Assembly: GCA_016790175.1 (NCBI GenBank)
Contig: JAEUPI010000270.1
Location: 1 to 49,751 of the forward strand
Source: Burkholderiaceae bacterium
GTDB taxonomy: Bacteria; Pseudomonadota; Gammaproteobacteria; Burkholderiales; Burkholderiaceae_C
Reading direction: 5' to 3'
DNA: 49,751 nucleotides
Part shown: positions 1 to 49,751 of the stretch, piece by piece
Layout of the letters: each line of letters starts with the position of its first letter
Numbering within the stretch: the first letter of the stretch is position 1
Notes under the pieces: model-generated
What the model was told of the DNA's origin: nothing
Database searches by the model: none
Seen by the model: only the letters and a program-made list of their open reading frames with translations
Position numbers and translations under genes: made by a program

Positions 1-574
1 GCACTACATCTTCGGCACCGCGCCGAACGGCTGGCTGTCCGAACAGGCCCACCACCTCGCGCCGGCCGGCCGCGTGCTGTGCGTGGCCGACGGCGAAGGG
101 CGAAACAGCGTGTGGCTGGCCAAACGCGGCCATCGCGTGGATGCCTTCGACATTGCCGAGATCGGCATCCGCAAGGCGCGCGCGCTGGCCGTCGGCGCCG
201 GCGTCGGCGTGAACTTCGCGGTCGCCGATGCAGACGCGCTGCAGTGGCCCTCGGCGCTGTACGACGCAGTGGTGGCGATCTTCATCCAGTTCGCCGACCC
301 GGCGATGCGCACACGCCTGTTCGCGCACATGGTGCAGGCGCTCAAGCCCGGCGGCGTGCTGGTGCTGCAGGGCTACACGCCCAGACAACTCGAGTACCGG
401 ACCGGCGGCCCGCCGTTTGCGGAACATCTCTACACCGAGCCGATGCTGCGCGAGGCATTCGCCGATCTGGAGATCCTGGCGCTGCGCGAATACGAGGCGG
501 TGCTGAGCGAAGGCACGCAGCATGCGGGGCGCTCGGCGCTGCTCGGTCTGGTCGCGCGCAAGCCGATGGGTTGA
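1..574 (+). CDS. Class I SAM-dependent methyltransferase, 5' end cut by window
   Basis: The open frame enters from the left edge (frame 2) and stops at TGA 572-574, so the true start is outside the window. What is visible is a Rossmann methyltransferase core. The SAM-binding motif I appears as a VADGEGRNSVWLA segment, followed by the acidic loop HRVDAFDIAEIGIRKARA. A motif resembling post-I/II (VVAIFIQFADP) and the LKPGGVLVLQGYTP strand come next. This pattern is that of TehB/UbiE-like small-molecule methyltransferases; the substrate cannot be told from sequence. The next gene starts 4 bases after the stop, so the two are probably co-transcribed. Confidence 0.85.
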   Translation, partial: HYIFGTAPNGWLSEQAHHLAPAGRVLCVADGEGRNSVWLAKRGHRVDAFDIAEIGIRKARALAVGAGVGVNFAVADADALQWPSALYDAVVAIFIQFADPAMRTRLFAHMVQALKPGGVLVLQGYTPRQLEYRTGGPPFAEHLYTEPMLREAFADLEILALREYEAVLSEGTQHAGRSALLGLVARKPMG

Positions 575-578
575 TTCG

Positions 579-1073
579 ATGACCGTGGTGGCGCAGGCCG
601 AGCCGAAGGTCCGGGTGATCGAGCGACGGTCGACGCGGGTGGCCTATCTGCGCCACACCGGTGCCTATGGCGACGCGACGAGCCGCTTCTGGACCGGCAC
701 GGTGGTGCCCTGGATGCTGGGTCAGCGGCTGATGGGGCGACCGCGCTTCGGCATCAGCCACGACGATCCGAGCCTCACGGTGCCGTCGAAGTGCCGCTAC
801 GACGCCTGCATCGAGATCGAAGACGGCTACCAGCCGCCAGAGCCGGCGCGGGTGGCCACGATTCCTGGCGGCCCCTATGCGGCGATGCCCTTCTTCGGCA
901 CATCGGCCCAGGTGGCGGACGCCTGGGCCTGGCTGCTGAGCGACTGGCTGCGCACCAGTCGGCTGCAGCAGGACTTCCGCCCGTGCTTCGAGCACTATCC
1001 GATCGACACACGCTACGACCCGGCCACCGGAGCGTTCAGCTGCGAGCTGTGCGTTGCGGTGGCGCTGGTCTGA
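579..1073 (+). CDS. GyrI-like / AraC effector-binding domain protein
   Basis: This is a 164-residue protein starting at ATG 579, four bases after the methyltransferase stop. It consists of a stand-alone GyrI-like (SOUL/AraC effector-binding) fold. Recognisable features are the first strand with VRVIERRSTRVAYLRHTGAYG, a central DDPSLTVPSKCRYDACIEI segment, the IPGGPYAAMPFFG strand, and the C-terminal DFRPCFEHYPIDTRYDP stretch. Members bind small hydrophobic ligands or act as gyrase-inhibitor-like proteins. There is no DNA-binding domain, so it is not a full AraC regulator. The function here is not predictable beyond ligand binding. It ends convergently 18 bases from the lipoprotein gene. Confidence 0.85.
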   Translation: MTVVAQAEPKVRVIERRSTRVAYLRHTGAYGDATSRFWTGTVVPWMLGQRLMGRPRFGISHDDPSLTVPSKCRYDACIEIEDGYQPPEPARVATIPGGPYAAMPFFGTSAQVADAWAWLLSDWLRTSRLQQDFRPCFEHYPIDTRYDPATGAFSCELCVAVALV

Positions 1074-1091
1074 CGCAGCGACGGGCCCCGA

Positions 1092-3269
1092 TCAGTACAC
1101 GAACTCCCACGGCACCGAGATCGTGCCGTCGTCGATGCCGTCGGCGTTGGTGTCGACCGCCATCGTTGCCACGCTGCCGCTGGTGCTGCTGCTGATCGTC
1201 GCCGTCAGACGAGTGCCATCTTGCGCCGTGACTCTGTAGCCCCCGCCGCTGGGGTCCGCTGCTGCCGGCACGGTGATCGATTGCTGCACGCCGATCGCGA
1301 AGGTCTTGGCACCCGAGGCCGCGGTCACGCTGTCGCCCACCTGTCCGAACGTCGTCGTACCGCCGGCCGTTACCGTGACATGCACGTCCATCGGCCCGAA
1401 GGCCGCGCTGCGCAGCACGCTCGCGCCGCTGCTCTCTGCGGCCAGCAGCGTGACGCCGACGGGCGACGTGAGCCTCTCGGCAAACGTTCCGGCCAGCACG
1501 CTGCGCTCGATGCGCACGCCGCCACCGAAACTCTGCACCAGCGGCGGCGAGGTGCCCTGCTCGTCGACGGTCAACGACAGGCTCGATATCGTGACCTGTA
1601 GCGCGTAGTCGCCCGAGGCGACCGACCCGCTCACGCTGTCGACCACGAGCGTTGCGCTGCCGGCGATCAGCGTGCCGCTGGCGTTGCAGTTGCTGATCGT
1701 CAGCGCGTAGCTCGTCCCGGCGACCAGTGTGGCCGGCACCGCCGGCACGAACGAATAGTTGCCACCGCCTGTGCAGTAAGCCGACGGTGCGGCACCGCGC
1801 GAGGCGTCGACCAGTCGGTCGAGCAGGCCCGCACCGACCTGTCGCGGCAGGATCAGTCCGTTGGCGCCGAGCGTCGCCGTCTCGACCGCGTTGCCGAATT
1901 CGATCAGGCCCTGCACCGCCGGCAAGTTGATCGTCAGGTCGTAGCTCGCGCCGAGGTTGACGGTGTCCCCGTTCTTGTCGAACTTCGCGAGCATCAGGTT
2001 GCCGCCGCTGGACCCCGTGAACACGATGCCACCGTCGGCCGTGGTGGCAAGCCCGTTGGCCAGATCCGATCCGCGCGGTCGCAGCCCCTTGATCTTGTGC
2101 CAAGCCGTTTTGCCGTCCGGCGCGATCTTCATCAGCATCGTGTCGGACCATTGGAAGGCCTGCGTCGGATCCTGGATCGCGCCGCCGTAGGAGCGCGAAT
2201 AGCCAGCCACGAGCGCGCTGCCGTCGTTCGCACGCGCGATGGCATATCCGCCGTCCTTCTCGGCGCCGCCGTAGGTGTGGCGCCAGACTTCGTCGCCGTT
2301 GCCGTCGGTCCTGATCAGCAGTGCATCGCAACTGCCGCCGACGGCCGGCCCGCAGTCGGTGCCGACCTGCCCGGTCGCGAACAGCCCGCCGTCGGCCGTG
2401 GTGACGACAGCGTCGAGGCTGAGATAGGCTGCCTCGCTTTCTCCGTCGAAGCTCTTGCGCCAGATCTCGTTGCCATTGACGCCATTGATCTTCAGCAGAA
2501 AGCCGGCCCAGCCGAAGCAACCGGTACGGCCGGCGAGCACGTAGTGGCCATCGGCTGTCGGCGTGATCGCGTAGGCCTCGTCGCCGCCGGACCCGCAGAA
2601 TTCGGCGTAGTTGAACTTCTGCCACCGCACCGCACCGTCGGCCTCGATGCGCAGCACGAGCACATTGATGCCGCCCTGGTTCGGCCCCGCGTCGGCGAAG
2701 CCGGCCGCGAGATAACCGTCGGCACCGCCATTGATCGCGTGCAGCGCACGCAGCCCGCTGCGGGCGCCGGCCGGCCCATAGGTCTTGGGCCAGCCGGTCA
2801 ACACATTGCCGCTGGCGTCGAGCTTGATCATCACCGCGGCCGCATTGGCCGCCGTGCCGCCAACGCCGGCGGCCATCACGCTGCCGTCGGATGCGGCGTG
2901 CGCCGCATGCGCAACGCCGCCGCCGCTCCACGCCACGCGGCGCGACCATTGCCGCACGCCACGATCGTCGGTCTTCATCACGAAGAGGTCGTACGGCACG
3001 CTGTAGTCGCTGCTCTGCGCGCCGGCGACGACGAAGCCACCGTCGGCGGCCTGTTGCACCGAAGCGCCGTAGCCGACTGCGACGTTCATGTCGTAGACGT
3101 TCCAGAAGATCGGCACGTCATCGGCGCCGGTGCCGCTACCACCCGGTGGCGGTGGCGGGGGTTCGACATCGTCACTGCCGCCGCCGCCTCCACCACAGGC
3201 CGCGAGCGCCAACAGTAGGCAAATCAACCCCAGACGCCGCATTGGCACCGCCCCAACGAACGATTTCAT
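1092..3269 (-). CDS. Large lipoprotein with repeated ADGG-type beta-propeller blades
   Basis: This 725-residue protein has a lipoprotein signal ending in LAAC, so Cys25 is the likely lipidated residue. A run of glycines and a proline-rich linker follow. Residues of about 50-435 carry seven spaced variants of a short repeat (for example ADGGFVVAG, TADGHYVLAG, TADGGLFATG, TADGGIVFTG), each followed by a strand such as LLIRTDGNGDEVW. This fits a seven-bladed propeller. The C-terminal part (about 435-725) is beta-rich and ends in a DTNADGIDDG stretch before PWEFVY. An inner Met at residue 10 is an alternative start giving a shorter signal. The role is unknown; attachment to the outer membrane is inferred. 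Confidence 0.85.
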   Translation of the reverse strand: MKSFVGAVPMRRLGLICLLLALAACGGGGGGSDDVEPPPPPPGGSGTGADDVPIFWNVYDMNVAVGYGASVQQAADGGFVVAGAQSSDYSVPYDLFVMKTDDRGVRQWSRRVAWSGGGVAHAAHAASDGSVMAAGVGGTAANAAAVMIKLDASGNVLTGWPKTYGPAGARSGLRALHAINGGADGYLAAGFADAGPNQGGINVLVLRIEADGAVRWQKFNYAEFCGSGGDEAYAITPTADGHYVLAGRTGCFGWAGFLLKINGVNGNEIWRKSFDGESEAAYLSLDAVVTTADGGLFATGQVGTDCGPAVGGSCDALLIRTDGNGDEVWRHTYGGAEKDGGYAIARANDGSALVAGYSRSYGGAIQDPTQAFQWSDTMLMKIAPDGKTAWHKIKGLRPRGSDLANGLATTADGGIVFTGSSGGNLMLAKFDKNGDTVNLGASYDLTINLPAVQGLIEFGNAVETATLGANGLILPRQVGAGLLDRLVDASRGAAPSAYCTGGGNYSFVPAVPATLVAGTSYALTISNCNASGTLIAGSATLVVDSVSGSVASGDYALQVTISSLSLTVDEQGTSPPLVQSFGGGVRIERSVLAGTFAERLTSPVGVTLLAAESSGASVLRSAAFGPMDVHVTVTAGGTTTFGQVGDSVTAASGAKTFAIGVQQSITVPAAADPSGGGYRVTAQDGTRLTATISSSTSGSVATMAVDTNADGIDDGTISVPWEFVY

Positions 3270-3453
3270 GTCGCGGTCCGCCGGCCGAGTCTGCGTGTCG
3301 ACATGAACGCCGACGACGGCGCATCCGACCGGTCTATCCTTGACGCGTCACCTTAGGGCGTCGTCACCGGTCGACGTTGCGTGCACTCAACGGGCAATGT
3401 GGTGCACGCCCTCTAGATCAAGGGCGGAATGTGCGCCGCGGCGCCGCGCGGCG

Positions 3454-4395
3454 TCAGACCCGCTGCTGGATGCCGGCAATGGCCCAGTCGCGGCTGCCGT
3501 CGGTCGGACGCACGAGGTGCCAGACTTCGTCGAACTCATGCGCGACGCCATCGGCCTCTTCGCGGATCAGCCCCGAGTAGCGCACGCTGACGACCTGGCG
3601 GTCGCTTTCCTGCGCGAAGTCGAGCAGTTCGGCGTTCACGGTCACCACGTCGGTCTTGTTGGCCACGCCGCCGCGGTCCTGCAGGTCGAGCTTCGCCGAC
3701 GCGAACATTTCGGGCGTGGTGAAAGCGCGCAGATCGTTCAGGTCGCCGGCATCGTTGGCCGCCTGCAGGCGAATGAAGATCATCTTGGCGATACGCTCGA
3801 ACGCGGCGGCGTCGAAGCCGGCCGGCAGCGATGAGGTGGAGGTCACGGCCGATGCACCGGCCAGGGCCGCACCCGGTGTCGCGGTTGATGCCGGCAGGGC
3901 CTGGCGCGCCATCGGGGCCGACGCCGGCTGACCCGACCCGGCGCCCGCGCCGGCCATCGCGTAGGGCGACCGTGCCGGCGCTGCACCGCCGGCCATGCGG
4001 CGCATCACGAAGCGCAGCACCATCACCGCCACGATCGCCAGCAGCACGATCATCATGATGTCGGCAAACGCCTCGCCCATGCCCAGGTGGCTGAAGAGCG
4101 CCGCCAGCCCGAGGCCGGCGGCGAGGCCTGCCACAGGCCCGAGCCACGAGCGCTTCGGTGCGGCTGCGGCCGCACCGGCGTTCGGCGCGGCTGCAGCGGC
4201 CGGCGCGGCCGGCGAGTTGGGTGCGGCCGACGGGTTCGCACCTTGAGCCGGCGTGCTCTGCTGGGCCGGCTTGTCGGGCATCGAGCGCTGCATGCCGGTG
4301 GACTTGCCGCCGCCCAAGCGCTTGGCGTCGGCCATCGGCGTGCTCAGCGTCAATGCAAGGCCGGTCACGAGCGCGGCGATCCAGGCAGTCTTCAT
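3454..4395 (-). CDS. Tim44-like domain membrane-anchored protein
   Basis: This is a 313-residue protein; the ATG at 4395 is chosen because GAGGAG lies 8 to 9 bases upstream and a clear signal peptide follows (MKTAWIAALVTGLALTLS, cut near ADA). An Ala/Pro-rich linker (about 45-80) leads to hydrophobic segments (about 83-130), with GLAAGLGLAALF then IMMIVLLAIVAVMVLRFVM. The C-terminal domain (about 195-313) matches Tim44-like folds, with FERIAKMIFIRLQAANDAGD, FTTPEMFA and the ending DWAIAGIQQ. In bacteria this domain occurs in inner-membrane proteins of poorly known function. The open frame extends far upstream only because of high GC. Confidence 0.85.
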   Translation of the reverse strand: MKTAWIAALVTGLALTLSTPMADAKRLGGGKSTGMQRSMPDKPAQQSTPAQGANPSAAPNSPAAPAAAAAPNAGAAAAAPKRSWLGPVAGLAAGLGLAALFSHLGMGEAFADIMMIVLLAIVAVMVLRFVMRRMAGGAAPARSPYAMAGAGAGSGQPASAPMARQALPASTATPGAALAGASAVTSTSSLPAGFDAAAFERIAKMIFIRLQAANDAGDLNDLRAFTTPEMFASAKLDLQDRGGVANKTDVVTVNAELLDFAQESDRQVVSVRYSGLIREEADGVAHEFDEVWHLVRPTDGSRDWAIAGIQQRV

Positions 4396-4532
4396 GCGAA
4401 ACGTCTCCTCGTTGGGGCGGCCGGCACAACGCGGCCGCGGGTGAATTGGGCGCATTCTGGTCGAATTCAAGCGCACCGTGCGGCCGGCAGGGTCTATCCC
4501 GCCCCGACGCCAGCAATTGCGGCCTGGCTGCC

Positions 4533-5498
4533 TCAGCTCTTCTTCGCCAGGCCCAGGCGCTCGACCGTCGCCCGCTCGGCTTCGAAGGTGCGCTCGGCGT
4601 AGCGGGAATAGTCGGCGCTGTTCATGTAGATCACCGGCTGCATGAACTTGTCGAGTGTCTCCAGCACCTTGGGATCCTCGAGCGTCTTGCGAAAGGCATC
4701 GTGCAGCACGCGCACCACGGCCGGGTCCATGCCCTTGGGGCCGCCGATGCCGAACGGCGAATCGCTGACCGTGTCCCACCCGCTCTCGGCCACCGTGGGC
4801 GCGTCGGGAAACACCTTGGTGCGCTGGCGGCCCAGCGTGGCCAGCAGGCGCAACTTGCCGGCCTGCACCAGCGGGCCGAACTCGCTGGCGCCGCTCATCA
4901 CCGGAATGTGGCCGCCGAGGATCGCCTGCACGATCTCGGCCGAACCCTTGAACGGCACGTCTTGCGCCTTGAAGCCGGCCTTGTGCGCGAACTCCTCGAA
5001 CGCCAGATGCGGCGTGGTGCCCGTGCCCGTGTGACCGTAGGTGAGCTTGCCGGGATTCGCCTTCGCCCAGTCGACCATTTCCTTCAGCGTCTTATACGGC
5101 GCATCGAGCGTCGCAGTGATGCCGAAGGTGTAGCCGGTGAGACAGACGATGTGCGTCAGGTCCTTCACCGGATCGAACGCCATCTTCTGCATGTGCGGCA
5201 GTCGGTAGATGCCCAGCGGCAGCTGCGTCAGCGCGTAGCCGTCGGGCTTGGCTTGCTGCATCGCCGTGGCCCCGAGCGTGCCGCCGACGCCGGGCTTGTT
5301 CTCGGTGATCACCGGCACCCCCAGCACCCTGGCCGCGCTGTCGCCGAAGGCACGCACCACGGCGTCGCTGGAGCCGCCCGGGGGCCAGGGACAGATCAGC
5401 GAGATCGCTCGCGACGGAAACCGCTCCTGGGCACGCAGCGAATTCACGAACGGCGCGGCCATGGCGGCGGCCACGAGATGGCGGCGTCGAGGGCTCAT
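4533..5498 (-). CDS. Bug/TctC-family periplasmic substrate-binding protein
   Basis: This 321-residue protein has an arginine-rich, possibly Tat-type signal (SPRRRHLVAAAMAA). The Bug family hallmarks follow: a first strand PSRAISLICPWPPGGSSD, VITENKPGVGGTLGA, the PDGYALTQLPLG segment, and a C-terminal PDAPTVAESG with GPKGMDPAV. It would capture a carboxylate in the periplasm for a tripartite tricarboxylate transporter. No membrane subunits lie next to it, so it is an orphan receptor like most Bug proteins. It is divergent from the helicase gene, with 91 bases between the two starts. The ligand cannot be named. Confidence 0.92.
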   Translation of the reverse strand: MSPRRRHLVAAAMAAPFVNSLRAQERFPSRAISLICPWPPGGSSDAVVRAFGDSAARVLGVPVITENKPGVGGTLGATAMQQAKPDGYALTQLPLGIYRLPHMQKMAFDPVKDLTHIVCLTGYTFGITATLDAPYKTLKEMVDWAKANPGKLTYGHTGTGTTPHLAFEEFAHKAGFKAQDVPFKGSAEIVQAILGGHIPVMSGASEFGPLVQAGKLRLLATLGRQRTKVFPDAPTVAESGWDTVSDSPFGIGGPKGMDPAVVRVLHDAFRKTLEDPKVLETLDKFMQPVIYMNSADYSRYAERTFEAERATVERLGLAKKS

Positions 5499-5589
5499 GC
5501 AGGGCTCCGGTTCAGTGGAATGCGGGAGGCGCGAGCATAGGGCGTGTCGGAATCGGCCGTCGCTGTATGCCTGTACAGTCTCGACTCCG

Positions 5590-7671
5590 ATGCCAACCGC
5601 CACCTTGCGCCGCGCGGACCGCCCTGCCGGGGCGGATCCGTTCGCCATGCTCTCCAGCGAGCAGCGCACCGCGGTCGACCATGGTCGCAGCGACAAGGAA
5701 ACCGGCCCGCTGCTGGTGATTGCCGGTGCCGGCACCGGCAAGACCACGACGCTGGCGTCGCGCGTCGCTCGACTGGTGCTCGATGGCGCCGACCCGCAGC
5801 GCGTGATGCTGTTGACCTTCTCGCGCCGGGCCGCGCAGGCGATGACGCATCGCGCCGGTCGGATGCTGCACGCGGCGCTGGGGCTCGGCGCCACGCAAGC
5901 CGCGCCGCTGCTGCCCTGGGCCGGCACGTTCCACAGCATCGGCGCCCGATTGCTGCGCGAGCATGCGCCCTCCATCGGGCTGCCGGCCGACTTCACGATC
6001 CTCGACCGTGGCGACGCCGAAGACCTGATGGCGCTGGTGCGCGAACAGCTCGGCTTCGCCCGCGGTGGCGAGCGCTTTCCGCTGAAGGGCACGTGCCTCG
6101 CGATCCTGTCGCGCCATGTCAATGCGCAGCTGCCGCTGGCCGACGTGCTGCACCGGCATTTCCCCTGGTGCGCGTCGCACGACGCGGCGCTGCGTCAGCT
6201 GTTCCGCGGCTACGTGCAGGCCAAGCAGGAGCAGCATCTGCTCGACTACGACGATCTGCTGCTCTATTGGCAGCAGATGATGGCCGAGCCCGCGCTGGCC
6301 TCGTTCATCGCCGGCCGCTTCAGCCACGTGCTGGTCGACGAGTACCAGGACACCAACCGCCTGCAGGCCGCCATCGTGCACGCGCTGGCGCCGCAAGGCC
6401 GCGGGCTCACCGTGGTGGGCGACGATGCACAGGCCATCTATGGCTTTCGCGCCGCCGAGGTGCGCAACATCCTCGACTTTCCGGCCGCGTTCGACCCGCC
6501 GGCGCGCGTGCTGACGCTCGCACAAAACCTCCGCTCCACGCAGCCGATCCTCGATGCCGCCAATGCGGTGATCGCGCTGGCGGCCGAGCGTTTCGACAAG
6601 CCGCTGTGGAGCCGCACCGTCGGCGCGAAGCCGCAGCTCGTGCATGTGGACGACGAGCTGGCCCAGGCGCGCTGGGTGGCCCACCAGGTGCTGCAACATC
6701 GCGAGGGCGGCCTTGCGCTGAAGAAACAGGCGGTGCTGTTCCGCACCTCGCATCACAGCGCGGCGCTGGAGCTCGAGCTGGCTCGGCGCGACATTCCGTT
6801 CGTCAAGTTCGGTGGGCTCAAGTTTCTCGAGGCCGCACACGTGAAGGACCTGCTCTCGGTGCTGCGCTGGGTGCAGAACCCGCGCGGCCGGCTAGCGGGC
6901 TTTCGCGTCGCGTTGTTGATGGCCGGCATGGGGCCGGCGAGCGCACGCCGACTGCTCGATGCGATGCACGAGGCGGCGGACCCGCGCGCCGCGATGCGCG
7001 CCTTCAGGCCGCCGCCCGCTGCCGCGGCCCATTGGGCACAGTGGCTCGCGGCGCACGATGCGCTCGCCGTCGGCGCCTGGCCCGACGACGTGGACACCGC
7101 GAGGCGCTGGTACGAGCCGCACCTGCAGCGGCTGCACGACGACGCCGCGATCCGCGCCGCCGACCTGGCTCAGCTCGCACGCCTGGCGGGCCAGTACGTG
7201 AGCCGCGAGCGATTCCTCGCCGAGCTGACGCTCGACCCGCCCGAGGCCAGCAGCGACGAGGCGGGCGAGCCGCACCGCGACGAGGACTACCTGATCCTCT
7301 CGACGCTGCATTCGGCGAAGGGCCAGGAATGGAACGCGGTGACGCTGCTGAACATGGTCGACGGCTGCATGCCGGCCGATCTGGCCGCCGGCAGCGAAGC
7401 CGAACTGGAGGAAGAGCGCCGCCTGCTCTACGTGGGCATGACGCGCGCCAAGCACCACCTCGCGCTGATGGTGCCGCAGCGCTTCCACGTCACGCAGCAA
7501 TCGCGCCACGGCGATCGCCATCTGTATGCCGGGCTCACGCGCTTCATCACGCCTGAGCTGCGTCCGTTGTTCGACGAGGTGTGCGCAGTGACGGCACCGC
7601 CCGTAGAGGCGCAAGCCCCGCCGGCCGCGGTGGCGATCGACCTCGCCGCCCGCGTGCGCGCGGCGTTCTGA
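5590..7671 (+). CDS. UvrD/Rep-type superfamily 1 DNA helicase
   Basis: This 693-residue protein carries ordered SF1A helicase motifs. Walker A is at about residues 44-52 (AGAGTGKTT). Walker B DEYQD is at 250-254. Motif III is VVGDDAQAIYGFR and motif IV contains QNLRSTQPI. Motif V is STLHSAKGQEW and motif VI is EERRLLYVGMTRAKHHL. It would unwind DNA with 3'-5' polarity, using ATP. The length and motif spacing are closer to Rep/PcrA/UvrD than to RecB, and no nuclease domain is seen. ATG 5590 is taken as the start; a Met at residue 20 is an alternative. The house-keeping uvrD or rep assignment is left open. Confidence 0.93.
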   Translation: MPTATLRRADRPAGADPFAMLSSEQRTAVDHGRSDKETGPLLVIAGAGTGKTTTLASRVARLVLDGADPQRVMLLTFSRRAAQAMTHRAGRMLHAALGLGATQAAPLLPWAGTFHSIGARLLREHAPSIGLPADFTILDRGDAEDLMALVREQLGFARGGERFPLKGTCLAILSRHVNAQLPLADVLHRHFPWCASHDAALRQLFRGYVQAKQEQHLLDYDDLLLYWQQMMAEPALASFIAGRFSHVLVDEYQDTNRLQAAIVHALAPQGRGLTVVGDDAQAIYGFRAAEVRNILDFPAAFDPPARVLTLAQNLRSTQPILDAANAVIALAAERFDKPLWSRTVGAKPQLVHVDDELAQARWVAHQVLQHREGGLALKKQAVLFRTSHHSAALELELARRDIPFVKFGGLKFLEAAHVKDLLSVLRWVQNPRGRLAGFRVALLMAGMGPASARRLLDAMHEAADPRAAMRAFRPPPAAAAHWAQWLAAHDALAVGAWPDDVDTARRWYEPHLQRLHDDAAIRAADLAQLARLAGQYVSRERFLAELTLDPPEASSDEAGEPHRDEDYLILSTLHSAKGQEWNAVTLLNMVDGCMPADLAAGSEAELEEERRLLYVGMTRAKHHLALMVPQRFHVTQQSRHGDRHLYAGLTRFITPELRPLFDEVCAVTAPPVEAQAPPAAVAIDLAARVRAAF

Positions 7672-8262
7672 CGTTCATACGCAAACGCGTCTAATCGTTT
7701 AGAAGGGCCGTACATCGTGCACGGGTCCGCGCGGCGCGGCAGGCGATACCCGCCCGTGGCTCATGATGGATCGATCGTCGCCTTCGGCGCCGACTCCACT
7801 GCGGTGCTCGCCGACCCATAAATCGCCCCGGCCGGGTACCGCCTGCCGCGCTGAACGACCGAGCGCTTCAATATCCCTTCGTTGAACCGCTCCGTGGTGC
7901 TTGCTGCGCCGTGGTCGTGGGCTGTGGGGTCCGGGAGCGAATCTGCGGCGGCGAGCAGCGGAGCGGCAAGGGGGAAGTCCGGCGCGATAGCGCCGGACCG
8001 GCGAGCGCGGGCTCTATGCGGTGCCGCGGAAGCGGCACTCAGCGGAGTTCGCGTTCGCCGCCCCTTGCTGCGAGCAGCGCAGCGGACTCCGGCCATTTGG
8101 CCGGGGCGCCGCAGTTTGAGCGCACGGGCCCCACAGCCCGCGGCCACGGCGCAGCGCGCGCAAACCGTCGCAGAACTCGACTCTGAAGCATGGGCAATCC
8201 GCACGGGCCACAAGGCCGAGTGCAGTCGATCCGGCATGCTTGCGATCGATCGCGATTCTGCA
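7672..8262. other. 591-base gene-free stretch with nested inverted repeats
   Basis: No reading frame here has protein-like composition or a ribosome site; the frames open on both strands are Arg/Ala/Pro-rich GC artefacts. The stretch from about 7945 to 8104 is packed with inverted repeats. These are GTCCGGCGC/GCGCCGGAC at 7977-7998, GTGCCGC/GCGGCAC at 8021-8038, CCGGCCA/TGGCCGG at 8089-8104 and GCTGC/GCAGC at 8067-8078. Enclosing pairs GCAAGGGG (7966-7973)/CCCCTTGC (8061-8068) and GCGGCGA (7948-7954)/TCGCCGC (8055-8061) flank the inner hairpins. This could be a dispersed repeat or a structured RNA. Neither is established. Confidence 0.5.
7948..8068. repeat. Branched inverted-repeat element (possible structured RNA or dispersed repeat)
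   Basis: An outer stem formed by 7948-7954 with 8055-8061 and by 7966-7973 with 8061-8068 encloses two perfect hairpins: 7977-7998 (9-bp stem, 4-base loop) and 8021-8038 (7-bp stem, 4-base loop). The two outer pairings share base 8061 and are probably alternatives. Perfect complementarity on this scale in a non-coding stretch suggests selection on folding or a palindromic mobile repeat. The strand is undetermined. Confidence 0.4.
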
Positions 8263-9198
8263 CTAGTCCTCGCCGGTCGTGCTGGCCACGCGATCGTCGG
8301 CGAACAGCTCGAACACCACGCGTCGCAGCCACTGGTTGGCCGGGGAGCGGTGGACCTTGGCATGCCAGAAGGCGTTGATTGCCACCTCGGGCAGCGCCAC
8401 CGAGTGCGGCAGGTAGGTCAGACCGAAGGGCCCGGCCAGGCGTTCGGCGAGCTTCTCGGTCACCGTGGCCACGAGGTCGGTGGCCTGCAGGATATGGCCC
8501 ACGCTGACGAAATGCGGCACCGTCAGCCGTACGGTGCGCTCGATGCCGGCGCGGCGAATCAACTCGTCGACGCGGCCGTGCCCGGTGCCGGCGGCCACCA
8601 CCACCAGGTGTTCGGCGCCGGCGTAGTCCTGCCGCGACAGTCGGCGCTTGGTGCCGAGTGCATGGCCGCGGCGGAACAGGCACACATAGCGCTGGCGGAA
8701 CAAGCGCCGCTGGAAGAATCCCGCCTTCAGCTGCGGCAGCAGTCCGATCGCCAGATCGACCTTGCCCGATTCCATGTCGTCGCGCAGGTTGGTGGCGGTA
8801 TGGCGCACGGTGGACAGCGTGATGCCCGGCGCCTCGCCGGCGAGCCGTCGCACCAGCGCGGGCAGGAACACGATCTCGCCGATGTCGGTCATGCCGATGG
8901 TCATCGCGCGGCGTTCGCTCGCCGGATCGAAGCGGGTCTGTGTGTTCAGCCCGTCGTGCAGCAACGCCAGCGCCTGGCCCACCGGGCCGGCGAGCTGCTC
9001 GGCCAGCGGTGTGGGCACCATGCCCTGCGGCGTGCGCAGAAAGAGCTCGTCGCCGAAGCGGCGCCGCAGCTTGGCCAGTGCATTGCTCACCGCCGGCTGC
9101 GTGCGGCCGAGCTGCTCGGCCACACGCGAGACCCGCCGTTCGAGCATCAGTCGGTGGAACACCACCAGCTGGTTGAGGTCGAGGTCGGTCAGTTCCAT
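8263..9198 (-). CDS. LysR-family regulator, NahR/DntR-like
   Basis: This is a 311-residue LysR protein. The N-terminal winged helix (about 1-65) contains DLDLNQLVVFHRLMLERRVS and TQPAVSNALAKLRRRFGDEL. The effector domain contains TIGMTDIGEIVFLP, VDLAIGLLPQLKAGFFQRRL, VVAAGTGHGRVDE and VALPEVAINAFWHAKVH. From memory these segments align closely along the length with NahR/DntR of Pseudomonas and Burkholderia, which sense salicylate. It is divergent from the aryl-acid operon at 9305 and very probably controls it. A palindromic T-N11-A site sits 15 bases upstream of its start. Salicylate or a close analogue as effector is inference. Confidence 0.93.
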   Translation of the reverse strand: MELTDLDLNQLVVFHRLMLERRVSRVAEQLGRTQPAVSNALAKLRRRFGDELFLRTPQGMVPTPLAEQLAGPVGQALALLHDGLNTQTRFDPASERRAMTIGMTDIGEIVFLPALVRRLAGEAPGITLSTVRHTATNLRDDMESGKVDLAIGLLPQLKAGFFQRRLFRQRYVCLFRRGHALGTKRRLSRQDYAGAEHLVVVAAGTGHGRVDELIRRAGIERTVRLTVPHFVSVGHILQATDLVATVTEKLAERLAGPFGLTYLPHSVALPEVAINAFWHAKVHRSPANQWLRRVVFELFADDRVASTTGED

Positions 9199-9212
9199 CG
9201 CGCCGCAGCTAT

Positions 9213-9227
9213 ATCACCAAGCGTGAT
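9213..9227. promoter_or_regulatory. LysR box (T-N11-A palindrome), NahR-like
   Basis: ATCAC and GTGAT form a perfect inverted repeat separated by 5 bases, containing the LysR signature T-N11-A. It lies between the divergent regulator (start 9198) and the operon (start 9305). Read on the minus strand it gives TCACGCT then TGAT three bases later. That is close to the NahR consensus as I recall it (ATTCACGCT-N2-TGAT). A second weaker pair, CATTCA 9234-9239 and TGAATG 9255-9260, lies on the operon side. Confidence 0.6.
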
Positions 9228-9304
9228 GATGGGCATTCACCAGATTCTATTGGCTGAATGTGCATCGCTGGCGACACTGGCGCCCTCCGCACCGAAGCCC
9301 CACG

Positions 9305-10459
9305 ATGAAGATCCGCATCCTCGGCGCCGGCCCGGCCGGCCTGGCCTTCGCCGCGCTGATGAAGCGCCACGATCCGTCGCACGACATCGTGGTGTTCGAG
9401 CGCAGCCCGCGCCACGCCACCTGGGGCTTCGGCGTGGTGTTCTCCGACCGCGCGCTGGAGTTCCTGCGCGCCGACGACGAGGCGCTGTACCAGCTGCTCA
9501 CGCCGCACCTCGAGACCTGGCCCAACATCACAATCGTGCACGGCCACACCCGTGTGCCCATGGCGGGCAACGGTTTCGCGGCGATCGGCCGGCTGGAGAT
9601 GCTGTCGCTGATGCACGCCCATGTGGAGTCGCTCGGCGTGCCGATCCGCTTCGAGACCGACGTCGTGTCGATCGACCAGATGCAGGGGCCGGGGACAGAG
9701 GCCGACCTCGTGGTCGCCGCCGACGGCGCGTTCTCGCGTGTGCGCAGCGAGCGAGAGGCGGCGTTCGGCACCACGATCGACTGGCGGCCCAACAAGTTCA
9801 TCTGGTACGGCACGACCAAGGCCTTCGACACGCTGACGCTCACGTTCCGGCCGACCGAGTGGGGCGTGTTCTGCGCGCACCACTACCGCTATGCGCCCGA
9901 CCGCAGCACCTTCCTCGTCGAACTGCAGGCCGACACCTGGCAGCGCGCGGGTTTCGAGGCGATGGGTGCCGACGACACGATCCGGCTGTGCGAGCGCGTG
10001 TTCGCCGACGACCTCGACGGTCACCCGATCCTGTCGAACCACTCGCACTGGCGCAACTTTCCGGCGATCTGGAACGAACGCTGGAGCGCCGGCCGCGTGG
10101 TGCTGCTCGGCGATGCGCTGCGCACCGCGCATTTCTCCATCGGCTCGGGCACGCGCCTGGCCATGGAAGACGCGGTGGCCCTGTTCAAGGCCTTGCGCGC
10201 CGGCGGCGACGACGTGGACAGCGCGCTCGCGCAATTCCAGCAGCTGCGCATGCCGCCGATGAAGAAGATCTGGGACGCCGCCAACGTGAGTCTGCGCTGG
10301 TACGAACGCATGGATGAACTCGTCGCCACGCGCTCGCCGGTGGAGTTCGCCTACGACTACCTCACGCGCACCGGCCGCGTGGACCATGCCGAGGTGCGCC
10401 GCCGCGACCCCGCGCTGGCCCGTGCCTACGAGGCGCTGCACCCCGAGGTCGCGTCGTGA
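9305..10459 (+). CDS. FAD monooxygenase, salicylyl-CoA 5-hydroxylase / anthraniloyl-CoA monooxygenase-like
   Basis: This is a 384-residue class A flavin hydroxylase. The N-terminal dinucleotide fold is KIRILGAGPAGLAFAALM, followed by VVFERSPRHATWGFGVVFSD. A DLVVAADGAFSRVRSERE segment and the FAD-ribityl motif RVVLLGDALRTAHFSIGSGT follow. The C-terminus contains SLRWYERMDELVATRSPVEF and RTGRVDHAEVRRRDP. These resemble the flavin half of salicylyl-CoA 5-hydroxylase and of the anthraniloyl-CoA monooxygenase/reductase fusion, but here there is no fused reductase domain. It probably hydroxylates an aryl-CoA or aryl-acid in the cytoplasm. It is the first gene of the operon, and the ligase follows within 26 bases. 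Confidence 0.88.
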   Translation: MKIRILGAGPAGLAFAALMKRHDPSHDIVVFERSPRHATWGFGVVFSDRALEFLRADDEALYQLLTPHLETWPNITIVHGHTRVPMAGNGFAAIGRLEMLSLMHAHVESLGVPIRFETDVVSIDQMQGPGTEADLVVAADGAFSRVRSEREAAFGTTIDWRPNKFIWYGTTKAFDTLTLTFRPTEWGVFCAHHYRYAPDRSTFLVELQADTWQRAGFEAMGADDTIRLCERVFADDLDGHPILSNHSHWRNFPAIWNERWSAGRVVLLGDALRTAHFSIGSGTRLAMEDAVALFKALRAGGDDVDSALAQFQQLRMPPMKKIWDAANVSLRWYERMDELVATRSPVEFAYDYLTRTGRVDHAEVRRRDPALARAYEALHPEVAS

Positions 10460-10485
10460 CGACCGTTGCACGAGGAGACACGCCC

Positions 10486-12132
10486 ATGGATGGTTTCGTC
10501 CCTTGGCCCGACGAACTCGCCGAACGTTATCGCCGGCTCGGCTTGTGGGAGGGCCTCACGATCGGCGCGATGGTCGAGCGCACGGCCAAGCGGCTGCCCG
10601 ACAAGGTGGCCGTGGTGAGCGGCGAGCAGCGCCTTCGCTATGCCGAGCTGGTCGAGCGCAGCCGACGGCTGGCGCTCGGTTTCGCGCGCGCCGGGCTTGC
10701 GCGCGGCGAGCGCGTGGTGCTGCAACTGCCGAACTCGGTCGACTTCGTGCTCGCCTACCTGGCGCTGCAGTGGATCGGCGCGGTGCCGGTGATGGCGTTG
10801 CGCCCACACCGCCAGGCCGAGGTGCGTCACTTCATCCGCGCCTCGGGTGCCGTGGCGTACATCGTGCCCGACGTCGTGAGCGGTTTCGACTTTCGCGAGA
10901 TGGCGGCGCAGATGCAGCGCGAGTTTCCGGCGCTGCGCTGGGTGGCCGTGGCCGGCGAGGCGGGCGAGGGGCAGCGCACGCTCGCGTCGATGACCGAGGC
11001 GGCACTGCCGATCGCCGATGTCGAGGCGGCGCTCGCGCCGCTGGCACCGAACCCGGGCGACGTGTGCACGATGCTGCTCTCGGGCGGCACCACGTCGCTG
11101 AACAAGCTGATCCCGCGCACGCACGACGACTATGTGCTCAACGCACGGGCCTGCGGCGCGGTGGCCGACCTTGCCGAAGATGCGGTCTTCATGGCCATCC
11201 TGCCGCTGGGCCACAACTACAACCTGGCCTCGCCCGGCATGCTGGCCACCTTCCATGCCGGCGGCACGATGGTGCTCACGAAAGGCACCACACCGGAGGA
11301 GGTGTTCGCGCTCGTCGAGCGCGAGCGGGTGACGCTGATCGCCGCGGTGGTGCCGCTGATCACGGCATGGCTCAACTCCGACGTGCCGGCGCGGCACGAC
11401 CTGTCGTCGCTGCGCGTGGTGCAGAACGGCGGCGCGCGGCTCGCGCCCGAACTACGGCGCCGTTTGCGCGAGCAGCTGCACTGCACGCCGCAGGAGGTGT
11501 ACGGCACGGCAGAAGGCCTGATCAACATGACGCGCCTCACCGATCCCGACGATCGGCTGCTGGAAAGCTCCGGCGCCCCGGTGCTCGACGAAGACGAGAT
11601 CCGCGTCGTCGACGACGAGGGTCGCGAGGTGCCCGACGGCGAAACCGGCGAACTCGTCACGCGCGGGCCGTACACGATCCGCGGCTACTACGACGCGCCG
11701 GAGAAGAACCGCGAGGCCTTCCTGCCCGGCGGCTGGTACCGCATGGGCGACATCGTGCGCAAGCAGGGCCGCACCGTCTACACCGAAGGCCGCCGCAAGG
11801 ACCTGATCAACCGCGGTGGCGAGAAGATCTCGTGCGACGAGGTCGAGAACCTGATCTTCGCGCACCCGGCGGTCAAGGCCGTGGCGCTGGTGGCGATGCC
11901 CGATCCGGTGTTCGGCGAGAAGGCCTGTGCCTTCGTGGTGCCCAAGGACGGGCAGACGCTCGACCTGCCCGGACTCGTGGCCTTTCTGCGGCAGCAGCAG
12001 ATCGCGAGCTTCAAGCTCCCCGAGCGGCTGGAACTGGTGACTGCGCTACCGCAAAGCCCGGTGGGAAAGATCCTCAAGCGCGAGTTGCGCGAGCGGCTGA
12101 TCGCCACAATGCAGACACAGGCGCCGACCTGA
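10486..12132 (+). CDS. Aryl acid AMP/CoA ligase, EntE/DhbE/salicylate ligase-like
   Basis: This is a 548-residue adenylate-forming ligase. Signature motifs are the phosphate loop SGGTTSLNKLIPRTHDDY, the A5 motif YGTAEGLINMTRL, the A7/A8 region GDIVRKQGRTVYTEGRRKDL then INRGGEKISCDEVEN, and the A10 lysine in SPVGKILKRELRE. The SGG-loop and TRL motif are typical of 2,3-dihydroxybenzoate- or salicylate-AMP ligases. It should activate an aryl acid with ATP. No carrier protein is visible, so CoA is the probable acceptor. ATG 10486 is preferred because GAGGAGA lies about 7 bases upstream; an in-frame GTG at 10456 overlapping the previous stop would add 10 residues. Confidence 0.9.
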   Translation: MDGFVPWPDELAERYRRLGLWEGLTIGAMVERTAKRLPDKVAVVSGEQRLRYAELVERSRRLALGFARAGLARGERVVLQLPNSVDFVLAYLALQWIGAVPVMALRPHRQAEVRHFIRASGAVAYIVPDVVSGFDFREMAAQMQREFPALRWVAVAGEAGEGQRTLASMTEAALPIADVEAALAPLAPNPGDVCTMLLSGGTTSLNKLIPRTHDDYVLNARACGAVADLAEDAVFMAILPLGHNYNLASPGMLATFHAGGTMVLTKGTTPEEVFALVERERVTLIAAVVPLITAWLNSDVPARHDLSSLRVVQNGGARLAPELRRRLREQLHCTPQEVYGTAEGLINMTRLTDPDDRLLESSGAPVLDEDEIRVVDDEGREVPDGETGELVTRGPYTIRGYYDAPEKNREAFLPGGWYRMGDIVRKQGRTVYTEGRRKDLINRGGEKISCDEVENLIFAHPAVKAVALVAMPDPVFGEKACAFVVPKDGQTLDLPGLVAFLRQQQIASFKLPERLELVTALPQSPVGKILKRELRERLIATMQTQAPT

Positions 12133-12163
12133 CAAGGCGCCGACACGACGAGGAGACGCAACG

Positions 12164-14134
12164 ATGAGACCTGGCGAAGCCAAGCTGTCCAAGCTGTTCG
12201 AACCCGCGCGCATCGGCCGCTTCGAGACGAGCAACCGCATCAAGTACGGCGCCTGCTGCGTGTCGAACTACAACACGCGCGACGGCTACATCACCGAGCG
12301 CGAGATCGCACGCATGAAGGTCATCGCGCGCACCGGCTGCGGCATCATCACCAACCAGGGTGCGTACCCCGACCCGCTCGGCGAAGGCAAGGCCTACTTC
12401 CGCCAGGTGGCGATCTTCGACGACAAGTTCCTGCCGCAGTTCGAGCGCATCGCCGCCGACATCAAGGCCCACGGCGCGGTGGCGATCCAGCAGATCCTGC
12501 ATGCCGGGCGCTATGGCGGCATCGACCTCGGCTACTGCATCCAGCCGTCCGACGTGCCGCAGACGCTGCCGCACTTCCGCCCGCCGAAGGTGATGACCAA
12601 GGACGAGATCGCGAGCTGCATCGCGCAGCACGCCGACGCCGCCAAGCGTGCGGTGCGTGCCGGCTTCGACGGCACCGAGATCACCAGCTTCATGGGCTAC
12701 CTGCTGGCCAACTTCAACTCCCGCTTCACCAACCAGCGCAGCGACGAGTACGGTGGCACGATCGCCAACCGCGGCCGCTTCATGCGCGAGCTGATCGACG
12801 CCATCAAGCAGGCCACCCCCGATCACCCGCTCGTCGTGCGGCTGAACGGCGCCGAGCTGATGGACCGCTGGGGCGGCAACACCGAAGACGAATGCTTCGA
12901 GCTGATGCAGCAGGCGGTGGACGTCGGTGTCGACATGATCAGCGTCACCGTCGGCTGGCAGGAGGCGCCGGAGTCGTCGATCGGCCGCGACATCGAGCCC
13001 GGCTACTGGAACTACCTGTCCGCGCGCGCCAAGAAGCAGTTCCCGAACACGCTGATCACCTTCGGCAACCGCCTGCCCGACCCGCGCATGGCCGACCAAT
13101 GTCTGCGCGACGGCATGTTCGACTTCTGGGAGGTGTGTCGCCCGCTGCTGGCCGACCCCGAGCTCGTGCACAAGGCCGCCGAAGACCGGCTCGACGAGGT
13201 GCGCCGCTGCATCGGATCGCTCAACTGCCTGTCGCGCCTGTTCCGCGACCTGCCCTACACCTGCACGATGAACCCGGCGCTCGGCCACGAGGTGGAGCCC
13301 GAGTACCAGGTCACGCCGGCGGCGGTGAAGAAGAAGATCATGGTCATCGGTGCCGGGCCGGCCGGCATGGAGTGCGCCATCGCCGCGGCCAGGCGCGGCC
13401 ATGCGGTGACGGTGTTCGACAAGGCCGATCGCATCGGCGGCAATCTGCTGGCCTATGCCCATAACGACCTCGCGCGGCCTGACGACCTGCTGTCGGTCGT
13501 GTCGCACTACGAGGTGATGGCCAGGAAGCTCGGCATCGAGCTGCGGCTGAAGACCGAGGTGCATGCCAAGTTCATGCGCAGCGTGCTGCACCAATACGAC
13601 GTCTGCGTGGTCGCGGCAGGCGCGCGCGTCGACCGCACGCGCGTTGCGCACATCGAAGGCGCCGAGCGGCTGATCGACGCGCTCGACGTGGCGCACGGCC
13701 GCACCAAGCCGGGCCGTCGGGTGGTGGTGGTCGGCGGCGGCAAGGTCGGGCTGACGATCGCCGAGTCGCTGCGCAAGCACCACGGCGCCGAGGTCACTGT
13801 CGTCGAGGCCGACAAGCGCATCGCCGGCGACGTGAAGCCGTCGTTCAAGTGGCGCCATGCGTCGTGGGTCGAGGAGCTCGGCATCCCGTGCCTGACGAAC
13901 CATCAGCTCGTCAAGGTGAATGCCGAAGGCGCCACGGTGCGCGATGCCAAGGGCGGCGAGCGGCTGGTGCCGGCCGACAGCGTAATCCTGGCCGCCGGCG
14001 CGGCGCCGGCGCACGATCTGATGCACGAATTCGAGTGGATGGTCGACGAGCTGCACGGCATCGGCGATGCGATGGTGCCGCGCGGCCTCGAGCAGGCGAT
14101 CGCCGATGGTTTCCGCCTCGGCGTGCGGCTGTGA
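12164..14134 (+). CDS. FadH-like NADH:flavin oxidoreductase with altered Fe-S and active-site motifs
   Basis: This 656-residue protein has the layout of 2,4-dienoyl-CoA reductase/trimethylamine dehydrogenase: an OYE-type TIM barrel (about 1-335), an iron-sulfur segment (349-367), then FAD and NAD(P) domains (IMVIGAGPAGME near 390-405; VVVVGGGKVGLTIAE near 520). Tyr179 in MGYLLANF matches the active-site Tyr of E. coli FadH. Two family features are changed. The cluster motif is Cys349-x2-Ser352-x2-Cys355-x11-Cys367, lacking the second Cys. The usual GWHEAR segment reads GWQEAP, with Gln266. It has a GAGGAG ribosome site and lies 31 bases after the ligase. The substrate is unknown; reduction of a hydroxylated, dearomatised aryl-CoA is an inference. 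Confidence 0.88.
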   Translation: MRPGEAKLSKLFEPARIGRFETSNRIKYGACCVSNYNTRDGYITEREIARMKVIARTGCGIITNQGAYPDPLGEGKAYFRQVAIFDDKFLPQFERIAADIKAHGAVAIQQILHAGRYGGIDLGYCIQPSDVPQTLPHFRPPKVMTKDEIASCIAQHADAAKRAVRAGFDGTEITSFMGYLLANFNSRFTNQRSDEYGGTIANRGRFMRELIDAIKQATPDHPLVVRLNGAELMDRWGGNTEDECFELMQQAVDVGVDMISVTVGWQEAPESSIGRDIEPGYWNYLSARAKKQFPNTLITFGNRLPDPRMADQCLRDGMFDFWEVCRPLLADPELVHKAAEDRLDEVRRCIGSLNCLSRLFRDLPYTCTMNPALGHEVEPEYQVTPAAVKKKIMVIGAGPAGMECAIAAARRGHAVTVFDKADRIGGNLLAYAHNDLARPDDLLSVVSHYEVMARKLGIELRLKTEVHAKFMRSVLHQYDVCVVAAGARVDRTRVAHIEGAERLIDALDVAHGRTKPGRRVVVVGGGKVGLTIAESLRKHHGAEVTVVEADKRIAGDVKPSFKWRHASWVEELGIPCLTNHQLVKVNAEGATVRDAKGGERLVPADSVILAAGAAPAHDLMHEFEWMVDELHGIGDAMVPRGLEQAIADGFRLGVRL

Positions 14135-14529
14135 CGCTGCCGTCGCCGCAGGCCTGGCGCGCCGCTGCGGCGCGGCACGGTGAGCTGTTCGACGCGCTCG
14201 ATCCCGGTGCGCGCATCGCGCTGCTGGCGCGCTCGGCGCCGCAGCAGATGCTGCTGTGGGAGGTCGGCGCCGGCGGCGTCGAGGCGCGGCTCGCACCGTT
14301 CGGCGGCTATGCGCAGTGCGGCGCCGACATCGCGTTGGCGGCCGACGACGAAGCGCTGGCCGCGATCGGCACGGCGATCGACGGCGAGCTCTTCGACAAG
14401 CTGAAGAGCGGCATCCGCTCCGGACACATCGTCACGTTCATGCTCAAGCGCCGCTGCCAGCTCGAAGAGCGCGGCTTCGACGAACTGCTCGATGCGCTCG
14501 GCTTCGTGTTCATGGGGGCCTGCCGGTGA
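14131..14529 (+). CDS. Unknown 132-residue protein coupled to the FadH-like gene
   Basis: The GTG at 14131 overlaps the FadH-like stop in a GTGA, so translation is coupled. I do not recognise the family. The protein is alpha/beta and cytoplasmic by composition, with no signal or membrane segment. An N-terminal helical part (AWRAAAARHGELFDALDPGA) is followed by strands with LLWEVGAGGVEARLAPFGGY. The most distinctive part is the C-terminus, with FDKLKSGIRSGHIVTFMLKR and RRCQLEERGFDELLDALGFV. It has two Cys near the C-terminal third and end. Position inside the operon suggests an accessory subunit or chaperone for the reductase or hydroxylase; this is inference only. Confidence 0.8.
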   Translation: MTLPSPQAWRAAAARHGELFDALDPGARIALLARSAPQQMLLWEVGAGGVEARLAPFGGYAQCGADIALAADDEALAAIGTAIDGELFDKLKSGIRSGHIVTFMLKRRCQLEERGFDELLDALGFVFMGACR

Positions 14530-14732
14530 TCTTCACCAATCCCGCCGGTGCACCTGAGCTCGCCTGCGACGCCTGCGGCTGCCGCTGGTTCGACCGCATG
14601 CGCGGGACCTGCTACGAATGCGGCGCCGAGGTCAGCGCCGAGTCGCAGGCCGAATTCAGACGGGCGCTGCAGGCGTTCGCGGCGCGCGCGCCGGCGAGCA
14701 CCATCGCGAAGCCGCCGCCTCGCGAACGCTGA
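14526..14732 (+). CDS. Zinc-ribbon-like micro-protein (68 residues)
   Basis: The gene starts at GTG 14526, which overlaps the previous stop in a GTGA as in the gene before. Five cysteines are clustered: Cys14-x2-Cys17-x-Cys19 and, after nine residues, Cys29-x2-Cys32, within ELACDACGCRWFDRMRGTCY then ECG. This is a rubredoxin- or zinc-ribbon-like knuckle pair, followed by a helical Ala-rich tail. It could bind zinc as a structural accessory, or iron as a small electron carrier. No family name is assigned. It is the last gene of the operon, and a hairpin follows the stop. Confidence 0.78.
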   Translation: MIFTNPAGAPELACDACGCRWFDRMRGTCYECGAEVSAESQAEFRRALQAFAARAPASTIAKPPPRER

Positions 14733-14734
14733 GT

Positions 14735-14775
14735 CCGCGCGCGTCTCGCGCGGGAGGGCCGAGCCCGCGCGGCTC
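14735..14775. terminator. Tandem GC hairpins between convergent genes
   Basis: CCGCGCG/CGCGCGG (14735-14753, 5-base loop) is followed at once by GAGCC/GGCTC (14761-14775). The pair sits directly after the micro-protein stop and touches the end of the convergent SnoaL gene. There is no T-tract on the plus strand, so this is a weak or Rho-assisted terminator candidate. Confidence 0.4.
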
Positions 14776-15181
14776 AGCGCGGCAGCAACGCGATGTGCTT
14801 GGCCGTGTCCAGGTAGTGGCGAAAGCGCACGACCTGGCCCTGCGCGTTCACGGTCCACAGGTGCATTTCTTCGTCGCGCAGGTGGCCGCCGTCGGGCAGG
14901 TTGAAGTCGACCTTGCATTCCACGGCCACCTGGCCGTCGCTGGCCATCATGCCGAGCACCTGGAAGTCGTTGAACTTGAAGGTGCCGACGATGCCGAAGA
15001 ATTCGGCCGCGGCGCCCTTGCCCGAGCCGCCGCGCATCCACGGCACGCCGGCCGCCTGGGCCGAGTTGTGCGGCCAGGGCTCCCACTTCACTTCGTCGTC
15101 CAGGCGATCGAGGATGGCGGCGATGTCGCCACGGCCGAACGCGGCGTAGATCTGTTGCACGGTCTGCAATGCGGTGGTCAT
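14774..15181 (-). CDS. SnoaL/NTF2-like fold protein
   Basis: This is a 135-residue protein of the SnoaL-like (NTF2 superfamily) fold. It has an N-terminal helix TALQTVQQIYAAFGRGDIAA, the DDEVKWEPWPH strand, and central GKGAAAEFFGIV. The C-terminal strands HLWTVNAQGQVVRFRHYLDT are typical of ketosteroid-isomerase-like members. The start at ATG 15181 has GGAG about 8 bases upstream; a longer frame from 15208 lacks support. Catalytic chemistry is not predictable; many such proteins are uncharacterised isomerases or hydrolases. It is divergent from the RibD-type reductase. Confidence 0.82.
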   Translation of the reverse strand: MTTALQTVQQIYAAFGRGDIAAILDRLDDEVKWEPWPHNSAQAAGVPWMRGGSGKGAAAEFFGIVGTFKFNDFQVLGMMASDGQVAVECKVDFNLPDGGHLRDEEMHLWTVNAQGQVVRFRHYLDTAKHIALLPR

Positions 15182-15272
15182 GGTGTGCTCCAGAGGTCGG
15201 TGGAGCAACTACGGGGCGCAGGGGCATTCGGATGCAGATGCCTGGCACGACCGGCAGTGGCACCATCAGGAG

Positions 15273-15824
15273 GTGCGCACGCAGTACTACACCGCCAGCA
15301 GTCTCGACGGCTTCATCGCGACCGAGGACGATTCGCTGGAATGGCTGTTCCCGCTCGGCGACGTCAACGACACCGGCTATCCACGCTTCATCGCCGAGGT
15401 CGGCGCGCTGGCGATGGGGGCGACGACCTACGAATGGATGCAGCGCCATGTGGTCAACGGCGACCACGGCGGCCGCTGGCCCTACACGCAGCCGGCCTGG
15501 GTGTTCACGCACCGCAGGCTGCCGGCTGTGTCTGAAGCCGATATCCGATTCGTGCAGGGCGACGTGCGGCCGGTGCATGCGCAGATGCAGGCTGCCGCCG
15601 CGGGCCGCAACCGCTGGGTCGTCGGCGGTGGCGACCTGGCCGGGCAGTTCCTCGATGCGGGGCTGCTCGACGAGATCATCGTGCAGGTCGGCTCGGTCAC
15701 GCTCGGTCGCGGCAAGCCGTTGCTGCCGCGCCGGCTCACGCAACCGCCGCTGCAGCTGGTGTCGGCCACGCGCGTGGGGCCGGGTTTTGCCGAGTTGCGC
15801 TATTCGGTCGTGCGGCGCACCTGA
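15273..15824 (+). CDS. Dihydrofolate reductase / RibD C-terminal-domain protein
   Basis: This 183-residue protein resembles the RibD C-terminal/DHFR-like reductase family. It has the opening TQYYTASSLDGFIATED, then VGALAMGATTYEWMQRH, RWVVGGGDLAGQFLDAGLLD and the terminal LGRGKPLLPRRL. The family binds NADPH and includes many proteins of unknown substrate. GTG 15273 is chosen because it places the family's usual first strand at the N-terminus; AGGAG lies directly against it, which is unusually close. An in-frame GTG at 15174 would overlap the divergent gene and add non-conserved residues. Confidence 0.82.
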   Translation: MRTQYYTASSLDGFIATEDDSLEWLFPLGDVNDTGYPRFIAEVGALAMGATTYEWMQRHVVNGDHGGRWPYTQPAWVFTHRRLPAVSEADIRFVQGDVRPVHAQMQAAAAGRNRWVVGGGDLAGQFLDAGLLDEIIVQVGSVTLGRGKPLLPRRLTQPPLQLVSATRVGPGFAELRYSVVRRT

Positions 15825-16109
15825 AGGCGCCTTCAGCTGGCGAGGCGCCGCTGGGCGTTGTCCGTGCGATGTTGGGGGTCGGACCGATCGTGCACGGTGT
15901 CGCGCACGGTTATGCTGTCGCCATGCCGTTCGCGAAGATCGGGTTCGTCTGCCAGGCCCTGCGCGCCCAGTCCCGTGGCATCGTGCGGTGCGTCGGCGGA
16001 TGGGGCATCGCGCCGGCCGCCGAGATGGCGCTCGCTTTCACGCTCGAGGTCTGAGGTGGCTCGCAGCGGGGGTGGCGACGGAACGTCCGGGGCCGTCTCG
16101 GCGCACGGC

Positions 16110-16703
16110 ATGGCGGTGACGCCGATGTTCGAGACGGCGCGGTTCCGCGTGCGCGAGCTTCATGCGCACGAGCTGCCGCTGCTGCAGGCGCTGTTCGAGC
16201 GGCATCCGGAGTTCTTTTTCACCGTCAACGGTCGTGCGCCCGAGCCCGACGAGGCCCGCCAGGAGTTCGACGAGCTGCCGCCGCCGCACCTGAGCTACTC
16301 GCGGCGCTGGTTCGGGGGCGTGTTCGACCGCGATGGCGCCCTGCAGGGCAACGCGGTGGTGGTGTCCGACCTGGCCGTTGCGCGGACCTGGCATGTGGTG
16401 ATGTACCTGCTGGCCACGCCTTTGCATGGCACCGGCGCGGCGACCGAGGTGTACGCTGCACTCGAGGCCTGGGTGCGTGCGCAGGGCGCCCGCTGGCTTC
16501 GGCTCGGCGTCGTGGTGGGCAACACACGCGCCGAGCGGTTCTGGGAACGCTGCGGCTTCGTCGAGGTGAGGCGACGCGACAACATGGACACCGGCGGCCG
16601 CATCAACACGCTGCGCGTGATGGTCAAGCCGCTCGCCGACGGCACGGTCGACGAGTATCTGCAGCAGGCGCCGCGCGACCGGCCGGGCTCGCCATTGCCG
16701 TGA
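16110..16703 (+). CDS. GNAT-family N-acetyltransferase
   Basis: This 197-residue protein has the GNAT fold. The N-terminal strand is RFRVRELHAHELPLLQALF, and the central strand is NAVVVSDLAVARTWHVVMYL. The acetyl-CoA loop region is TPLHGTGAATEVYAALEAWV. A C-terminal block reads RWLRLGVVVGNTRAERFWER followed by CGFVEVRRRDN. The FWERCGF motif is the classic end of the acetyl-CoA domain. ATG 16110 is used; a second ATG at 16125 fits the first strand equally well. The acceptor is unknown. The 285 bases upstream show no convincing gene. Confidence 0.85.
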   Translation: MAVTPMFETARFRVRELHAHELPLLQALFERHPEFFFTVNGRAPEPDEARQEFDELPPPHLSYSRRWFGGVFDRDGALQGNAVVVSDLAVARTWHVVMYLLATPLHGTGAATEVYAALEAWVRAQGARWLRLGVVVGNTRAERFWERCGFVEVRRRDNMDTGGRINTLRVMVKPLADGTVDEYLQQAPRDRPGSPLP

Positions 16704-16753
16704 TGATCGCTGCGGCTACCATGCCCGCTCCGAGCTGACGGAGCCCATTGAAG

Positions 16754-17377
16754 ATGATCGAAGTCCTGGGTCGAGCCTCGTCGATCAACGTGCGCAAGGT
16801 GCTGTGGACCTGTGCCGAGCTGAACCTGCAAGTGCGGCAGGTGCCCTGGGGCGAGGGCGACCTGTCGTTGCGCTCGCCGGAGTTCCTGGTGATGAACCCC
16901 GGTGCGCTGGTGCCGGTGTTGCGCGACGGCGCCTTCGTGCTGCGCGAATCGAACGCGATCTGTCGCTATCTGGCGGCGCGCCAGCAGCGCACCGACCTGC
17001 TGCCCGCCGAGCCGGCGGCGCGCGCCAAGGTCGAGCAATGGATGGACTGGCAGGCCACCGAACTCAACAACGCCTGGCGCTACCCGTTCATGTCACTGGT
17101 GCGTCACAGTGCGGCACACAGCGATGAGACTGCATTGCAGGCCGGCATCGACAGCTGGACCAAGCACATGAAGATCCTCGACGATGCGCTGGCCGGCACT
17201 GGTGCCTTCATCACCGGGGCCACCTTCACCGTCGCCGACGTGGTGCTCGGCCTGTCGGTGCACCGCTGGTTCGCCACGCCGTTCGACCATCCGCGCCTGC
17301 CGGCCGTGGCCGCCTACTACGAACGCCTGTCCACGCGCCCCGGCTATCGGGCGCACGGACGCAACGGATTGCCGTAG
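16754..17377 (+). CDS. Glutathione S-transferase
   Basis: This is a 207-residue cytosolic GST. The thioredoxin-like N-terminal domain has IEVLGRASSINVRKVLWTCA, the cis-Pro motif GALVPVLRDGAFVLRESNAI and CRYLAARQ. The all-helical C-terminal domain has KVEQWMDWQATELNNAWRYP and the N-capping segment FTVADVVLGLSVHRW. The Ser of SSINVRKV occupies the usual catalytic position. ATG 16754 is used; an in-frame TTG two codons upstream is possible. It probably conjugates glutathione to electrophiles, with substrate unknown. Confidence 0.9.
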   Translation: MIEVLGRASSINVRKVLWTCAELNLQVRQVPWGEGDLSLRSPEFLVMNPGALVPVLRDGAFVLRESNAICRYLAARQQRTDLLPAEPAARAKVEQWMDWQATELNNAWRYPFMSLVRHSAAHSDETALQAGIDSWTKHMKILDDALAGTGAFITGATFTVADVVLGLSVHRWFATPFDHPRLPAVAAYYERLSTRPGYRAHGRNGLP

Positions 17378-17390
17378 CCCTTTCAAGGCC

Positions 17391-17534
17391 TCATCGGCGT
17401 TCAGCGGGCGGACTTTCCTTCGCGTGCGACGTGAAGAAGCGGATGAAGTACACGCCCATGCCCAGCATGAAGCCGATCACGATCACGCTCAGTATGCCGA
17501 CGTCAGTGCTGAACAGCTCCTGCAATGCACGCAT
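17391..17534 (-). CDS. DUF3149 single-span membrane micro-protein
   Basis: This is a 47-residue gene. ATG 17534 is preceded by GGAGG about 6 bases upstream, and the stop is at 17391-17393. The product opens MRALQELFSTDVGILSVIVI, continues with GFMLGMGVYFIRFF and ends in a charged tail (HAKESPPAERR). A single transmembrane helix spans about residues 12-34. The LFSTDVG opening, the helix and the F-I-R-F-F border match the DUF3149 family of short betaproteobacterial membrane proteins as I recall it. The function is unknown. It is convergent with the GST gene, with 13 bases between the stops. Confidence 0.85.
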   Translation of the reverse strand: MRALQELFSTDVGILSVIVIGFMLGMGVYFIRFFTSHAKESPPAERR

Positions 17535-17661
17535 GTGACACCTCCACCTGTTAGTCCGATGCAGCCATTGAGCGCCTCCTGATTCGCGCCAGGCTTGCGG
17601 GGCCGCAAAGTCGTTGCGCTGGCACCGCAGGAGCCTTGTCCGCCGTCAGGCGCGCCGCGCC

Positions 17662-18861
17662 TCAACTCGCCGCCGCGGCGGCCGTGGCGCGACGCGTAGC
17701 GGCCTCGCCCGGGAGCCAGGCGACGATGGCCGTGGTGGCCAGCGCGATGCAGGCCATGGCCAGCATCAGCATGTCGAAGCCGCCGGCCTTGACGGCCGGG
17801 CCGAGCAGCCACACCGCCAGCGAGCTGATGCCGATGGAGATCGTGAGCCGCATGCCGGCCACGCGCGAGCGCATGCGGTCGTCGACATAACGCACGATCA
17901 TCGCGTCGGTGAACGGGATCGAGCCGAAGATCAGCACCATCACGCCGATCAGCGCCGCATACAGCCACCAGCCCTGGGCATAGGCCGCCAGCGCGAGCAG
18001 CGGCACCTGCGACATCGCGATGCCGAGGTACAGGCGCTTCAGTGGCACGCGGTCGAGCAGGCGGCCGACCACGATCTGCGCGAGCGACGACACCGCATAC
18101 ACACAGGCCAGCAGCGTGCCGAGCGTCGACGGATCTTCCACCACGCCGCGCATGCGCTCGGCGAGCAGCTGCCCGTTGCCGTTGGTGGTGAGGTTGAACA
18201 GCAGGCTGGCGGTGGCCGAGGCCGCAGTCATCACCGCGAACACCCGCGCCAGCATCGCGGCCGGCAGCGGGGCGGCCGCCTGGCGGCCGCGCGCGGCCGG
18301 TGGTTCGCTCTCGTGCGGCGCCAGCACGGCAAAGGCGATACCGAGCGCGATCGACACCACGCCCGGCACCACGAAGGCCCAGCGCCAGCCGAACCATTCC
18401 ACCAGGAAGCCGGTGACGATCGCCGCTGCGGCGATGCCCAGGTTGCCGGCCAGGCCGTTGACGCCGATCGTCGTGCCCGGCCGTTTCGCGTGCTGCACCA
18501 GCATCGGTATGCCCACCGGGTGATAGATCGCCGCGAAGCTGCCGATCAGCGTCAGCGCGGCAGCCATCTGCCAGGCGTTGTTGGCGAGCGCGGCCAGCAG
18601 CGACGAGGCTCCGATGCCGAAGAAGAACACCAGCATCATGCGGCGACGGCCCCACAGGTCGCCCAGCCGGCCCGCGGGCATCGAGCCGAGGCCGAACATC
18701 ACGAAGGCACCCACGCTGTAGGGCATCAGGTCTTCCCAGCGCGCGAAGCCGTAGTCGCGCGCGATCGTCACCACCGCGGTGGCGAACACCAGCAGGAACA
18801 GATGATCCAGCGCATGCGCCAGATTCAGCAGCAGGGCAACGGAGCGGGGGGTGTGCGACAT
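17662..18861 (-). CDS. Major facilitator superfamily transporter
   Basis: This 399-residue protein has about 12 predicted hydrophobic spans. The MFS loop 2-3 motif appears as GRLGDLWGRRRMM after a helix with GAFVMFGLGSMPA. The central repeat is marked by VVGRLLDRVPLKRLYLG in the second half. It opens with an amphipathic LLLNLAHALDHLFLLVFATA helix. Likely an efflux or metabolite exporter; the substrate is not predictable. The start at ATG 18861 is used in place of the longer frame to 18894, because the extra residues are Arg/Gln-rich and not membrane-like. Confidence 0.9.
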   Translation of the reverse strand: MSHTPRSVALLLNLAHALDHLFLLVFATAVVTIARDYGFARWEDLMPYSVGAFVMFGLGSMPAGRLGDLWGRRRMMLVFFFGIGASSLLAALANNAWQMAAALTLIGSFAAIYHPVGIPMLVQHAKRPGTTIGVNGLAGNLGIAAAAIVTGFLVEWFGWRWAFVVPGVVSIALGIAFAVLAPHESEPPAARGRQAAAPLPAAMLARVFAVMTAASATASLLFNLTTNGNGQLLAERMRGVVEDPSTLGTLLACVYAVSSLAQIVVGRLLDRVPLKRLYLGIAMSQVPLLALAAYAQGWWLYAALIGVMVLIFGSIPFTDAMIVRYVDDRMRSRVAGMRLTISIGISSLAVWLLGPAVKAGGFDMLMLAMACIALATTAIVAWLPGEAATRRATAAAAAS

Positions 18862-18973
18862 GCAATGGTTCTGGCGACGGCGGCAAGCCGCCATTCGACC
18901 ACGAACCCTGCGTGCACGATGCGACCGGCGACGAATGCCGCGTTGCGCGACAGGCCGCCGGCCGTTCCGATGC

Positions 18974-19342
18974 TCAGCGGAGCATCATGCGCTCTTCGGC
19001 CAGCCGCTCGTGTCGATCGGCCGCGCAGTACAGCTCGGCCGCGAACCGCGGGTCGACGCGGTGGTAGCCGTCGGCCAGCGCCCGCACCTCGGCGGCCTCG
19101 CGCACATGCGGCGGCACGGTTTCGTCCGCGCCTCGCAGCAGGCGCGCCAGCGCGGGATTGCTGATGGCGTAGCGATCGGCCGCGGCGTGCAGCGCATGCA
19201 TGGCGCGACGATGCCCCACGCCTTCGAGCGAGCGCCAGATGGCGCCGCCCACGGCTTGCATCAGGGTCGGTGTCGCGCGCCGGTAGGGCGATGGCTGATC
19301 CGAGCGATCCGGAAACCAGCGCATGCGGGTCAGCGCGTTCAT
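18974..19342 (-). CDS. Unknown 122-residue soluble protein
   Basis: I do not recognise this protein. It begins MNALTRMRWFPDRSDQPSPY and is alpha-helical by composition, with RRAMHALHAAADRYAISNPA and FAAELYCAADRHERLAEERM. There is no signal peptide or membrane span. Its first codon lies in an ATGA overlap with the stop of the upstream gene at 19339-19342, so the two are translationally coupled. They are transcribed away from a LysR gene and are probably its target. Confidence 0.68.
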   Translation of the reverse strand: MNALTRMRWFPDRSDQPSPYRRATPTLMQAVGGAIWRSLEGVGHRRAMHALHAAADRYAISNPALARLLRGADETVPPHVREAAEVRALADGYHRVDPRFAAELYCAADRHERLAEERMMLR

Positions 19343-19656
19343 CGTGCGGCTCCCGGGCCGGCGGTTGCGACACCATCGGCCGTGGCTTCAAAGGTGCGCA
19401 AGTGGCGCGCAATGGCGCGCACCTCCCACGCCAGGCGCGGATGCTCGCCCTCGACCTGCCGGGCGAGTTGCGCCAGATCGGCCGCCGAACGCGGAGCGGT
19501 CTTGTCCATCGGCAGCGGCCGCAGACGGCCCAACAGAGGGCCCAACAGCCCGCGCAGGACGCTGAACAAGCCCACGGCCGCTGCGGCGGCCCAGGCTGCG
19601 CCCCGGGGCTCCCTCACCGGAGCAGGCCGCGTCACGGTGACAGTGGCTTGACTCAT
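19339..19656 (-). CDS. Unknown 105-residue protein with one membrane helix
   Basis: This unrecognised protein has a single hydrophobic stretch, GAAWAAAAAVGLFSVLRGLL (about residues 19-38), which could anchor it in the inner membrane. An amphipathic C-terminal helix (DLAQLARQVEGEHPRLAWEV) follows. The N-terminus is short and Thr/Pro-rich. Its stop overlaps the start of the next gene by four bases. It begins 141 bases from the divergent LysR gene, and a T-N11-A palindrome lies between them, so LysR control is plausible. Confidence 0.68.
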   Translation of the reverse strand: MSQATVTVTRPAPVREPRGAAWAAAAAVGLFSVLRGLLGPLLGRLRPLPMDKTAPRSAADLAQLARQVEGEHPRLAWEVRAIARHLRTFEATADGVATAGPGAAR

Positions 19657-19749
19657 CGCTGAAACCCTTTCTTCCGACTGGGCCGGCGAGGCCCGGTATG
19701 CGTAGACTAGGGTTTGTACTTATGCTTGGCCAATTGCGAGTCGGAATCC

Positions 19750-19772
19750 GGGCATCACGAACGCGAATGCCC
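19750..19772. promoter_or_regulatory. LysR box: GGGCAT-N11-ATGCCC
   Basis: A perfect six-base inverted repeat with an 11-base spacer, having T and A at the inner borders, exactly fits T-N11-A. It lies 25 bases upstream of the LysR start at 19798, within the divergent region to 19656. It is the likely binding site for that regulator. Confidence 0.6.
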
Positions 19773-19797
19773 ACTTGCATGGAAGGCCTTCAAGAAC

Positions 19798-20820
19798 ATG
19801 AATTTCCGCACGCTCGATCTGAACCTTCTGCGCGTGTTCGACATGGTCATGGTCGAGCGCAACGTCACGCGGGCGGCCAACCAGCTGGCGATGACCCAGC
19901 CGGCCGTGAGCAACGCGCTGCGGCGCCTGCGTGAGGCCATCGGCGAGGAGCTGTTCGTGCCCGGTCCGACGGGTGTGACGCCGACGCCGCAGGCCGACGC
20001 GCTGTGGCCGGCGGTGCGCTCGGCGATGGTGCGCCTGCGCGAGGTGTTCGACCCGCAGGGCTTCGACCCGCGGCACGACCCGCGCAGCTTCACGCTGCTG
20101 ATGGCCGACGCCACCGCCGCCGTGATCGTGCCGCCGCTGGTCGATGAACTCGAGCGCGCCTATCCGGGGGTGGATCTGCGCGTGGAGCCGCTCACGTCGC
20201 GCGACCCGCGGCCGCAGCTCGAGCGCGGTATTGCCGACGCGGCGATCGGCTTCTTTCCCGACGTGGCGCGCACGTTGGCGGCGTCGGCCGGGCGCGACGA
20301 ATGCCAGATCGACGCGCTGTACGGCTGCGACTACGTGTGCGTGATGCGTCGCGAGCACGGCCTGGCGCGGCGAGACGCGCTCACGCTCGACGACTATTGC
20401 GCGGCACGGCATGTGCGCGTGAGCTTCGCCGGGCGTCCGCGCGGTTTCGTCGACGAGGCGCTGGCCGCACTGGGGCGCGCGCGGCGTGTGGTGCTGACGG
20501 TGAATCACTTCTCGACCGCAGCCCAGGTGGTGCAGCGGTCCGACCTGCTGACCGTCTTTCCGCGCAGCTATGTGCCGGTGAGCGGTGTGGCGCAGGATCT
20601 GGTGATGCGCGACTTTCCGGAGCCGCTGCCGCGCATCGAGATCGGGCTGTTGTGGCACCGCCGGCACGAGCGCGACCCGGGGCACCGCTGGTTTCGCGGC
20701 CTGGTCGCCAGGGTGGCGGCGCATGTGGCCCCGCCGCCCGCCGCGACGACCGATGCCGCTTCGCCGCCCGCCGTCGCCGCATTCGCGGCAGCGGCGCTGC
20801 AACTCGCACCGCCTGGCTGA
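19798..20820 (+). CDS. LysR-family regulator, NodD/NahR branch
   Basis: This 340-residue regulator has the winged helix at about 1-65 (RTLDLNLLRVFDMVMVERNV, then MTQPAVSNALRRLREAIGEE). The effector domain contains SFTLLMADATAAVIVPPLVD and ERGIADAAIGFFPD. It is close to the NodD/NahR/SyrM branch but differs from the regulator at 8263, for example in the DYVCVMRREHGLARRD region. The C-terminal tail (about 300-340) is Pro/Ala-rich and longer than usual. ATG 19798 gives the standard family start. It is divergent from two unknown genes. The effector is unknown. Confidence 0.92.
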   Translation: MNFRTLDLNLLRVFDMVMVERNVTRAANQLAMTQPAVSNALRRLREAIGEELFVPGPTGVTPTPQADALWPAVRSAMVRLREVFDPQGFDPRHDPRSFTLLMADATAAVIVPPLVDELERAYPGVDLRVEPLTSRDPRPQLERGIADAAIGFFPDVARTLAASAGRDECQIDALYGCDYVCVMRREHGLARRDALTLDDYCAARHVRVSFAGRPRGFVDEALAALGRARRVVLTVNHFSTAAQVVQRSDLLTVFPRSYVPVSGVAQDLVMRDFPEPLPRIEIGLLWHRRHERDPGHRWFRGLVARVAAHVAPPPAATTDAASPPAVAAFAAAALQLAPPG

Positions 20821-20841
20821 ATCGATCGAGTCCGGCGCCGG

Positions 20842-21411
20842 TTACACCCGCCGCCAGTGCATGATCCAGTCGTGGGTCCAGGTCTTGCCGCCGTCGGCCG
20901 AGACCACCTGGCGCCAGCGGCAGGCGTCCGGCGTGATGCGGTCCCAGATGCCGGCAGACTTCATCGGTTTGCCGGCGTCGTCGAAGTCCGACACGAACAG
21001 ACCGACCCCGTTTTCGAAGCTGCCGGTCTGGCCGGGCGCGGTCAACACGCCGCTCTTCGCGTTGACCCAGAAGTCGGACCACACGTGCTGCTTCAGGTCG
21101 AGCAGGCGCAAGCCCATGCCGCTGAAGCCGCGCTCGGGAATGCGAAGCTCCTCCACGCTGCCCACGCCGGCCAGGATCGTCCAGCAGGTGGCCTCGCCCT
21201 TGAAGCGGTCCCATTCGCTCGCGCCCGCGGGCCGGCGCCAGTGATCGATCCGCCACCGGCCTGCGAGGAAATCGAAGTCGCCGGCCTTGCCTGCCGTGGG
21301 CCTGACCGGCAGCGGCGGCACCGGGTCGAGTTCGGCCTCGCCGGCCTCGAGGGCAGTGGGGAGCAGCGCGGCGGCGCTGGTGGCCTGGAGCATGCGGCGG
21401 CGGCGGATCAT
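20842..21411 (-). CDS. Secreted DUF1579-like protein
   Basis: This 189-residue protein has a possible Tat signal (RRRRMLQATSAAALLPTA). The mature part has FDFLAGRWRIDHWRRPAGAS, then VSDFDDAGKPMKSAGIWDRI and a C-terminal WTHDWIMHWRRV. The FDFLxGxW opening and closing aromatic strands resemble DUF1579-type lipocalin-like barrels. The Met at 21432 is an alternative start. The function is unknown. It converges on the LysR gene with 21 bases between the stops. Confidence 0.75.
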   Translation of the reverse strand: MIRRRRMLQATSAAALLPTALEAGEAELDPVPPLPVRPTAGKAGDFDFLAGRWRIDHWRRPAGASEWDRFKGEATCWTILAGVGSVEELRIPERGFSGMGLRLLDLKQHVWSDFWVNAKSGVLTAPGQTGSFENGVGLFVSDFDDAGKPMKSAGIWDRITPDACRWRQVVSADGGKTWTHDWIMHWRRV

Positions 21412-21524
21412 CGGTCCATCTTGCGCCGGCATATCTGACAAGGCGCGGCATGGTTTTCGCGACCTTGTCGCGAGGACCGCGCGCGCGAGACGGGCCGAAC
21501 GTGTGGGCTCGCCGCCGTCGGCGA

Positions 21525-22703
21525 TCAGTGGATGCCGACCTGCCAGGGATCGTAGGGATACAGCCATTCGTTGCGCGAGCGGGCGATGTCGCGTGCGACG
21601 AAGGCCTCGCGCATCGCCTGCGCATCCTGGATGTGATAGAGCTCGCCCATCTCGGTGCTTTCGCGCACCACGCGCGCGGTGCGCGGCGCGCGATGCGCGG
21701 CGTACTGCGCCAGCTGACCAGCCAGCGGCAACGGCAGCTCGAGCGCACGCGCCAGCACCGCGGCATCCTCGATCGCCATGGCGGCGCCCTGGGCCATGTA
21801 GGGCAGCGTCGCATGCACCGCGTCGCCGAGCAGCGTGGCGCGCGCCGTGCTCCAGCGCGCGGACACCGTGCGGTTGTTCAAGGCCCAGCGGAAGCAGGCA
21901 TCACGATCCACCGCGTCGATCACGGCGCGCACCATCGGATGCCAGCCGCGGTAGTCGGCGTCCAGCTCCTTCCACGGCCGGCGCGCCGTCCATGACTCCT
22001 CTTCCCAGCCGCGCTCGACGCAGCCGACGAAATTGAGCAGATCGCCGCTGCGCAGGTAATAGGTGACGGCATGGTTGCGCGGGCCGCACCAGATGGTGGA
22101 GACGATGTCGGTGCGCAGCTCGGGTGCGATGCGCTCGGTCGGCACCGTGCAACGCCAGGCCACCTGGCCGGTGAATACCGGCCGATCGTCGCCGAGGATC
22201 GTGCGCCGCACGACCGACTTGATGCCGTCGGCACCGATCACGAGTTCGGCCTGCGCGGCGGCGCGGCCATCGTCGAATCGCAGCGTCACGGCGTCGCTGC
22301 GCTCCTCGAGCGCGCAGACCCTGGCACCCAGCACGATCGCATCGGCGGCGAGCGCGCGCACGGCTCCGGCCAGCGCGTCGTGCAGGTCCACGCGGTGGAT
22401 CTGGAAGTACGGCGCGCCATGTCGCTGCTCGTGTGCCTCGCCCAGCGGAAGGCGGTGGAGGAGCTCGCCGCTGTCGAAGCGGCGGAACTCGAATGCCTTG
22501 GGCCGCACGCCCGCGCGCGCGATCGGCTCGCGCAGGCCGATCGCATCGAGCACCTTCATCGCGTTGGCGCTCATCTGGATGCCCGCACCGACCTCGCCCA
22601 GCTGCGCGGCCTGCTCGTAGACGCGCACGCGGTGGCCACGCTGCAGCAGCACCGCCGCGGCGGCCAGCCCGCCCAGACCGGCGCCGACGATCGCGATGTC
22701 CAT
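21525..22703 (-). CDS. FAD-dependent aromatic hydroxylase (salicylate or 6-hydroxynicotinate monooxygenase-like)
   Basis: This is a 392-residue class A flavoprotein. The dinucleotide fold is DIAIVGAGLGGLAAAAVLLQ (GxGxxG at about 7-12). ELVIGADGIKSVVRRTILGD is the DG motif. RATLLGDAVHATLPYMAQGA is the FAD ribityl motif, followed by AMAIEDAAVLARAL. The C-terminal WLYPYDPWQVG ending recalls 6-hydroxynicotinate 3-monooxygenase and related salicylate hydroxylases. It would hydroxylate a small aromatic acid with NAD(P)H and O2. It lies 14 bases downstream of a Bug gene and is probably co-transcribed with it. The exact substrate is open. Confidence 0.88.
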   Translation of the reverse strand: MDIAIVGAGLGGLAAAAVLLQRGHRVRVYEQAAQLGEVGAGIQMSANAMKVLDAIGLREPIARAGVRPKAFEFRRFDSGELLHRLPLGEAHEQRHGAPYFQIHRVDLHDALAGAVRALAADAIVLGARVCALEERSDAVTLRFDDGRAAAQAELVIGADGIKSVVRRTILGDDRPVFTGQVAWRCTVPTERIAPELRTDIVSTIWCGPRNHAVTYYLRSGDLLNFVGCVERGWEEESWTARRPWKELDADYRGWHPMVRAVIDAVDRDACFRWALNNRTVSARWSTARATLLGDAVHATLPYMAQGAAMAIEDAAVLARALELPLPLAGQLAQYAAHRAPRTARVVRESTEMGELYHIQDAQAMREAFVARDIARSRNEWLYPYDPWQVGIH

Positions 22704-22717
22704 GGCGTGGCGCCGAT

Positions 22718-23704
22718 TCAGTTCGCGGTGATGCGCTGGGCCTGGATCACCGTGGCCCAGCGCACGGCATCCTTCGCGATCAGCGCGCGGAACTCGTCGG
22801 CGCTGCTGTGTGCCGGCGACATGCCCTGGGTGGCGAAGGCGGCCTGCACCTCGGGCAACGCGAGGATGCTCTTCAGCTCCTGATTCAGCCGATCGGTGAG
22901 GGCCCTGGGCGTGCCGGCCGGCGCGAGCACGCCGTACCACATGTCGACGTCGAGGTGACCCATGTTGAGCGAGCGCAGCGGCGGCACCTCGGGCAGCAGC
23001 GGGTGCGGCTTGTCACTGCTGATGCCGAGTGCACGAATGCTGCCGGCCTTCACGTGCTGAAGCGCCACGTGAATCGGCAGGAACATCACGTCGATCTGGC
23101 CGCCGAGCAGGTCGGTCACGGCCGGCGCGCTGCCGCGGTAGGGGATGTGCGTGATGAAGGTGCGCGTCTCGTTCTTCAGCAGCTCCATCGCCAGATGATG
23201 CGGCGTGCCGTTGCCGGGCGATCCGTAGTTGAGCGAACCGGGCCGGGCGCGCGCACGTGCCAGCAGCTCCTGGGTGCTGGTGATGCCCGAGGCCTTGCTG
23301 GTCACGAGCAGCAACTGGCCCCAGCTGGTGAGGCTGACCGGCTCGAGATCCTTGACCGGGTCGAAGCCGAGGTTGGGATACAGCGCCCGATTCATCACCA
23401 GCGTGTTCACCGTCACCAGCAGCGTGCTGCCGTCGGGCGCGGCGCGCACGACGGCCTCGGTGCCCAGGTTGCCCGACGCGCCGGCGCGGTTGTCCACCAC
23501 CACCGGCCGACCCAGGCGCTCGCTGAGCTTGGGGCCGATCTGGCGAGCGATCAGGTCGATGCCGGTGCCGGGTGTGAATGGCACGATCAGCCGCATCGGC
23601 GGGCCGCTTGCCGCGGTCTGCGCGCGCACGGTCGGCATCGTGGTCGCCGCGGTGGCGGCAATCAGCAGCCAGCGTCGACGGGACACGGTGGGGCGTCGGT
23701 TCAT
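22718..23704 (-). CDS. Bug/TctC-family periplasmic substrate-binding protein
   Basis: This Bug protein of 328 residues from ATG 23704 (five more from ATG 23719) has a Tat-like signal (SRRRWLLIAATAATTMPTVR). The mature fold has MRLIVPFTPGTGIDLIARQI, VVDNRAGASGNLGTEAVVRA, PDGSTLLVTVNTLVMN and the HIPYRGSAPAVTDLLGGQID segment. It probably captures an aromatic or other carboxylate. Immediately downstream is a flavin hydroxylase, so the pair may serve uptake and first attack on one substrate. No membrane subunits are adjacent. Confidence 0.92.
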   Translation of the reverse strand: MNRRPTVSRRRWLLIAATAATTMPTVRAQTAASGPPMRLIVPFTPGTGIDLIARQIGPKLSERLGRPVVVDNRAGASGNLGTEAVVRAAPDGSTLLVTVNTLVMNRALYPNLGFDPVKDLEPVSLTSWGQLLLVTSKASGITSTQELLARARARPGSLNYGSPGNGTPHHLAMELLKNETRTFITHIPYRGSAPAVTDLLGGQIDVMFLPIHVALQHVKAGSIRALGISSDKPHPLLPEVPPLRSLNMGHLDVDMWYGVLAPAGTPRALTDRLNQELKSILALPEVQAAFATQGMSPAHSSADEFRALIAKDAVRWATVIQAQRITAN

Positions 23705-23825
23705 GTTCGGCGGACTCATCGGCGTTGCGGGCCGCTGAGCGTAGCAGCTAGCGAGTGTCAGGGCCGTCGCCAGGGCAGCGTGCAGCCCATGCCATCATGC
23801 GCCAACGCAGGGAGGGCGCGCCTCG

Positions 23826-24218
23826 ATGCACCGACAGCGAATCGATCTCGACCCGGGACGCTGGATGCTGCTGCTCGACTCGATCACCCAGCTCGAGGCG
23901 GGCGACGCCGGAGCCTGGGTCGTCGCCGGCTCGCACGGCGGTACCTCATCGGGTGAGGTGGCCTGCGGCCTGCCTCTGGCGGCCGTGGCCTTCAACGACG
24001 CCGGCGTCGGCAAGGACGAGGCCGGCATCGTGGCGCTGGCCATGCTGCAGCAGCGCGGTGTGCCGGCGCTGGCGGTGGCCCACACCAGCGCACGCATCGG
24101 TGATGCGCTCGACGTGTGGGAGCACGGCGTGGTCTCGCGCCTCAACGACGCGGCGCGCTCCATGGGCTGGCGCGAGGGCGAGACGCTGCAGGCGGCATGG
24201 CGGCGCCGCGCGGCGTGA
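23826..24218 (+). CDS. Unknown 130-residue protein with GSHGG and FNDAG motifs
   Basis: This protein is not recognised by name. It has conserved-looking glycine motifs: AWVVAGSHGGTSSGEVACG, then AAVAFNDAGVGKDEAGIVAL. It continues with the ARIGDALDVWEHGVVSRLND segment and a C-terminal helix with RSMGWREGETL. The pattern of short Gly loops between hydrophobic strands suggests an alpha/beta enzyme or ligand-binding fold in the cytoplasm. It is flanked by a divergent Bug gene and a convergent flagellar-like gene, giving little context. Confidence 0.72.
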   Translation: MHRQRIDLDPGRWMLLLDSITQLEAGDAGAWVVAGSHGGTSSGEVACGLPLAAVAFNDAGVGKDEAGIVALAMLQQRGVPALAVAHTSARIGDALDVWEHGVVSRLNDAARSMGWREGETLQAAWRRRAA

Positions 24219-24235
24219 CGCCCCGACTCGGCCGC

Positions 24236-24535
24236 TCAGGCCTCTTCGTCGAGCAGCGTGCCGAGCAGCTGGTCGTGCGTCTTCAGCACGCGCAGGTTGG
24301 CCTTGAACTCGAGCGCCGCGCTCTTCAGCGCGACGATGTCTTCGGCCAGCGACTCGCCTTCGAGCGGCGACGTGGCCAGCTGCGTATTCACGCCGCCGCC
24401 AGGCTGCGCCTGCTGCACCACCAACTGCCGGTGAAAGCCCGGCGTCTGGGTGTTGGCGATGTTGTGCGCCGACGCGCCCAGTCGGCGCTGCGTGGCCTGC
24501 AGACCCGAGAGGGCGATGCTCGCGAGCGAATTCAT
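24236..24535 (-). CDS. Orphan flagellar basal-body rod-like protein
   Basis: This 99-residue protein has the flagellar rod/hook N-terminal signature (IALSGLQATQRRLGASAHNI followed by ANTQTPGFHRQL). A short middle follows, and the C-terminal coiled segment is VALKSAALEFKANLRVLKTH. The layout resembles a minimal FlgB/FlgC. True FlgB/FlgC are about 130-140 residues long, so this is compact. No other flagellar gene is in the window. It may be a stand-alone paralog found in Burkholderiales; whether it enters the rod is unknown. Confidence 0.78.
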   Translation of the reverse strand: MNSLASIALSGLQATQRRLGASAHNIANTQTPGFHRQLVVQQAQPGGGVNTQLATSPLEGESLAEDIVALKSAALEFKANLRVLKTHDQLLGTLLDEEA

Positions 24536-24627
24536 GGTGCGCTCATTGTGCGACCCGGTTGGTGTAACCGGGGGCCCGCCAACGGCAGTCCGTCACGGCG
24601 TGCAGACTCGAAACAACCACTTCGCAA

Positions 24628-25593
24628 CTACTTCGGTTCGATGCCGCGCCGCTTCAGCACCTCGCTCGCCAGGTCTGGCCGGTCGGTGATCAGCCCGTCG
24701 ATGCCGAGGCTGATCAGCTGGTCCATCCGCGCCGGGTCGTTCACGGTCCACACCAGCACCTTCAGCCCGAGCGATTGCGCCTCGTGCACCTTGGCGGCGT
24801 CGACGTCGCCATGGAACACCGACCAGAACTGTCCGCCGGCCGCCTTGACCATCCTGGGCACCGAGCCTTGATCGCGGTGCTGGATGCCAGCCGTCCACTT
24901 CGAGCCCTCGGGCTTGTCGGCGGCGATGTTGTCGAGCCAGTTCTGCTGCGCGCTCAGGTACACGGTCGGAATCTCCGGTGCCAGGCGTTGCACCGCTTGA
25001 AGCGTGCGCCAGTCGAACGACAGGATCTGCACGCGCTGCGCCATGCCGGCGCGCCGGATCTCGTCGAGCAGCATCCTCGCAAACTCCTCCGGCGGCCGGG
25101 TGGCGTCGGGCAGGTTCGGATTCAGCTTGGTCTCGATCGCGAAGCGCACACGCGCATTGCCGCTGCGCTTGACGAGTTCGAACAGGTCCGCCAGCTTCGG
25201 AATGCGCGTGCCGTCGATCGCCTTTTGCTGCGGATAGTTGCCGCCATAACGCGAGCCGGGCTTCAGGCGGCCGATGTCGTAGCGCTCCAGTTCGGCGAAG
25301 CTCATCGTGGCGATCGGTGCGCTCGGCGCGTCGAGCCAGCGGCCGTTGGCGTCGCGCGTGACATCGGGGTTCAGCGCCAGATCGTGGTGGATCACGAGCA
25401 CGCCGTCGCGCGTGATCGCGATATCGAGCTCGAGCGTGGTGACACCCAGCTTCAGCGCCAGCTCGAATCCGGCGAGCGAATTCTCCGGTGCCAGGCCGCG
25501 CGCGCCGCGGTGACCCTGCAGGTCGAAGGCGTGGGCCGTGAGCGCGAAGAGTGCGGCAAGGATCGTGACGGCGGTTCGCATTGCGTTGGGCAT
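24628..25593 (-). CDS. Glycerophosphodiester phosphodiesterase, secreted
   Basis: This 321-residue protein has a Sec signal (MRTAVTILAALFALTAHA). The GDPD barrel is evident from QGHRGARGLAPENSLAGFEL with His28 and Arg29, LELDIAITRDGVLVIHHD with Glu55, Asp57 and His70 as metal and catalytic residues, and the C-terminal LVWTVNDPARMDQLISLGID. It should hydrolyse glycerophosphodiesters to glycerol 3-phosphate and an alcohol in the periplasm, as GlpQ does, although sequence length is nearer cytosolic UgpQ plus a signal. The start at ATG 25593 is used; an in-frame ATG lies four codons later. Confidence 0.9.
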   Translation of the reverse strand: MPNAMRTAVTILAALFALTAHAFDLQGHRGARGLAPENSLAGFELALKLGVTTLELDIAITRDGVLVIHHDLALNPDVTRDANGRWLDAPSAPIATMSFAELERYDIGRLKPGSRYGGNYPQQKAIDGTRIPKLADLFELVKRSGNARVRFAIETKLNPNLPDATRPPEEFARMLLDEIRRAGMAQRVQILSFDWRTLQAVQRLAPEIPTVYLSAQQNWLDNIAADKPEGSKWTAGIQHRDQGSVPRMVKAAGGQFWSVFHGDVDAAKVHEAQSLGLKVLVWTVNDPARMDQLISLGIDGLITDRPDLASEVLKRRGIEPK

Positions 25594-25715
25594 CTCGCGT
25601 CTTTCCGATCGACGGGGGAGGGCCTGCGAGTATCGCGTGAGGCGATCGGCTCGCGTTAGCATGCGTTGCGCCTGGCAGCGAGTGGCGACACAGGCCGACA
25701 CGGGAGACACACGCG

Positions 25716-26690
<975 letters not shown>

Positions 26691-27245
26691 GTGACGCCAG
26701 AGCCGCTGTGCGTCGTGGTGATGGGCGTCAGCGGCTGCGGCAAGAGCACGGTCGGCCGGCTGATCGCCGAGGCGCTCGACCGACCGTACCTCGAAGGCGA
26801 CGCGTTCCATCCGCCGGCCAACGTGGAGCGCATGCGCGCCGGCATCGCTCTCAGCGACGAGGACCGTGCGCCGTGGCTGCACACACTCGCCGAACGGCTG
26901 GCGCAGGCGCGGCGCGACGGCGGCGGCGTGGTGCTCGCCTGCTCGGCGCTCAAACGCCGCTATCGCGACGTTCTGCGCGGCGACGTGCCAAGCGGCGGCA
27001 CACCCGATCTCGCCTTCGTGCACCTGCACGGCACGCGCGAGCTGCTCGAGTCGCGCATGGCGCAGCGCAGCGGCCACTACATGCCGGCCTCGCTGCTGGC
27101 GAGCCAGCTCGACGCGCTCGAACCGCCGCAGCCCGACGAGCTCGCGATCACGCTCGACGTGGCGCTGCCGCCGGAGCAGATCGCGCAGCGCGCGCTCGCC
27201 TGGCTGCGTGACCGCCGAATGGCTGGCGACTCAGGCCCTGCCTGA
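26691..27245 (+). CDS. gntK: Gluconokinase
   Basis: This 184-residue kinase starts at GTG directly after the dehydrogenase stop. The Walker A motif is GVSGCGKST at residues 12-20. Other GntK marks are LEGDAFHPPANVERMRAGI, VVLACSALKRRYRDVLRGD and SGHYMPASLLASQLDALE. It phosphorylates gluconate to 6-phosphogluconate, feeding the adjacent Gnd enzyme in the cytoplasm. Its last 15 bases overlap the 3' end of the convergent tctA gene. Confidence 0.94.
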   Translation: MTPEPLCVVVMGVSGCGKSTVGRLIAEALDRPYLEGDAFHPPANVERMRAGIALSDEDRAPWLHTLAERLAQARRDGGGVVLACSALKRRYRDVLRGDVPSGGTPDLAFVHLHGTRELLESRMAQRSGHYMPASLLASQLDALEPPQPDELAITLDVALPPEQIAQRALAWLRDRRMAGDSGPA

Positions 27246-28718
27246 CCTTCGCCGCATCGCGGCAACGAACGTCCAGCCCACGACCACGATCGTCACCACC
27301 GCCAGCGTGCCGGCAATCGGGCGCGAGAAGAACATCGCGAAGTTGCCATCGGCCTTGATCATCGAGGCCATGAAGTTCTGCTCCAGCATCTCGCCGAGCA
27401 CGAGGCCGAGCACCAGCGGCGCGACCGGGATGCCGTTTTCCTCCATCAGCCAGCCGATGATGCCGAAGGTCAGCATCAGCAAGATGCCGTAGGGGCTGTT
27501 GGTGATGGCGAACGAGCCGACGATGCAGAACAGCAGGATCACCGGCAGCAGCAGCGTGCGCGGCGCGCGCAGCAGCTTGCCCGCCGCCTTCATCGCCGCC
27601 CAGCCGAGCGGCAGCATCAGCAGGTTGGCGAGCACGAAGATGATGAACACCGCATAGATGAACTGCGGGTTCTGCAGGAACACCGTCGGCCCCGGGTTCA
27701 TGCCCTTCATGTAGAGCACGCCGATCACGATCGCCGTGATGCTGTCGCCCGGGATACCGAACACCAGCGCCGGGATCCAGGCGCCGCCGAGCGCCGAATT
27801 GTTGGCCGCGGTCGACTCGACCACGCCTTCCACATGGCCGGTGCCGAACTTCTCGGGCTCCTTCGAGAAGCGCTTGGCCATGGCATACGACACCCAGGCC
27901 GCGATGTCGGCGCCGGCGCCGGGCAAGGCGCCGATCGCGGTGCCGACCACCGAGCCGCGGAGGAAGCCGCGCCAGTACTTGCGCGCCACCTCGCCGATGC
28001 CCTTGAAGAGGGCTCCTACCTTCTCCTGCACCAGCACGCCGGCACCGTCGCCGCTGCTGGCGTTGCGCAGCAGCTCGGAAATCGCGAACGCCCCGATCAT
28101 CGTCGGGATGAAGCTCACGCCCGACATCAGGTCCACGCTGCCGAAGGTGTAGCGCGGGTGGCCGGCCACCGGATCGATGCCGATGCAGCCGACGGCCAGC
28201 CCGATCAGCATCGACAGCAGTGCCATCGTGCGGTTGCCGCTGGAGATCATCGTCGCGCACGACAGGCCCAGGCAGGCGAGCCAGAAGTATTCGAACGACG
28301 AGAAGTTGATCGCCGCCTCGGCCAGCAGCGGTGCGGCGACGATGAGGAAGGCCACGCCGATCAGCCCGCCGGCCACCGAGAACACGAGGTTGGCGCCGAG
28401 GTTGAGTTCGAGCTGGCCGCGTTTGGCCATCGCATAGCTCTCGTCCACGTAGGCCGCCGAGGCCGGCGTGCCCGGCATGCGCAGCATCGCACCCGGAATG
28501 TCGCCGGCGAAGATCGCCATCGCCGTGGCGGTGACGATCGCGCCCAGCGCCGGCACCGGCGGCATGAAGAACGTGATCGGCACCAGCAGCGCGGTGGCCA
28601 TCGTCGCGGTCAACCCGGGAATCGCGCCGACGAAGATGCCGAAAACGGCTGACAGGCCGATCACCATCAGCACGTATGAGTCGAACACCAATCCGAAGGC
28701 GGATTGCAGCGCGGCCAC
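27231..28718 (-). CDS. tctA: Tripartite tricarboxylate transporter large permease, TctA type
   Basis: This 495-residue protein has about 12 membrane spans. The TctA signatures are IFVGAIPGLTATMATALLVP, MAIFAGDIPGAMLRMPGTPA, GTAIGALPGAGADIAAWVSY and FGIPGDSITAIVIGVLYMKG. It forms the main channel of a Bug-dependent, sodium-linked carboxylate transporter. The tctB-type gene precedes it with 3 bases between, and the Bug gene and a ring-cleavage dioxygenase gene lie upstream on the same strand. Its 3' end overlaps gluconokinase by 15 bases on the other strand. Confidence 0.95.
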   Translation of the reverse strand: MAALQSAFGLVFDSYVLMVIGLSAVFGIFVGAIPGLTATMATALLVPITFFMPPVPALGAIVTATAMAIFAGDIPGAMLRMPGTPASAAYVDESYAMAKRGQLELNLGANLVFSVAGGLIGVAFLIVAAPLLAEAAINFSSFEYFWLACLGLSCATMISSGNRTMALLSMLIGLAVGCIGIDPVAGHPRYTFGSVDLMSGVSFIPTMIGAFAISELLRNASSGDGAGVLVQEKVGALFKGIGEVARKYWRGFLRGSVVGTAIGALPGAGADIAAWVSYAMAKRFSKEPEKFGTGHVEGVVESTAANNSALGGAWIPALVFGIPGDSITAIVIGVLYMKGMNPGPTVFLQNPQFIYAVFIIFVLANLLMLPLGWAAMKAAGKLLRAPRTLLLPVILLFCIVGSFAITNSPYGILLMLTFGIIGWLMEENGIPVAPLVLGLVLGEMLEQNFMASMIKADGNFAMFFSRPIAGTLAVVTIVVVGWTFVAAMRRRSGRA

Positions 28719-28721
28719 CGC

Positions 28722-29195
28722 TCAACCTCCGAAGAGCAGTTGCATGAACAGCCCGCGCGGCAACGGCACGCGCATGATCGACGCGAAGAACCAGTGCACC
28801 ACCAGCGAGGTCACCACGCCGGCGACCACGGCCACCCAGGCGCGCGCACCGAACCACCAGGCGAGCGCGCCCACCAGGATCGCCGCCACCGGCAGGAAGC
28901 CCAGCGCCGGCGCAGCCAGCAGGTAGAACACCACCGCACCCAGCGTCGCGAGAAACGAGACCAGCCGCCGCGGCTCACGCAACGCCGGGTCCAGCGCCAG
29001 CCAGGGTGCGCCGGAGCGCCGGCCGCGCACGATCAGCACCACGCCGCACAGCGCGATGCCCAGCGCGATCACGCGGGGAAACAGCTCGGGCCCGTACTTC
29101 TGCCCCGGGAAGGCCGGGAAGGTGAACGTGTAGCCGAAGAAGGCCGCCGCCAGGGCGATGAACACCAGCCCCAGCAGCGAGGGGTGCAGACGCAT
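28722..29195 (-). CDS. tctB: Tripartite tricarboxylate transporter small subunit, TctB type
   Basis: This 157-residue membrane protein has four spans: LLGLVFIALAAAFFGYTF, FPRVIALGIALCGVVLIV, a helix over FLATLGAVVFYLLAAP, and the last over VVAGVVTSLVVHWFF. The GQKYGPELFPRVIA segment after the first helix is typical of TctB. It assists the TctA permease. It is transcribed between the Bug gene (13 bases upstream) and tctA (3 bases downstream). Confidence 0.92.
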   Translation of the reverse strand: MRLHPSLLGLVFIALAAAFFGYTFTFPAFPGQKYGPELFPRVIALGIALCGVVLIVRGRRSGAPWLALDPALREPRRLVSFLATLGAVVFYLLAAPALGFLPVAAILVGALAWWFGARAWVAVVAGVVTSLVVHWFFASIMRVPLPRGLFMQLLFGG

Positions 29196-29208
29196 CGAGA
29201 AGGCGAGA

Positions 29209-30204
29209 TCAGGTCTTCTTGAGTCCGGCGGCGGTCATCGCCGTGGCCATGGCCTTGTCGCCGTCGTCCATGAACTTGGCGAAGCCCGATGCGTCGGCCC
29301 AGGTGGTGCCGAAGCCGCGGTTCTTCATGAAGTCCTTGTACTCGGCCGAGTCGTACACCTTCTTCAGCTCGGCAGTGATCTTGGCGGCGATCTCGGGCGG
29401 CAGGCCCTTCGGTGCGGCAATGCCACGCCAGGCGCCGACGGAGTAGTTGATGCCGAGCGACTCGTTGAGCGTGGGCACGTCCTTGAACGCCGGGTTGCGC
29501 TCGGGCGCCATCACCGCCAGGCTCACCGCCTTGCCGGCATCGATCATCGCCTTGGCCTCCGGCACCGAGCAGGTCACGATGTCGATGCCGCCGGCGGCCA
29601 GGTCCTGCATGGCCGGGGCCGCGCCGTTCGACGGCACCCATGGCACATGGTTGGGCGGCAGGCCCATCGCCTGCAGCCAGCCGATCAAGGCCAGATGCCA
29701 GATGCCCCCCTGGCCGGTGCCCGAGGCCTTGAACTTGCCGGCCGGCGCGGCCTTGATCGCGGCGGCCAGATCCTTGATGCTCTTGTAGGGCGACGTGGCG
29801 TTGACCTGCACGCCAGGCGGGTCGACGTTCAGCAGCGCCAGCGGCGTGTAGCTCCTGGGGTTGAGTTCGGTGAGACCCTGGTGATGCATCATCGTGATCT
29901 CGACCGTGATCATGCCCAGCGTGTAGCCGTCGGGCGGCGCGGTGGCGATCGCCGAATGGCCCACCACGCCCGAGCCGCCGGTGCGGTTCACCACGTTGAA
30001 CGGCTGGCCGAGGTTCTTCTCGAGGATGGCCGAGACGATGCGCGCGGTGGCGTCGGTGCCGCCGCCGGCGCCCCAGGGGCATACCACGGTGACGGGTCGG
30101 CCCGGATAGGCGCCTTGTGCGCGGGCCACGCCGGGCAGCAGCGAGCTCAGTCCGGCGGCGGCGAGGCCGCCGATCACGGTGCGGCGGTCGGTGTTGCGGG
30201 TCAT
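29209..30204 (-). CDS. tctC: Bug/TctC periplasmic binding protein of the tctBA operon
   Basis: This 331-residue protein has a Tat-like signal (DRRTVIGGLAAAGLSSLLPG). It has the Bug fold marks RPVTVVCPWGAGGGTDATAR, VNRTGGSGVVGHSAIATAPP, PDGYTLGMIT and the AAPKGLPPE segment. The ATG at 30204 has AAGGAGA about 9 bases upstream. It lies with tctB and tctA and downstream of an intradiol dioxygenase gene (107-base gap). It is therefore a dedicated receptor rather than an orphan, and an aromatic or ring-cleavage-derived carboxylate is a fair guess at its ligand. Confidence 0.93.
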   Translation of the reverse strand: MTRNTDRRTVIGGLAAAGLSSLLPGVARAQGAYPGRPVTVVCPWGAGGGTDATARIVSAILEKNLGQPFNVVNRTGGSGVVGHSAIATAPPDGYTLGMITVEITMMHHQGLTELNPRSYTPLALLNVDPPGVQVNATSPYKSIKDLAAAIKAAPAGKFKASGTGQGGIWHLALIGWLQAMGLPPNHVPWVPSNGAAPAMQDLAAGGIDIVTCSVPEAKAMIDAGKAVSLAVMAPERNPAFKDVPTLNESLGINYSVGAWRGIAAPKGLPPEIAAKITAELKKVYDSAEYKDFMKNRGFGTTWADASGFAKFMDDGDKAMATAMTAAGLKKT

Positions 30205-30311
30205 CGGGTGGTCTCCTTCGGTCTTGTCGGGTCGAACGGCGAGTCGATCGCCGCGACCCCGATCTTCTACCGGGCCGAACGAACCCGCGCAACCGTGATA
30301 ACGACCGGTCG

Positions 30312-31268
30312 TCATACCTCGGGTGCGGCGCGACGTGTCAGCACCGTGGTCACCGGCCGCGGGCCTTCGGCCTTGCCGGTGATCGGCGGCCGCGGCGTTC
30401 GCGACTCGCCGGCCTCGACCACGAAGCGGTGTTCGAGCGTGCACCAGGGCCCCCGCACGTCGGGCGCCGGCGGCGCGCCTTCGGCATGGCGCACGAAGCG
30501 GCCCACGAGTGCGCGCGTGACACCGAACTGCACGTCGGTGTGCAGATGCGGGTCGTCGGCGTCGTACACCTGCGCGAACTGCGTCTTGAAGCCGCGCTTG
30601 CGGATCATGAAGTGCACATGCGCCGGCCGCAGGTTGTGACGGCCTTGCACGCGCAGCAGGTCGCCCACCGGCCCGTTCACCGGCACCGGGTAACCCGCGG
30701 GCCGCACGCTGCGGCACGCGATGCGGCCTTCGGCATCGGTGACGAAGGTGCCGCGCAGGTTCATGTCGGGCTGCGCGGGATCCTGGTTCTCGTAGAAGCC
30801 TTCGGGCGAGGCCTGCCAGATGTCGACCTCGGCGCCGGCCACCGGTGCGCCGTGCGTGTCGACCACCTGGGCGGTGATGAACAGCGGCTCGCCCGGCGTG
30901 GCGGCTTCGAGGATCGAGTCGCCGTTCGCTCGCCGCGGCGAGCCCTGCCGCCAGAAGGGCCCCAGCAGGTTCGCCGTGGTCTCGTGCCGTCCACCGTCGC
31001 CGTTGTTGAGCAGGCACACCAGCGCCGACACGCCCAGCGAGCCGGCGGCGAGCACGACCTCGTTGTGCGAGGCGTTCGTGAGCTGCCCGGCGCGCGCGAT
31101 CGCGCCGCACAGTTGCTGGAACTCCGCTTCGGTGAGACGCGCGTCGCGCACGAAGCCGTGCAGATGCGTCACCGCTGCGGCGAGGATCTCGCGCATGCGC
31201 GCATCCGGCGTGCGCGCCACTTCGGCGAGCACGGCGGCGGTGACGTCCTGTTCGTTGCCGATGATCAT
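30312..31268 (-). CDS. Intradiol ring-cleavage dioxygenase (hydroxyquinol/catechol 1,2-dioxygenase type)
   Basis: This is a 318-residue non-haem iron(III) dioxygenase. The N-terminal helical dimer domain covers about residues 1-95, followed by TTANLLGPFWRQGS. The iron ligands are visible: Tyr159 in WQASPEGFYENQ, Tyr193 in PAGYPVPVNGPVGDLL, and His217 and His219 in RPAHVHFMI. It would cleave a catechol or benzenetriol between the hydroxyls to a muconate or maleylacetate. The LGPF motif and RPAHVHF resemble hydroxyquinol 1,2-dioxygenases. AAGGAGA precedes the start. It heads the tctC-tctB-tctA operon. Confidence 0.9.
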   Translation of the reverse strand: MIIGNEQDVTAAVLAEVARTPDARMREILAAAVTHLHGFVRDARLTEAEFQQLCGAIARAGQLTNASHNEVVLAAGSLGVSALVCLLNNGDGGRHETTANLLGPFWRQGSPRRANGDSILEAATPGEPLFITAQVVDTHGAPVAGAEVDIWQASPEGFYENQDPAQPDMNLRGTFVTDAEGRIACRSVRPAGYPVPVNGPVGDLLRVQGRHNLRPAHVHFMIRKRGFKTQFAQVYDADDPHLHTDVQFGVTRALVGRFVRHAEGAPPAPDVRGPWCTLEHRFVVEAGESRTPRPPITGKAEGPRPVTTVLTRRAAPEV

Positions 31269-31332
31269 GGGCGAATCTCCTTTGCCGTGACCGCGATGCC
31301 CGAGTCCGAAGGGTGTTCTACCATCGACGCCC

Positions 31333-32994
31333 ATGCCGATGCACACGCTGGCCGAACTCGAGCGCCGCCGACTGGAGTTCGGTGACGAGGCAGCCGAGGC
31401 GAGACGGCAGGGCCTGCGGCGACTGGCGCGAGCACGATTGCAGGGCGCTGCTGCCGTGCGCCGGTTGCACGAGCTGCTGTGTTTCATCCGCGCGTACCCC
31501 GACGATGCCGAAGTGCAGGTACTGGCCGGCCGCATGCTCGAGCGCTTTGCGCAACGGGCCGACCTGCGTGTGCATGCGCCAGCGCTGGCCAACAGCGGCA
31601 TCGCGGGCACGGCGATCCACTTTCGTTTCTTCGCCGCCCAGGCGCAATGGCTCGCTGCGCACTGGCCGGCGCAGCTGAGCCTGGATCGCCACGATCGCGA
31701 GGCCGAGGAACGCATCGCGCGCGCGCTGCAGGTGCTGCTCACGCATGCGGAGAACACCGCGCTGCGCGAGATGCCGCGGCCGGGCTATGCCACGCTCGAC
31801 CGGCTGTGCGGTCGCGGCGAGACCGATGCCGCGTTTCTTCTGCGGCGCATCGCTGCGATGCCCGGCGACGGCTTCACGCGCGAGGCGTTCTCCGATGCGG
31901 TCGATGCGAGCTACACGCTTTCGCCGGCGCCCGGTACGCCGTCGCGCAGCGGCGCCTGCTGGCCGACGGCACCGGTGGCCTTTCGCCGTGCGGCGCCGCC
32001 GCGCGCGCGGCCCGACCTGCGTGCCGAGCTGCAGTGCCCGCCCCGTCGGGCGCGCCGACTTTCGGTCGCCGATGGCCAGGCCGTGATCGACCTCGCCCGC
32101 GCGGCGATGGTCACGCGCGAGCGTTCGCTCGAGGCCTTCGCCTACGCCGACCCGCGCGACGCGTGGCTGGTCGACGACGGGGATGGCCTGGCCTATGCGT
32201 TCGCGGGCATGATCCCCGAGCGCCGTCACGCGGTGTTTTCGTACTACGGCGCGCTGACGCTGCGCAACGGCGTGCCGATCGGCTACACCCAGGCCGATGT
32301 GCTGGGCCGGAGCGCGGCGCTGTCGTTCAACACCTTCGAGAGTTTTCGCGGCGCCGAAGCGGCGCATACGTTTGCGCGATTCCTCGCGGCCCTGCGGGCG
32401 TTGTTCGGCTGCACCTCGTTCACGCTCGAGCCCTATCAGCTCGGCGACGACAACGACGAGGCGATCGACAGCGGCGCCTGGTGGTTCTATGCCAAGCTTG
32501 GTTTCGTGCCGCGCGATGCGGCCACCGCTGCGCTGGCGCAGCGGGAGCGGGAGCGTCTGCGTCGCCGCGCTGCTCACCGCACCAGCGCAGCCACGCTGCG
32601 GCGGCTCGCGCAGCGCCACCTGTTCTTCGACCTCGATCGGCCGATACCGCTGGTGACGCCGGCCATGGTCGGCGATGGCGTGAGCGAACTGCTGTCGGCG
32701 CGCGGGAGTGCCGATCGCGAGCATGCCGTGGCCGAACTGGCCGCCGGACTGTGGCCGATGCAGGGAGCCGGCGGTTCCCGCCGCCTCGCGCCGAGTGTCT
32801 ACGAGGCCTGGTGCCGGCTGGCGCCGGTGTTGCACCTGGTCGGTGCCCCGCGTTGGCATGGGAGCCAGAGGCAGGACCTGCCCGCACTCGCCCGCGCCAA
32901 GGCCGGTCGCAGCGAACGCGCGTTCGTGGCCGCATGGCTGGCGCATCCGCGGCTCGACGCGGCGCTGCGGCAGCGCCTCGCGCGCAGGGGCTGA
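31333..32994 (+). CDS. Unknown 553-residue protein with a GNAT-like central segment
   Basis: This protein is unrecognised as a whole. The N-terminal about 130 residues are helical and Arg-rich. Residues of about 300-395 resemble an acetyltransferase core: YYGALTLRNGVPIGYTQADV, FNTFESFRGAEAAHTFARFL, and then GAWWFYAKLGFVPRD, which copies the GNAT terminal FYxKLGF motif. A long helical C-terminal region follows. There is no signal or membrane span. It is divergent from the dioxygenase operon, with 64 bases between starts, but has no evident link to it. Confidence 0.8.
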   Translation: MPMHTLAELERRRLEFGDEAAEARRQGLRRLARARLQGAAAVRRLHELLCFIRAYPDDAEVQVLAGRMLERFAQRADLRVHAPALANSGIAGTAIHFRFFAAQAQWLAAHWPAQLSLDRHDREAEERIARALQVLLTHAENTALREMPRPGYATLDRLCGRGETDAAFLLRRIAAMPGDGFTREAFSDAVDASYTLSPAPGTPSRSGACWPTAPVAFRRAAPPRARPDLRAELQCPPRRARRLSVADGQAVIDLARAAMVTRERSLEAFAYADPRDAWLVDDGDGLAYAFAGMIPERRHAVFSYYGALTLRNGVPIGYTQADVLGRSAALSFNTFESFRGAEAAHTFARFLAALRALFGCTSFTLEPYQLGDDNDEAIDSGAWWFYAKLGFVPRDAATAALAQRERERLRRRAAHRTSAATLRRLAQRHLFFDLDRPIPLVTPAMVGDGVSELLSARGSADREHAVAELAAGLWPMQGAGGSRRLAPSVYEAWCRLAPVLHLVGAPRWHGSQRQDLPALARAKAGRSERAFVAAWLAHPRLDAALRQRLARRG

Positions 32995-33001
32995 AGGGCG
33001 C

Positions 33002-33478
33002 TCAGGGCGCCGCGTGATCGCGCCAATCCAGGTGCGCACGCACGCGCTCGTTGGGCTGCGCGTAGCGGGCCAGCAGCTTGGCGATCCGCGCCTGGGCATA
33101 ACCGAGCTGCACGAACGCCACCCCGCGGTCGAAGTTCTCGGCATAGTCGGCCACCAGCTCGCCGTCGAAGACGAAGCGCGACATGCCCTCGAACACGATC
33201 AGGCGACCCCGGCTCTCGGGCTGCTTGGACCGGTAGCTGAAGACATAGCGGGCATAGCCGATGCGCGCATCGGCCAGCGGCTCCGCGAACTGCCAGCGGA
33301 ACGCCTCGCCGCCGGCGTGGAAACGTTCGAGCATCGCCGCAATCGCCGTGCGCCCGCGGTGCACGCCGAAGAAGCCGTCGTCGTAGCTGCCCTCGGGCGT
33401 GAACAGCGCGGCGAAGCGCCGGGCATCGCCGGCCGCGGCGGCCGACGCGAAGCGATCGAGCAGATCGGGGAAGTCCAT
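33002..33478 (-). CDS. SnoaL/NTF2-like protein
   Basis: This is a 158-residue NTF2-superfamily protein. The opening helix is FPDLLDRFASAAAAGDARRF, then the family strand FTPEGSYDDGFFGVHRGRTA with the loop typical of SnoaL/ketosteroid-isomerase folds. FVFDGELVADYAENFDRGVA follows, and the tail ends in LDWRDHAAP. The function is not predictable. It is convergent with the 553-residue protein (7 bases between stops) and divergent from the sugar-acid cluster at 33634. Confidence 0.82.
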   Translation of the reverse strand: MDFPDLLDRFASAAAAGDARRFAALFTPEGSYDDGFFGVHRGRTAIAAMLERFHAGGEAFRWQFAEPLADARIGYARYVFSYRSKQPESRGRLIVFEGMSRFVFDGELVADYAENFDRGVAFVQLGYAQARIAKLLARYAQPNERVRAHLDWRDHAAP

Positions 33479-33512
33479 CGCGATCACCGGATGTGCGGGC
33501 GTCGACCTCAGT

Positions 33513-33529
33513 ATGCGCGATCGGCGCAT
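33513..33529. promoter_or_regulatory. Palindrome ATGCGC-N5-GCGCAT
   Basis: A perfect 6-5-6 inverted repeat lies in the 155-base region between the SnoaL gene and the sugar-acid cluster. It is enclosed by a further inverted pair, CGTCGAC 33500-33506 and GTCGACG 33533-33539. It is probably a regulator site or hairpin; the cognate protein is unknown. Confidence 0.4.
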
Positions 33530-33558
33530 CCCGTCGACGGCCTGTGAGGCCGCAAACA

Positions 33559-33581
33559 CACTAATGTATCAGTGCCATAAT
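33559..33581 (+). promoter_or_regulatory. Candidate promoter with GntR-type operator
   Basis: The 16-base imperfect palindrome 33559-33574 (CACT, then AATGTATC, then AGTG) is AT-rich against a GC-rich background. It is followed by CATAAT at 33576-33581, a good -10 hexamer, about 50 bases before the Bug gene start. A GntR/FCD regulator is encoded in the same cluster and is a likely binder. Confidence 0.4.
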
Positions 33582-33633
33582 GCCCGTCCTGCCGACGCTG
33601 CCGGCAGCCCGTCCACATTGAGGAGACCTGCCC

Positions 33634-34632
33634 GTGAACCGTCGCCCCTTGCTCGCCGCCGTGGCCGTTGCCGCGCTCACCACGCTGGGCCTGGCCCCGC
33701 CGATCGCGCTGGCGCAGGACGCCTGGCCGAGCAAGCCGGTCAAGATCGTCAGCCCGTTTCCCGCCGGGGGCACGAGCGACGTGATGGCCCGCATGATCTC
33801 GCAGGCGCTGTCGAAGGAGCTGGGCCAGCAGTTCGTGGTCGAAAACATCGGCGGCGCCGGCGGCACGATCGGCACGCTCAAGGCCACGCAGGCCGCGCCC
33901 GACGGCTACACGCTGATCCAGACCGGTGTCGGCCAGAACGCGGTGGCGCATGGCCTGGATCCCAAGCTCGCCTACGACTCGATGCGCGACTTCATCCACG
34001 TCACGCAGGTGCACTCGGGCCCCAACGTGCTGGTGGTGCATCCGGACCAGCCGTTCAAGACCTTCCAGGAACTGGTCGGCTACATCCGCAAGAACCCGGG
34101 CAAGATGAACTACGGCTACACCCATGCGGCCAGCGGCCACATGGCGATGGAGCTGCTCAAGCAGGTCGGCGGCGAGGGCGGGCGGCCGCTGTACATCGTG
34201 GGCATCCCGTACCGCGGCGGCGGCCCGATGATGCAGGACATCCTCGGCGGCCAGATCCCGATGATGTTCATCAACCAGGACGTCGCGCTGCCGCACATCA
34301 GGGCCGGCAAGCTGCGTGCGCTGGCGGTCACCAGTCTGCAGCGCAACCCGCTGTATCCCGACGTGCCCACGATCGCCGAGACCGGCATCAAGGGCTACGA
34401 GGCGCTCTCCTGGTCGGGGCTGTCGGCGCTGAAGGGCACGCCCAAACCCATCGTCGACAAGCTGGAGGCGGCGATGAAGAAGATCATGACTTCACCCGAG
34501 ATCAAGCAGCGCATGGAGTCGGTAGGCTTCGTGATCCCGCCGCAGGGCTCGGAGCCCTATACCCGGTTCGTCAAGAGCGAGATCGAGCTCTGGACGCGCG
34601 TGATCAAGACGGCGGGGATCAAAGCGGAGTAG
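33634..34632 (+). CDS. Bug/TctC periplasmic binding protein of the sugar-acid cluster
   Basis: This 332-residue protein starts at GTG 33634 with GAGGAGA about 7 bases upstream. The signal peptide ends near LAQ after a hydrophobic VAVAALTTLGLA. Bug marks are KPVKIVSPFPAGGTSDVMAR, VVENIGGAGGTIGTLKATQA, PDGYTLIQTGVG and GIPYRGGGPMMQDILGGQI. The aldehyde dehydrogenase follows 5 bases later, so the receptor is tied to catabolism of a sugar acid or related dicarboxylate. Membrane subunits are not adjacent. Confidence 0.93.
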   Translation: MNRRPLLAAVAVAALTTLGLAPPIALAQDAWPSKPVKIVSPFPAGGTSDVMARMISQALSKELGQQFVVENIGGAGGTIGTLKATQAAPDGYTLIQTGVGQNAVAHGLDPKLAYDSMRDFIHVTQVHSGPNVLVVHPDQPFKTFQELVGYIRKNPGKMNYGYTHAASGHMAMELLKQVGGEGGRPLYIVGIPYRGGGPMMQDILGGQIPMMFINQDVALPHIRAGKLRALAVTSLQRNPLYPDVPTIAETGIKGYEALSWSGLSALKGTPKPIVDKLEAAMKKIMTSPEIKQRMESVGFVIPPQGSEPYTRFVKSEIELWTRVIKTAGIKAE

Positions 34633-34637
34633 CCCTC

Positions 34638-36071
34638 ATGACGTCCCTGACCGATTCCACCCCTTCCCAGATCGACGCTGCGGTGCGCGCGGCCGCAGCG
34701 GCTGCCGAAGCCTACGGCACCAGCGCCGGCGCCGCGCGTGCCGCGTTGTTGCGCGCGTTGGCCGACGCGCTGGAGGCCGAACGCGCAATGCTGGTGCCGC
34801 TGGCCGACGAGGAAACCCGCCTCGGGCCCGCGCGCCTGAACGGGGAGCTGGATCGCACGACCTTCCAGCTGCGCGGTTTTGCCGACCAGGTGGCGTCGGG
34901 CGCGCCGTTCGCCGTCGCGGACGATCCGGCCGTGGCCGGCGCGCCGCCGGCCGGGCGCCCGCATCTCACGCGCGTGCGCGTGGCCGTCGGCCCGGTCGCG
35001 ATGTTCGCGGCGAGCAACTTCCCGTTCGCGTTCTCGGTGCTCGGCGGCGATACCGCCGCGGCGCTGGCCGCCGGCTGCCCGGTGGTGGTGAAGGCGCACC
35101 CGGGCCATCCGAAGCTGTCGCGCGCCGTGGCGGCGCTGGCCTCGCGCGTGGTGCAGCAGCAGAAGCTGCCGGCCGGCGTGTTCGGTTGCGTCGAAGGGGC
35201 GTCGGTCGAGGTCGGCGTTTCGCTGGTGCGCCATCCGCTGATCGCGGCGGTGGCCTTCACCGGCTCGGTGAAGGGTGGCGTCGCGCTGTGGAAGGAGGCC
35301 AACGCGCGGGCCCGGCCGATTCCGTTCTATGGCGAACTCGGGTCGACCAATCCGGTCGTGGCCTTGCCGTCGGCGCTGGCCGCCAATGGCGCTGCGCTGG
35401 CCACCACGCTCGCCGGCTCGATCACGCTGGGCTGTGGCCAGTTCTGCACCAGCCCCGGGGTGCTGATCGTGCGCACCGGCGACGCGGCCTCCGACGCCTT
35501 CGTGCAGCAGCTGGCCACGGCACTGGAGGCTGCCACGCCGCATGCGATGCTGCATGCGGGCATCCGCGCCGGCTTCGACGCCGGCGCGCAGCGCGTGCAG
35601 GCCCAGCCCGGCGTCACCACGCTCACCGCGCCGGCGCCTTCGACCGACGCGCCGCGCGCGCGCCTGTACGCGACCGATGCCGCAACCTTCATCGCCAATC
35701 ACGCGCTGCAGGAAGAGGTGTTCGGCCCGGCCTGCCTGGTGGTGCGGGTGCGCTCGCTCGACGAGACGCTCGCGGTGCTGGCCGCGGTGCAGGGCAGCCT
35801 CACGGTAACGCTGTGGGGTGCCGAGGCCGACACGCCGGACAACCGCCGGCTCGTGCGGGCAGCCGAGCAGATCGCCGGCCGTGTGCTCTTCGCCGGCGTG
35901 CCCACCGGCGTGGCCGTCACCGCTGCGCAGCAGCATGGTGGGCCGTGGCCGTCGTCGACGCAGGCCTTCACCACCAGCGTGGGTTATGCCGCGATCGATC
36001 GCTTCCTGCGGCCGGTGGCGCTGCAGGATGCGCCGGGCTGGCTGGTGGATGCGAGGGGCGTCGCGGCGTGA
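34638..36071 (+). CDS. Aldehyde dehydrogenase, alpha-ketoglutarate-semialdehyde type
   Basis: This is a 477-residue NAD(P)-dependent aldehyde dehydrogenase. The oxyanion Asn127 is in AMFAASNFPFAFSVLGGDTA, Glu233 in FYGELGSTNPVV, and the nucleophile Cys270 in GCGQFCTSPGVL. The N-terminus resembles 2,5-dioxopentanoate dehydrogenases, with AAEAYGTSAGAARAALLRAL. This enzyme would oxidise ketoglutarate semialdehyde to 2-oxoglutarate at the end of non-phosphorylative pentonate catabolism. Substrate choice is from family resemblance plus neighbours. It converges on the GntR gene with 11 bases between stops. Confidence 0.9.
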   Translation: MTSLTDSTPSQIDAAVRAAAAAAEAYGTSAGAARAALLRALADALEAERAMLVPLADEETRLGPARLNGELDRTTFQLRGFADQVASGAPFAVADDPAVAGAPPAGRPHLTRVRVAVGPVAMFAASNFPFAFSVLGGDTAAALAAGCPVVVKAHPGHPKLSRAVAALASRVVQQQKLPAGVFGCVEGASVEVGVSLVRHPLIAAVAFTGSVKGGVALWKEANARARPIPFYGELGSTNPVVALPSALAANGAALATTLAGSITLGCGQFCTSPGVLIVRTGDAASDAFVQQLATALEAATPHAMLHAGIRAGFDAGAQRVQAQPGVTTLTAPAPSTDAPRARLYATDAATFIANHALQEEVFGPACLVVRVRSLDETLAVLAAVQGSLTVTLWGAEADTPDNRRLVRAAEQIAGRVLFAGVPTGVAVTAAQQHGGPWPSSTQAFTTSVGYAAIDRFLRPVALQDAPGWLVDARGVAA

Positions 36072-36082
36072 TTGCCAAAGCG

Positions 36083-36790
36083 TCAGCCGGTCACCCATTC
36101 GGGGTGCCGTTTGCGCACCTGCTCCACGAACGTGAGCGTGCCCGCGAGATGCGTACGCAGCGCAGCCTGCGCGGCCTCGGGCTTGCGCGCGGCGATGGCA
36201 TCGGCGATCGCCTGGTGGTCGCGCAGCACCGACTGCGCCTTGCCGCGCGCCGGCAGGTTCAGTCGGCGCAGGCGGTCGACATGGCCGCTGCGCTGGCGGA
36301 TCAGCGGCCACAGTTCGCCCAGGCCGGCGGCCTCGTACATCTCGCGGTGGAACGCATGATCGGCGCGCGTGAATGCACCGTAGTCGGTGAGGCTCAGCGC
36401 ACGCTTCTGCTCGGCAATGCGCGCCTGCAGCAACGGCACGATTACGGCGAGGTCGGCCGCCTTGCGCCCCGCCAGCTCGCGCACGATCTCGAGTTCCAGC
36501 GCGCGGCGCAGGAAATGCGCGCGCAGCGCCGCCGGCACGTCGATGCGGCTGACGATCGTGGCGTGCTGCGGAAAGATGTCCACCAGCCCTTCGCTGCCGA
36601 GCTGCGTGAGCGCATCGCGCACCGGCGTCTGGCTGACGCCGAAGCGCTCGGCCAGCTCGGCGCGCGGCAGCACCGTGCCCGGCGGCAGATCGAGCGCGAG
36701 GATGCGCTCGCGCAGCGCGTCGGCGATCTGCGGCGCAGCCTGGCGCGAGCGGTCGAGTCGCAGTGCGGGAAGTCGAGTGGCCATGTCCAT
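36083..36790 (-). CDS. GntR-family regulator with FCD domain
   Basis: This is a 235-residue regulator. The winged helix is near residues 20-75, with ALRERILALDLPPGTVLPRA and LAERFGVSQTPVRDALTQLG. The FCD effector domain shows the metal-site type helices with DYGAFTRADHAFHREMYEAA, SGHVDRLRRLNL and RDHQAIADAIAARKPEAAQA. FadR/LldR-like members sense carboxylates or sugar acids and usually repress. It is divergent from the dehydratase gene and lies inside the cluster it probably controls. ATG 36790 is used; a second in-frame ATG lies two codons on. Confidence 0.92.
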   Translation of the reverse strand: MDMATRLPALRLDRSRQAAPQIADALRERILALDLPPGTVLPRAELAERFGVSQTPVRDALTQLGSEGLVDIFPQHATIVSRIDVPAALRAHFLRRALELEIVRELAGRKAADLAVIVPLLQARIAEQKRALSLTDYGAFTRADHAFHREMYEAAGLGELWPLIRQRSGHVDRLRRLNLPARGKAQSVLRDHQAIADAIAARKPEAAQAALRTHLAGTLTFVEQVRKRHPEWVTG

Positions 36791-36875
36791 GGTTGCGCGT
36801 CCGCATTGTCCACGCTGACCCACGGTGTCGACCAACCCACGAACACGCACATGACTCCGACGTGAACATCCCGAC

Positions 36876-38624
36876 ATGAACACCCCGAACGCCTCTGGCC
36901 GCAAGACGGCCGCCGACCTGCGCAGCGCGCGCTGGTTCGCCCCCGACGATCTGCGCTCCTTCGGCCATCGCTCGCGCGTGATGCAGATGGGTTATGGCCC
37001 GGCCGACTATGCCGGCAAGCCGGTGATCGCGATCATCAACACCTGGAGCGACGCCAACCAGTGCCACACGCATTTCAAGCAGCGGGTGGACGACGTCAAG
37101 CGCGGCGTGCTGCAGGCCGGCGGCTTTCCGCTCGAGCTGCCGGCGATCTCGCTGTCGGAGAGCCTGGTCAAGCCGACCACGATGCTCTATCGCAACTTCC
37201 TCGCGATGGAGACCGAGGAGCTGCTGCGCAGCCACCCGGTGGACGGTGCGGTGTTGATGGGCGGCTGCGACAAGACCACGCCGGGCCTGCTGATGGGCGC
37301 GCTCACGATGGGGCTGCCGTGCATCTTCCTGCCGGCCGGGCCGATGCTGCGCGGCAACTGGCGCGGCCACACGCTGGGCTCGGGCTCCGACGCGTGGAAA
37401 TACTGGGACGAGCGCCGCGCAGGCCGCATCGATGCCGGTGCCTGGCACGAGATGGAAGCCGGCATCGCGCGCAGCCACGGCACCTGCATGACGATGGGCA
37501 CGGCCGCGACCATGATGGGCATCGCCGAGGCGATCGGCATGACGCTGCCCGGCGCCAGCTCGATCCCGGCAGCCGACGCCGGCCATGTGCGCATGAGCGC
37601 CGACTGCGGCCGCCGCATCGTCGAGATGGTGTGGGAAGACCTCACGCCCGCGCGAATGCTCTCGAAGGCGAGCTTCGCCAACGGCATCCACACCGCGATG
37701 GCGATGGGCTGCAGCACCAACGCGATCATCCACCTGGTCGCGATCTCGCGCCGCGCCGGCCATGCGGTGAGCCTCGACGACTTCGATGCCGCGAGTCGCC
37801 GGGTGCCGGTGATCGCCAACATCCGCCCCAGCGGCGAGCGCTACCTGATGGAGGACTTCTTCTATGCCGGCGGCATGCGCGCGCTGCTGGCGCGATTGGG
37901 CGCGCATATTCAGCGTGATGCGCTCACGGTCAACGGCCACACCATCGGCGACAACATCGCCGGCGCCGAGGTCTACGACGACGACGTGATCCGGCCGCTG
38001 GAGAAGCCCATCTACGCCGAAGGCGCACTCGCGGTGCTGCGCGGCAACCTCGCCCCCGACGGCGTGATCATCAAGCCGAGCGCGGTGGCGCCGCACCTGC
38101 TCAAGCACACCGGCCGTGCGGTGGTGTTCGACGACTACCCCAGTCTGAAGAGCCGCATCGACGACCCCGCGCTCGACATCACCGGCGACGACGTGCTGGT
38201 GCTGCGAAATGCCGGCCCGCAGGGCGCCGGCATGCCCGAATGGGGCATGCTGCCGATCCCGGCCAAGCTGCTGAAGGCCGGCGTGACCGACATGCTGCGC
38301 CTCTCAGACGCGCGCATGAGCGGCACCAGCTACGGCGGCTGCCTGCTGCATTGCGCGCCCGAAGCCGCGATCGGCGGGCCGTTGGCGCTGGTGCGCAGCG
38401 GTGACCGCATCACGGTCGACGTGCCGGCGCGGCGCATCCAGCTGGAGGTCGGCGATGACGAGCTGGCGCGCCGGCGCGCCGCCTGGGTGGCACCCAAGCC
38501 GCGCTGGGAGCGCGGCTATGGCTGGCTGTTCCGACAGCACATCGCACAGGCCGACCAGGGCTGCGATTTCGACTTCCTCGAACCCGGCTTCGGCGCTCCG
38601 GTGCCGGAGCCCGACATCTTCTGA
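36876..38624 (+). CDS. IlvD/Edd-family sugar-acid dehydratase
   Basis: This is a 582-residue dehydratase. Three cysteines for an iron-sulfur cluster are in place: Cys63 (SDANQCHTHF), Cys131 (MGGCDKTTPGLLMGA) and Cys204 (SHGTCMTMGTAATMMG). LSDARMSGTSYGG near the C-terminus is another family mark. Length and motifs are those of the pentonate/hexonate branch (L-arabinonate or D-xylonate dehydratase) rather than of branched-chain amino acid IlvD. It would form a 2-keto-3-deoxy sugar acid in the cytoplasm. The Bug gene follows after 16 bases. Confidence 0.92.
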   Translation: MNTPNASGRKTAADLRSARWFAPDDLRSFGHRSRVMQMGYGPADYAGKPVIAIINTWSDANQCHTHFKQRVDDVKRGVLQAGGFPLELPAISLSESLVKPTTMLYRNFLAMETEELLRSHPVDGAVLMGGCDKTTPGLLMGALTMGLPCIFLPAGPMLRGNWRGHTLGSGSDAWKYWDERRAGRIDAGAWHEMEAGIARSHGTCMTMGTAATMMGIAEAIGMTLPGASSIPAADAGHVRMSADCGRRIVEMVWEDLTPARMLSKASFANGIHTAMAMGCSTNAIIHLVAISRRAGHAVSLDDFDAASRRVPVIANIRPSGERYLMEDFFYAGGMRALLARLGAHIQRDALTVNGHTIGDNIAGAEVYDDDVIRPLEKPIYAEGALAVLRGNLAPDGVIIKPSAVAPHLLKHTGRAVVFDDYPSLKSRIDDPALDITGDDVLVLRNAGPQGAGMPEWGMLPIPAKLLKAGVTDMLRLSDARMSGTSYGGCLLHCAPEAAIGGPLALVRSGDRITVDVPARRIQLEVGDDELARRRAAWVAPKPRWERGYGWLFRQHIAQADQGCDFDFLEPGFGAPVPEPDIF

Positions 38625-38640
38625 CCCGCGGAGGCATCTC

Positions 38641-39609
38641 ATGAGTTCACGACGCACCCTTCTGAAGGCCGGCCTCGGTGCCGCCGTCGCGCTGCCGTTT
38701 GCCGCGCGGGCGGCCTGGCCCGACAAGCCGCTGACGATCGTCGTGCCGTTCCCGCCCGGCGGCACCTCGGACGTGATTGCGCGCCTGATCTCCGCGCCGC
38801 TGGGCGAGATGCTGAAGACCACGGTGGTGGTCGAGAACAAGACCGGCGCCAACGGTGCGATCGGGGCCGCGGCGGTCGCGCTCGCGACCAACGAGCACAC
38901 GGTGCTGCTGTCGGACATGTCATCGCTGGCGATCAACGCCGTGATGGACAAGGCGCTGCCCTACAAGCCGGCGCAGCTCGCCGGCGCGACGATGCTGGCG
39001 TACTCGCCGCACCTGCTCTGTACGCACCCGTCGGTTCCCGCCAACAACGTGTTGGAGCTGGCCGCGCTGTCGAAACAGAAGCCGATCAACATCGCCTCGT
39101 CGGGCATCGGCTCGGCCAACCACCTCGGCGCGGTGGAGATCGCGTTGGCCACCGGCATGAAGTTCGTGCACGTGCCGTTCCGCGGCGGCGCGCAGAGCAT
39201 TGCCGACGTGGCGGCCGGCAACACGCAGCTCGTGCTCAATGGCATGCTCGCCACATTGCCTCTCGTGCAGGCCGGGCGGTTGAAGCTGCTGGGCATCTCC
39301 AAGCGCACGCGCATGGCGTTGCTGCCCGACGCACCGACGATCGCCGAGCAGGGCGTGAAGGATTTCGAGTCCGGCACCTACCAGGGCATCGGGATCCCGA
39401 GCTCGATGGGCAAGGCCGTCGCCGAAAAGCTCGCGGCGGCGCTGGTGGCGGTGATCCGGGCGCCCGACATCCGCGCCAAGCTGGCCGGCGCCGGTGCCGA
39501 GGTGATGACCTCGACACCGAAAGAGACGAGCGACTTCCTGGCCGCCGAGGCCAAGCGCTGGTCGGGCCTGATCCAGCGTGCCGGCAGTCAGCTCGAAGGC
39601 AACGCCTGA
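38641..39609 (+). CDS. Bug/TctC periplasmic binding protein, Tat signal
   Basis: This is a 322-residue Bug protein with a near-perfect Tat signal (SSRRTLLKAGLGAAVALPFA). It has the fold marks KPLTIVVPFPPGGTSDVIAR, VVVENKTGANGAIGAAAVAL and HVPFRGGAQSIADVAAGNTQ. GGAGG stands 6 bases before the ATG. It sits between the dehydratase and the Ldh2-type dehydrogenase genes, so it should bind the substrate of the same pathway. It is the second Bug protein in this cluster. Confidence 0.93.
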   Translation: MSSRRTLLKAGLGAAVALPFAARAAWPDKPLTIVVPFPPGGTSDVIARLISAPLGEMLKTTVVVENKTGANGAIGAAAVALATNEHTVLLSDMSSLAINAVMDKALPYKPAQLAGATMLAYSPHLLCTHPSVPANNVLELAALSKQKPINIASSGIGSANHLGAVEIALATGMKFVHVPFRGGAQSIADVAAGNTQLVLNGMLATLPLVQAGRLKLLGISKRTRMALLPDAPTIAEQGVKDFESGTYQGIGIPSSMGKAVAEKLAAALVAVIRAPDIRAKLAGAGAEVMTSTPKETSDFLAAEAKRWSGLIQRAGSQLEGNA

Positions 39610-39619
39610 GATCTGGGTC

Positions 39620-40660
39620 GTGCCGTTGACCATCGATCAGCTGGAGGCATTCGCCCGATCGTTGTTCGAGGCGGCCGGACTCGACGCCGACAAGGCAGCC
39701 ACGCTGGCGCAGCTGCTGGTGCTGACCGATGCGATGGGTCGGCGCACCCACGGCCTGGCGATGGTGCCGCTGTACCTGGCCGAGCTCGCCAAGGGCACGA
39801 TGGCGAAGACGGGCGAGCCCGAGATCGTCACGCAGCGCGGCGTGGTGGCGCTGTGGGACGGCGGCTACCTGCCGGGGCAGTTCGTGGTGGCGCGTGCGAT
39901 CGACTGGGCGCTGCCGCGCGCAGCCGACAGCGGCATCGCCGCGGTGACGATCCGGCGCAGCCATCACATCGGCTGTCTGGCGGCGCTGGCGCTGCGTGCG
40001 GTCGAGCAAGGTTTCGTCGCGCTGATCGTCAACTCCGACCCTGCGGGAGCCCGCGTTGCGCCCTACGGCGGCACCGAAGCGCTGTTCACGCCCGACCCGT
40101 TCGCGATCGGCTACCCGGGCACGCCGAATCCGGTGCTGGTCGACATCTGCGCGTCGATCACCACCACGTCGATGACCCGCCAGAAGGTGGCCGAGGGCAC
40201 GACCTTCGCACAGCCCTGGCTGCTCGACCACGACGGCCGACCCACGAACGACCCGCGCGTGCTCGAGCACAGCACACCGCGCGGTTCGCTGCAGCTGATC
40301 GGCGGCCTCGATCATGGCCACAAGGGCTTCGGCCTGGCGCTGATGGTCGAGGCGCTGTCTCAAGGCCTCGCGGGATATGGCCGCCTCGATGCACCGAAGC
40401 GCTGGGGCGGCAACACCTACCTCCAGATCATCGAGCCCGGGCTGTTCGCCGGTCGTGACGCCTTCTTGCAGCAGATGGACTATTTCGGCGATCGATGTCG
40501 CAGCAACCGGCCGATCGATGCCGCGCGCCCTGTGCGCATGCCGGGTGACGCAGCGGCGCGTGCCCTCGCGGCCGCGCGGCGCGACGGCATCATCTATGAC
40601 GAGGCCACCTGGGCCGCGCTGAATCGCCATGCGGCGCAACTCGGCGTGGCCATCCCCTGA
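39620..40660 (+). CDS. Malate/L-lactate dehydrogenase-like (Ldh2/MdhG superfamily) oxidoreductase
   Basis: This is a 346-residue Ldh2-type enzyme with the family fold. RRTHGLAMVPLYLAELAKG holds the THG motif near residue 40. ITIRR-like VTIRRSHHIGCLAALALRAV follows, then TPDPFAIGYPGTPNPVLVDI and DHGHKGFGLALMVEALSQGL. Members oxidise 2-hydroxyacids or reduce 2-ketoacids with NAD(P). GTG 39620, 10 bases after the Bug stop, is the chosen start; no ideal ribosome site is seen. In this cluster it could act on a 2-keto-3-deoxy sugar acid or a lower hydroxyacid; the substrate is inference. Confidence 0.88.
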   Translation: MPLTIDQLEAFARSLFEAAGLDADKAATLAQLLVLTDAMGRRTHGLAMVPLYLAELAKGTMAKTGEPEIVTQRGVVALWDGGYLPGQFVVARAIDWALPRAADSGIAAVTIRRSHHIGCLAALALRAVEQGFVALIVNSDPAGARVAPYGGTEALFTPDPFAIGYPGTPNPVLVDICASITTTSMTRQKVAEGTTFAQPWLLDHDGRPTNDPRVLEHSTPRGSLQLIGGLDHGHKGFGLALMVEALSQGLAGYGRLDAPKRWGGNTYLQIIEPGLFAGRDAFLQQMDYFGDRCRSNRPIDAARPVRMPGDAAARALAAARRDGIIYDEATWAALNRHAAQLGVAIP

Positions 40661-40693
40661 TTCTCCCCGCCACCCCTGACAGCGAGAAACCCG

Positions 40694-41416
40694 ATGCCTG
40701 CACTGAAACCCGCGACCCGGGACCAACTGATGCGCGTGAGCACCGCCACGCTGTGCACCGCGCTCTACAAGCGGGGCCTGCGCAACCAGTTCATCCAGAA
40801 CGTGCACCCGCTGAACCCGGCGCGGACGACGAACATGGTGGGCGAGGCCTTCACGTTGCGCTACATCCCGGCGCGCGAGGACCTGAACCCGATCACCGTG
40901 TTCCAGGACCGTGCGCACCCGCAGCGCAAGGCGGTGGAAGAGTGCCCGCCCGGCGCCGTGTTCGTGATCGACAGCCGCAAGGACGCCCGTGCCGCGTCGG
41001 CCGGCTCGATCCTGGTGACACGGCTGATGAAGCGCGGCGTGGCCGGCGTGGTCACCGACGGCGGTTTTCGCGACAGCCCCGAGATCGCGTTGCTCGACAT
41101 CCCCGCCTACCACCAGCGGCCGAGCGCACCGACCAACCTCACGCTGCACCAGGCGCTCGACATCAACGTGCCCATCGGCTGCGGCGACGCGCCGGTGTGG
41201 CCGGGCGACGTGATCGTCGGCGACGGTGAGGGCGTGGTGGTGATCCCGGGGGCAATAGCCGACGAGATCGCCGCCGAGGCCACCGAGATGACCGCGTTCG
41301 AGGACTTCGTGACCGAGAAGGTGCGCGAAGGGCAGTCGATCCTGGGCCTGTATCCGCCCACCGACGAGAAGAACCGCGACGCGTTCGCGGCCTGGCGCAA
41401 AGCCAAGGGTCGCTGA
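40694..41416 (+). CDS. RraA-like aldolase-family protein
   Basis: This is a 240-residue RraA/HMG-aldolase fold protein. Marks are VSTATLCTALYKRGLRNQFI, AGSILVTRLMKRGVAGVVTD followed by GGFRDSPEI with Arg126 and Asp127, and the C-terminal GDGEGVVVIPGAIADEIAAE. The Arg-Asp pair is conserved in the class II pyruvate aldolases of this fold (4-hydroxy-4-methyl-2-oxoglutarate and related), so it may cleave a hydroxylated 2-ketoacid to pyruvate or oxaloacetate products. An RNase E inhibitor role is less likely beside these neighbours. Confidence 0.88.
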   Translation: MPALKPATRDQLMRVSTATLCTALYKRGLRNQFIQNVHPLNPARTTNMVGEAFTLRYIPAREDLNPITVFQDRAHPQRKAVEECPPGAVFVIDSRKDARAASAGSILVTRLMKRGVAGVVTDGGFRDSPEIALLDIPAYHQRPSAPTNLTLHQALDINVPIGCGDAPVWPGDVIVGDGEGVVVIPGAIADEIAAEATEMTAFEDFVTEKVREGQSILGLYPPTDEKNRDAFAAWRKAKGR

Positions 41417-41479
41417 GCGCGCGCCGATCCGGGTCGGCGAGAAGAGCGCGTCGGCGCTGCGGGGTGTACAACGGGCGGC

Positions 41480-42235
41480 ATGTCGCTGCATGAGCCCGCC
41501 GCGCCGGCGCAAGGGCGAATACCGAAGGGCGCAGCCCGCAGGGGCGTCAGCCCGCCCCGCGTTGCCGCCCTGTCGGGCGCCACCTGGCCGCGCCGAATCG
41601 TCGTGCTGCGCTGGTTCGTGTTCGTCGCGCTGCTGCTCGCCTTCATCCTCGTGCCGTTCGTGCTGCTGGAAGGCCGGATGAACGAGGTGGTGCAACAGAC
41701 GCTGCACTCCAAGGCCTCGATCGCGCTGATCACGGCGGCAGTGATCGCCTTCCTGCTGGCCGACATCGTGTTGCCGATCCCGTCGAGCTTCGTGCTCACC
41801 ACCACCGGCTACCTGCTGGGGCTGGAGCTCGGTGCGGCGGTGTGCTTCGTGGGCCTGAGCTGCGCGTCGTTGGCCGGCTACGTGATCGGCCGGTTCTTCG
41901 GCGGGCCGGTCGCGCAGCGTGTGGTCGGGCGCGCGCAGCTCGAACGATTTGCCGACCTCACCGCGCGCCATGGCGACGCGCTGCTCGTGGCCTTTCGCGC
42001 GATGCCGGTGCTGGCCGAGGCCACGACCCTGCTCGCCGGCATGGCGCGCATGCCGCTGCCGCGATTTGCGCTGGTCGTCTCGATCGGCAACGCGGTGGTC
42101 GCCGCCGTGTACGCCTGGATCGGCGCGGTGTCGGCGAGCCAATCGTCGTTCCTGTTCGCATCGGTGGCCTCGATTGTGCTGCCGGTGATCATCGTGCTCG
42201 TGATGCGGCGGGCGGCCCGGCCGCGCGCAGCCTGA
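41480..42235 (+). CDS. DedA/VTT-domain membrane protein
   Basis: This is a 251-residue integral membrane protein. A basic N-terminal tail of about 40 residues leads into spans such as WFVFVALLLAFILVPFVLLE. The VTT core is ALITAAVIAFLLADIVLPIP, SSFVLTTTGYLLGLELGAAV and GYVIGRFFGGP, then the re-entrant VAFRAMPVLAEATTLLAGMA. The domain appears in lipid scramblase or undecaprenyl-phosphate translocase-like proteins. The Arg/Gly/Pro-rich N-terminus is untypical, so a later start is possible. Confidence 0.82.
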   Translation: MSLHEPAAPAQGRIPKGAARRGVSPPRVAALSGATWPRRIVVLRWFVFVALLLAFILVPFVLLEGRMNEVVQQTLHSKASIALITAAVIAFLLADIVLPIPSSFVLTTTGYLLGLELGAAVCFVGLSCASLAGYVIGRFFGGPVAQRVVGRAQLERFADLTARHGDALLVAFRAMPVLAEATTLLAGMARMPLPRFALVVSIGNAVVAAVYAWIGAVSASQSSFLFASVASIVLPVIIVLVMRRAARPRAA

Positions 42236-42260
42236 ACGCCGCAACGAAACCGGAGGATCC

Positions 42261-42704
42261 ATGCCCAAACCCACACCCGCACCGGTCACGCCCGAGCAGC
42301 TGCCCGAGCTGGCGCGCGCCGTGCTGCAGTCGTGCCGCTTCCCGATCCTGGCCACGGTGGACGGCGACCAGCCGTGCGCGCGGCCGATCACCGCAACCTG
42401 GGTCGACGGCTTCACGGTCTACTTCGCGAACCTGAAGCGGTTTCACAAGACGGCGGAGATCGCCGCGAACCCGAAGGTCGAACTGGTGTTCCTCGACAAG
42501 AACGACGACCAGGTGCGCATCACCGGCGTTGCCGAGCGGATCACCGACCGCGCGACGCAGGACGAGGCTTTTCGTCGCGATGCGCTGCTGCGCCAATACC
42601 TGCGAAGCCCCGACAACCCGGAGTTCACGCTCTACCGCGTGCGGCCGACACGCGTGCGCTTCATGCGCGAGTGGGCGCTCGAGTACTTCGAGGTTCCGCT
42701 GTAG
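42261..42704 (+). CDS. Pyridoxamine 5'-phosphate oxidase-like flavin-binding protein
   Basis: This is a 147-residue split-barrel protein. It opens with ELARAVLQSCRFPILATVDG, continues with ARPITATWVDGFTVYFANLK and VELVFLDKNDDQVRITGVAE, and ends with VRFMREWALEYFEVPL. This is the PPOX/general-stress FMN-binding fold, probably reducing or binding an FMN/F420-like cofactor or haem product. The gene is preceded by CGGAGG, and the HAD gene follows 9 bases after its stop. Confidence 0.85.
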   Translation: MPKPTPAPVTPEQLPELARAVLQSCRFPILATVDGDQPCARPITATWVDGFTVYFANLKRFHKTAEIAANPKVELVFLDKNDDQVRITGVAERITDRATQDEAFRRDALLRQYLRSPDNPEFTLYRVRPTRVRFMREWALEYFEVPL

Positions 42705-42713
42705 GGAGGCGGC

Positions 42714-43427
42714 ATGCAAGGCATTCGGGCGCTCGTGTTCGACGTGTTCGGCACGCTGGTGGACTGGCGAGGCGGGATCGCGCGCGAGGCCCGTGCGCTG
42801 CTCGCGCCGCACGGCATCGCCATCGACGGCGAGGCCTTCGCCGACGCCTGGCGCGCGCAGTATCAGCCGGCGATGGAAGACGTGCGCAGCGGGCGTCTGC
42901 CATTCAGCAAGCTCGACGCGCTGCACCGGCGCAACCTGGAGGCGATCGCGGCCGCGTTCGGCCTCGGCTCGCTGCCGGAGTCGGCCCGCGTCGAACTCAA
43001 CCTGGCCTGGCATCGCCTGGACGCCTGGCCCGACGTGAGCCCCGGCCTGCACCGTCTGCGCACGAGGTTCCGCCTCGCGCCATGCAGCAACGGCAACATC
43101 TCGCTGATGGTCGACCTGGCGCGGCGCAACGGGCTGCCGTGGGACGCGATCCTCGGCGCCGAATTCGCGCGCGACTACAAGCCCAAGCCGATCGTCTACC
43201 AGAGCGCGGCGGCGGCCTTCGACTGCGATCCCGGGCAGGTGCTGATGGTCGCGGCGCATTCCGACGACCTGGCCGCCGCGGCGCGGGCCGGGCTGCGCAC
43301 CGCCTTCGTCGCGCGGCCGGACGAGAAGGGTCCGGGCCGCGGCGAAGTGCGCGCCAGCGCGCCGGTGGATATCGAGGTGACGAGCCTGCTCGAGCTGGCC
43401 GATCGGCTCGGCTGCGGGAAAGCCTGA
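42714..43427 (+). CDS. HAD-superfamily hydrolase, haloacid dehalogenase type II-like
   Basis: This is a 237-residue HAD protein. The nucleophile Asp10 is in RALVFDVFGTLVDWRGGIAR. Further motifs are LAPCSNGNISLMVDLARRNG, the lysine in FARDYKPKPIVYQSAAAAFD and the acidic loop MVAAHSDDLAAAARAGLRTA. True L-2-haloacid dehalogenases have a Ser-Asn loop where this has AAH, so dehalogenase activity is uncertain and a phosphatase or other HAD role is possible. It is likely co-transcribed with the PPOX gene upstream. Confidence 0.88.
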   Translation: MQGIRALVFDVFGTLVDWRGGIAREARALLAPHGIAIDGEAFADAWRAQYQPAMEDVRSGRLPFSKLDALHRRNLEAIAAAFGLGSLPESARVELNLAWHRLDAWPDVSPGLHRLRTRFRLAPCSNGNISLMVDLARRNGLPWDAILGAEFARDYKPKPIVYQSAAAAFDCDPGQVLMVAAHSDDLAAAARAGLRTAFVARPDEKGPGRGEVRASAPVDIEVTSLLELADRLGCGKA

Positions 43428-43545
43428 TTCGGCACCGAGGTCCACCCGATCGCGGGGGCCGCATCCGGGGGTTTCGAGCGTCCGCACGGCGTGGCGTCGC
43501 GCTGGGAACACATGCGTTCGCCTAGCATCGACCGACGCCCACACG

Positions 43546-44316
43546 ATGAACACCGAGTCGATGCGCTTCGACCCCGCGCCTGGCTGGCGCACGCTGCTCC
43601 TGCAATGGGGCCGCTGGCGCGTGCTCGTCGGCGTGACGCTGTTTGCCGTGCTCGCGTCGATGGGACTGACGCTGCTGCTGCTGCAGGCGCTCGGTCGATC
43701 GCAGTCGATTCCGGTCGGGCTGGCGATCGCCGGCGTGGTGCCCCTGGTCATCGCGCCGCTGGTGTTCAACGTGCTGATCAAGCTGGTGTTCGAGATCGAG
43801 AGCACACGTGCGGCGCTGCACCGGCTGGCCACGCGCGACGCCCTGACCCAGACCTACAACCGCGGTTACTTCACCGAGCGGCTCGACGCCGAGGCGGTGC
43901 GCGCGCTGCGCACGGGCCAGGCGATGGCCTTGCTGATGATCGATGCCGACGAGTTCAAGAGCATCAACGATCGTTACGGCCATCCGGTCGGCGACCGCGT
44001 GCTGCAGCAGATCGCGCAGGCCTGCCAGTCCAGCCTGCGGCCCTATGACCTGCTGGCTCGGTTCGGCGGCGAGGAGTTCGTGGTGCTGCTGCCGGAGACC
44101 ACGCTGGCGCAGGCCTGCGAGGTGGCCGAACGGGTGATCGCCGCGGTGGCCGGCATGAAACCCGACACGCTGAGCGTCGAGCCGCTGCGCGTGACCGTGA
44201 GCGTGGGCGTGGCGGTGCTGAGTTCCACCGACAGCGGCGGTACGGCGCTGCTGCACCGCGCCGATGCGGCGCTGTACCAGGCCAAGCGCAACGGCCGCAA
44301 CACCTGGGCTTGCTGA
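43546..44316 (+). CDS. Membrane diguanylate cyclase (GGDEF)
   Basis: This is a 256-residue protein. Two transmembrane helices (about 27-50 and 55-80) are followed by a short linker and the GGDEF domain: ATRDALTQTYNRGYFTERLD, then MIDADEFKSINDRYGHPVGD with the metal-binding Asp. The active site GGEEF is at 174-178. The product-inhibition I-site RPYD at 165-168 lies five residues before it, the standard spacing. The enzyme makes cyclic di-GMP at the inner membrane; no sensory domain beyond the helices is seen. Confidence 0.94.
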   Translation: MNTESMRFDPAPGWRTLLLQWGRWRVLVGVTLFAVLASMGLTLLLLQALGRSQSIPVGLAIAGVVPLVIAPLVFNVLIKLVFEIESTRAALHRLATRDALTQTYNRGYFTERLDAEAVRALRTGQAMALLMIDADEFKSINDRYGHPVGDRVLQQIAQACQSSLRPYDLLARFGGEEFVVLLPETTLAQACEVAERVIAAVAGMKPDTLSVEPLRVTVSVGVAVLSSTDSGGTALLHRADAALYQAKRNGRNTWAC

Positions 44317-44338
44317 GCCGGGGTACTGGGCGGCGGCG

Positions 44339-44932
44339 TCAACGCCCGGCCGCCTCGCGCACGAAATCGAGCCGGTCCTGGCCGAAGAACAGCTCGTTGC
44401 CGACGAAGCAGCTCGGCGCGCCGAATGCGCCGCGGGCGACGGCCTCGTCGGTGTTGGCGATCAGCTGGGCCTTGACCTCGGCGTCGCCGACGAGCGCGGT
44501 GAAGGCGTCGGCGTCGAAACCCGCGTCACGCAGCGTTTGTGCGAGCACGGTCGCATCGCCGAGGTTTCGCGGTGCGACCCACATCGCGTGGAACACCGTG
44601 TCGACGTAGCGGGCGAAGTCCTCTGGCTGGCGCAATTGCAGGCCCACGGCGCCGCGCATCAGCGTGAGGGTGTTGATCGGGAAGTGCGGGTTGAAGGTGA
44701 ACGGCACGCACCATCGTTGGGCCCAGCGGGCGATGTCCTGGCCCATCCAGCGGCCCTTGGCCGGCACCATCACCGGGCTCGCGTTGCCGGTGGCCTTGAA
44801 CACGCCGCCGAGCAGCATCGGTCGGTAGACGAGCGCGGCGCCCGCTTCGCGCGCGATGCGCGGCAGCTGCGTGTGCGCCAGGTAGGTCGTGGGGCTGCCG
44901 AAATCGAAGAAGAACTCGATGGTCTTGGGCAT
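44339..44932 (-). CDS. 2-hydroxychromene-2-carboxylate isomerase-like DsbA-family protein
   Basis: This is a 197-residue kappa-GST/DsbA-like protein. FFFDFGSPTTYLAHTQLPRI carries Ser13 at the glutathione-activating position. VYRPMLLGGVFKATGNASPV and the C-terminal RGAFGAPSCFVGNELFFGQD are conserved in HCCA isomerases of aromatic degradation. It may isomerise a glutathione-dependent intermediate. It is the last gene of a tight minus-strand run with an SDR, a DUF1272 protein, an M20 peptidase and a dehydratase; gaps are 5-12 bases. Confidence 0.88.
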   Translation of the reverse strand: MPKTIEFFFDFGSPTTYLAHTQLPRIAREAGAALVYRPMLLGGVFKATGNASPVMVPAKGRWMGQDIARWAQRWCVPFTFNPHFPINTLTLMRGAVGLQLRQPEDFARYVDTVFHAMWVAPRNLGDATVLAQTLRDAGFDADAFTALVGDAEVKAQLIANTDEAVARGAFGAPSCFVGNELFFGQDRLDFVREAAGR

Positions 44933-44942
44933 GGTGGTGTTG

Positions 44943-45674
44943 TCAGAAGCGTTCGATCCACGGGCGCAGGTCGAGCTCGTGGGTCCAGGTGTCGCGCGGT
45001 TGCTGATGGAGCTGCCAGTACGCCTCGGCGATGTGTTCGGGGTTCAGGATGCCGTGCTCCGACTTCAGCGCATAGCGCTCGGGGAAGTTGTCACGGATGA
45101 ACTCGGTGTCGATCGCACCGTCGATCACCACATGCGCCACGTGAATGCCCTTGGGCCCCAGCTCGCGCGCCAGGCTCTGCGCCAGTGCCCTCAGCGCGAA
45201 CTTGGCGCCGGCAAAGGCCGCGAAGCCCGCTGAGCCGCGCAGACTCGCCGTGGCGCCAGTGAAGAGAATCGTGCCGCGTCCGCGCGGACTCATCACGCGC
45301 GCCGCTTCGCGCCCGAGCAGGAAGCCGGCGAGTGCGCCCATCTCCCACACCTTGCGGTAGACACGTTCGGTGGTGGCCGTGATGTCGAAGCGCACGTTGG
45401 CGCCGATGTTGAACACCGCGACCTCGATCGGCGCGACCTCGCGCTCGATGCGGTCGACCAGGGCCACCATCTCGGATTCCTGCCGCGCATCGGAGCCGAA
45501 GCCGTGGGCCTGGCCGCCGTCGGCGCGGATGCGCTCGACCAGGGGTTTCAGTTTCTCGGCCTGGCGCCGCGTGACACAGGCAACGTAGCCTTCGCGTGCG
45601 AAACGCCGCGCGATCGCGCCGCCGGTGGCGTCACCGGCGCCGATCACGAGGACCGCCTTGTTCGGCTCGTTCAC
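44943..45674 (-). CDS. SDR-fold protein with Phe in place of the catalytic Tyr
   Basis: This is a 243-residue SDR-like protein. The dinucleotide motif is VIGAGDATGGAIARRFAREG, and NIGAN stands where NNAG is usual. The active-site region reads GSAGFAAFAGAKFALRALAQ, giving Phe154-x3-Lys158 instead of Tyr-x3-Lys. The catalytic Ser position (13 residues before) is Ala141. Binding of NAD(P) is likely but classical dehydrogenase chemistry is doubtful. It may act as a ligand-binding or proton-transfer protein. It is co-transcribed with an HCCA isomerase-like gene downstream. Confidence 0.88.
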   Translation of the reverse strand: MNEPNKAVLVIGAGDATGGAIARRFAREGYVACVTRRQAEKLKPLVERIRADGGQAHGFGSDARQESEMVALVDRIEREVAPIEVAVFNIGANVRFDITATTERVYRKVWEMGALAGFLLGREAARVMSPRGRGTILFTGATASLRGSAGFAAFAGAKFALRALAQSLARELGPKGIHVAHVVIDGAIDTEFIRDNFPERYALKSEHGILNPEHIAEAYWQLHQQPRDTWTHELDLRPWIERF

Positions 45675-45686
45675 CGTCGCCTCCGT

Positions 45687-45995
45687 TCAGCGCTGCTCGG
45701 GCGCAATCTGGCGCAGCGAGGACGAAAACGCGTCGTGCGCGGCGCGGTCCACCGGCCGGTGCTTCACCGTGGTCGACGCCGGATCCTTGCCGAGGAAATT
45801 GCCGCCCTTCCAGTCGCGCGCCGGGCGCACCGGTCGCGGCTGGAAGCCGCCGCCGCAGTTGGGGCACACGTTGTGCAGCACCGTGTCGACGCAGCCGGCG
45901 CAGAAGGTGCACTCGTAGCTGCAGATGCGGGCCTCGGTGCTTGCCGGCGGCAGCGCGCGGTTGCAGTGCTCGCACGTGGGGCGCAGCTGCAGCAT
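45687..45995 (-). CDS. DUF1272 cysteine-rich protein
   Basis: This is a 102-residue protein with a zinc-finger-like N-terminal half. LRPTCEHCNRALPPASTEAR is followed by ICSYECTFCAGCVDTVLHNV and CPNCGGGFQPRPVRP. Four CxxC-like pairs are consistent with two zinc sites, as in DUF1272. The C-terminal tail is disordered and charged. The function is unknown. It starts 5 bases after the M20 peptidase stop and ends 12 bases before the SDR start, so it belongs to that operon. Confidence 0.88.
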   Translation of the reverse strand: MLQLRPTCEHCNRALPPASTEARICSYECTFCAGCVDTVLHNVCPNCGGGFQPRPVRPARDWKGGNFLGKDPASTTVKHRPVDRAAHDAFSSSLRQIAPEQR

Positions 45996-46000
45996 CGCGA

Positions 46001-47299
46001 TCAGGCCGGCAGCCGGTTGAGCCCGCACCAGCGCGCGATGAAGAGGGCCAGCACCGCGGTGACGCGCTGCATGCTGGCGATCGACACCCATTCGTCGATG
46101 CCGTGGATGTTCTCGCCATAGGGCCCATAGCAGGTGGCCGGGATGTGGCCATAGAGATGGAAGAAGCGCACGTCGGTGGTGGCGGTCGACGCGATCGTCT
46201 GCGCCTGCGAACCCGCGATGTCGCGGTGGCATTGCATCAGCTGCTGCATCGCGCTGCCTTGCAGGTCGACCACGCAGCCTTCGGCCTGAAAGCCCTGGTA
46301 GCTCACGTCGACACGTACGCTGCCGCGCGCAGGGTGCGCCTCGTGCGCGCGTTTCAGCAACGCCTCGACCTCGGCGCGCACGTCGGCGCAGCTGCGCCCC
46401 GGGTAGAAGCCCAGGCGCATGTCGATACGGCAATGGGTGGAGACCGACGACGTCCACTCGCCGCCGGCAAAGCGCCCGAGGTTGAAGTTGACCGGATGGT
46501 CGTGCGTGCAGTACATCGGATGCCGGCACTCGGGCCGGTTCCATTGCGCCTCGAGCTTGCGCAGCTCGCCGACAAGGTAGTGCCCAAAGTCGATCGCCGA
46601 GATCCCGGTGTGCGCATAGGCGGCGTGCACCGGCACGCCATGCACGTCGATCGTCATCCACATCACGCCCATCTGCGCGCTCATCAGACCCTCGAACGGC
46701 TCGGGAATGATCGCGGCATCGGCCGTGTAGCCCTCGACCAGACAGGCCAGCGCACCGTTGCCGGTGCATTCCTCCTCGATCACCGACTGCGCGATCACCT
46801 TCGCCGCCGGCTCGAAACCCAGGCGCTGCAGCGCGCGCAGCGCCATCGTGTAGGCGACGATGCCGGCCTTCATGTCGGCCGCACCCCGGCCGTAGAGCCG
46901 GTCGCCTTCCACATGCGGCTCGAACGGCGGGCGGCTCCAGAGCTTGTCGGCGCCCACGGGCACCACGTCGATGTGGCCATTGAGGATCAGCGACTGGCCA
47001 CGTATCGCGCCGCGCGGCTCGTGCACACCGATCACATTGGATCGGCCCTCGTACGACACGATGCTCGGCGAATAGCCCGGGTGCGAGCGGATCTTGTCTT
47101 CGTCGATACCGAACTCGTGCACCGCGAGGCCGAGGCGGCCGAACTGTCGCTTCATCAGCGCCTGCGCCAAGGCTTCGCGGCCGAGCAGCGACGGGTGCGC
47201 GACCAGATCCTGCAGGAACGCGACGGCCTCGCCACGCTGCACGTCGACGGCCGCGAGGATCTCGGATTCGGTGACGGGGGCGAGGGTGGCGGTGTCCAT
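46001..47299 (-). CDS. M20-family amidohydrolase/peptidase (ArgE/DapE type)
   Basis: This is a 432-residue M20 metallohydrolase. LILNGHIDVVPVGADKLWSR includes the metal ligand His109 and following Asp111. GDRLYGRGAADMKAGIVAYT holds Asp142, and SVIEEECTGNGALACLVEGY contains the catalytic and metal Glu residues near 176-177. A dimerisation domain follows (about 200-320). Relatives are acetylornithine deacetylases and succinyl-diaminopimelate desuccinylases; the N-acyl substrate here is unknown. It lies 8 bases downstream of the IlvD-type dehydratase gene. Confidence 0.92.
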   Translation of the reverse strand: MDTATLAPVTESEILAAVDVQRGEAVAFLQDLVAHPSLLGREALAQALMKRQFGRLGLAVHEFGIDEDKIRSHPGYSPSIVSYEGRSNVIGVHEPRGAIRGQSLILNGHIDVVPVGADKLWSRPPFEPHVEGDRLYGRGAADMKAGIVAYTMALRALQRLGFEPAAKVIAQSVIEEECTGNGALACLVEGYTADAAIIPEPFEGLMSAQMGVMWMTIDVHGVPVHAAYAHTGISAIDFGHYLVGELRKLEAQWNRPECRHPMYCTHDHPVNFNLGRFAGGEWTSSVSTHCRIDMRLGFYPGRSCADVRAEVEALLKRAHEAHPARGSVRVDVSYQGFQAEGCVVDLQGSAMQQLMQCHRDIAGSQAQTIASTATTDVRFFHLYGHIPATCYGPYGENIHGIDEWVSIASMQRVTAVLALFIARWCGLNRLPA

Positions 47300-47307
47300 G
47301 AGAGCCT

Positions 47308-49044
47308 TCAGTGGTTGTCCTTCGGCACGAACGCCCCGCGCTTGCCGACCAGGAAGTCGAGATCCGCGCCCTCGTCGGCCTGCAGCACATGGTCGATGTA
47401 GAGCTTCCAGTAGCCGCTGTTCAGGCGCGGCACCGGCGGCTTCCAGGCGGCGCGGCGCTTCGCGAGTTCATCGTCGCTGACGTGCAGATGCAGCTTGCGC
47501 TTGGGCACGTCGAGCTCGACGATGTCGCCGTTCTTCACCAGCGCCAGCGGGCCGCCGGCGGCAGCCTCGGGTGCCGTGTGCAGCACCACCGTGCCGTAGG
47601 CCGTGCCGCTCATGCGCGCGTCGCTGATGCGCACCATGTCGGTGATGCCCTTCTTGAGCACCTTGGGCGGCAGCGGCATGTTGCCCACCTCGGCCATGCC
47701 GGGGTAGCCCTTGGGGCCGCAGTTCTTCAGCACCAGCACGCAGGTCTCGTCGACGTCGAGGTTGGGGTCGTCGATGCGCTTGTGGAAATCGTCGCTGTCC
47801 TCGAACACCACCGCCCGACCCTTGTGCACCATCAGCGCGGGCGTCGCCGCGCTCGGCTTGATCACCGCGCCGCGCGGCGCCAGGTTGCCGCGCAGGATCG
47901 CGATGCCGGCCTTGGCCTTGAACGGCTGCGCCATGGTCTTGATCACGCGCGGGTCGTGGTTCGCGGCGTCGGCGATGTTCTCGCGCACGGTCTTGCCGCT
48001 CGCCGTCACGTGGCCGAGGTGCAGCACGCTCGAGATCTCCTTCATCACCGCGGGCAGGCCGCCGGCGTAGCAGAAGTCTTCCATCAGGTGCTCGCCCGAT
48101 GGCTGCAGGTTCACCAAGCACGGCAGTTCGCTCGCCAGCCGCTCGAAGTCGTCGATCGTGAGCTTCACGCCGATGCGCCCGGCGATCGCGATCAGGTGGA
48201 TCACCGCGTTCGTGCTGCCGCCGATGGCGGCCAGCGTCTTGATCGCGTTCTCGAACGCTTCGCGTGTGAGGATCTTCGACAGGATCTGGTCTTCGTGCAC
48301 CATCTCGACGATGCGCCGGCCCGCGTTGCGCGCGATCACGTTGCGGCGGCCGTCGACCGCTGGGTAGGCCGCGTTGCCGGGCAAACCGACGCCGAGCGCT
48401 TCGACCATGCTGGCCATCGTGCTGGCCGTGCCCATCGTCATGCAGTGTCCGTGGCTGCGGTGCATGCAGCTCTCGGCATCGAAGAAGTCCTGCAGCTTCA
48501 GCGTGCCGGCGCGCACCTGCTCGCTCATGCTCCACACGCCGGTGCCTGAGCCGAGCTCCTGGCCGCGCCACTTGCCGTTGAGCATCGGCCCACCCGAGAC
48601 GCCGATGGTCGGCAGGTCGGTGCTCGCCGCGCCCATGATCAGGCTCGGCGTGGTCTTGTCGCAGCCCATCAGCAGCACGACGCCGTCGACCGGATTGCCG
48701 CGGATGCTCTCCTCGACGTCCATGCTGGCGAGGTTGCGGTACAGCATCGCGGTTGGCCGCAGCAGCGTCTCGCCCAGGCTCATCACCGGAAACTCGAGCG
48801 GGAAGCCGCCGGCCTCGTAGACGCCGATCTTCACCTGCTCGGCGAGCGTGCGGAAGTGCGAGTTGCAGGGCGTGAGCTCGCTGAAGGTGTTGCAGATGCC
48901 GATCACCGGCCGGCCGTCGAACTGGTCGTGCGGCACGCCCTTGCCCTTGACCCAGCTGCGGTAGGCGAAGCCGTCGCGGTCCTGGCGGCCGAACCATTGC
49001 TGGCTTCGGAGGTCTTCTGGCTTCTTGCGGGGTGTGTTGCTCAT
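47308..49044 (-). CDS. Second IlvD/Edd dehydratase, L-arabinonate dehydratase-like
   Basis: This is a 578-residue dehydratase paralogous to the one at 36876. Cluster cysteines are Cys60 (NTFSELTPCNSHFR), Cys128 (LLMGCDKTTPSLIMGA) and Cys201 (SHGHCMTMGTASTM). RSQQWFGRQDRDGFAYRSWV and WVKGKGVPHDQFDGRP at the N-terminus are like L-arabinonate dehydratases. It converts a pentonate or similar acid to its 2-keto-3-deoxy form. It heads a five-gene minus-strand operon with the M20, DUF1272, SDR and isomerase-like genes. It is divergent from an SDR dehydrogenase. Confidence 0.92.
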   Translation of the reverse strand: MSNTPRKKPEDLRSQQWFGRQDRDGFAYRSWVKGKGVPHDQFDGRPVIGICNTFSELTPCNSHFRTLAEQVKIGVYEAGGFPLEFPVMSLGETLLRPTAMLYRNLASMDVEESIRGNPVDGVVLLMGCDKTTPSLIMGAASTDLPTIGVSGGPMLNGKWRGQELGSGTGVWSMSEQVRAGTLKLQDFFDAESCMHRSHGHCMTMGTASTMASMVEALGVGLPGNAAYPAVDGRRNVIARNAGRRIVEMVHEDQILSKILTREAFENAIKTLAAIGGSTNAVIHLIAIAGRIGVKLTIDDFERLASELPCLVNLQPSGEHLMEDFCYAGGLPAVMKEISSVLHLGHVTASGKTVRENIADAANHDPRVIKTMAQPFKAKAGIAILRGNLAPRGAVIKPSAATPALMVHKGRAVVFEDSDDFHKRIDDPNLDVDETCVLVLKNCGPKGYPGMAEVGNMPLPPKVLKKGITDMVRISDARMSGTAYGTVVLHTAPEAAAGGPLALVKNGDIVELDVPKRKLHLHVSDDELAKRRAAWKPPVPRLNSGYWKLYIDHVLQADEGADLDFLVGKRGAFVPKDNH

Positions 49045-49101
49045 GATGGGTCGGGTTTCGCAGGGGACGGGGCGGTGGACGATTCGCGTAGTATGAATCG
49101 A

Positions 49102-49120
49102 CGCTCGCATCGCGCGAGCG
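49102..49120. promoter_or_regulatory. Palindrome CGCTCGC-N5-GCGAGCG
   Basis: A perfect 7-bp inverted repeat with 5-base spacer lies in the 101-base divergent region between the dehydratase start (49044) and the SDR start (49146). A second pair, GATTC 49081-49085 and GAATC 49095-49099, is next to it. Together they are a plausible shared operator for the two divergent units. Confidence 0.45.
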
Positions 49121-49145
49121 GTGTAACCCGCAGGAGCCCATTGCC

Positions 49146-49751
49146 TTGATCGATGCCCAGACCTTTCGCCTCGATGGTCGCCTGGCGCTGGTGACGGGAT
49201 CGTCCACCGGCATCGGGCTGGCACTCGCGCGAGGCCTCACGCAGGCCGGCGCCCCGGTGGTGCTCAATGCCCGCCAGGTCGATCGGCTGGAGCAGGCAGC
49301 CGTTCAACTGCGCGGCGAAGGTCACGCGGTGCATTCCCGCGCCTTCGACACCACCGACCGCGCCGCGGTGGACGCCGCGGTGGCGTCGATCGAATCGCAG
49401 ATCGGGCCGATCGAGATCCTGATCAACAACGCCGGCATCACGCGTCGCGCGCCGTTCCACGAGCTGGCCGAGGCCGACTGGCAGGTCGTGCAGCGCACCA
49501 ACGTCGACGGGCCGTTCGCCGTCGGCCAGGCGGTGGCGCGGCACATGGTGCGCCGCGGGCGCGGGCGCATCATCAACATCTGCTCGGTGATGAGCGAGGT
49601 GGGCCGCCCGGGCACCTCGGCCTACACCGCGAGCAAGGGCGCGCTGAAGATGCTCACCAAGGCGATGGCGGTCGACCTCGCGCCGTACGGCATCACGGTG
49701 AACGCGATCGCACCGGGCTACTTCAAGACCGAACTCACCGCGCCGCTGGTG
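49146..49751 (+). CDS. SDR-family dehydrogenase, gluconate 5-dehydrogenase-like, cut by window end
   Basis: The frame is open to the last base (202 codons present). TTG 49146 is the inferred start, with AGGAG about 10 bases upstream; no in-frame ATG or GTG fits the family N-terminus. The protein has the NAD(P) motif LVTGSSTGIGLALARGL, the NNAGITRR strand and the complete triad Ser147, Tyr160 and Lys164 in CSVMSEVGRPGTSAYTASKG. It closely resembles gluconate 5-dehydrogenase and similar sugar-acid SDRs. It is divergent from the second dehydratase, consistent with one sugar-acid pathway. Confidence 0.88.
   Translation, partial: MIDAQTFRLDGRLALVTGSSTGIGLALARGLTQAGAPVVLNARQVDRLEQAAVQLRGEGHAVHSRAFDTTDRAAVDAAVASIESQIGPIEILINNAGITRRAPFHELAEADWQVVQRTNVDGPFAVGQAVARHMVRRGRGRIINICSVMSEVGRPGTSAYTASKGALKMLTKAMAVDLAPYGITVNAIAPGYFKTELTAPLV

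Follow-up and report, generated by a model that had tools for sequence, protein, structure and literature searches.

The anaerobic breakdown of salicylate by denitrifying bacteria has been described enzymatically, and I know of no genes that have been assigned to the reductive step of this pathway or of its anthranilate counterpart; a limited literature search found no paper that makes such an assignment. The anaerobic breakdown of anthranilate by denitrifiers is likewise described at the level of enzymes in a review. The type III aryl-CoA reductases described hold a [4Fe-4S] cluster, and in 2-naphthoyl-CoA reductase (NCR) Tyr197 is catalytic and Glu341 has a redox-lowering role (PMC6502838). 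On the aerobic side, Swit_5101 of R. wittichii RW1 and the adjoining gentisate dioxygenase gene are reported to be 42-56-fold higher on salicylate relative to a PHE control.

The DNA analysed here, the whole of which is referred to as the window, comprises 49,751 nucleotides from a Burkholderiaceae bacterium, probably a facultatively anaerobic member of the Burkholderiales. It contains a LysR-type regulator that is divergent from five closely spaced genes, FMO-LIG-RED-SM1-SM2. An earlier sequence-only reading had taken these five for an operon opposite the regulator, and the gene coordinates given below for all six genes, the GTGA overlaps at the FMO/LIG, RED/SM1 and SM1/SM2 junctions, the spacing of 31 bases between LIG and RED, and the domain matches bear this out. 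Pfam/NCBIfam matches were obtained for LysR, for FMO (FAD_binding_3), for LIG (AMP-binding) and for RED (Oxidored_FMN and Pyr_redox_2), while SM1 and SM2, already listed as unknown proteins, had no match at E<=0.01.

The regulator (8263-9198, minus strand) aligns over residues 1-303 with PDB 5ae5, a 'LysR-type regulatory protein' that I take to be DntR (355 bits), and this full-length homology agrees with its earlier description as NahR-like; it would respond to salicylate. The divergent intergenic region carries an inverted repeat, ATTCA-N15-TGAAT (9235-9259, no strand), which is a possible LysR operator. When 10 sources were scanned for it, the single further match was in Aromatoleum buckelii U120 (locus L171), between LIG and a LysR gene whose product is 55% identical to that of the window, and there both genes are divergent from a had-RED-SM1-SM2-oah-had-RidA cluster. 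A search of 9150-9350 gave no sigma-70-like promoter.

FMO (9305-10459, plus strand) matches the N-terminal half of NF006101 with 397 bits, which relates it to the hydroxylase portion of the fused 2-aminobenzoyl-CoA (anthraniloyl-CoA) monooxygenase/reductase. It stops at 384 aa, without the OYE domain, and 14 fused frames form a separate clade in the tree, while Swit_5101, with which FMO shares 67% identity, falls in the clade of FMO. Judged by these relationships, FMO is an unfused VioD/SalH-type flavin monooxygenase of the salicylyl-CoA 5-hydroxylase type, grouping with the induced Swit_5101, as had been supposed. The separation of hydroxylase and reductase, to which the sequence-only reading drew attention, is real in this operon; however, stand-alone salicylyl-CoA hydroxylases have been annotated elsewhere (cehH), so the separation is not new in itself. 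Similarly, the absence of a ring-cleavage dioxygenase holds for the operon of the window, but gentisate dioxygenase homologues do lie inside the operons of a sister genome (L050/L078), of L112 and of L138, and the window's own genome has one on a separate contig.

The sequence-only reading had also left open a route in which ring reduction by RED follows hydroxylation of the aryl-CoA by FMO, an order that the fused enzyme also follows. Besides the homology of FMO to the hydroxylase half, the joint occurrence of FMO, LIG and RED in 11 distinct loci (in 10 of them on one strand), with a divergent FMO a few kb upstream in six more, is in line with this order of events. However, on the RW1 plasmid FMO adjoins the gentisate dioxygenase gene and RED is absent from the stretch, three of the FMO-LIG-RED operons hold gentisate dioxygenase homologues themselves, a stand-alone FMO was not found in 7 of the 12 LIG-RED genomes searched, and RED scores only 118 bits against the second half of the fused model. 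Since either gene is found in places where its partner is missing, I dropped this explanation, which I regard as very unlikely; a possible ring-reduction route would act on salicylyl-CoA itself.

LIG (10456-12132, plus strand, GTG start) is an aryl acid adenylating CoA ligase of the DhbE/EntE-like type, in keeping with its first description. It scores 555 bits against TIGR02275 (2,3-dihydroxybenzoate-AMP ligase), under the curated cut-off of 723.55, and 529 bits against the PDB salicylate-AMP ligase, and from its family it would make salicylyl-CoA. At two positions that I take to set specificity, LIG has Ser and Ile, a pair shared by 26 of 30 LIG rows, whereas the salicylate-AMP ligases 5wm2 and PchD carry Cys at the first; Ser is presumably the residue of 2,3-dihydroxybenzoate enzymes. 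This pair, as well as the occurrence of RED without LIG, would fit a module for a different ortho-hydroxylated aryl acid, for example 2,3-dihydroxybenzoate, with RED acting only further down the benzoyl-CoA pathway. I consider this improbable, as the regulator is NahR/DntR-like and the hydroxylase partner and gentisate dioxygenase homologues indicate salicylate.

RED (12164-14134, plus strand) is an FMN/FAD-dependent oxidoreductase of the old yellow enzyme type, with an OYE barrel, a FAD domain and a second alpha/beta domain as in type III aryl-CoA reductase. Its description as FadH-like did not survive comparison: the nearest solved relative is NCR (PDB 6qkg, 408 bits, residues 10-656), FadH follows with 235 bits, and where FadH has His26, an active-site His at the position of NCR His284 and a four-cysteine Fe-S site, the window protein has Cys32, Gln266 and three cysteines, which rules out a FadH identity on key residues. 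In all 71 RED orthologue rows the equivalents of NCR Tyr197, Glu341 and Arg245 are kept, and the same 71 lack cysteine number two of the [4Fe-4S] site and retain the other three, a loss that sets RED apart from the cluster-bearing type III enzymes and counts against the two-branch reading given below. The GxGxxG motif is kept in most rows and lost in NCR. The salicylate clade of RED shows 17 fixed differences from the benzoyl-CoA/RidA clade, all outside the checked active-site positions, so that these do not settle the reaction of RED, which its sequence does not decide. RED is found chiefly in Betaproteobacteria and Rhodospirillales and also in a few MAGs whose titles name Bacillota or Acidobacteria, and the plasmid records of the collection gave no match to RED at E<=1e-100.

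The two small genes follow directly. SM1 (14131-14529, plus strand, GTG start) encodes 132 aa with a conserved C-terminal GACR; its AlphaFold2 model has a mean pLDDT of 92, and the top matches in both Foldseek and VIA are SCP2 proteins at middling scores, which suggests a possible SCP2-like fold. SM2 (14526-14732, plus strand, GTG start) encodes a Cys-rich protein of 68 aa (CxxCGC...CxxC). All five cysteines occur in 86 of 87 copies, of which 6 have a longer loop; a fold search gave no significant match. A first search for SM1 returned 7 of 399 genomes of the order, one of which (G142) has a weak match in a stretch that lacks the module genes.

RED, SM1 and SM2 form a conserved module that does not require FMO. 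Of 60 loci that contain RED and SM2, 54 have the two genes co-oriented and no more than 900 bp apart, and of 73 RED loci, 29 place LIG at most 3 kb from RED, in several RED clades; both counts include duplicate records of a few genomes. The comparison of genome neighbourhoods thus supports a conserved linkage of ligase, reductase and small genes. Thirteen of 18 genomes searched, taken from 24 loci without a nearby RED, carry RED elsewhere. For 21 of the 71 RED rows, some of which are truncated by contig ends, a distance of up to 9 kb shows none of LIG, FMO, gentisate dioxygenase, Oah/Had, BzdN, RidA and anthranilate ligase.

RED goes with class I benzoyl-CoA reductase. BcrC (E<=1e-60) is present in all 4 RED genomes among the 399 of the order and in 14 of the 399 overall (Fisher p 1e-6), and of 63 named RED genomes, 48 have BcrC or BzdN above its cut-off; the remaining 15 passed no cut-off, not all having been scored with both models. 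The window's own genome has a BoxB fragment and BcrC fragments, and one contig with the latter also bears Oah, an enoyl-CoA hydratase and a Rid-family protein. In 12 loci an Oah gene lies some 2 kb or less from RED, and in 7 a RidA gene is no more than about 3 kb away; in other genomes RED lies beside dch-had-oah or in dch-had-oah-bzd clusters, and at L112 the ligase adjoining it is closest to anthranilate-CoA ligase. Ten of the 14 BcrC genomes of the order lack RED at E<=1e-150, among those without a RED match being G010, which has SM1-SM2 near a contig end, and G132 has SM1-SM2 and the tail of RED with no BcrC match.

These associations could be explained in two ways. The main rival, which is doubtful but deserves serious attention, is that RED is a dienoyl-CoA oxidase, which would use O2 to re-aromatise ring-reduced CoA esters (1,5-dienoyl-CoA, or the dienol/oxo-enoyl-CoA formed from salicylyl-CoA by benzoyl-CoA reductase) and so protect the oxygen-sensitive reductase, with FMO then taking the aryl-CoA aerobically and SM1 and SM2 assisting. 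An OYE-family enzyme of this kind from benzoyl-CoA degraders, with flavin/disulfide cofactors, a replaced Fe-S cluster and a link to class I benzoyl-CoA reductase, was reportedly described in Mol Microbiol about 2020. A limited literature search found no paper on a dienoyl-CoA oxidase or on a 2-hydroxybenzoyl-CoA reductase. The single lost cysteine with three left, the dch-had-oah-bzd clusters and the O2-using hydroxylase in the operon of the window would all suit an oxidase. Against it, 10 of the 14 BcrC genomes of the order have no RED at the threshold given above, GxGxxG is retained in most rows, and RED often adjoins LIG and elsewhere RidA or an anthranilate-CoA ligase homologue, neither of which is predicted by oxygen protection.

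Alternatively, this would be a salicylate (2-hydroxybenzoate) operon in which salicylyl-CoA is the branch point of two routes, one aerobic through FMO and gentisate, the other independent of oxygen, with RED, SM1 and SM2 leading into the benzoyl-CoA pathway. I consider this plausible, at somewhat less than an even chance. Gene order, homologies, the lost Fe-S cysteine, the conserved module and the co-occurrence with benzoyl-CoA reductase are observed, and the reactions are proposed. With oxygen, FMO very probably hydroxylates salicylyl-CoA to gentisyl-CoA, and a dioxygenase encoded elsewhere in the genome cleaves gentisate. RED and SM1/SM2 elsewhere often accompany oxygen-free benzoate breakdown, which makes it conceivable that they serve a step in the degradation of salicylate without oxygen: RED would transfer hydride to the ring of salicylyl-CoA, helped by SM1 as a putative carrier and by SM2, and the product might be 6-oxocyclohex-1-ene-1-carboxyl-CoA, the Oah substrate, or, via water loss, benzoyl-CoA. 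The Ser of LIG, the isolated RED rows, the BcrC genomes lacking RED, G132 and the 15 named genomes that passed no cut-off count against these two branches.

A more specific version is decidedly tentative. In it, LIG-RED-SM1-SM2 would be an ATP- and oxygen-independent entry of ortho-substituted benzoates to the benzoyl-CoA pathway, and RED, its Fe-S site incomplete, would be a reductase for monocyclic aryl-CoA that turns salicylyl-CoA into 6-oxocyclohex-1-ene-1-carboxyl-CoA and bypasses benzoyl-CoA reductase; RidA-linked paralogues would act likewise on 2-aminobenzoyl-CoA via an imine, and the operon of the window would add the aerobic branch. Reducing salicylyl-CoA to the oxo-enoyl-CoA would, by a rough estimate, need a potential near -490 mV, which NAD(P)H can hardly provide; this counts against the two-branch reading. 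Moreover, as RED also occurs in benzoyl-CoA clusters without LIG and no checked active-site position separates those copies from the LIG-linked ones, its substrate need not be salicylyl-CoA. With RED as a reductase, RED-SM1-SM2 and LIG are a concrete candidate for the reductive step of anaerobic anthranilate/salicylate breakdown, present in the named strain A. buckelii U120; if RED is an oxidase instead, oxygen protection would be wired into a salicylate operon. Under either reading, two small protein families come into view.

Compared with known systems, LIG is a full-length homologue of the DhbE, EntE and salicylate-AMP ligases, but it stands in a catabolic context, and the five operon genes include no carrier protein. 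FMO, which groups with Swit_5101, shares the gentisate route with the stand-alone hydroxylases CehH and Swit_5101, whereas the RW1 stretch around Swit_5101 holds only FMO of the five-gene module. RED shares with NCR the three-domain FMN/FAD layout and the three conserved residues, and differs in the missing cysteine, in Gln for His284, in mostly Cys for Val38 and Leu for Trp459, and in an expected substrate that is monocyclic. The reported dienoyl-CoA oxidase would resemble RED in its OYE family and its link to class I benzoyl-CoA reductase, and perhaps in a replaced Fe-S cluster, while the RED gene of the window has SM1 and SM2 as partners in an operon of the salicylate type.

The regulator gene (LysR, 8263-9198, minus strand) is divergent from five plus-strand genes, which encode the stand-alone flavin monooxygenase FMO (9305-10459), the aryl-acid CoA ligase LIG (10456-12132), the OYE-type oxidoreductase RED (12164-14134) and the small proteins SM1 (14131-14529) and SM2 (14526-14732); neighbouring genes overlap by GTGA at three of their four junctions. 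Domain searches bore out the families that the sequence-only reading had assigned to these genes. The best solved relatives of the regulator are LysR-type proteins (355 bits, full length), which I take to be DntR, while among solved structures LIG is closest to a salicylate-AMP ligase (529 bits), followed by two 2,3-dihydroxybenzoate-AMP ligases (520 and 514 bits). An inverted repeat, ATTCA-N15-TGAAT (9235-9259), lies between LysR and FMO, and a similar one separates LIG and LysR in Aromatoleum buckelii (locus L171, the same record as L072), whose LysR is 55% identical to that of the window. A SnoaL-like protein is encoded convergently to the operon (14774-15208, minus strand). Three TctC-type receptors and one TctA permease also occur in the window, at 22718-23719 (-), 27231-28715 (-), 33634-34629 (+) and 4533-5600 (-), and no connection of these genes to the operon was seen.

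Module loci were collected by scanning genome_contigs with an SM2 alignment; 85 loci were confirmed, of which the best 80 were used. RED and SM2 lie less than 900 bp apart on the same strand in 54 of the 60 loci holding both; of 73 RED loci, 29 have LIG no more than 3 kb from RED (both counts draw on whole genomes and include duplicate records of one genome). RED is absent from 24 of the best 80 of 85 SM2 loci, and it was found elsewhere in 13 of the 18 genomes searched among these. In a tree of 71 RED rows (four pairs identical) and 2-naphthoyl-CoA reductase (NCR), LIG-linked members are spread over many clades, and the window's RED belongs to a clade of 14 rows (fork 100/98). For 21 of the 71 rows, none of the pathway genes sought lies within 9 kb, in some cases owing to contig ends.

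The sequence-only reading left room for a route with ring reduction after hydroxylation, which was not borne out. FMO was searched in 15 genomes, and leaving aside three without LIG nearby, a stand-alone hydroxylase was not found in seven of the 12 LIG-RED genomes; therefore, RED does not require prior hydroxylation. In six of the 12, all FMO matches are frames of 754-891 aa, which were regarded as fused enzymes; Rhodospirillaceae LM-1 has no FMO match at E<=1e-50. A stand-alone FMO is present in G271, G411 and G440, G424 holds a fragment only, and the status of G429 is ambiguous in this count.

FMO most likely feeds gentisate, because it resembles Swit_5101 of Rhizorhabdus wittichii RW1 (plasmid pSWIT02, 67% identity) and because gentisate dioxygenase homologues accompany such genes. 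Its match to the salicylyl-CoA 5-hydroxylase/oxidoreductase model falls in the hydroxylase half (397 bits), and in a tree of 49 rows it clusters with Swit_5101, while 14 fused frames form a clade of their own. Swit_5101 adjoins a gene with the annotation gentisate 1,2-dioxygenase; in the stretch of pSWIT02 around Swit_5101 the FMO homologue was found and no further module gene. According to the relevant passages of PMC3425912, this gene pair is up 56- and 42-fold on salicylate versus the PHE control and is proposed as a route to gentisate, yet is not essential. The operon of the sister genome (G396, locus L050, on one contig with L078) has a homologue of gentisate dioxygenase between FMO and LIG (TIGR02272 264 bits, cut-off 442). 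Homologues are also present in L112 and L138 (38% identity in the latter), and on another contig of the window's own genome (258 bits, 57% identity to that of L050). In L052, L053, L110, L135 and L146, a salicylyl-CoA hydroxylase type and a benzoate-CoA ligase family protein are fused into a single reading frame of some 920 aa, in the same stretch as SM1-SM2.

RED itself is associated with the benzoyl-CoA pathway. Of 399 genomes from the order, four have RED (E<=1e-150) and 14 have the benzoyl-CoA reductase subunit BcrC (E<=1e-60), 12 of them above cut-off and two as contig-end fragments; all four RED genomes are among the 14 (Fisher p 1e-6, uncorrected for kinship and with the window's own genome as one of the four). 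The own genome holds two contig-end fragments of subunit C and a BoxB fragment, and the contig of one BcrC fragment also encodes an Oah homologue (627 bits, above cut-off), an enoyl-CoA hydratase, a 2-oxoacid:ferredoxin oxidoreductase and a Rid-family protein. BcrC was found in 39 of 50 named RED genomes at E<=1e-40 (above cut-off in 33), and three of the remaining 11 have the reductase subunit BzdN above cut-off, as do 12 of 13 genomes with RED away from the SM2 locus. In total, 48 of 63 named RED genomes have BcrC or BzdN above cut-off, some having been tested with one model only. However, 10 of the 14 BcrC genomes of the order lack RED at E<=1e-150 (in one, G010, SM1-SM2 lie close to a contig end). 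BcrC had no match in G132 either, where SM1-SM2 are present and a contig starts with the final 53 residues of RED.

Oah lies within about 2 kb of RED in 12 loci, five of which hold BzdN in the same stretch, and RidA within about 3 kb in L088, L112, L116, L171, L172, L173 and L184 (Rid family confirmed for L112, L116, L171, L172 and L184). L088, L112 and L116 have a benzoate-CoA ligase-type enzyme near RED, which scores slightly under the TIGR02262 cut-off; for that of L112 the closest solved structure is anthranilate-CoA ligase (308 bits vs 242 for benzoate-CoA ligase). In A. buckelii the cluster had-RED-SM1-SM2-oah-had-RidA is divergent from LIG and LysR. This species has a second RED, preceded by genes for a molybdopterin oxidoreductase and a cyclase-family protein (L172:1482-6481), a neighbourhood reminiscent of the anaerobic indoleacetate cluster.

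Tentatively, RED could act reductively on salicylyl-CoA. By my own chemistry, two electrons would yield, upon tautomerisation, 6-oxocyclohex-1-ene-1-carboxyl-CoA, the Oah substrate; with equal standing, reduced salicylyl-CoA might lose water to give benzoyl-CoA. Early enzymology of anaerobic salicylate degradation reportedly left both products possible. The amino analogue, reduced likewise, would give an imine, which would account for RidA. In the passages concerned, PMC5742626 describes the Dch-Had-Oah route and the processing of 2-fluorobenzoyl-CoA via the same oxo compound, and a review names a 2-aminobenzoyl-CoA reductase in anaerobic anthranilate degradation, giving no gene in that passage (other papers drawn on: PMC12093976, PMC4539516, PMC9765128).

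SM1 may be an acyl-CoA carrier or partner: its predicted structure (64-row alignment, mean pLDDT 92) has SCP2 proteins as top structural matches, with middling scores, and the model has low confidence at the conserved C-terminal tail Gly-Ala-Cys-Arg. Of 87 SM2 copies, 86 retain the five cysteines (six of the 86 with a longer loop), and SM2 may hold a metal site; a fold search with its predicted structure (mean pLDDT 83) gave no significant match. Several loci of Rhodocyclaceae type encode a second SM1-like protein, SM1', 5' of SM1; in Aromatoleum its gene follows RidA (e.g. L171:13399-13800, L079:9109-9525, L172:10736-11131). In L079, L089, L096, L104, L111 and L120, SM1'-SM1-SM2 have neighbours from two gene clusters; the members tested were a MeaB-XdhC protein (L089) and a MobA-like protein (L096). 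At several of these loci the three genes precede an SDR or acyl-CoA dehydrogenase.

Among solved structures RED is closest to NCR (408 bits, vs 235 for the 2,4-dienoyl-CoA reductase FadH). Compared with both, all 71 rows lack the second of the four Fe-S cysteines through a one-residue deletion, keeping the other three, and carry Gln in place of the active-site His. The lost Fe-S cluster favours an oxidase working in the opposite direction, by O2-dependent re-aromatisation, and an OYE-type dienoyl-CoA oxidase with flavin/disulfide cofactors has been described in benzoyl-CoA degraders. For RED I give this direction somewhat less weight than the reductive one, neither being more likely than not. 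The equivalents of Tyr197, Arg245 and Glu341 of NCR are kept in all 71 rows. The salicylate clade (13 rows) and the benzoyl-CoA/RidA clade (17 rows) differ at 17 fixed positions, none of them among the active-site positions checked. Leu replaces a Trp of NCR in 70 of 71 rows, a residue that closes the NADPH site of NCR according to the passages on residue roles in PMC6502838, and most RED rows retain a GxGxxG motif that NCR has lost.
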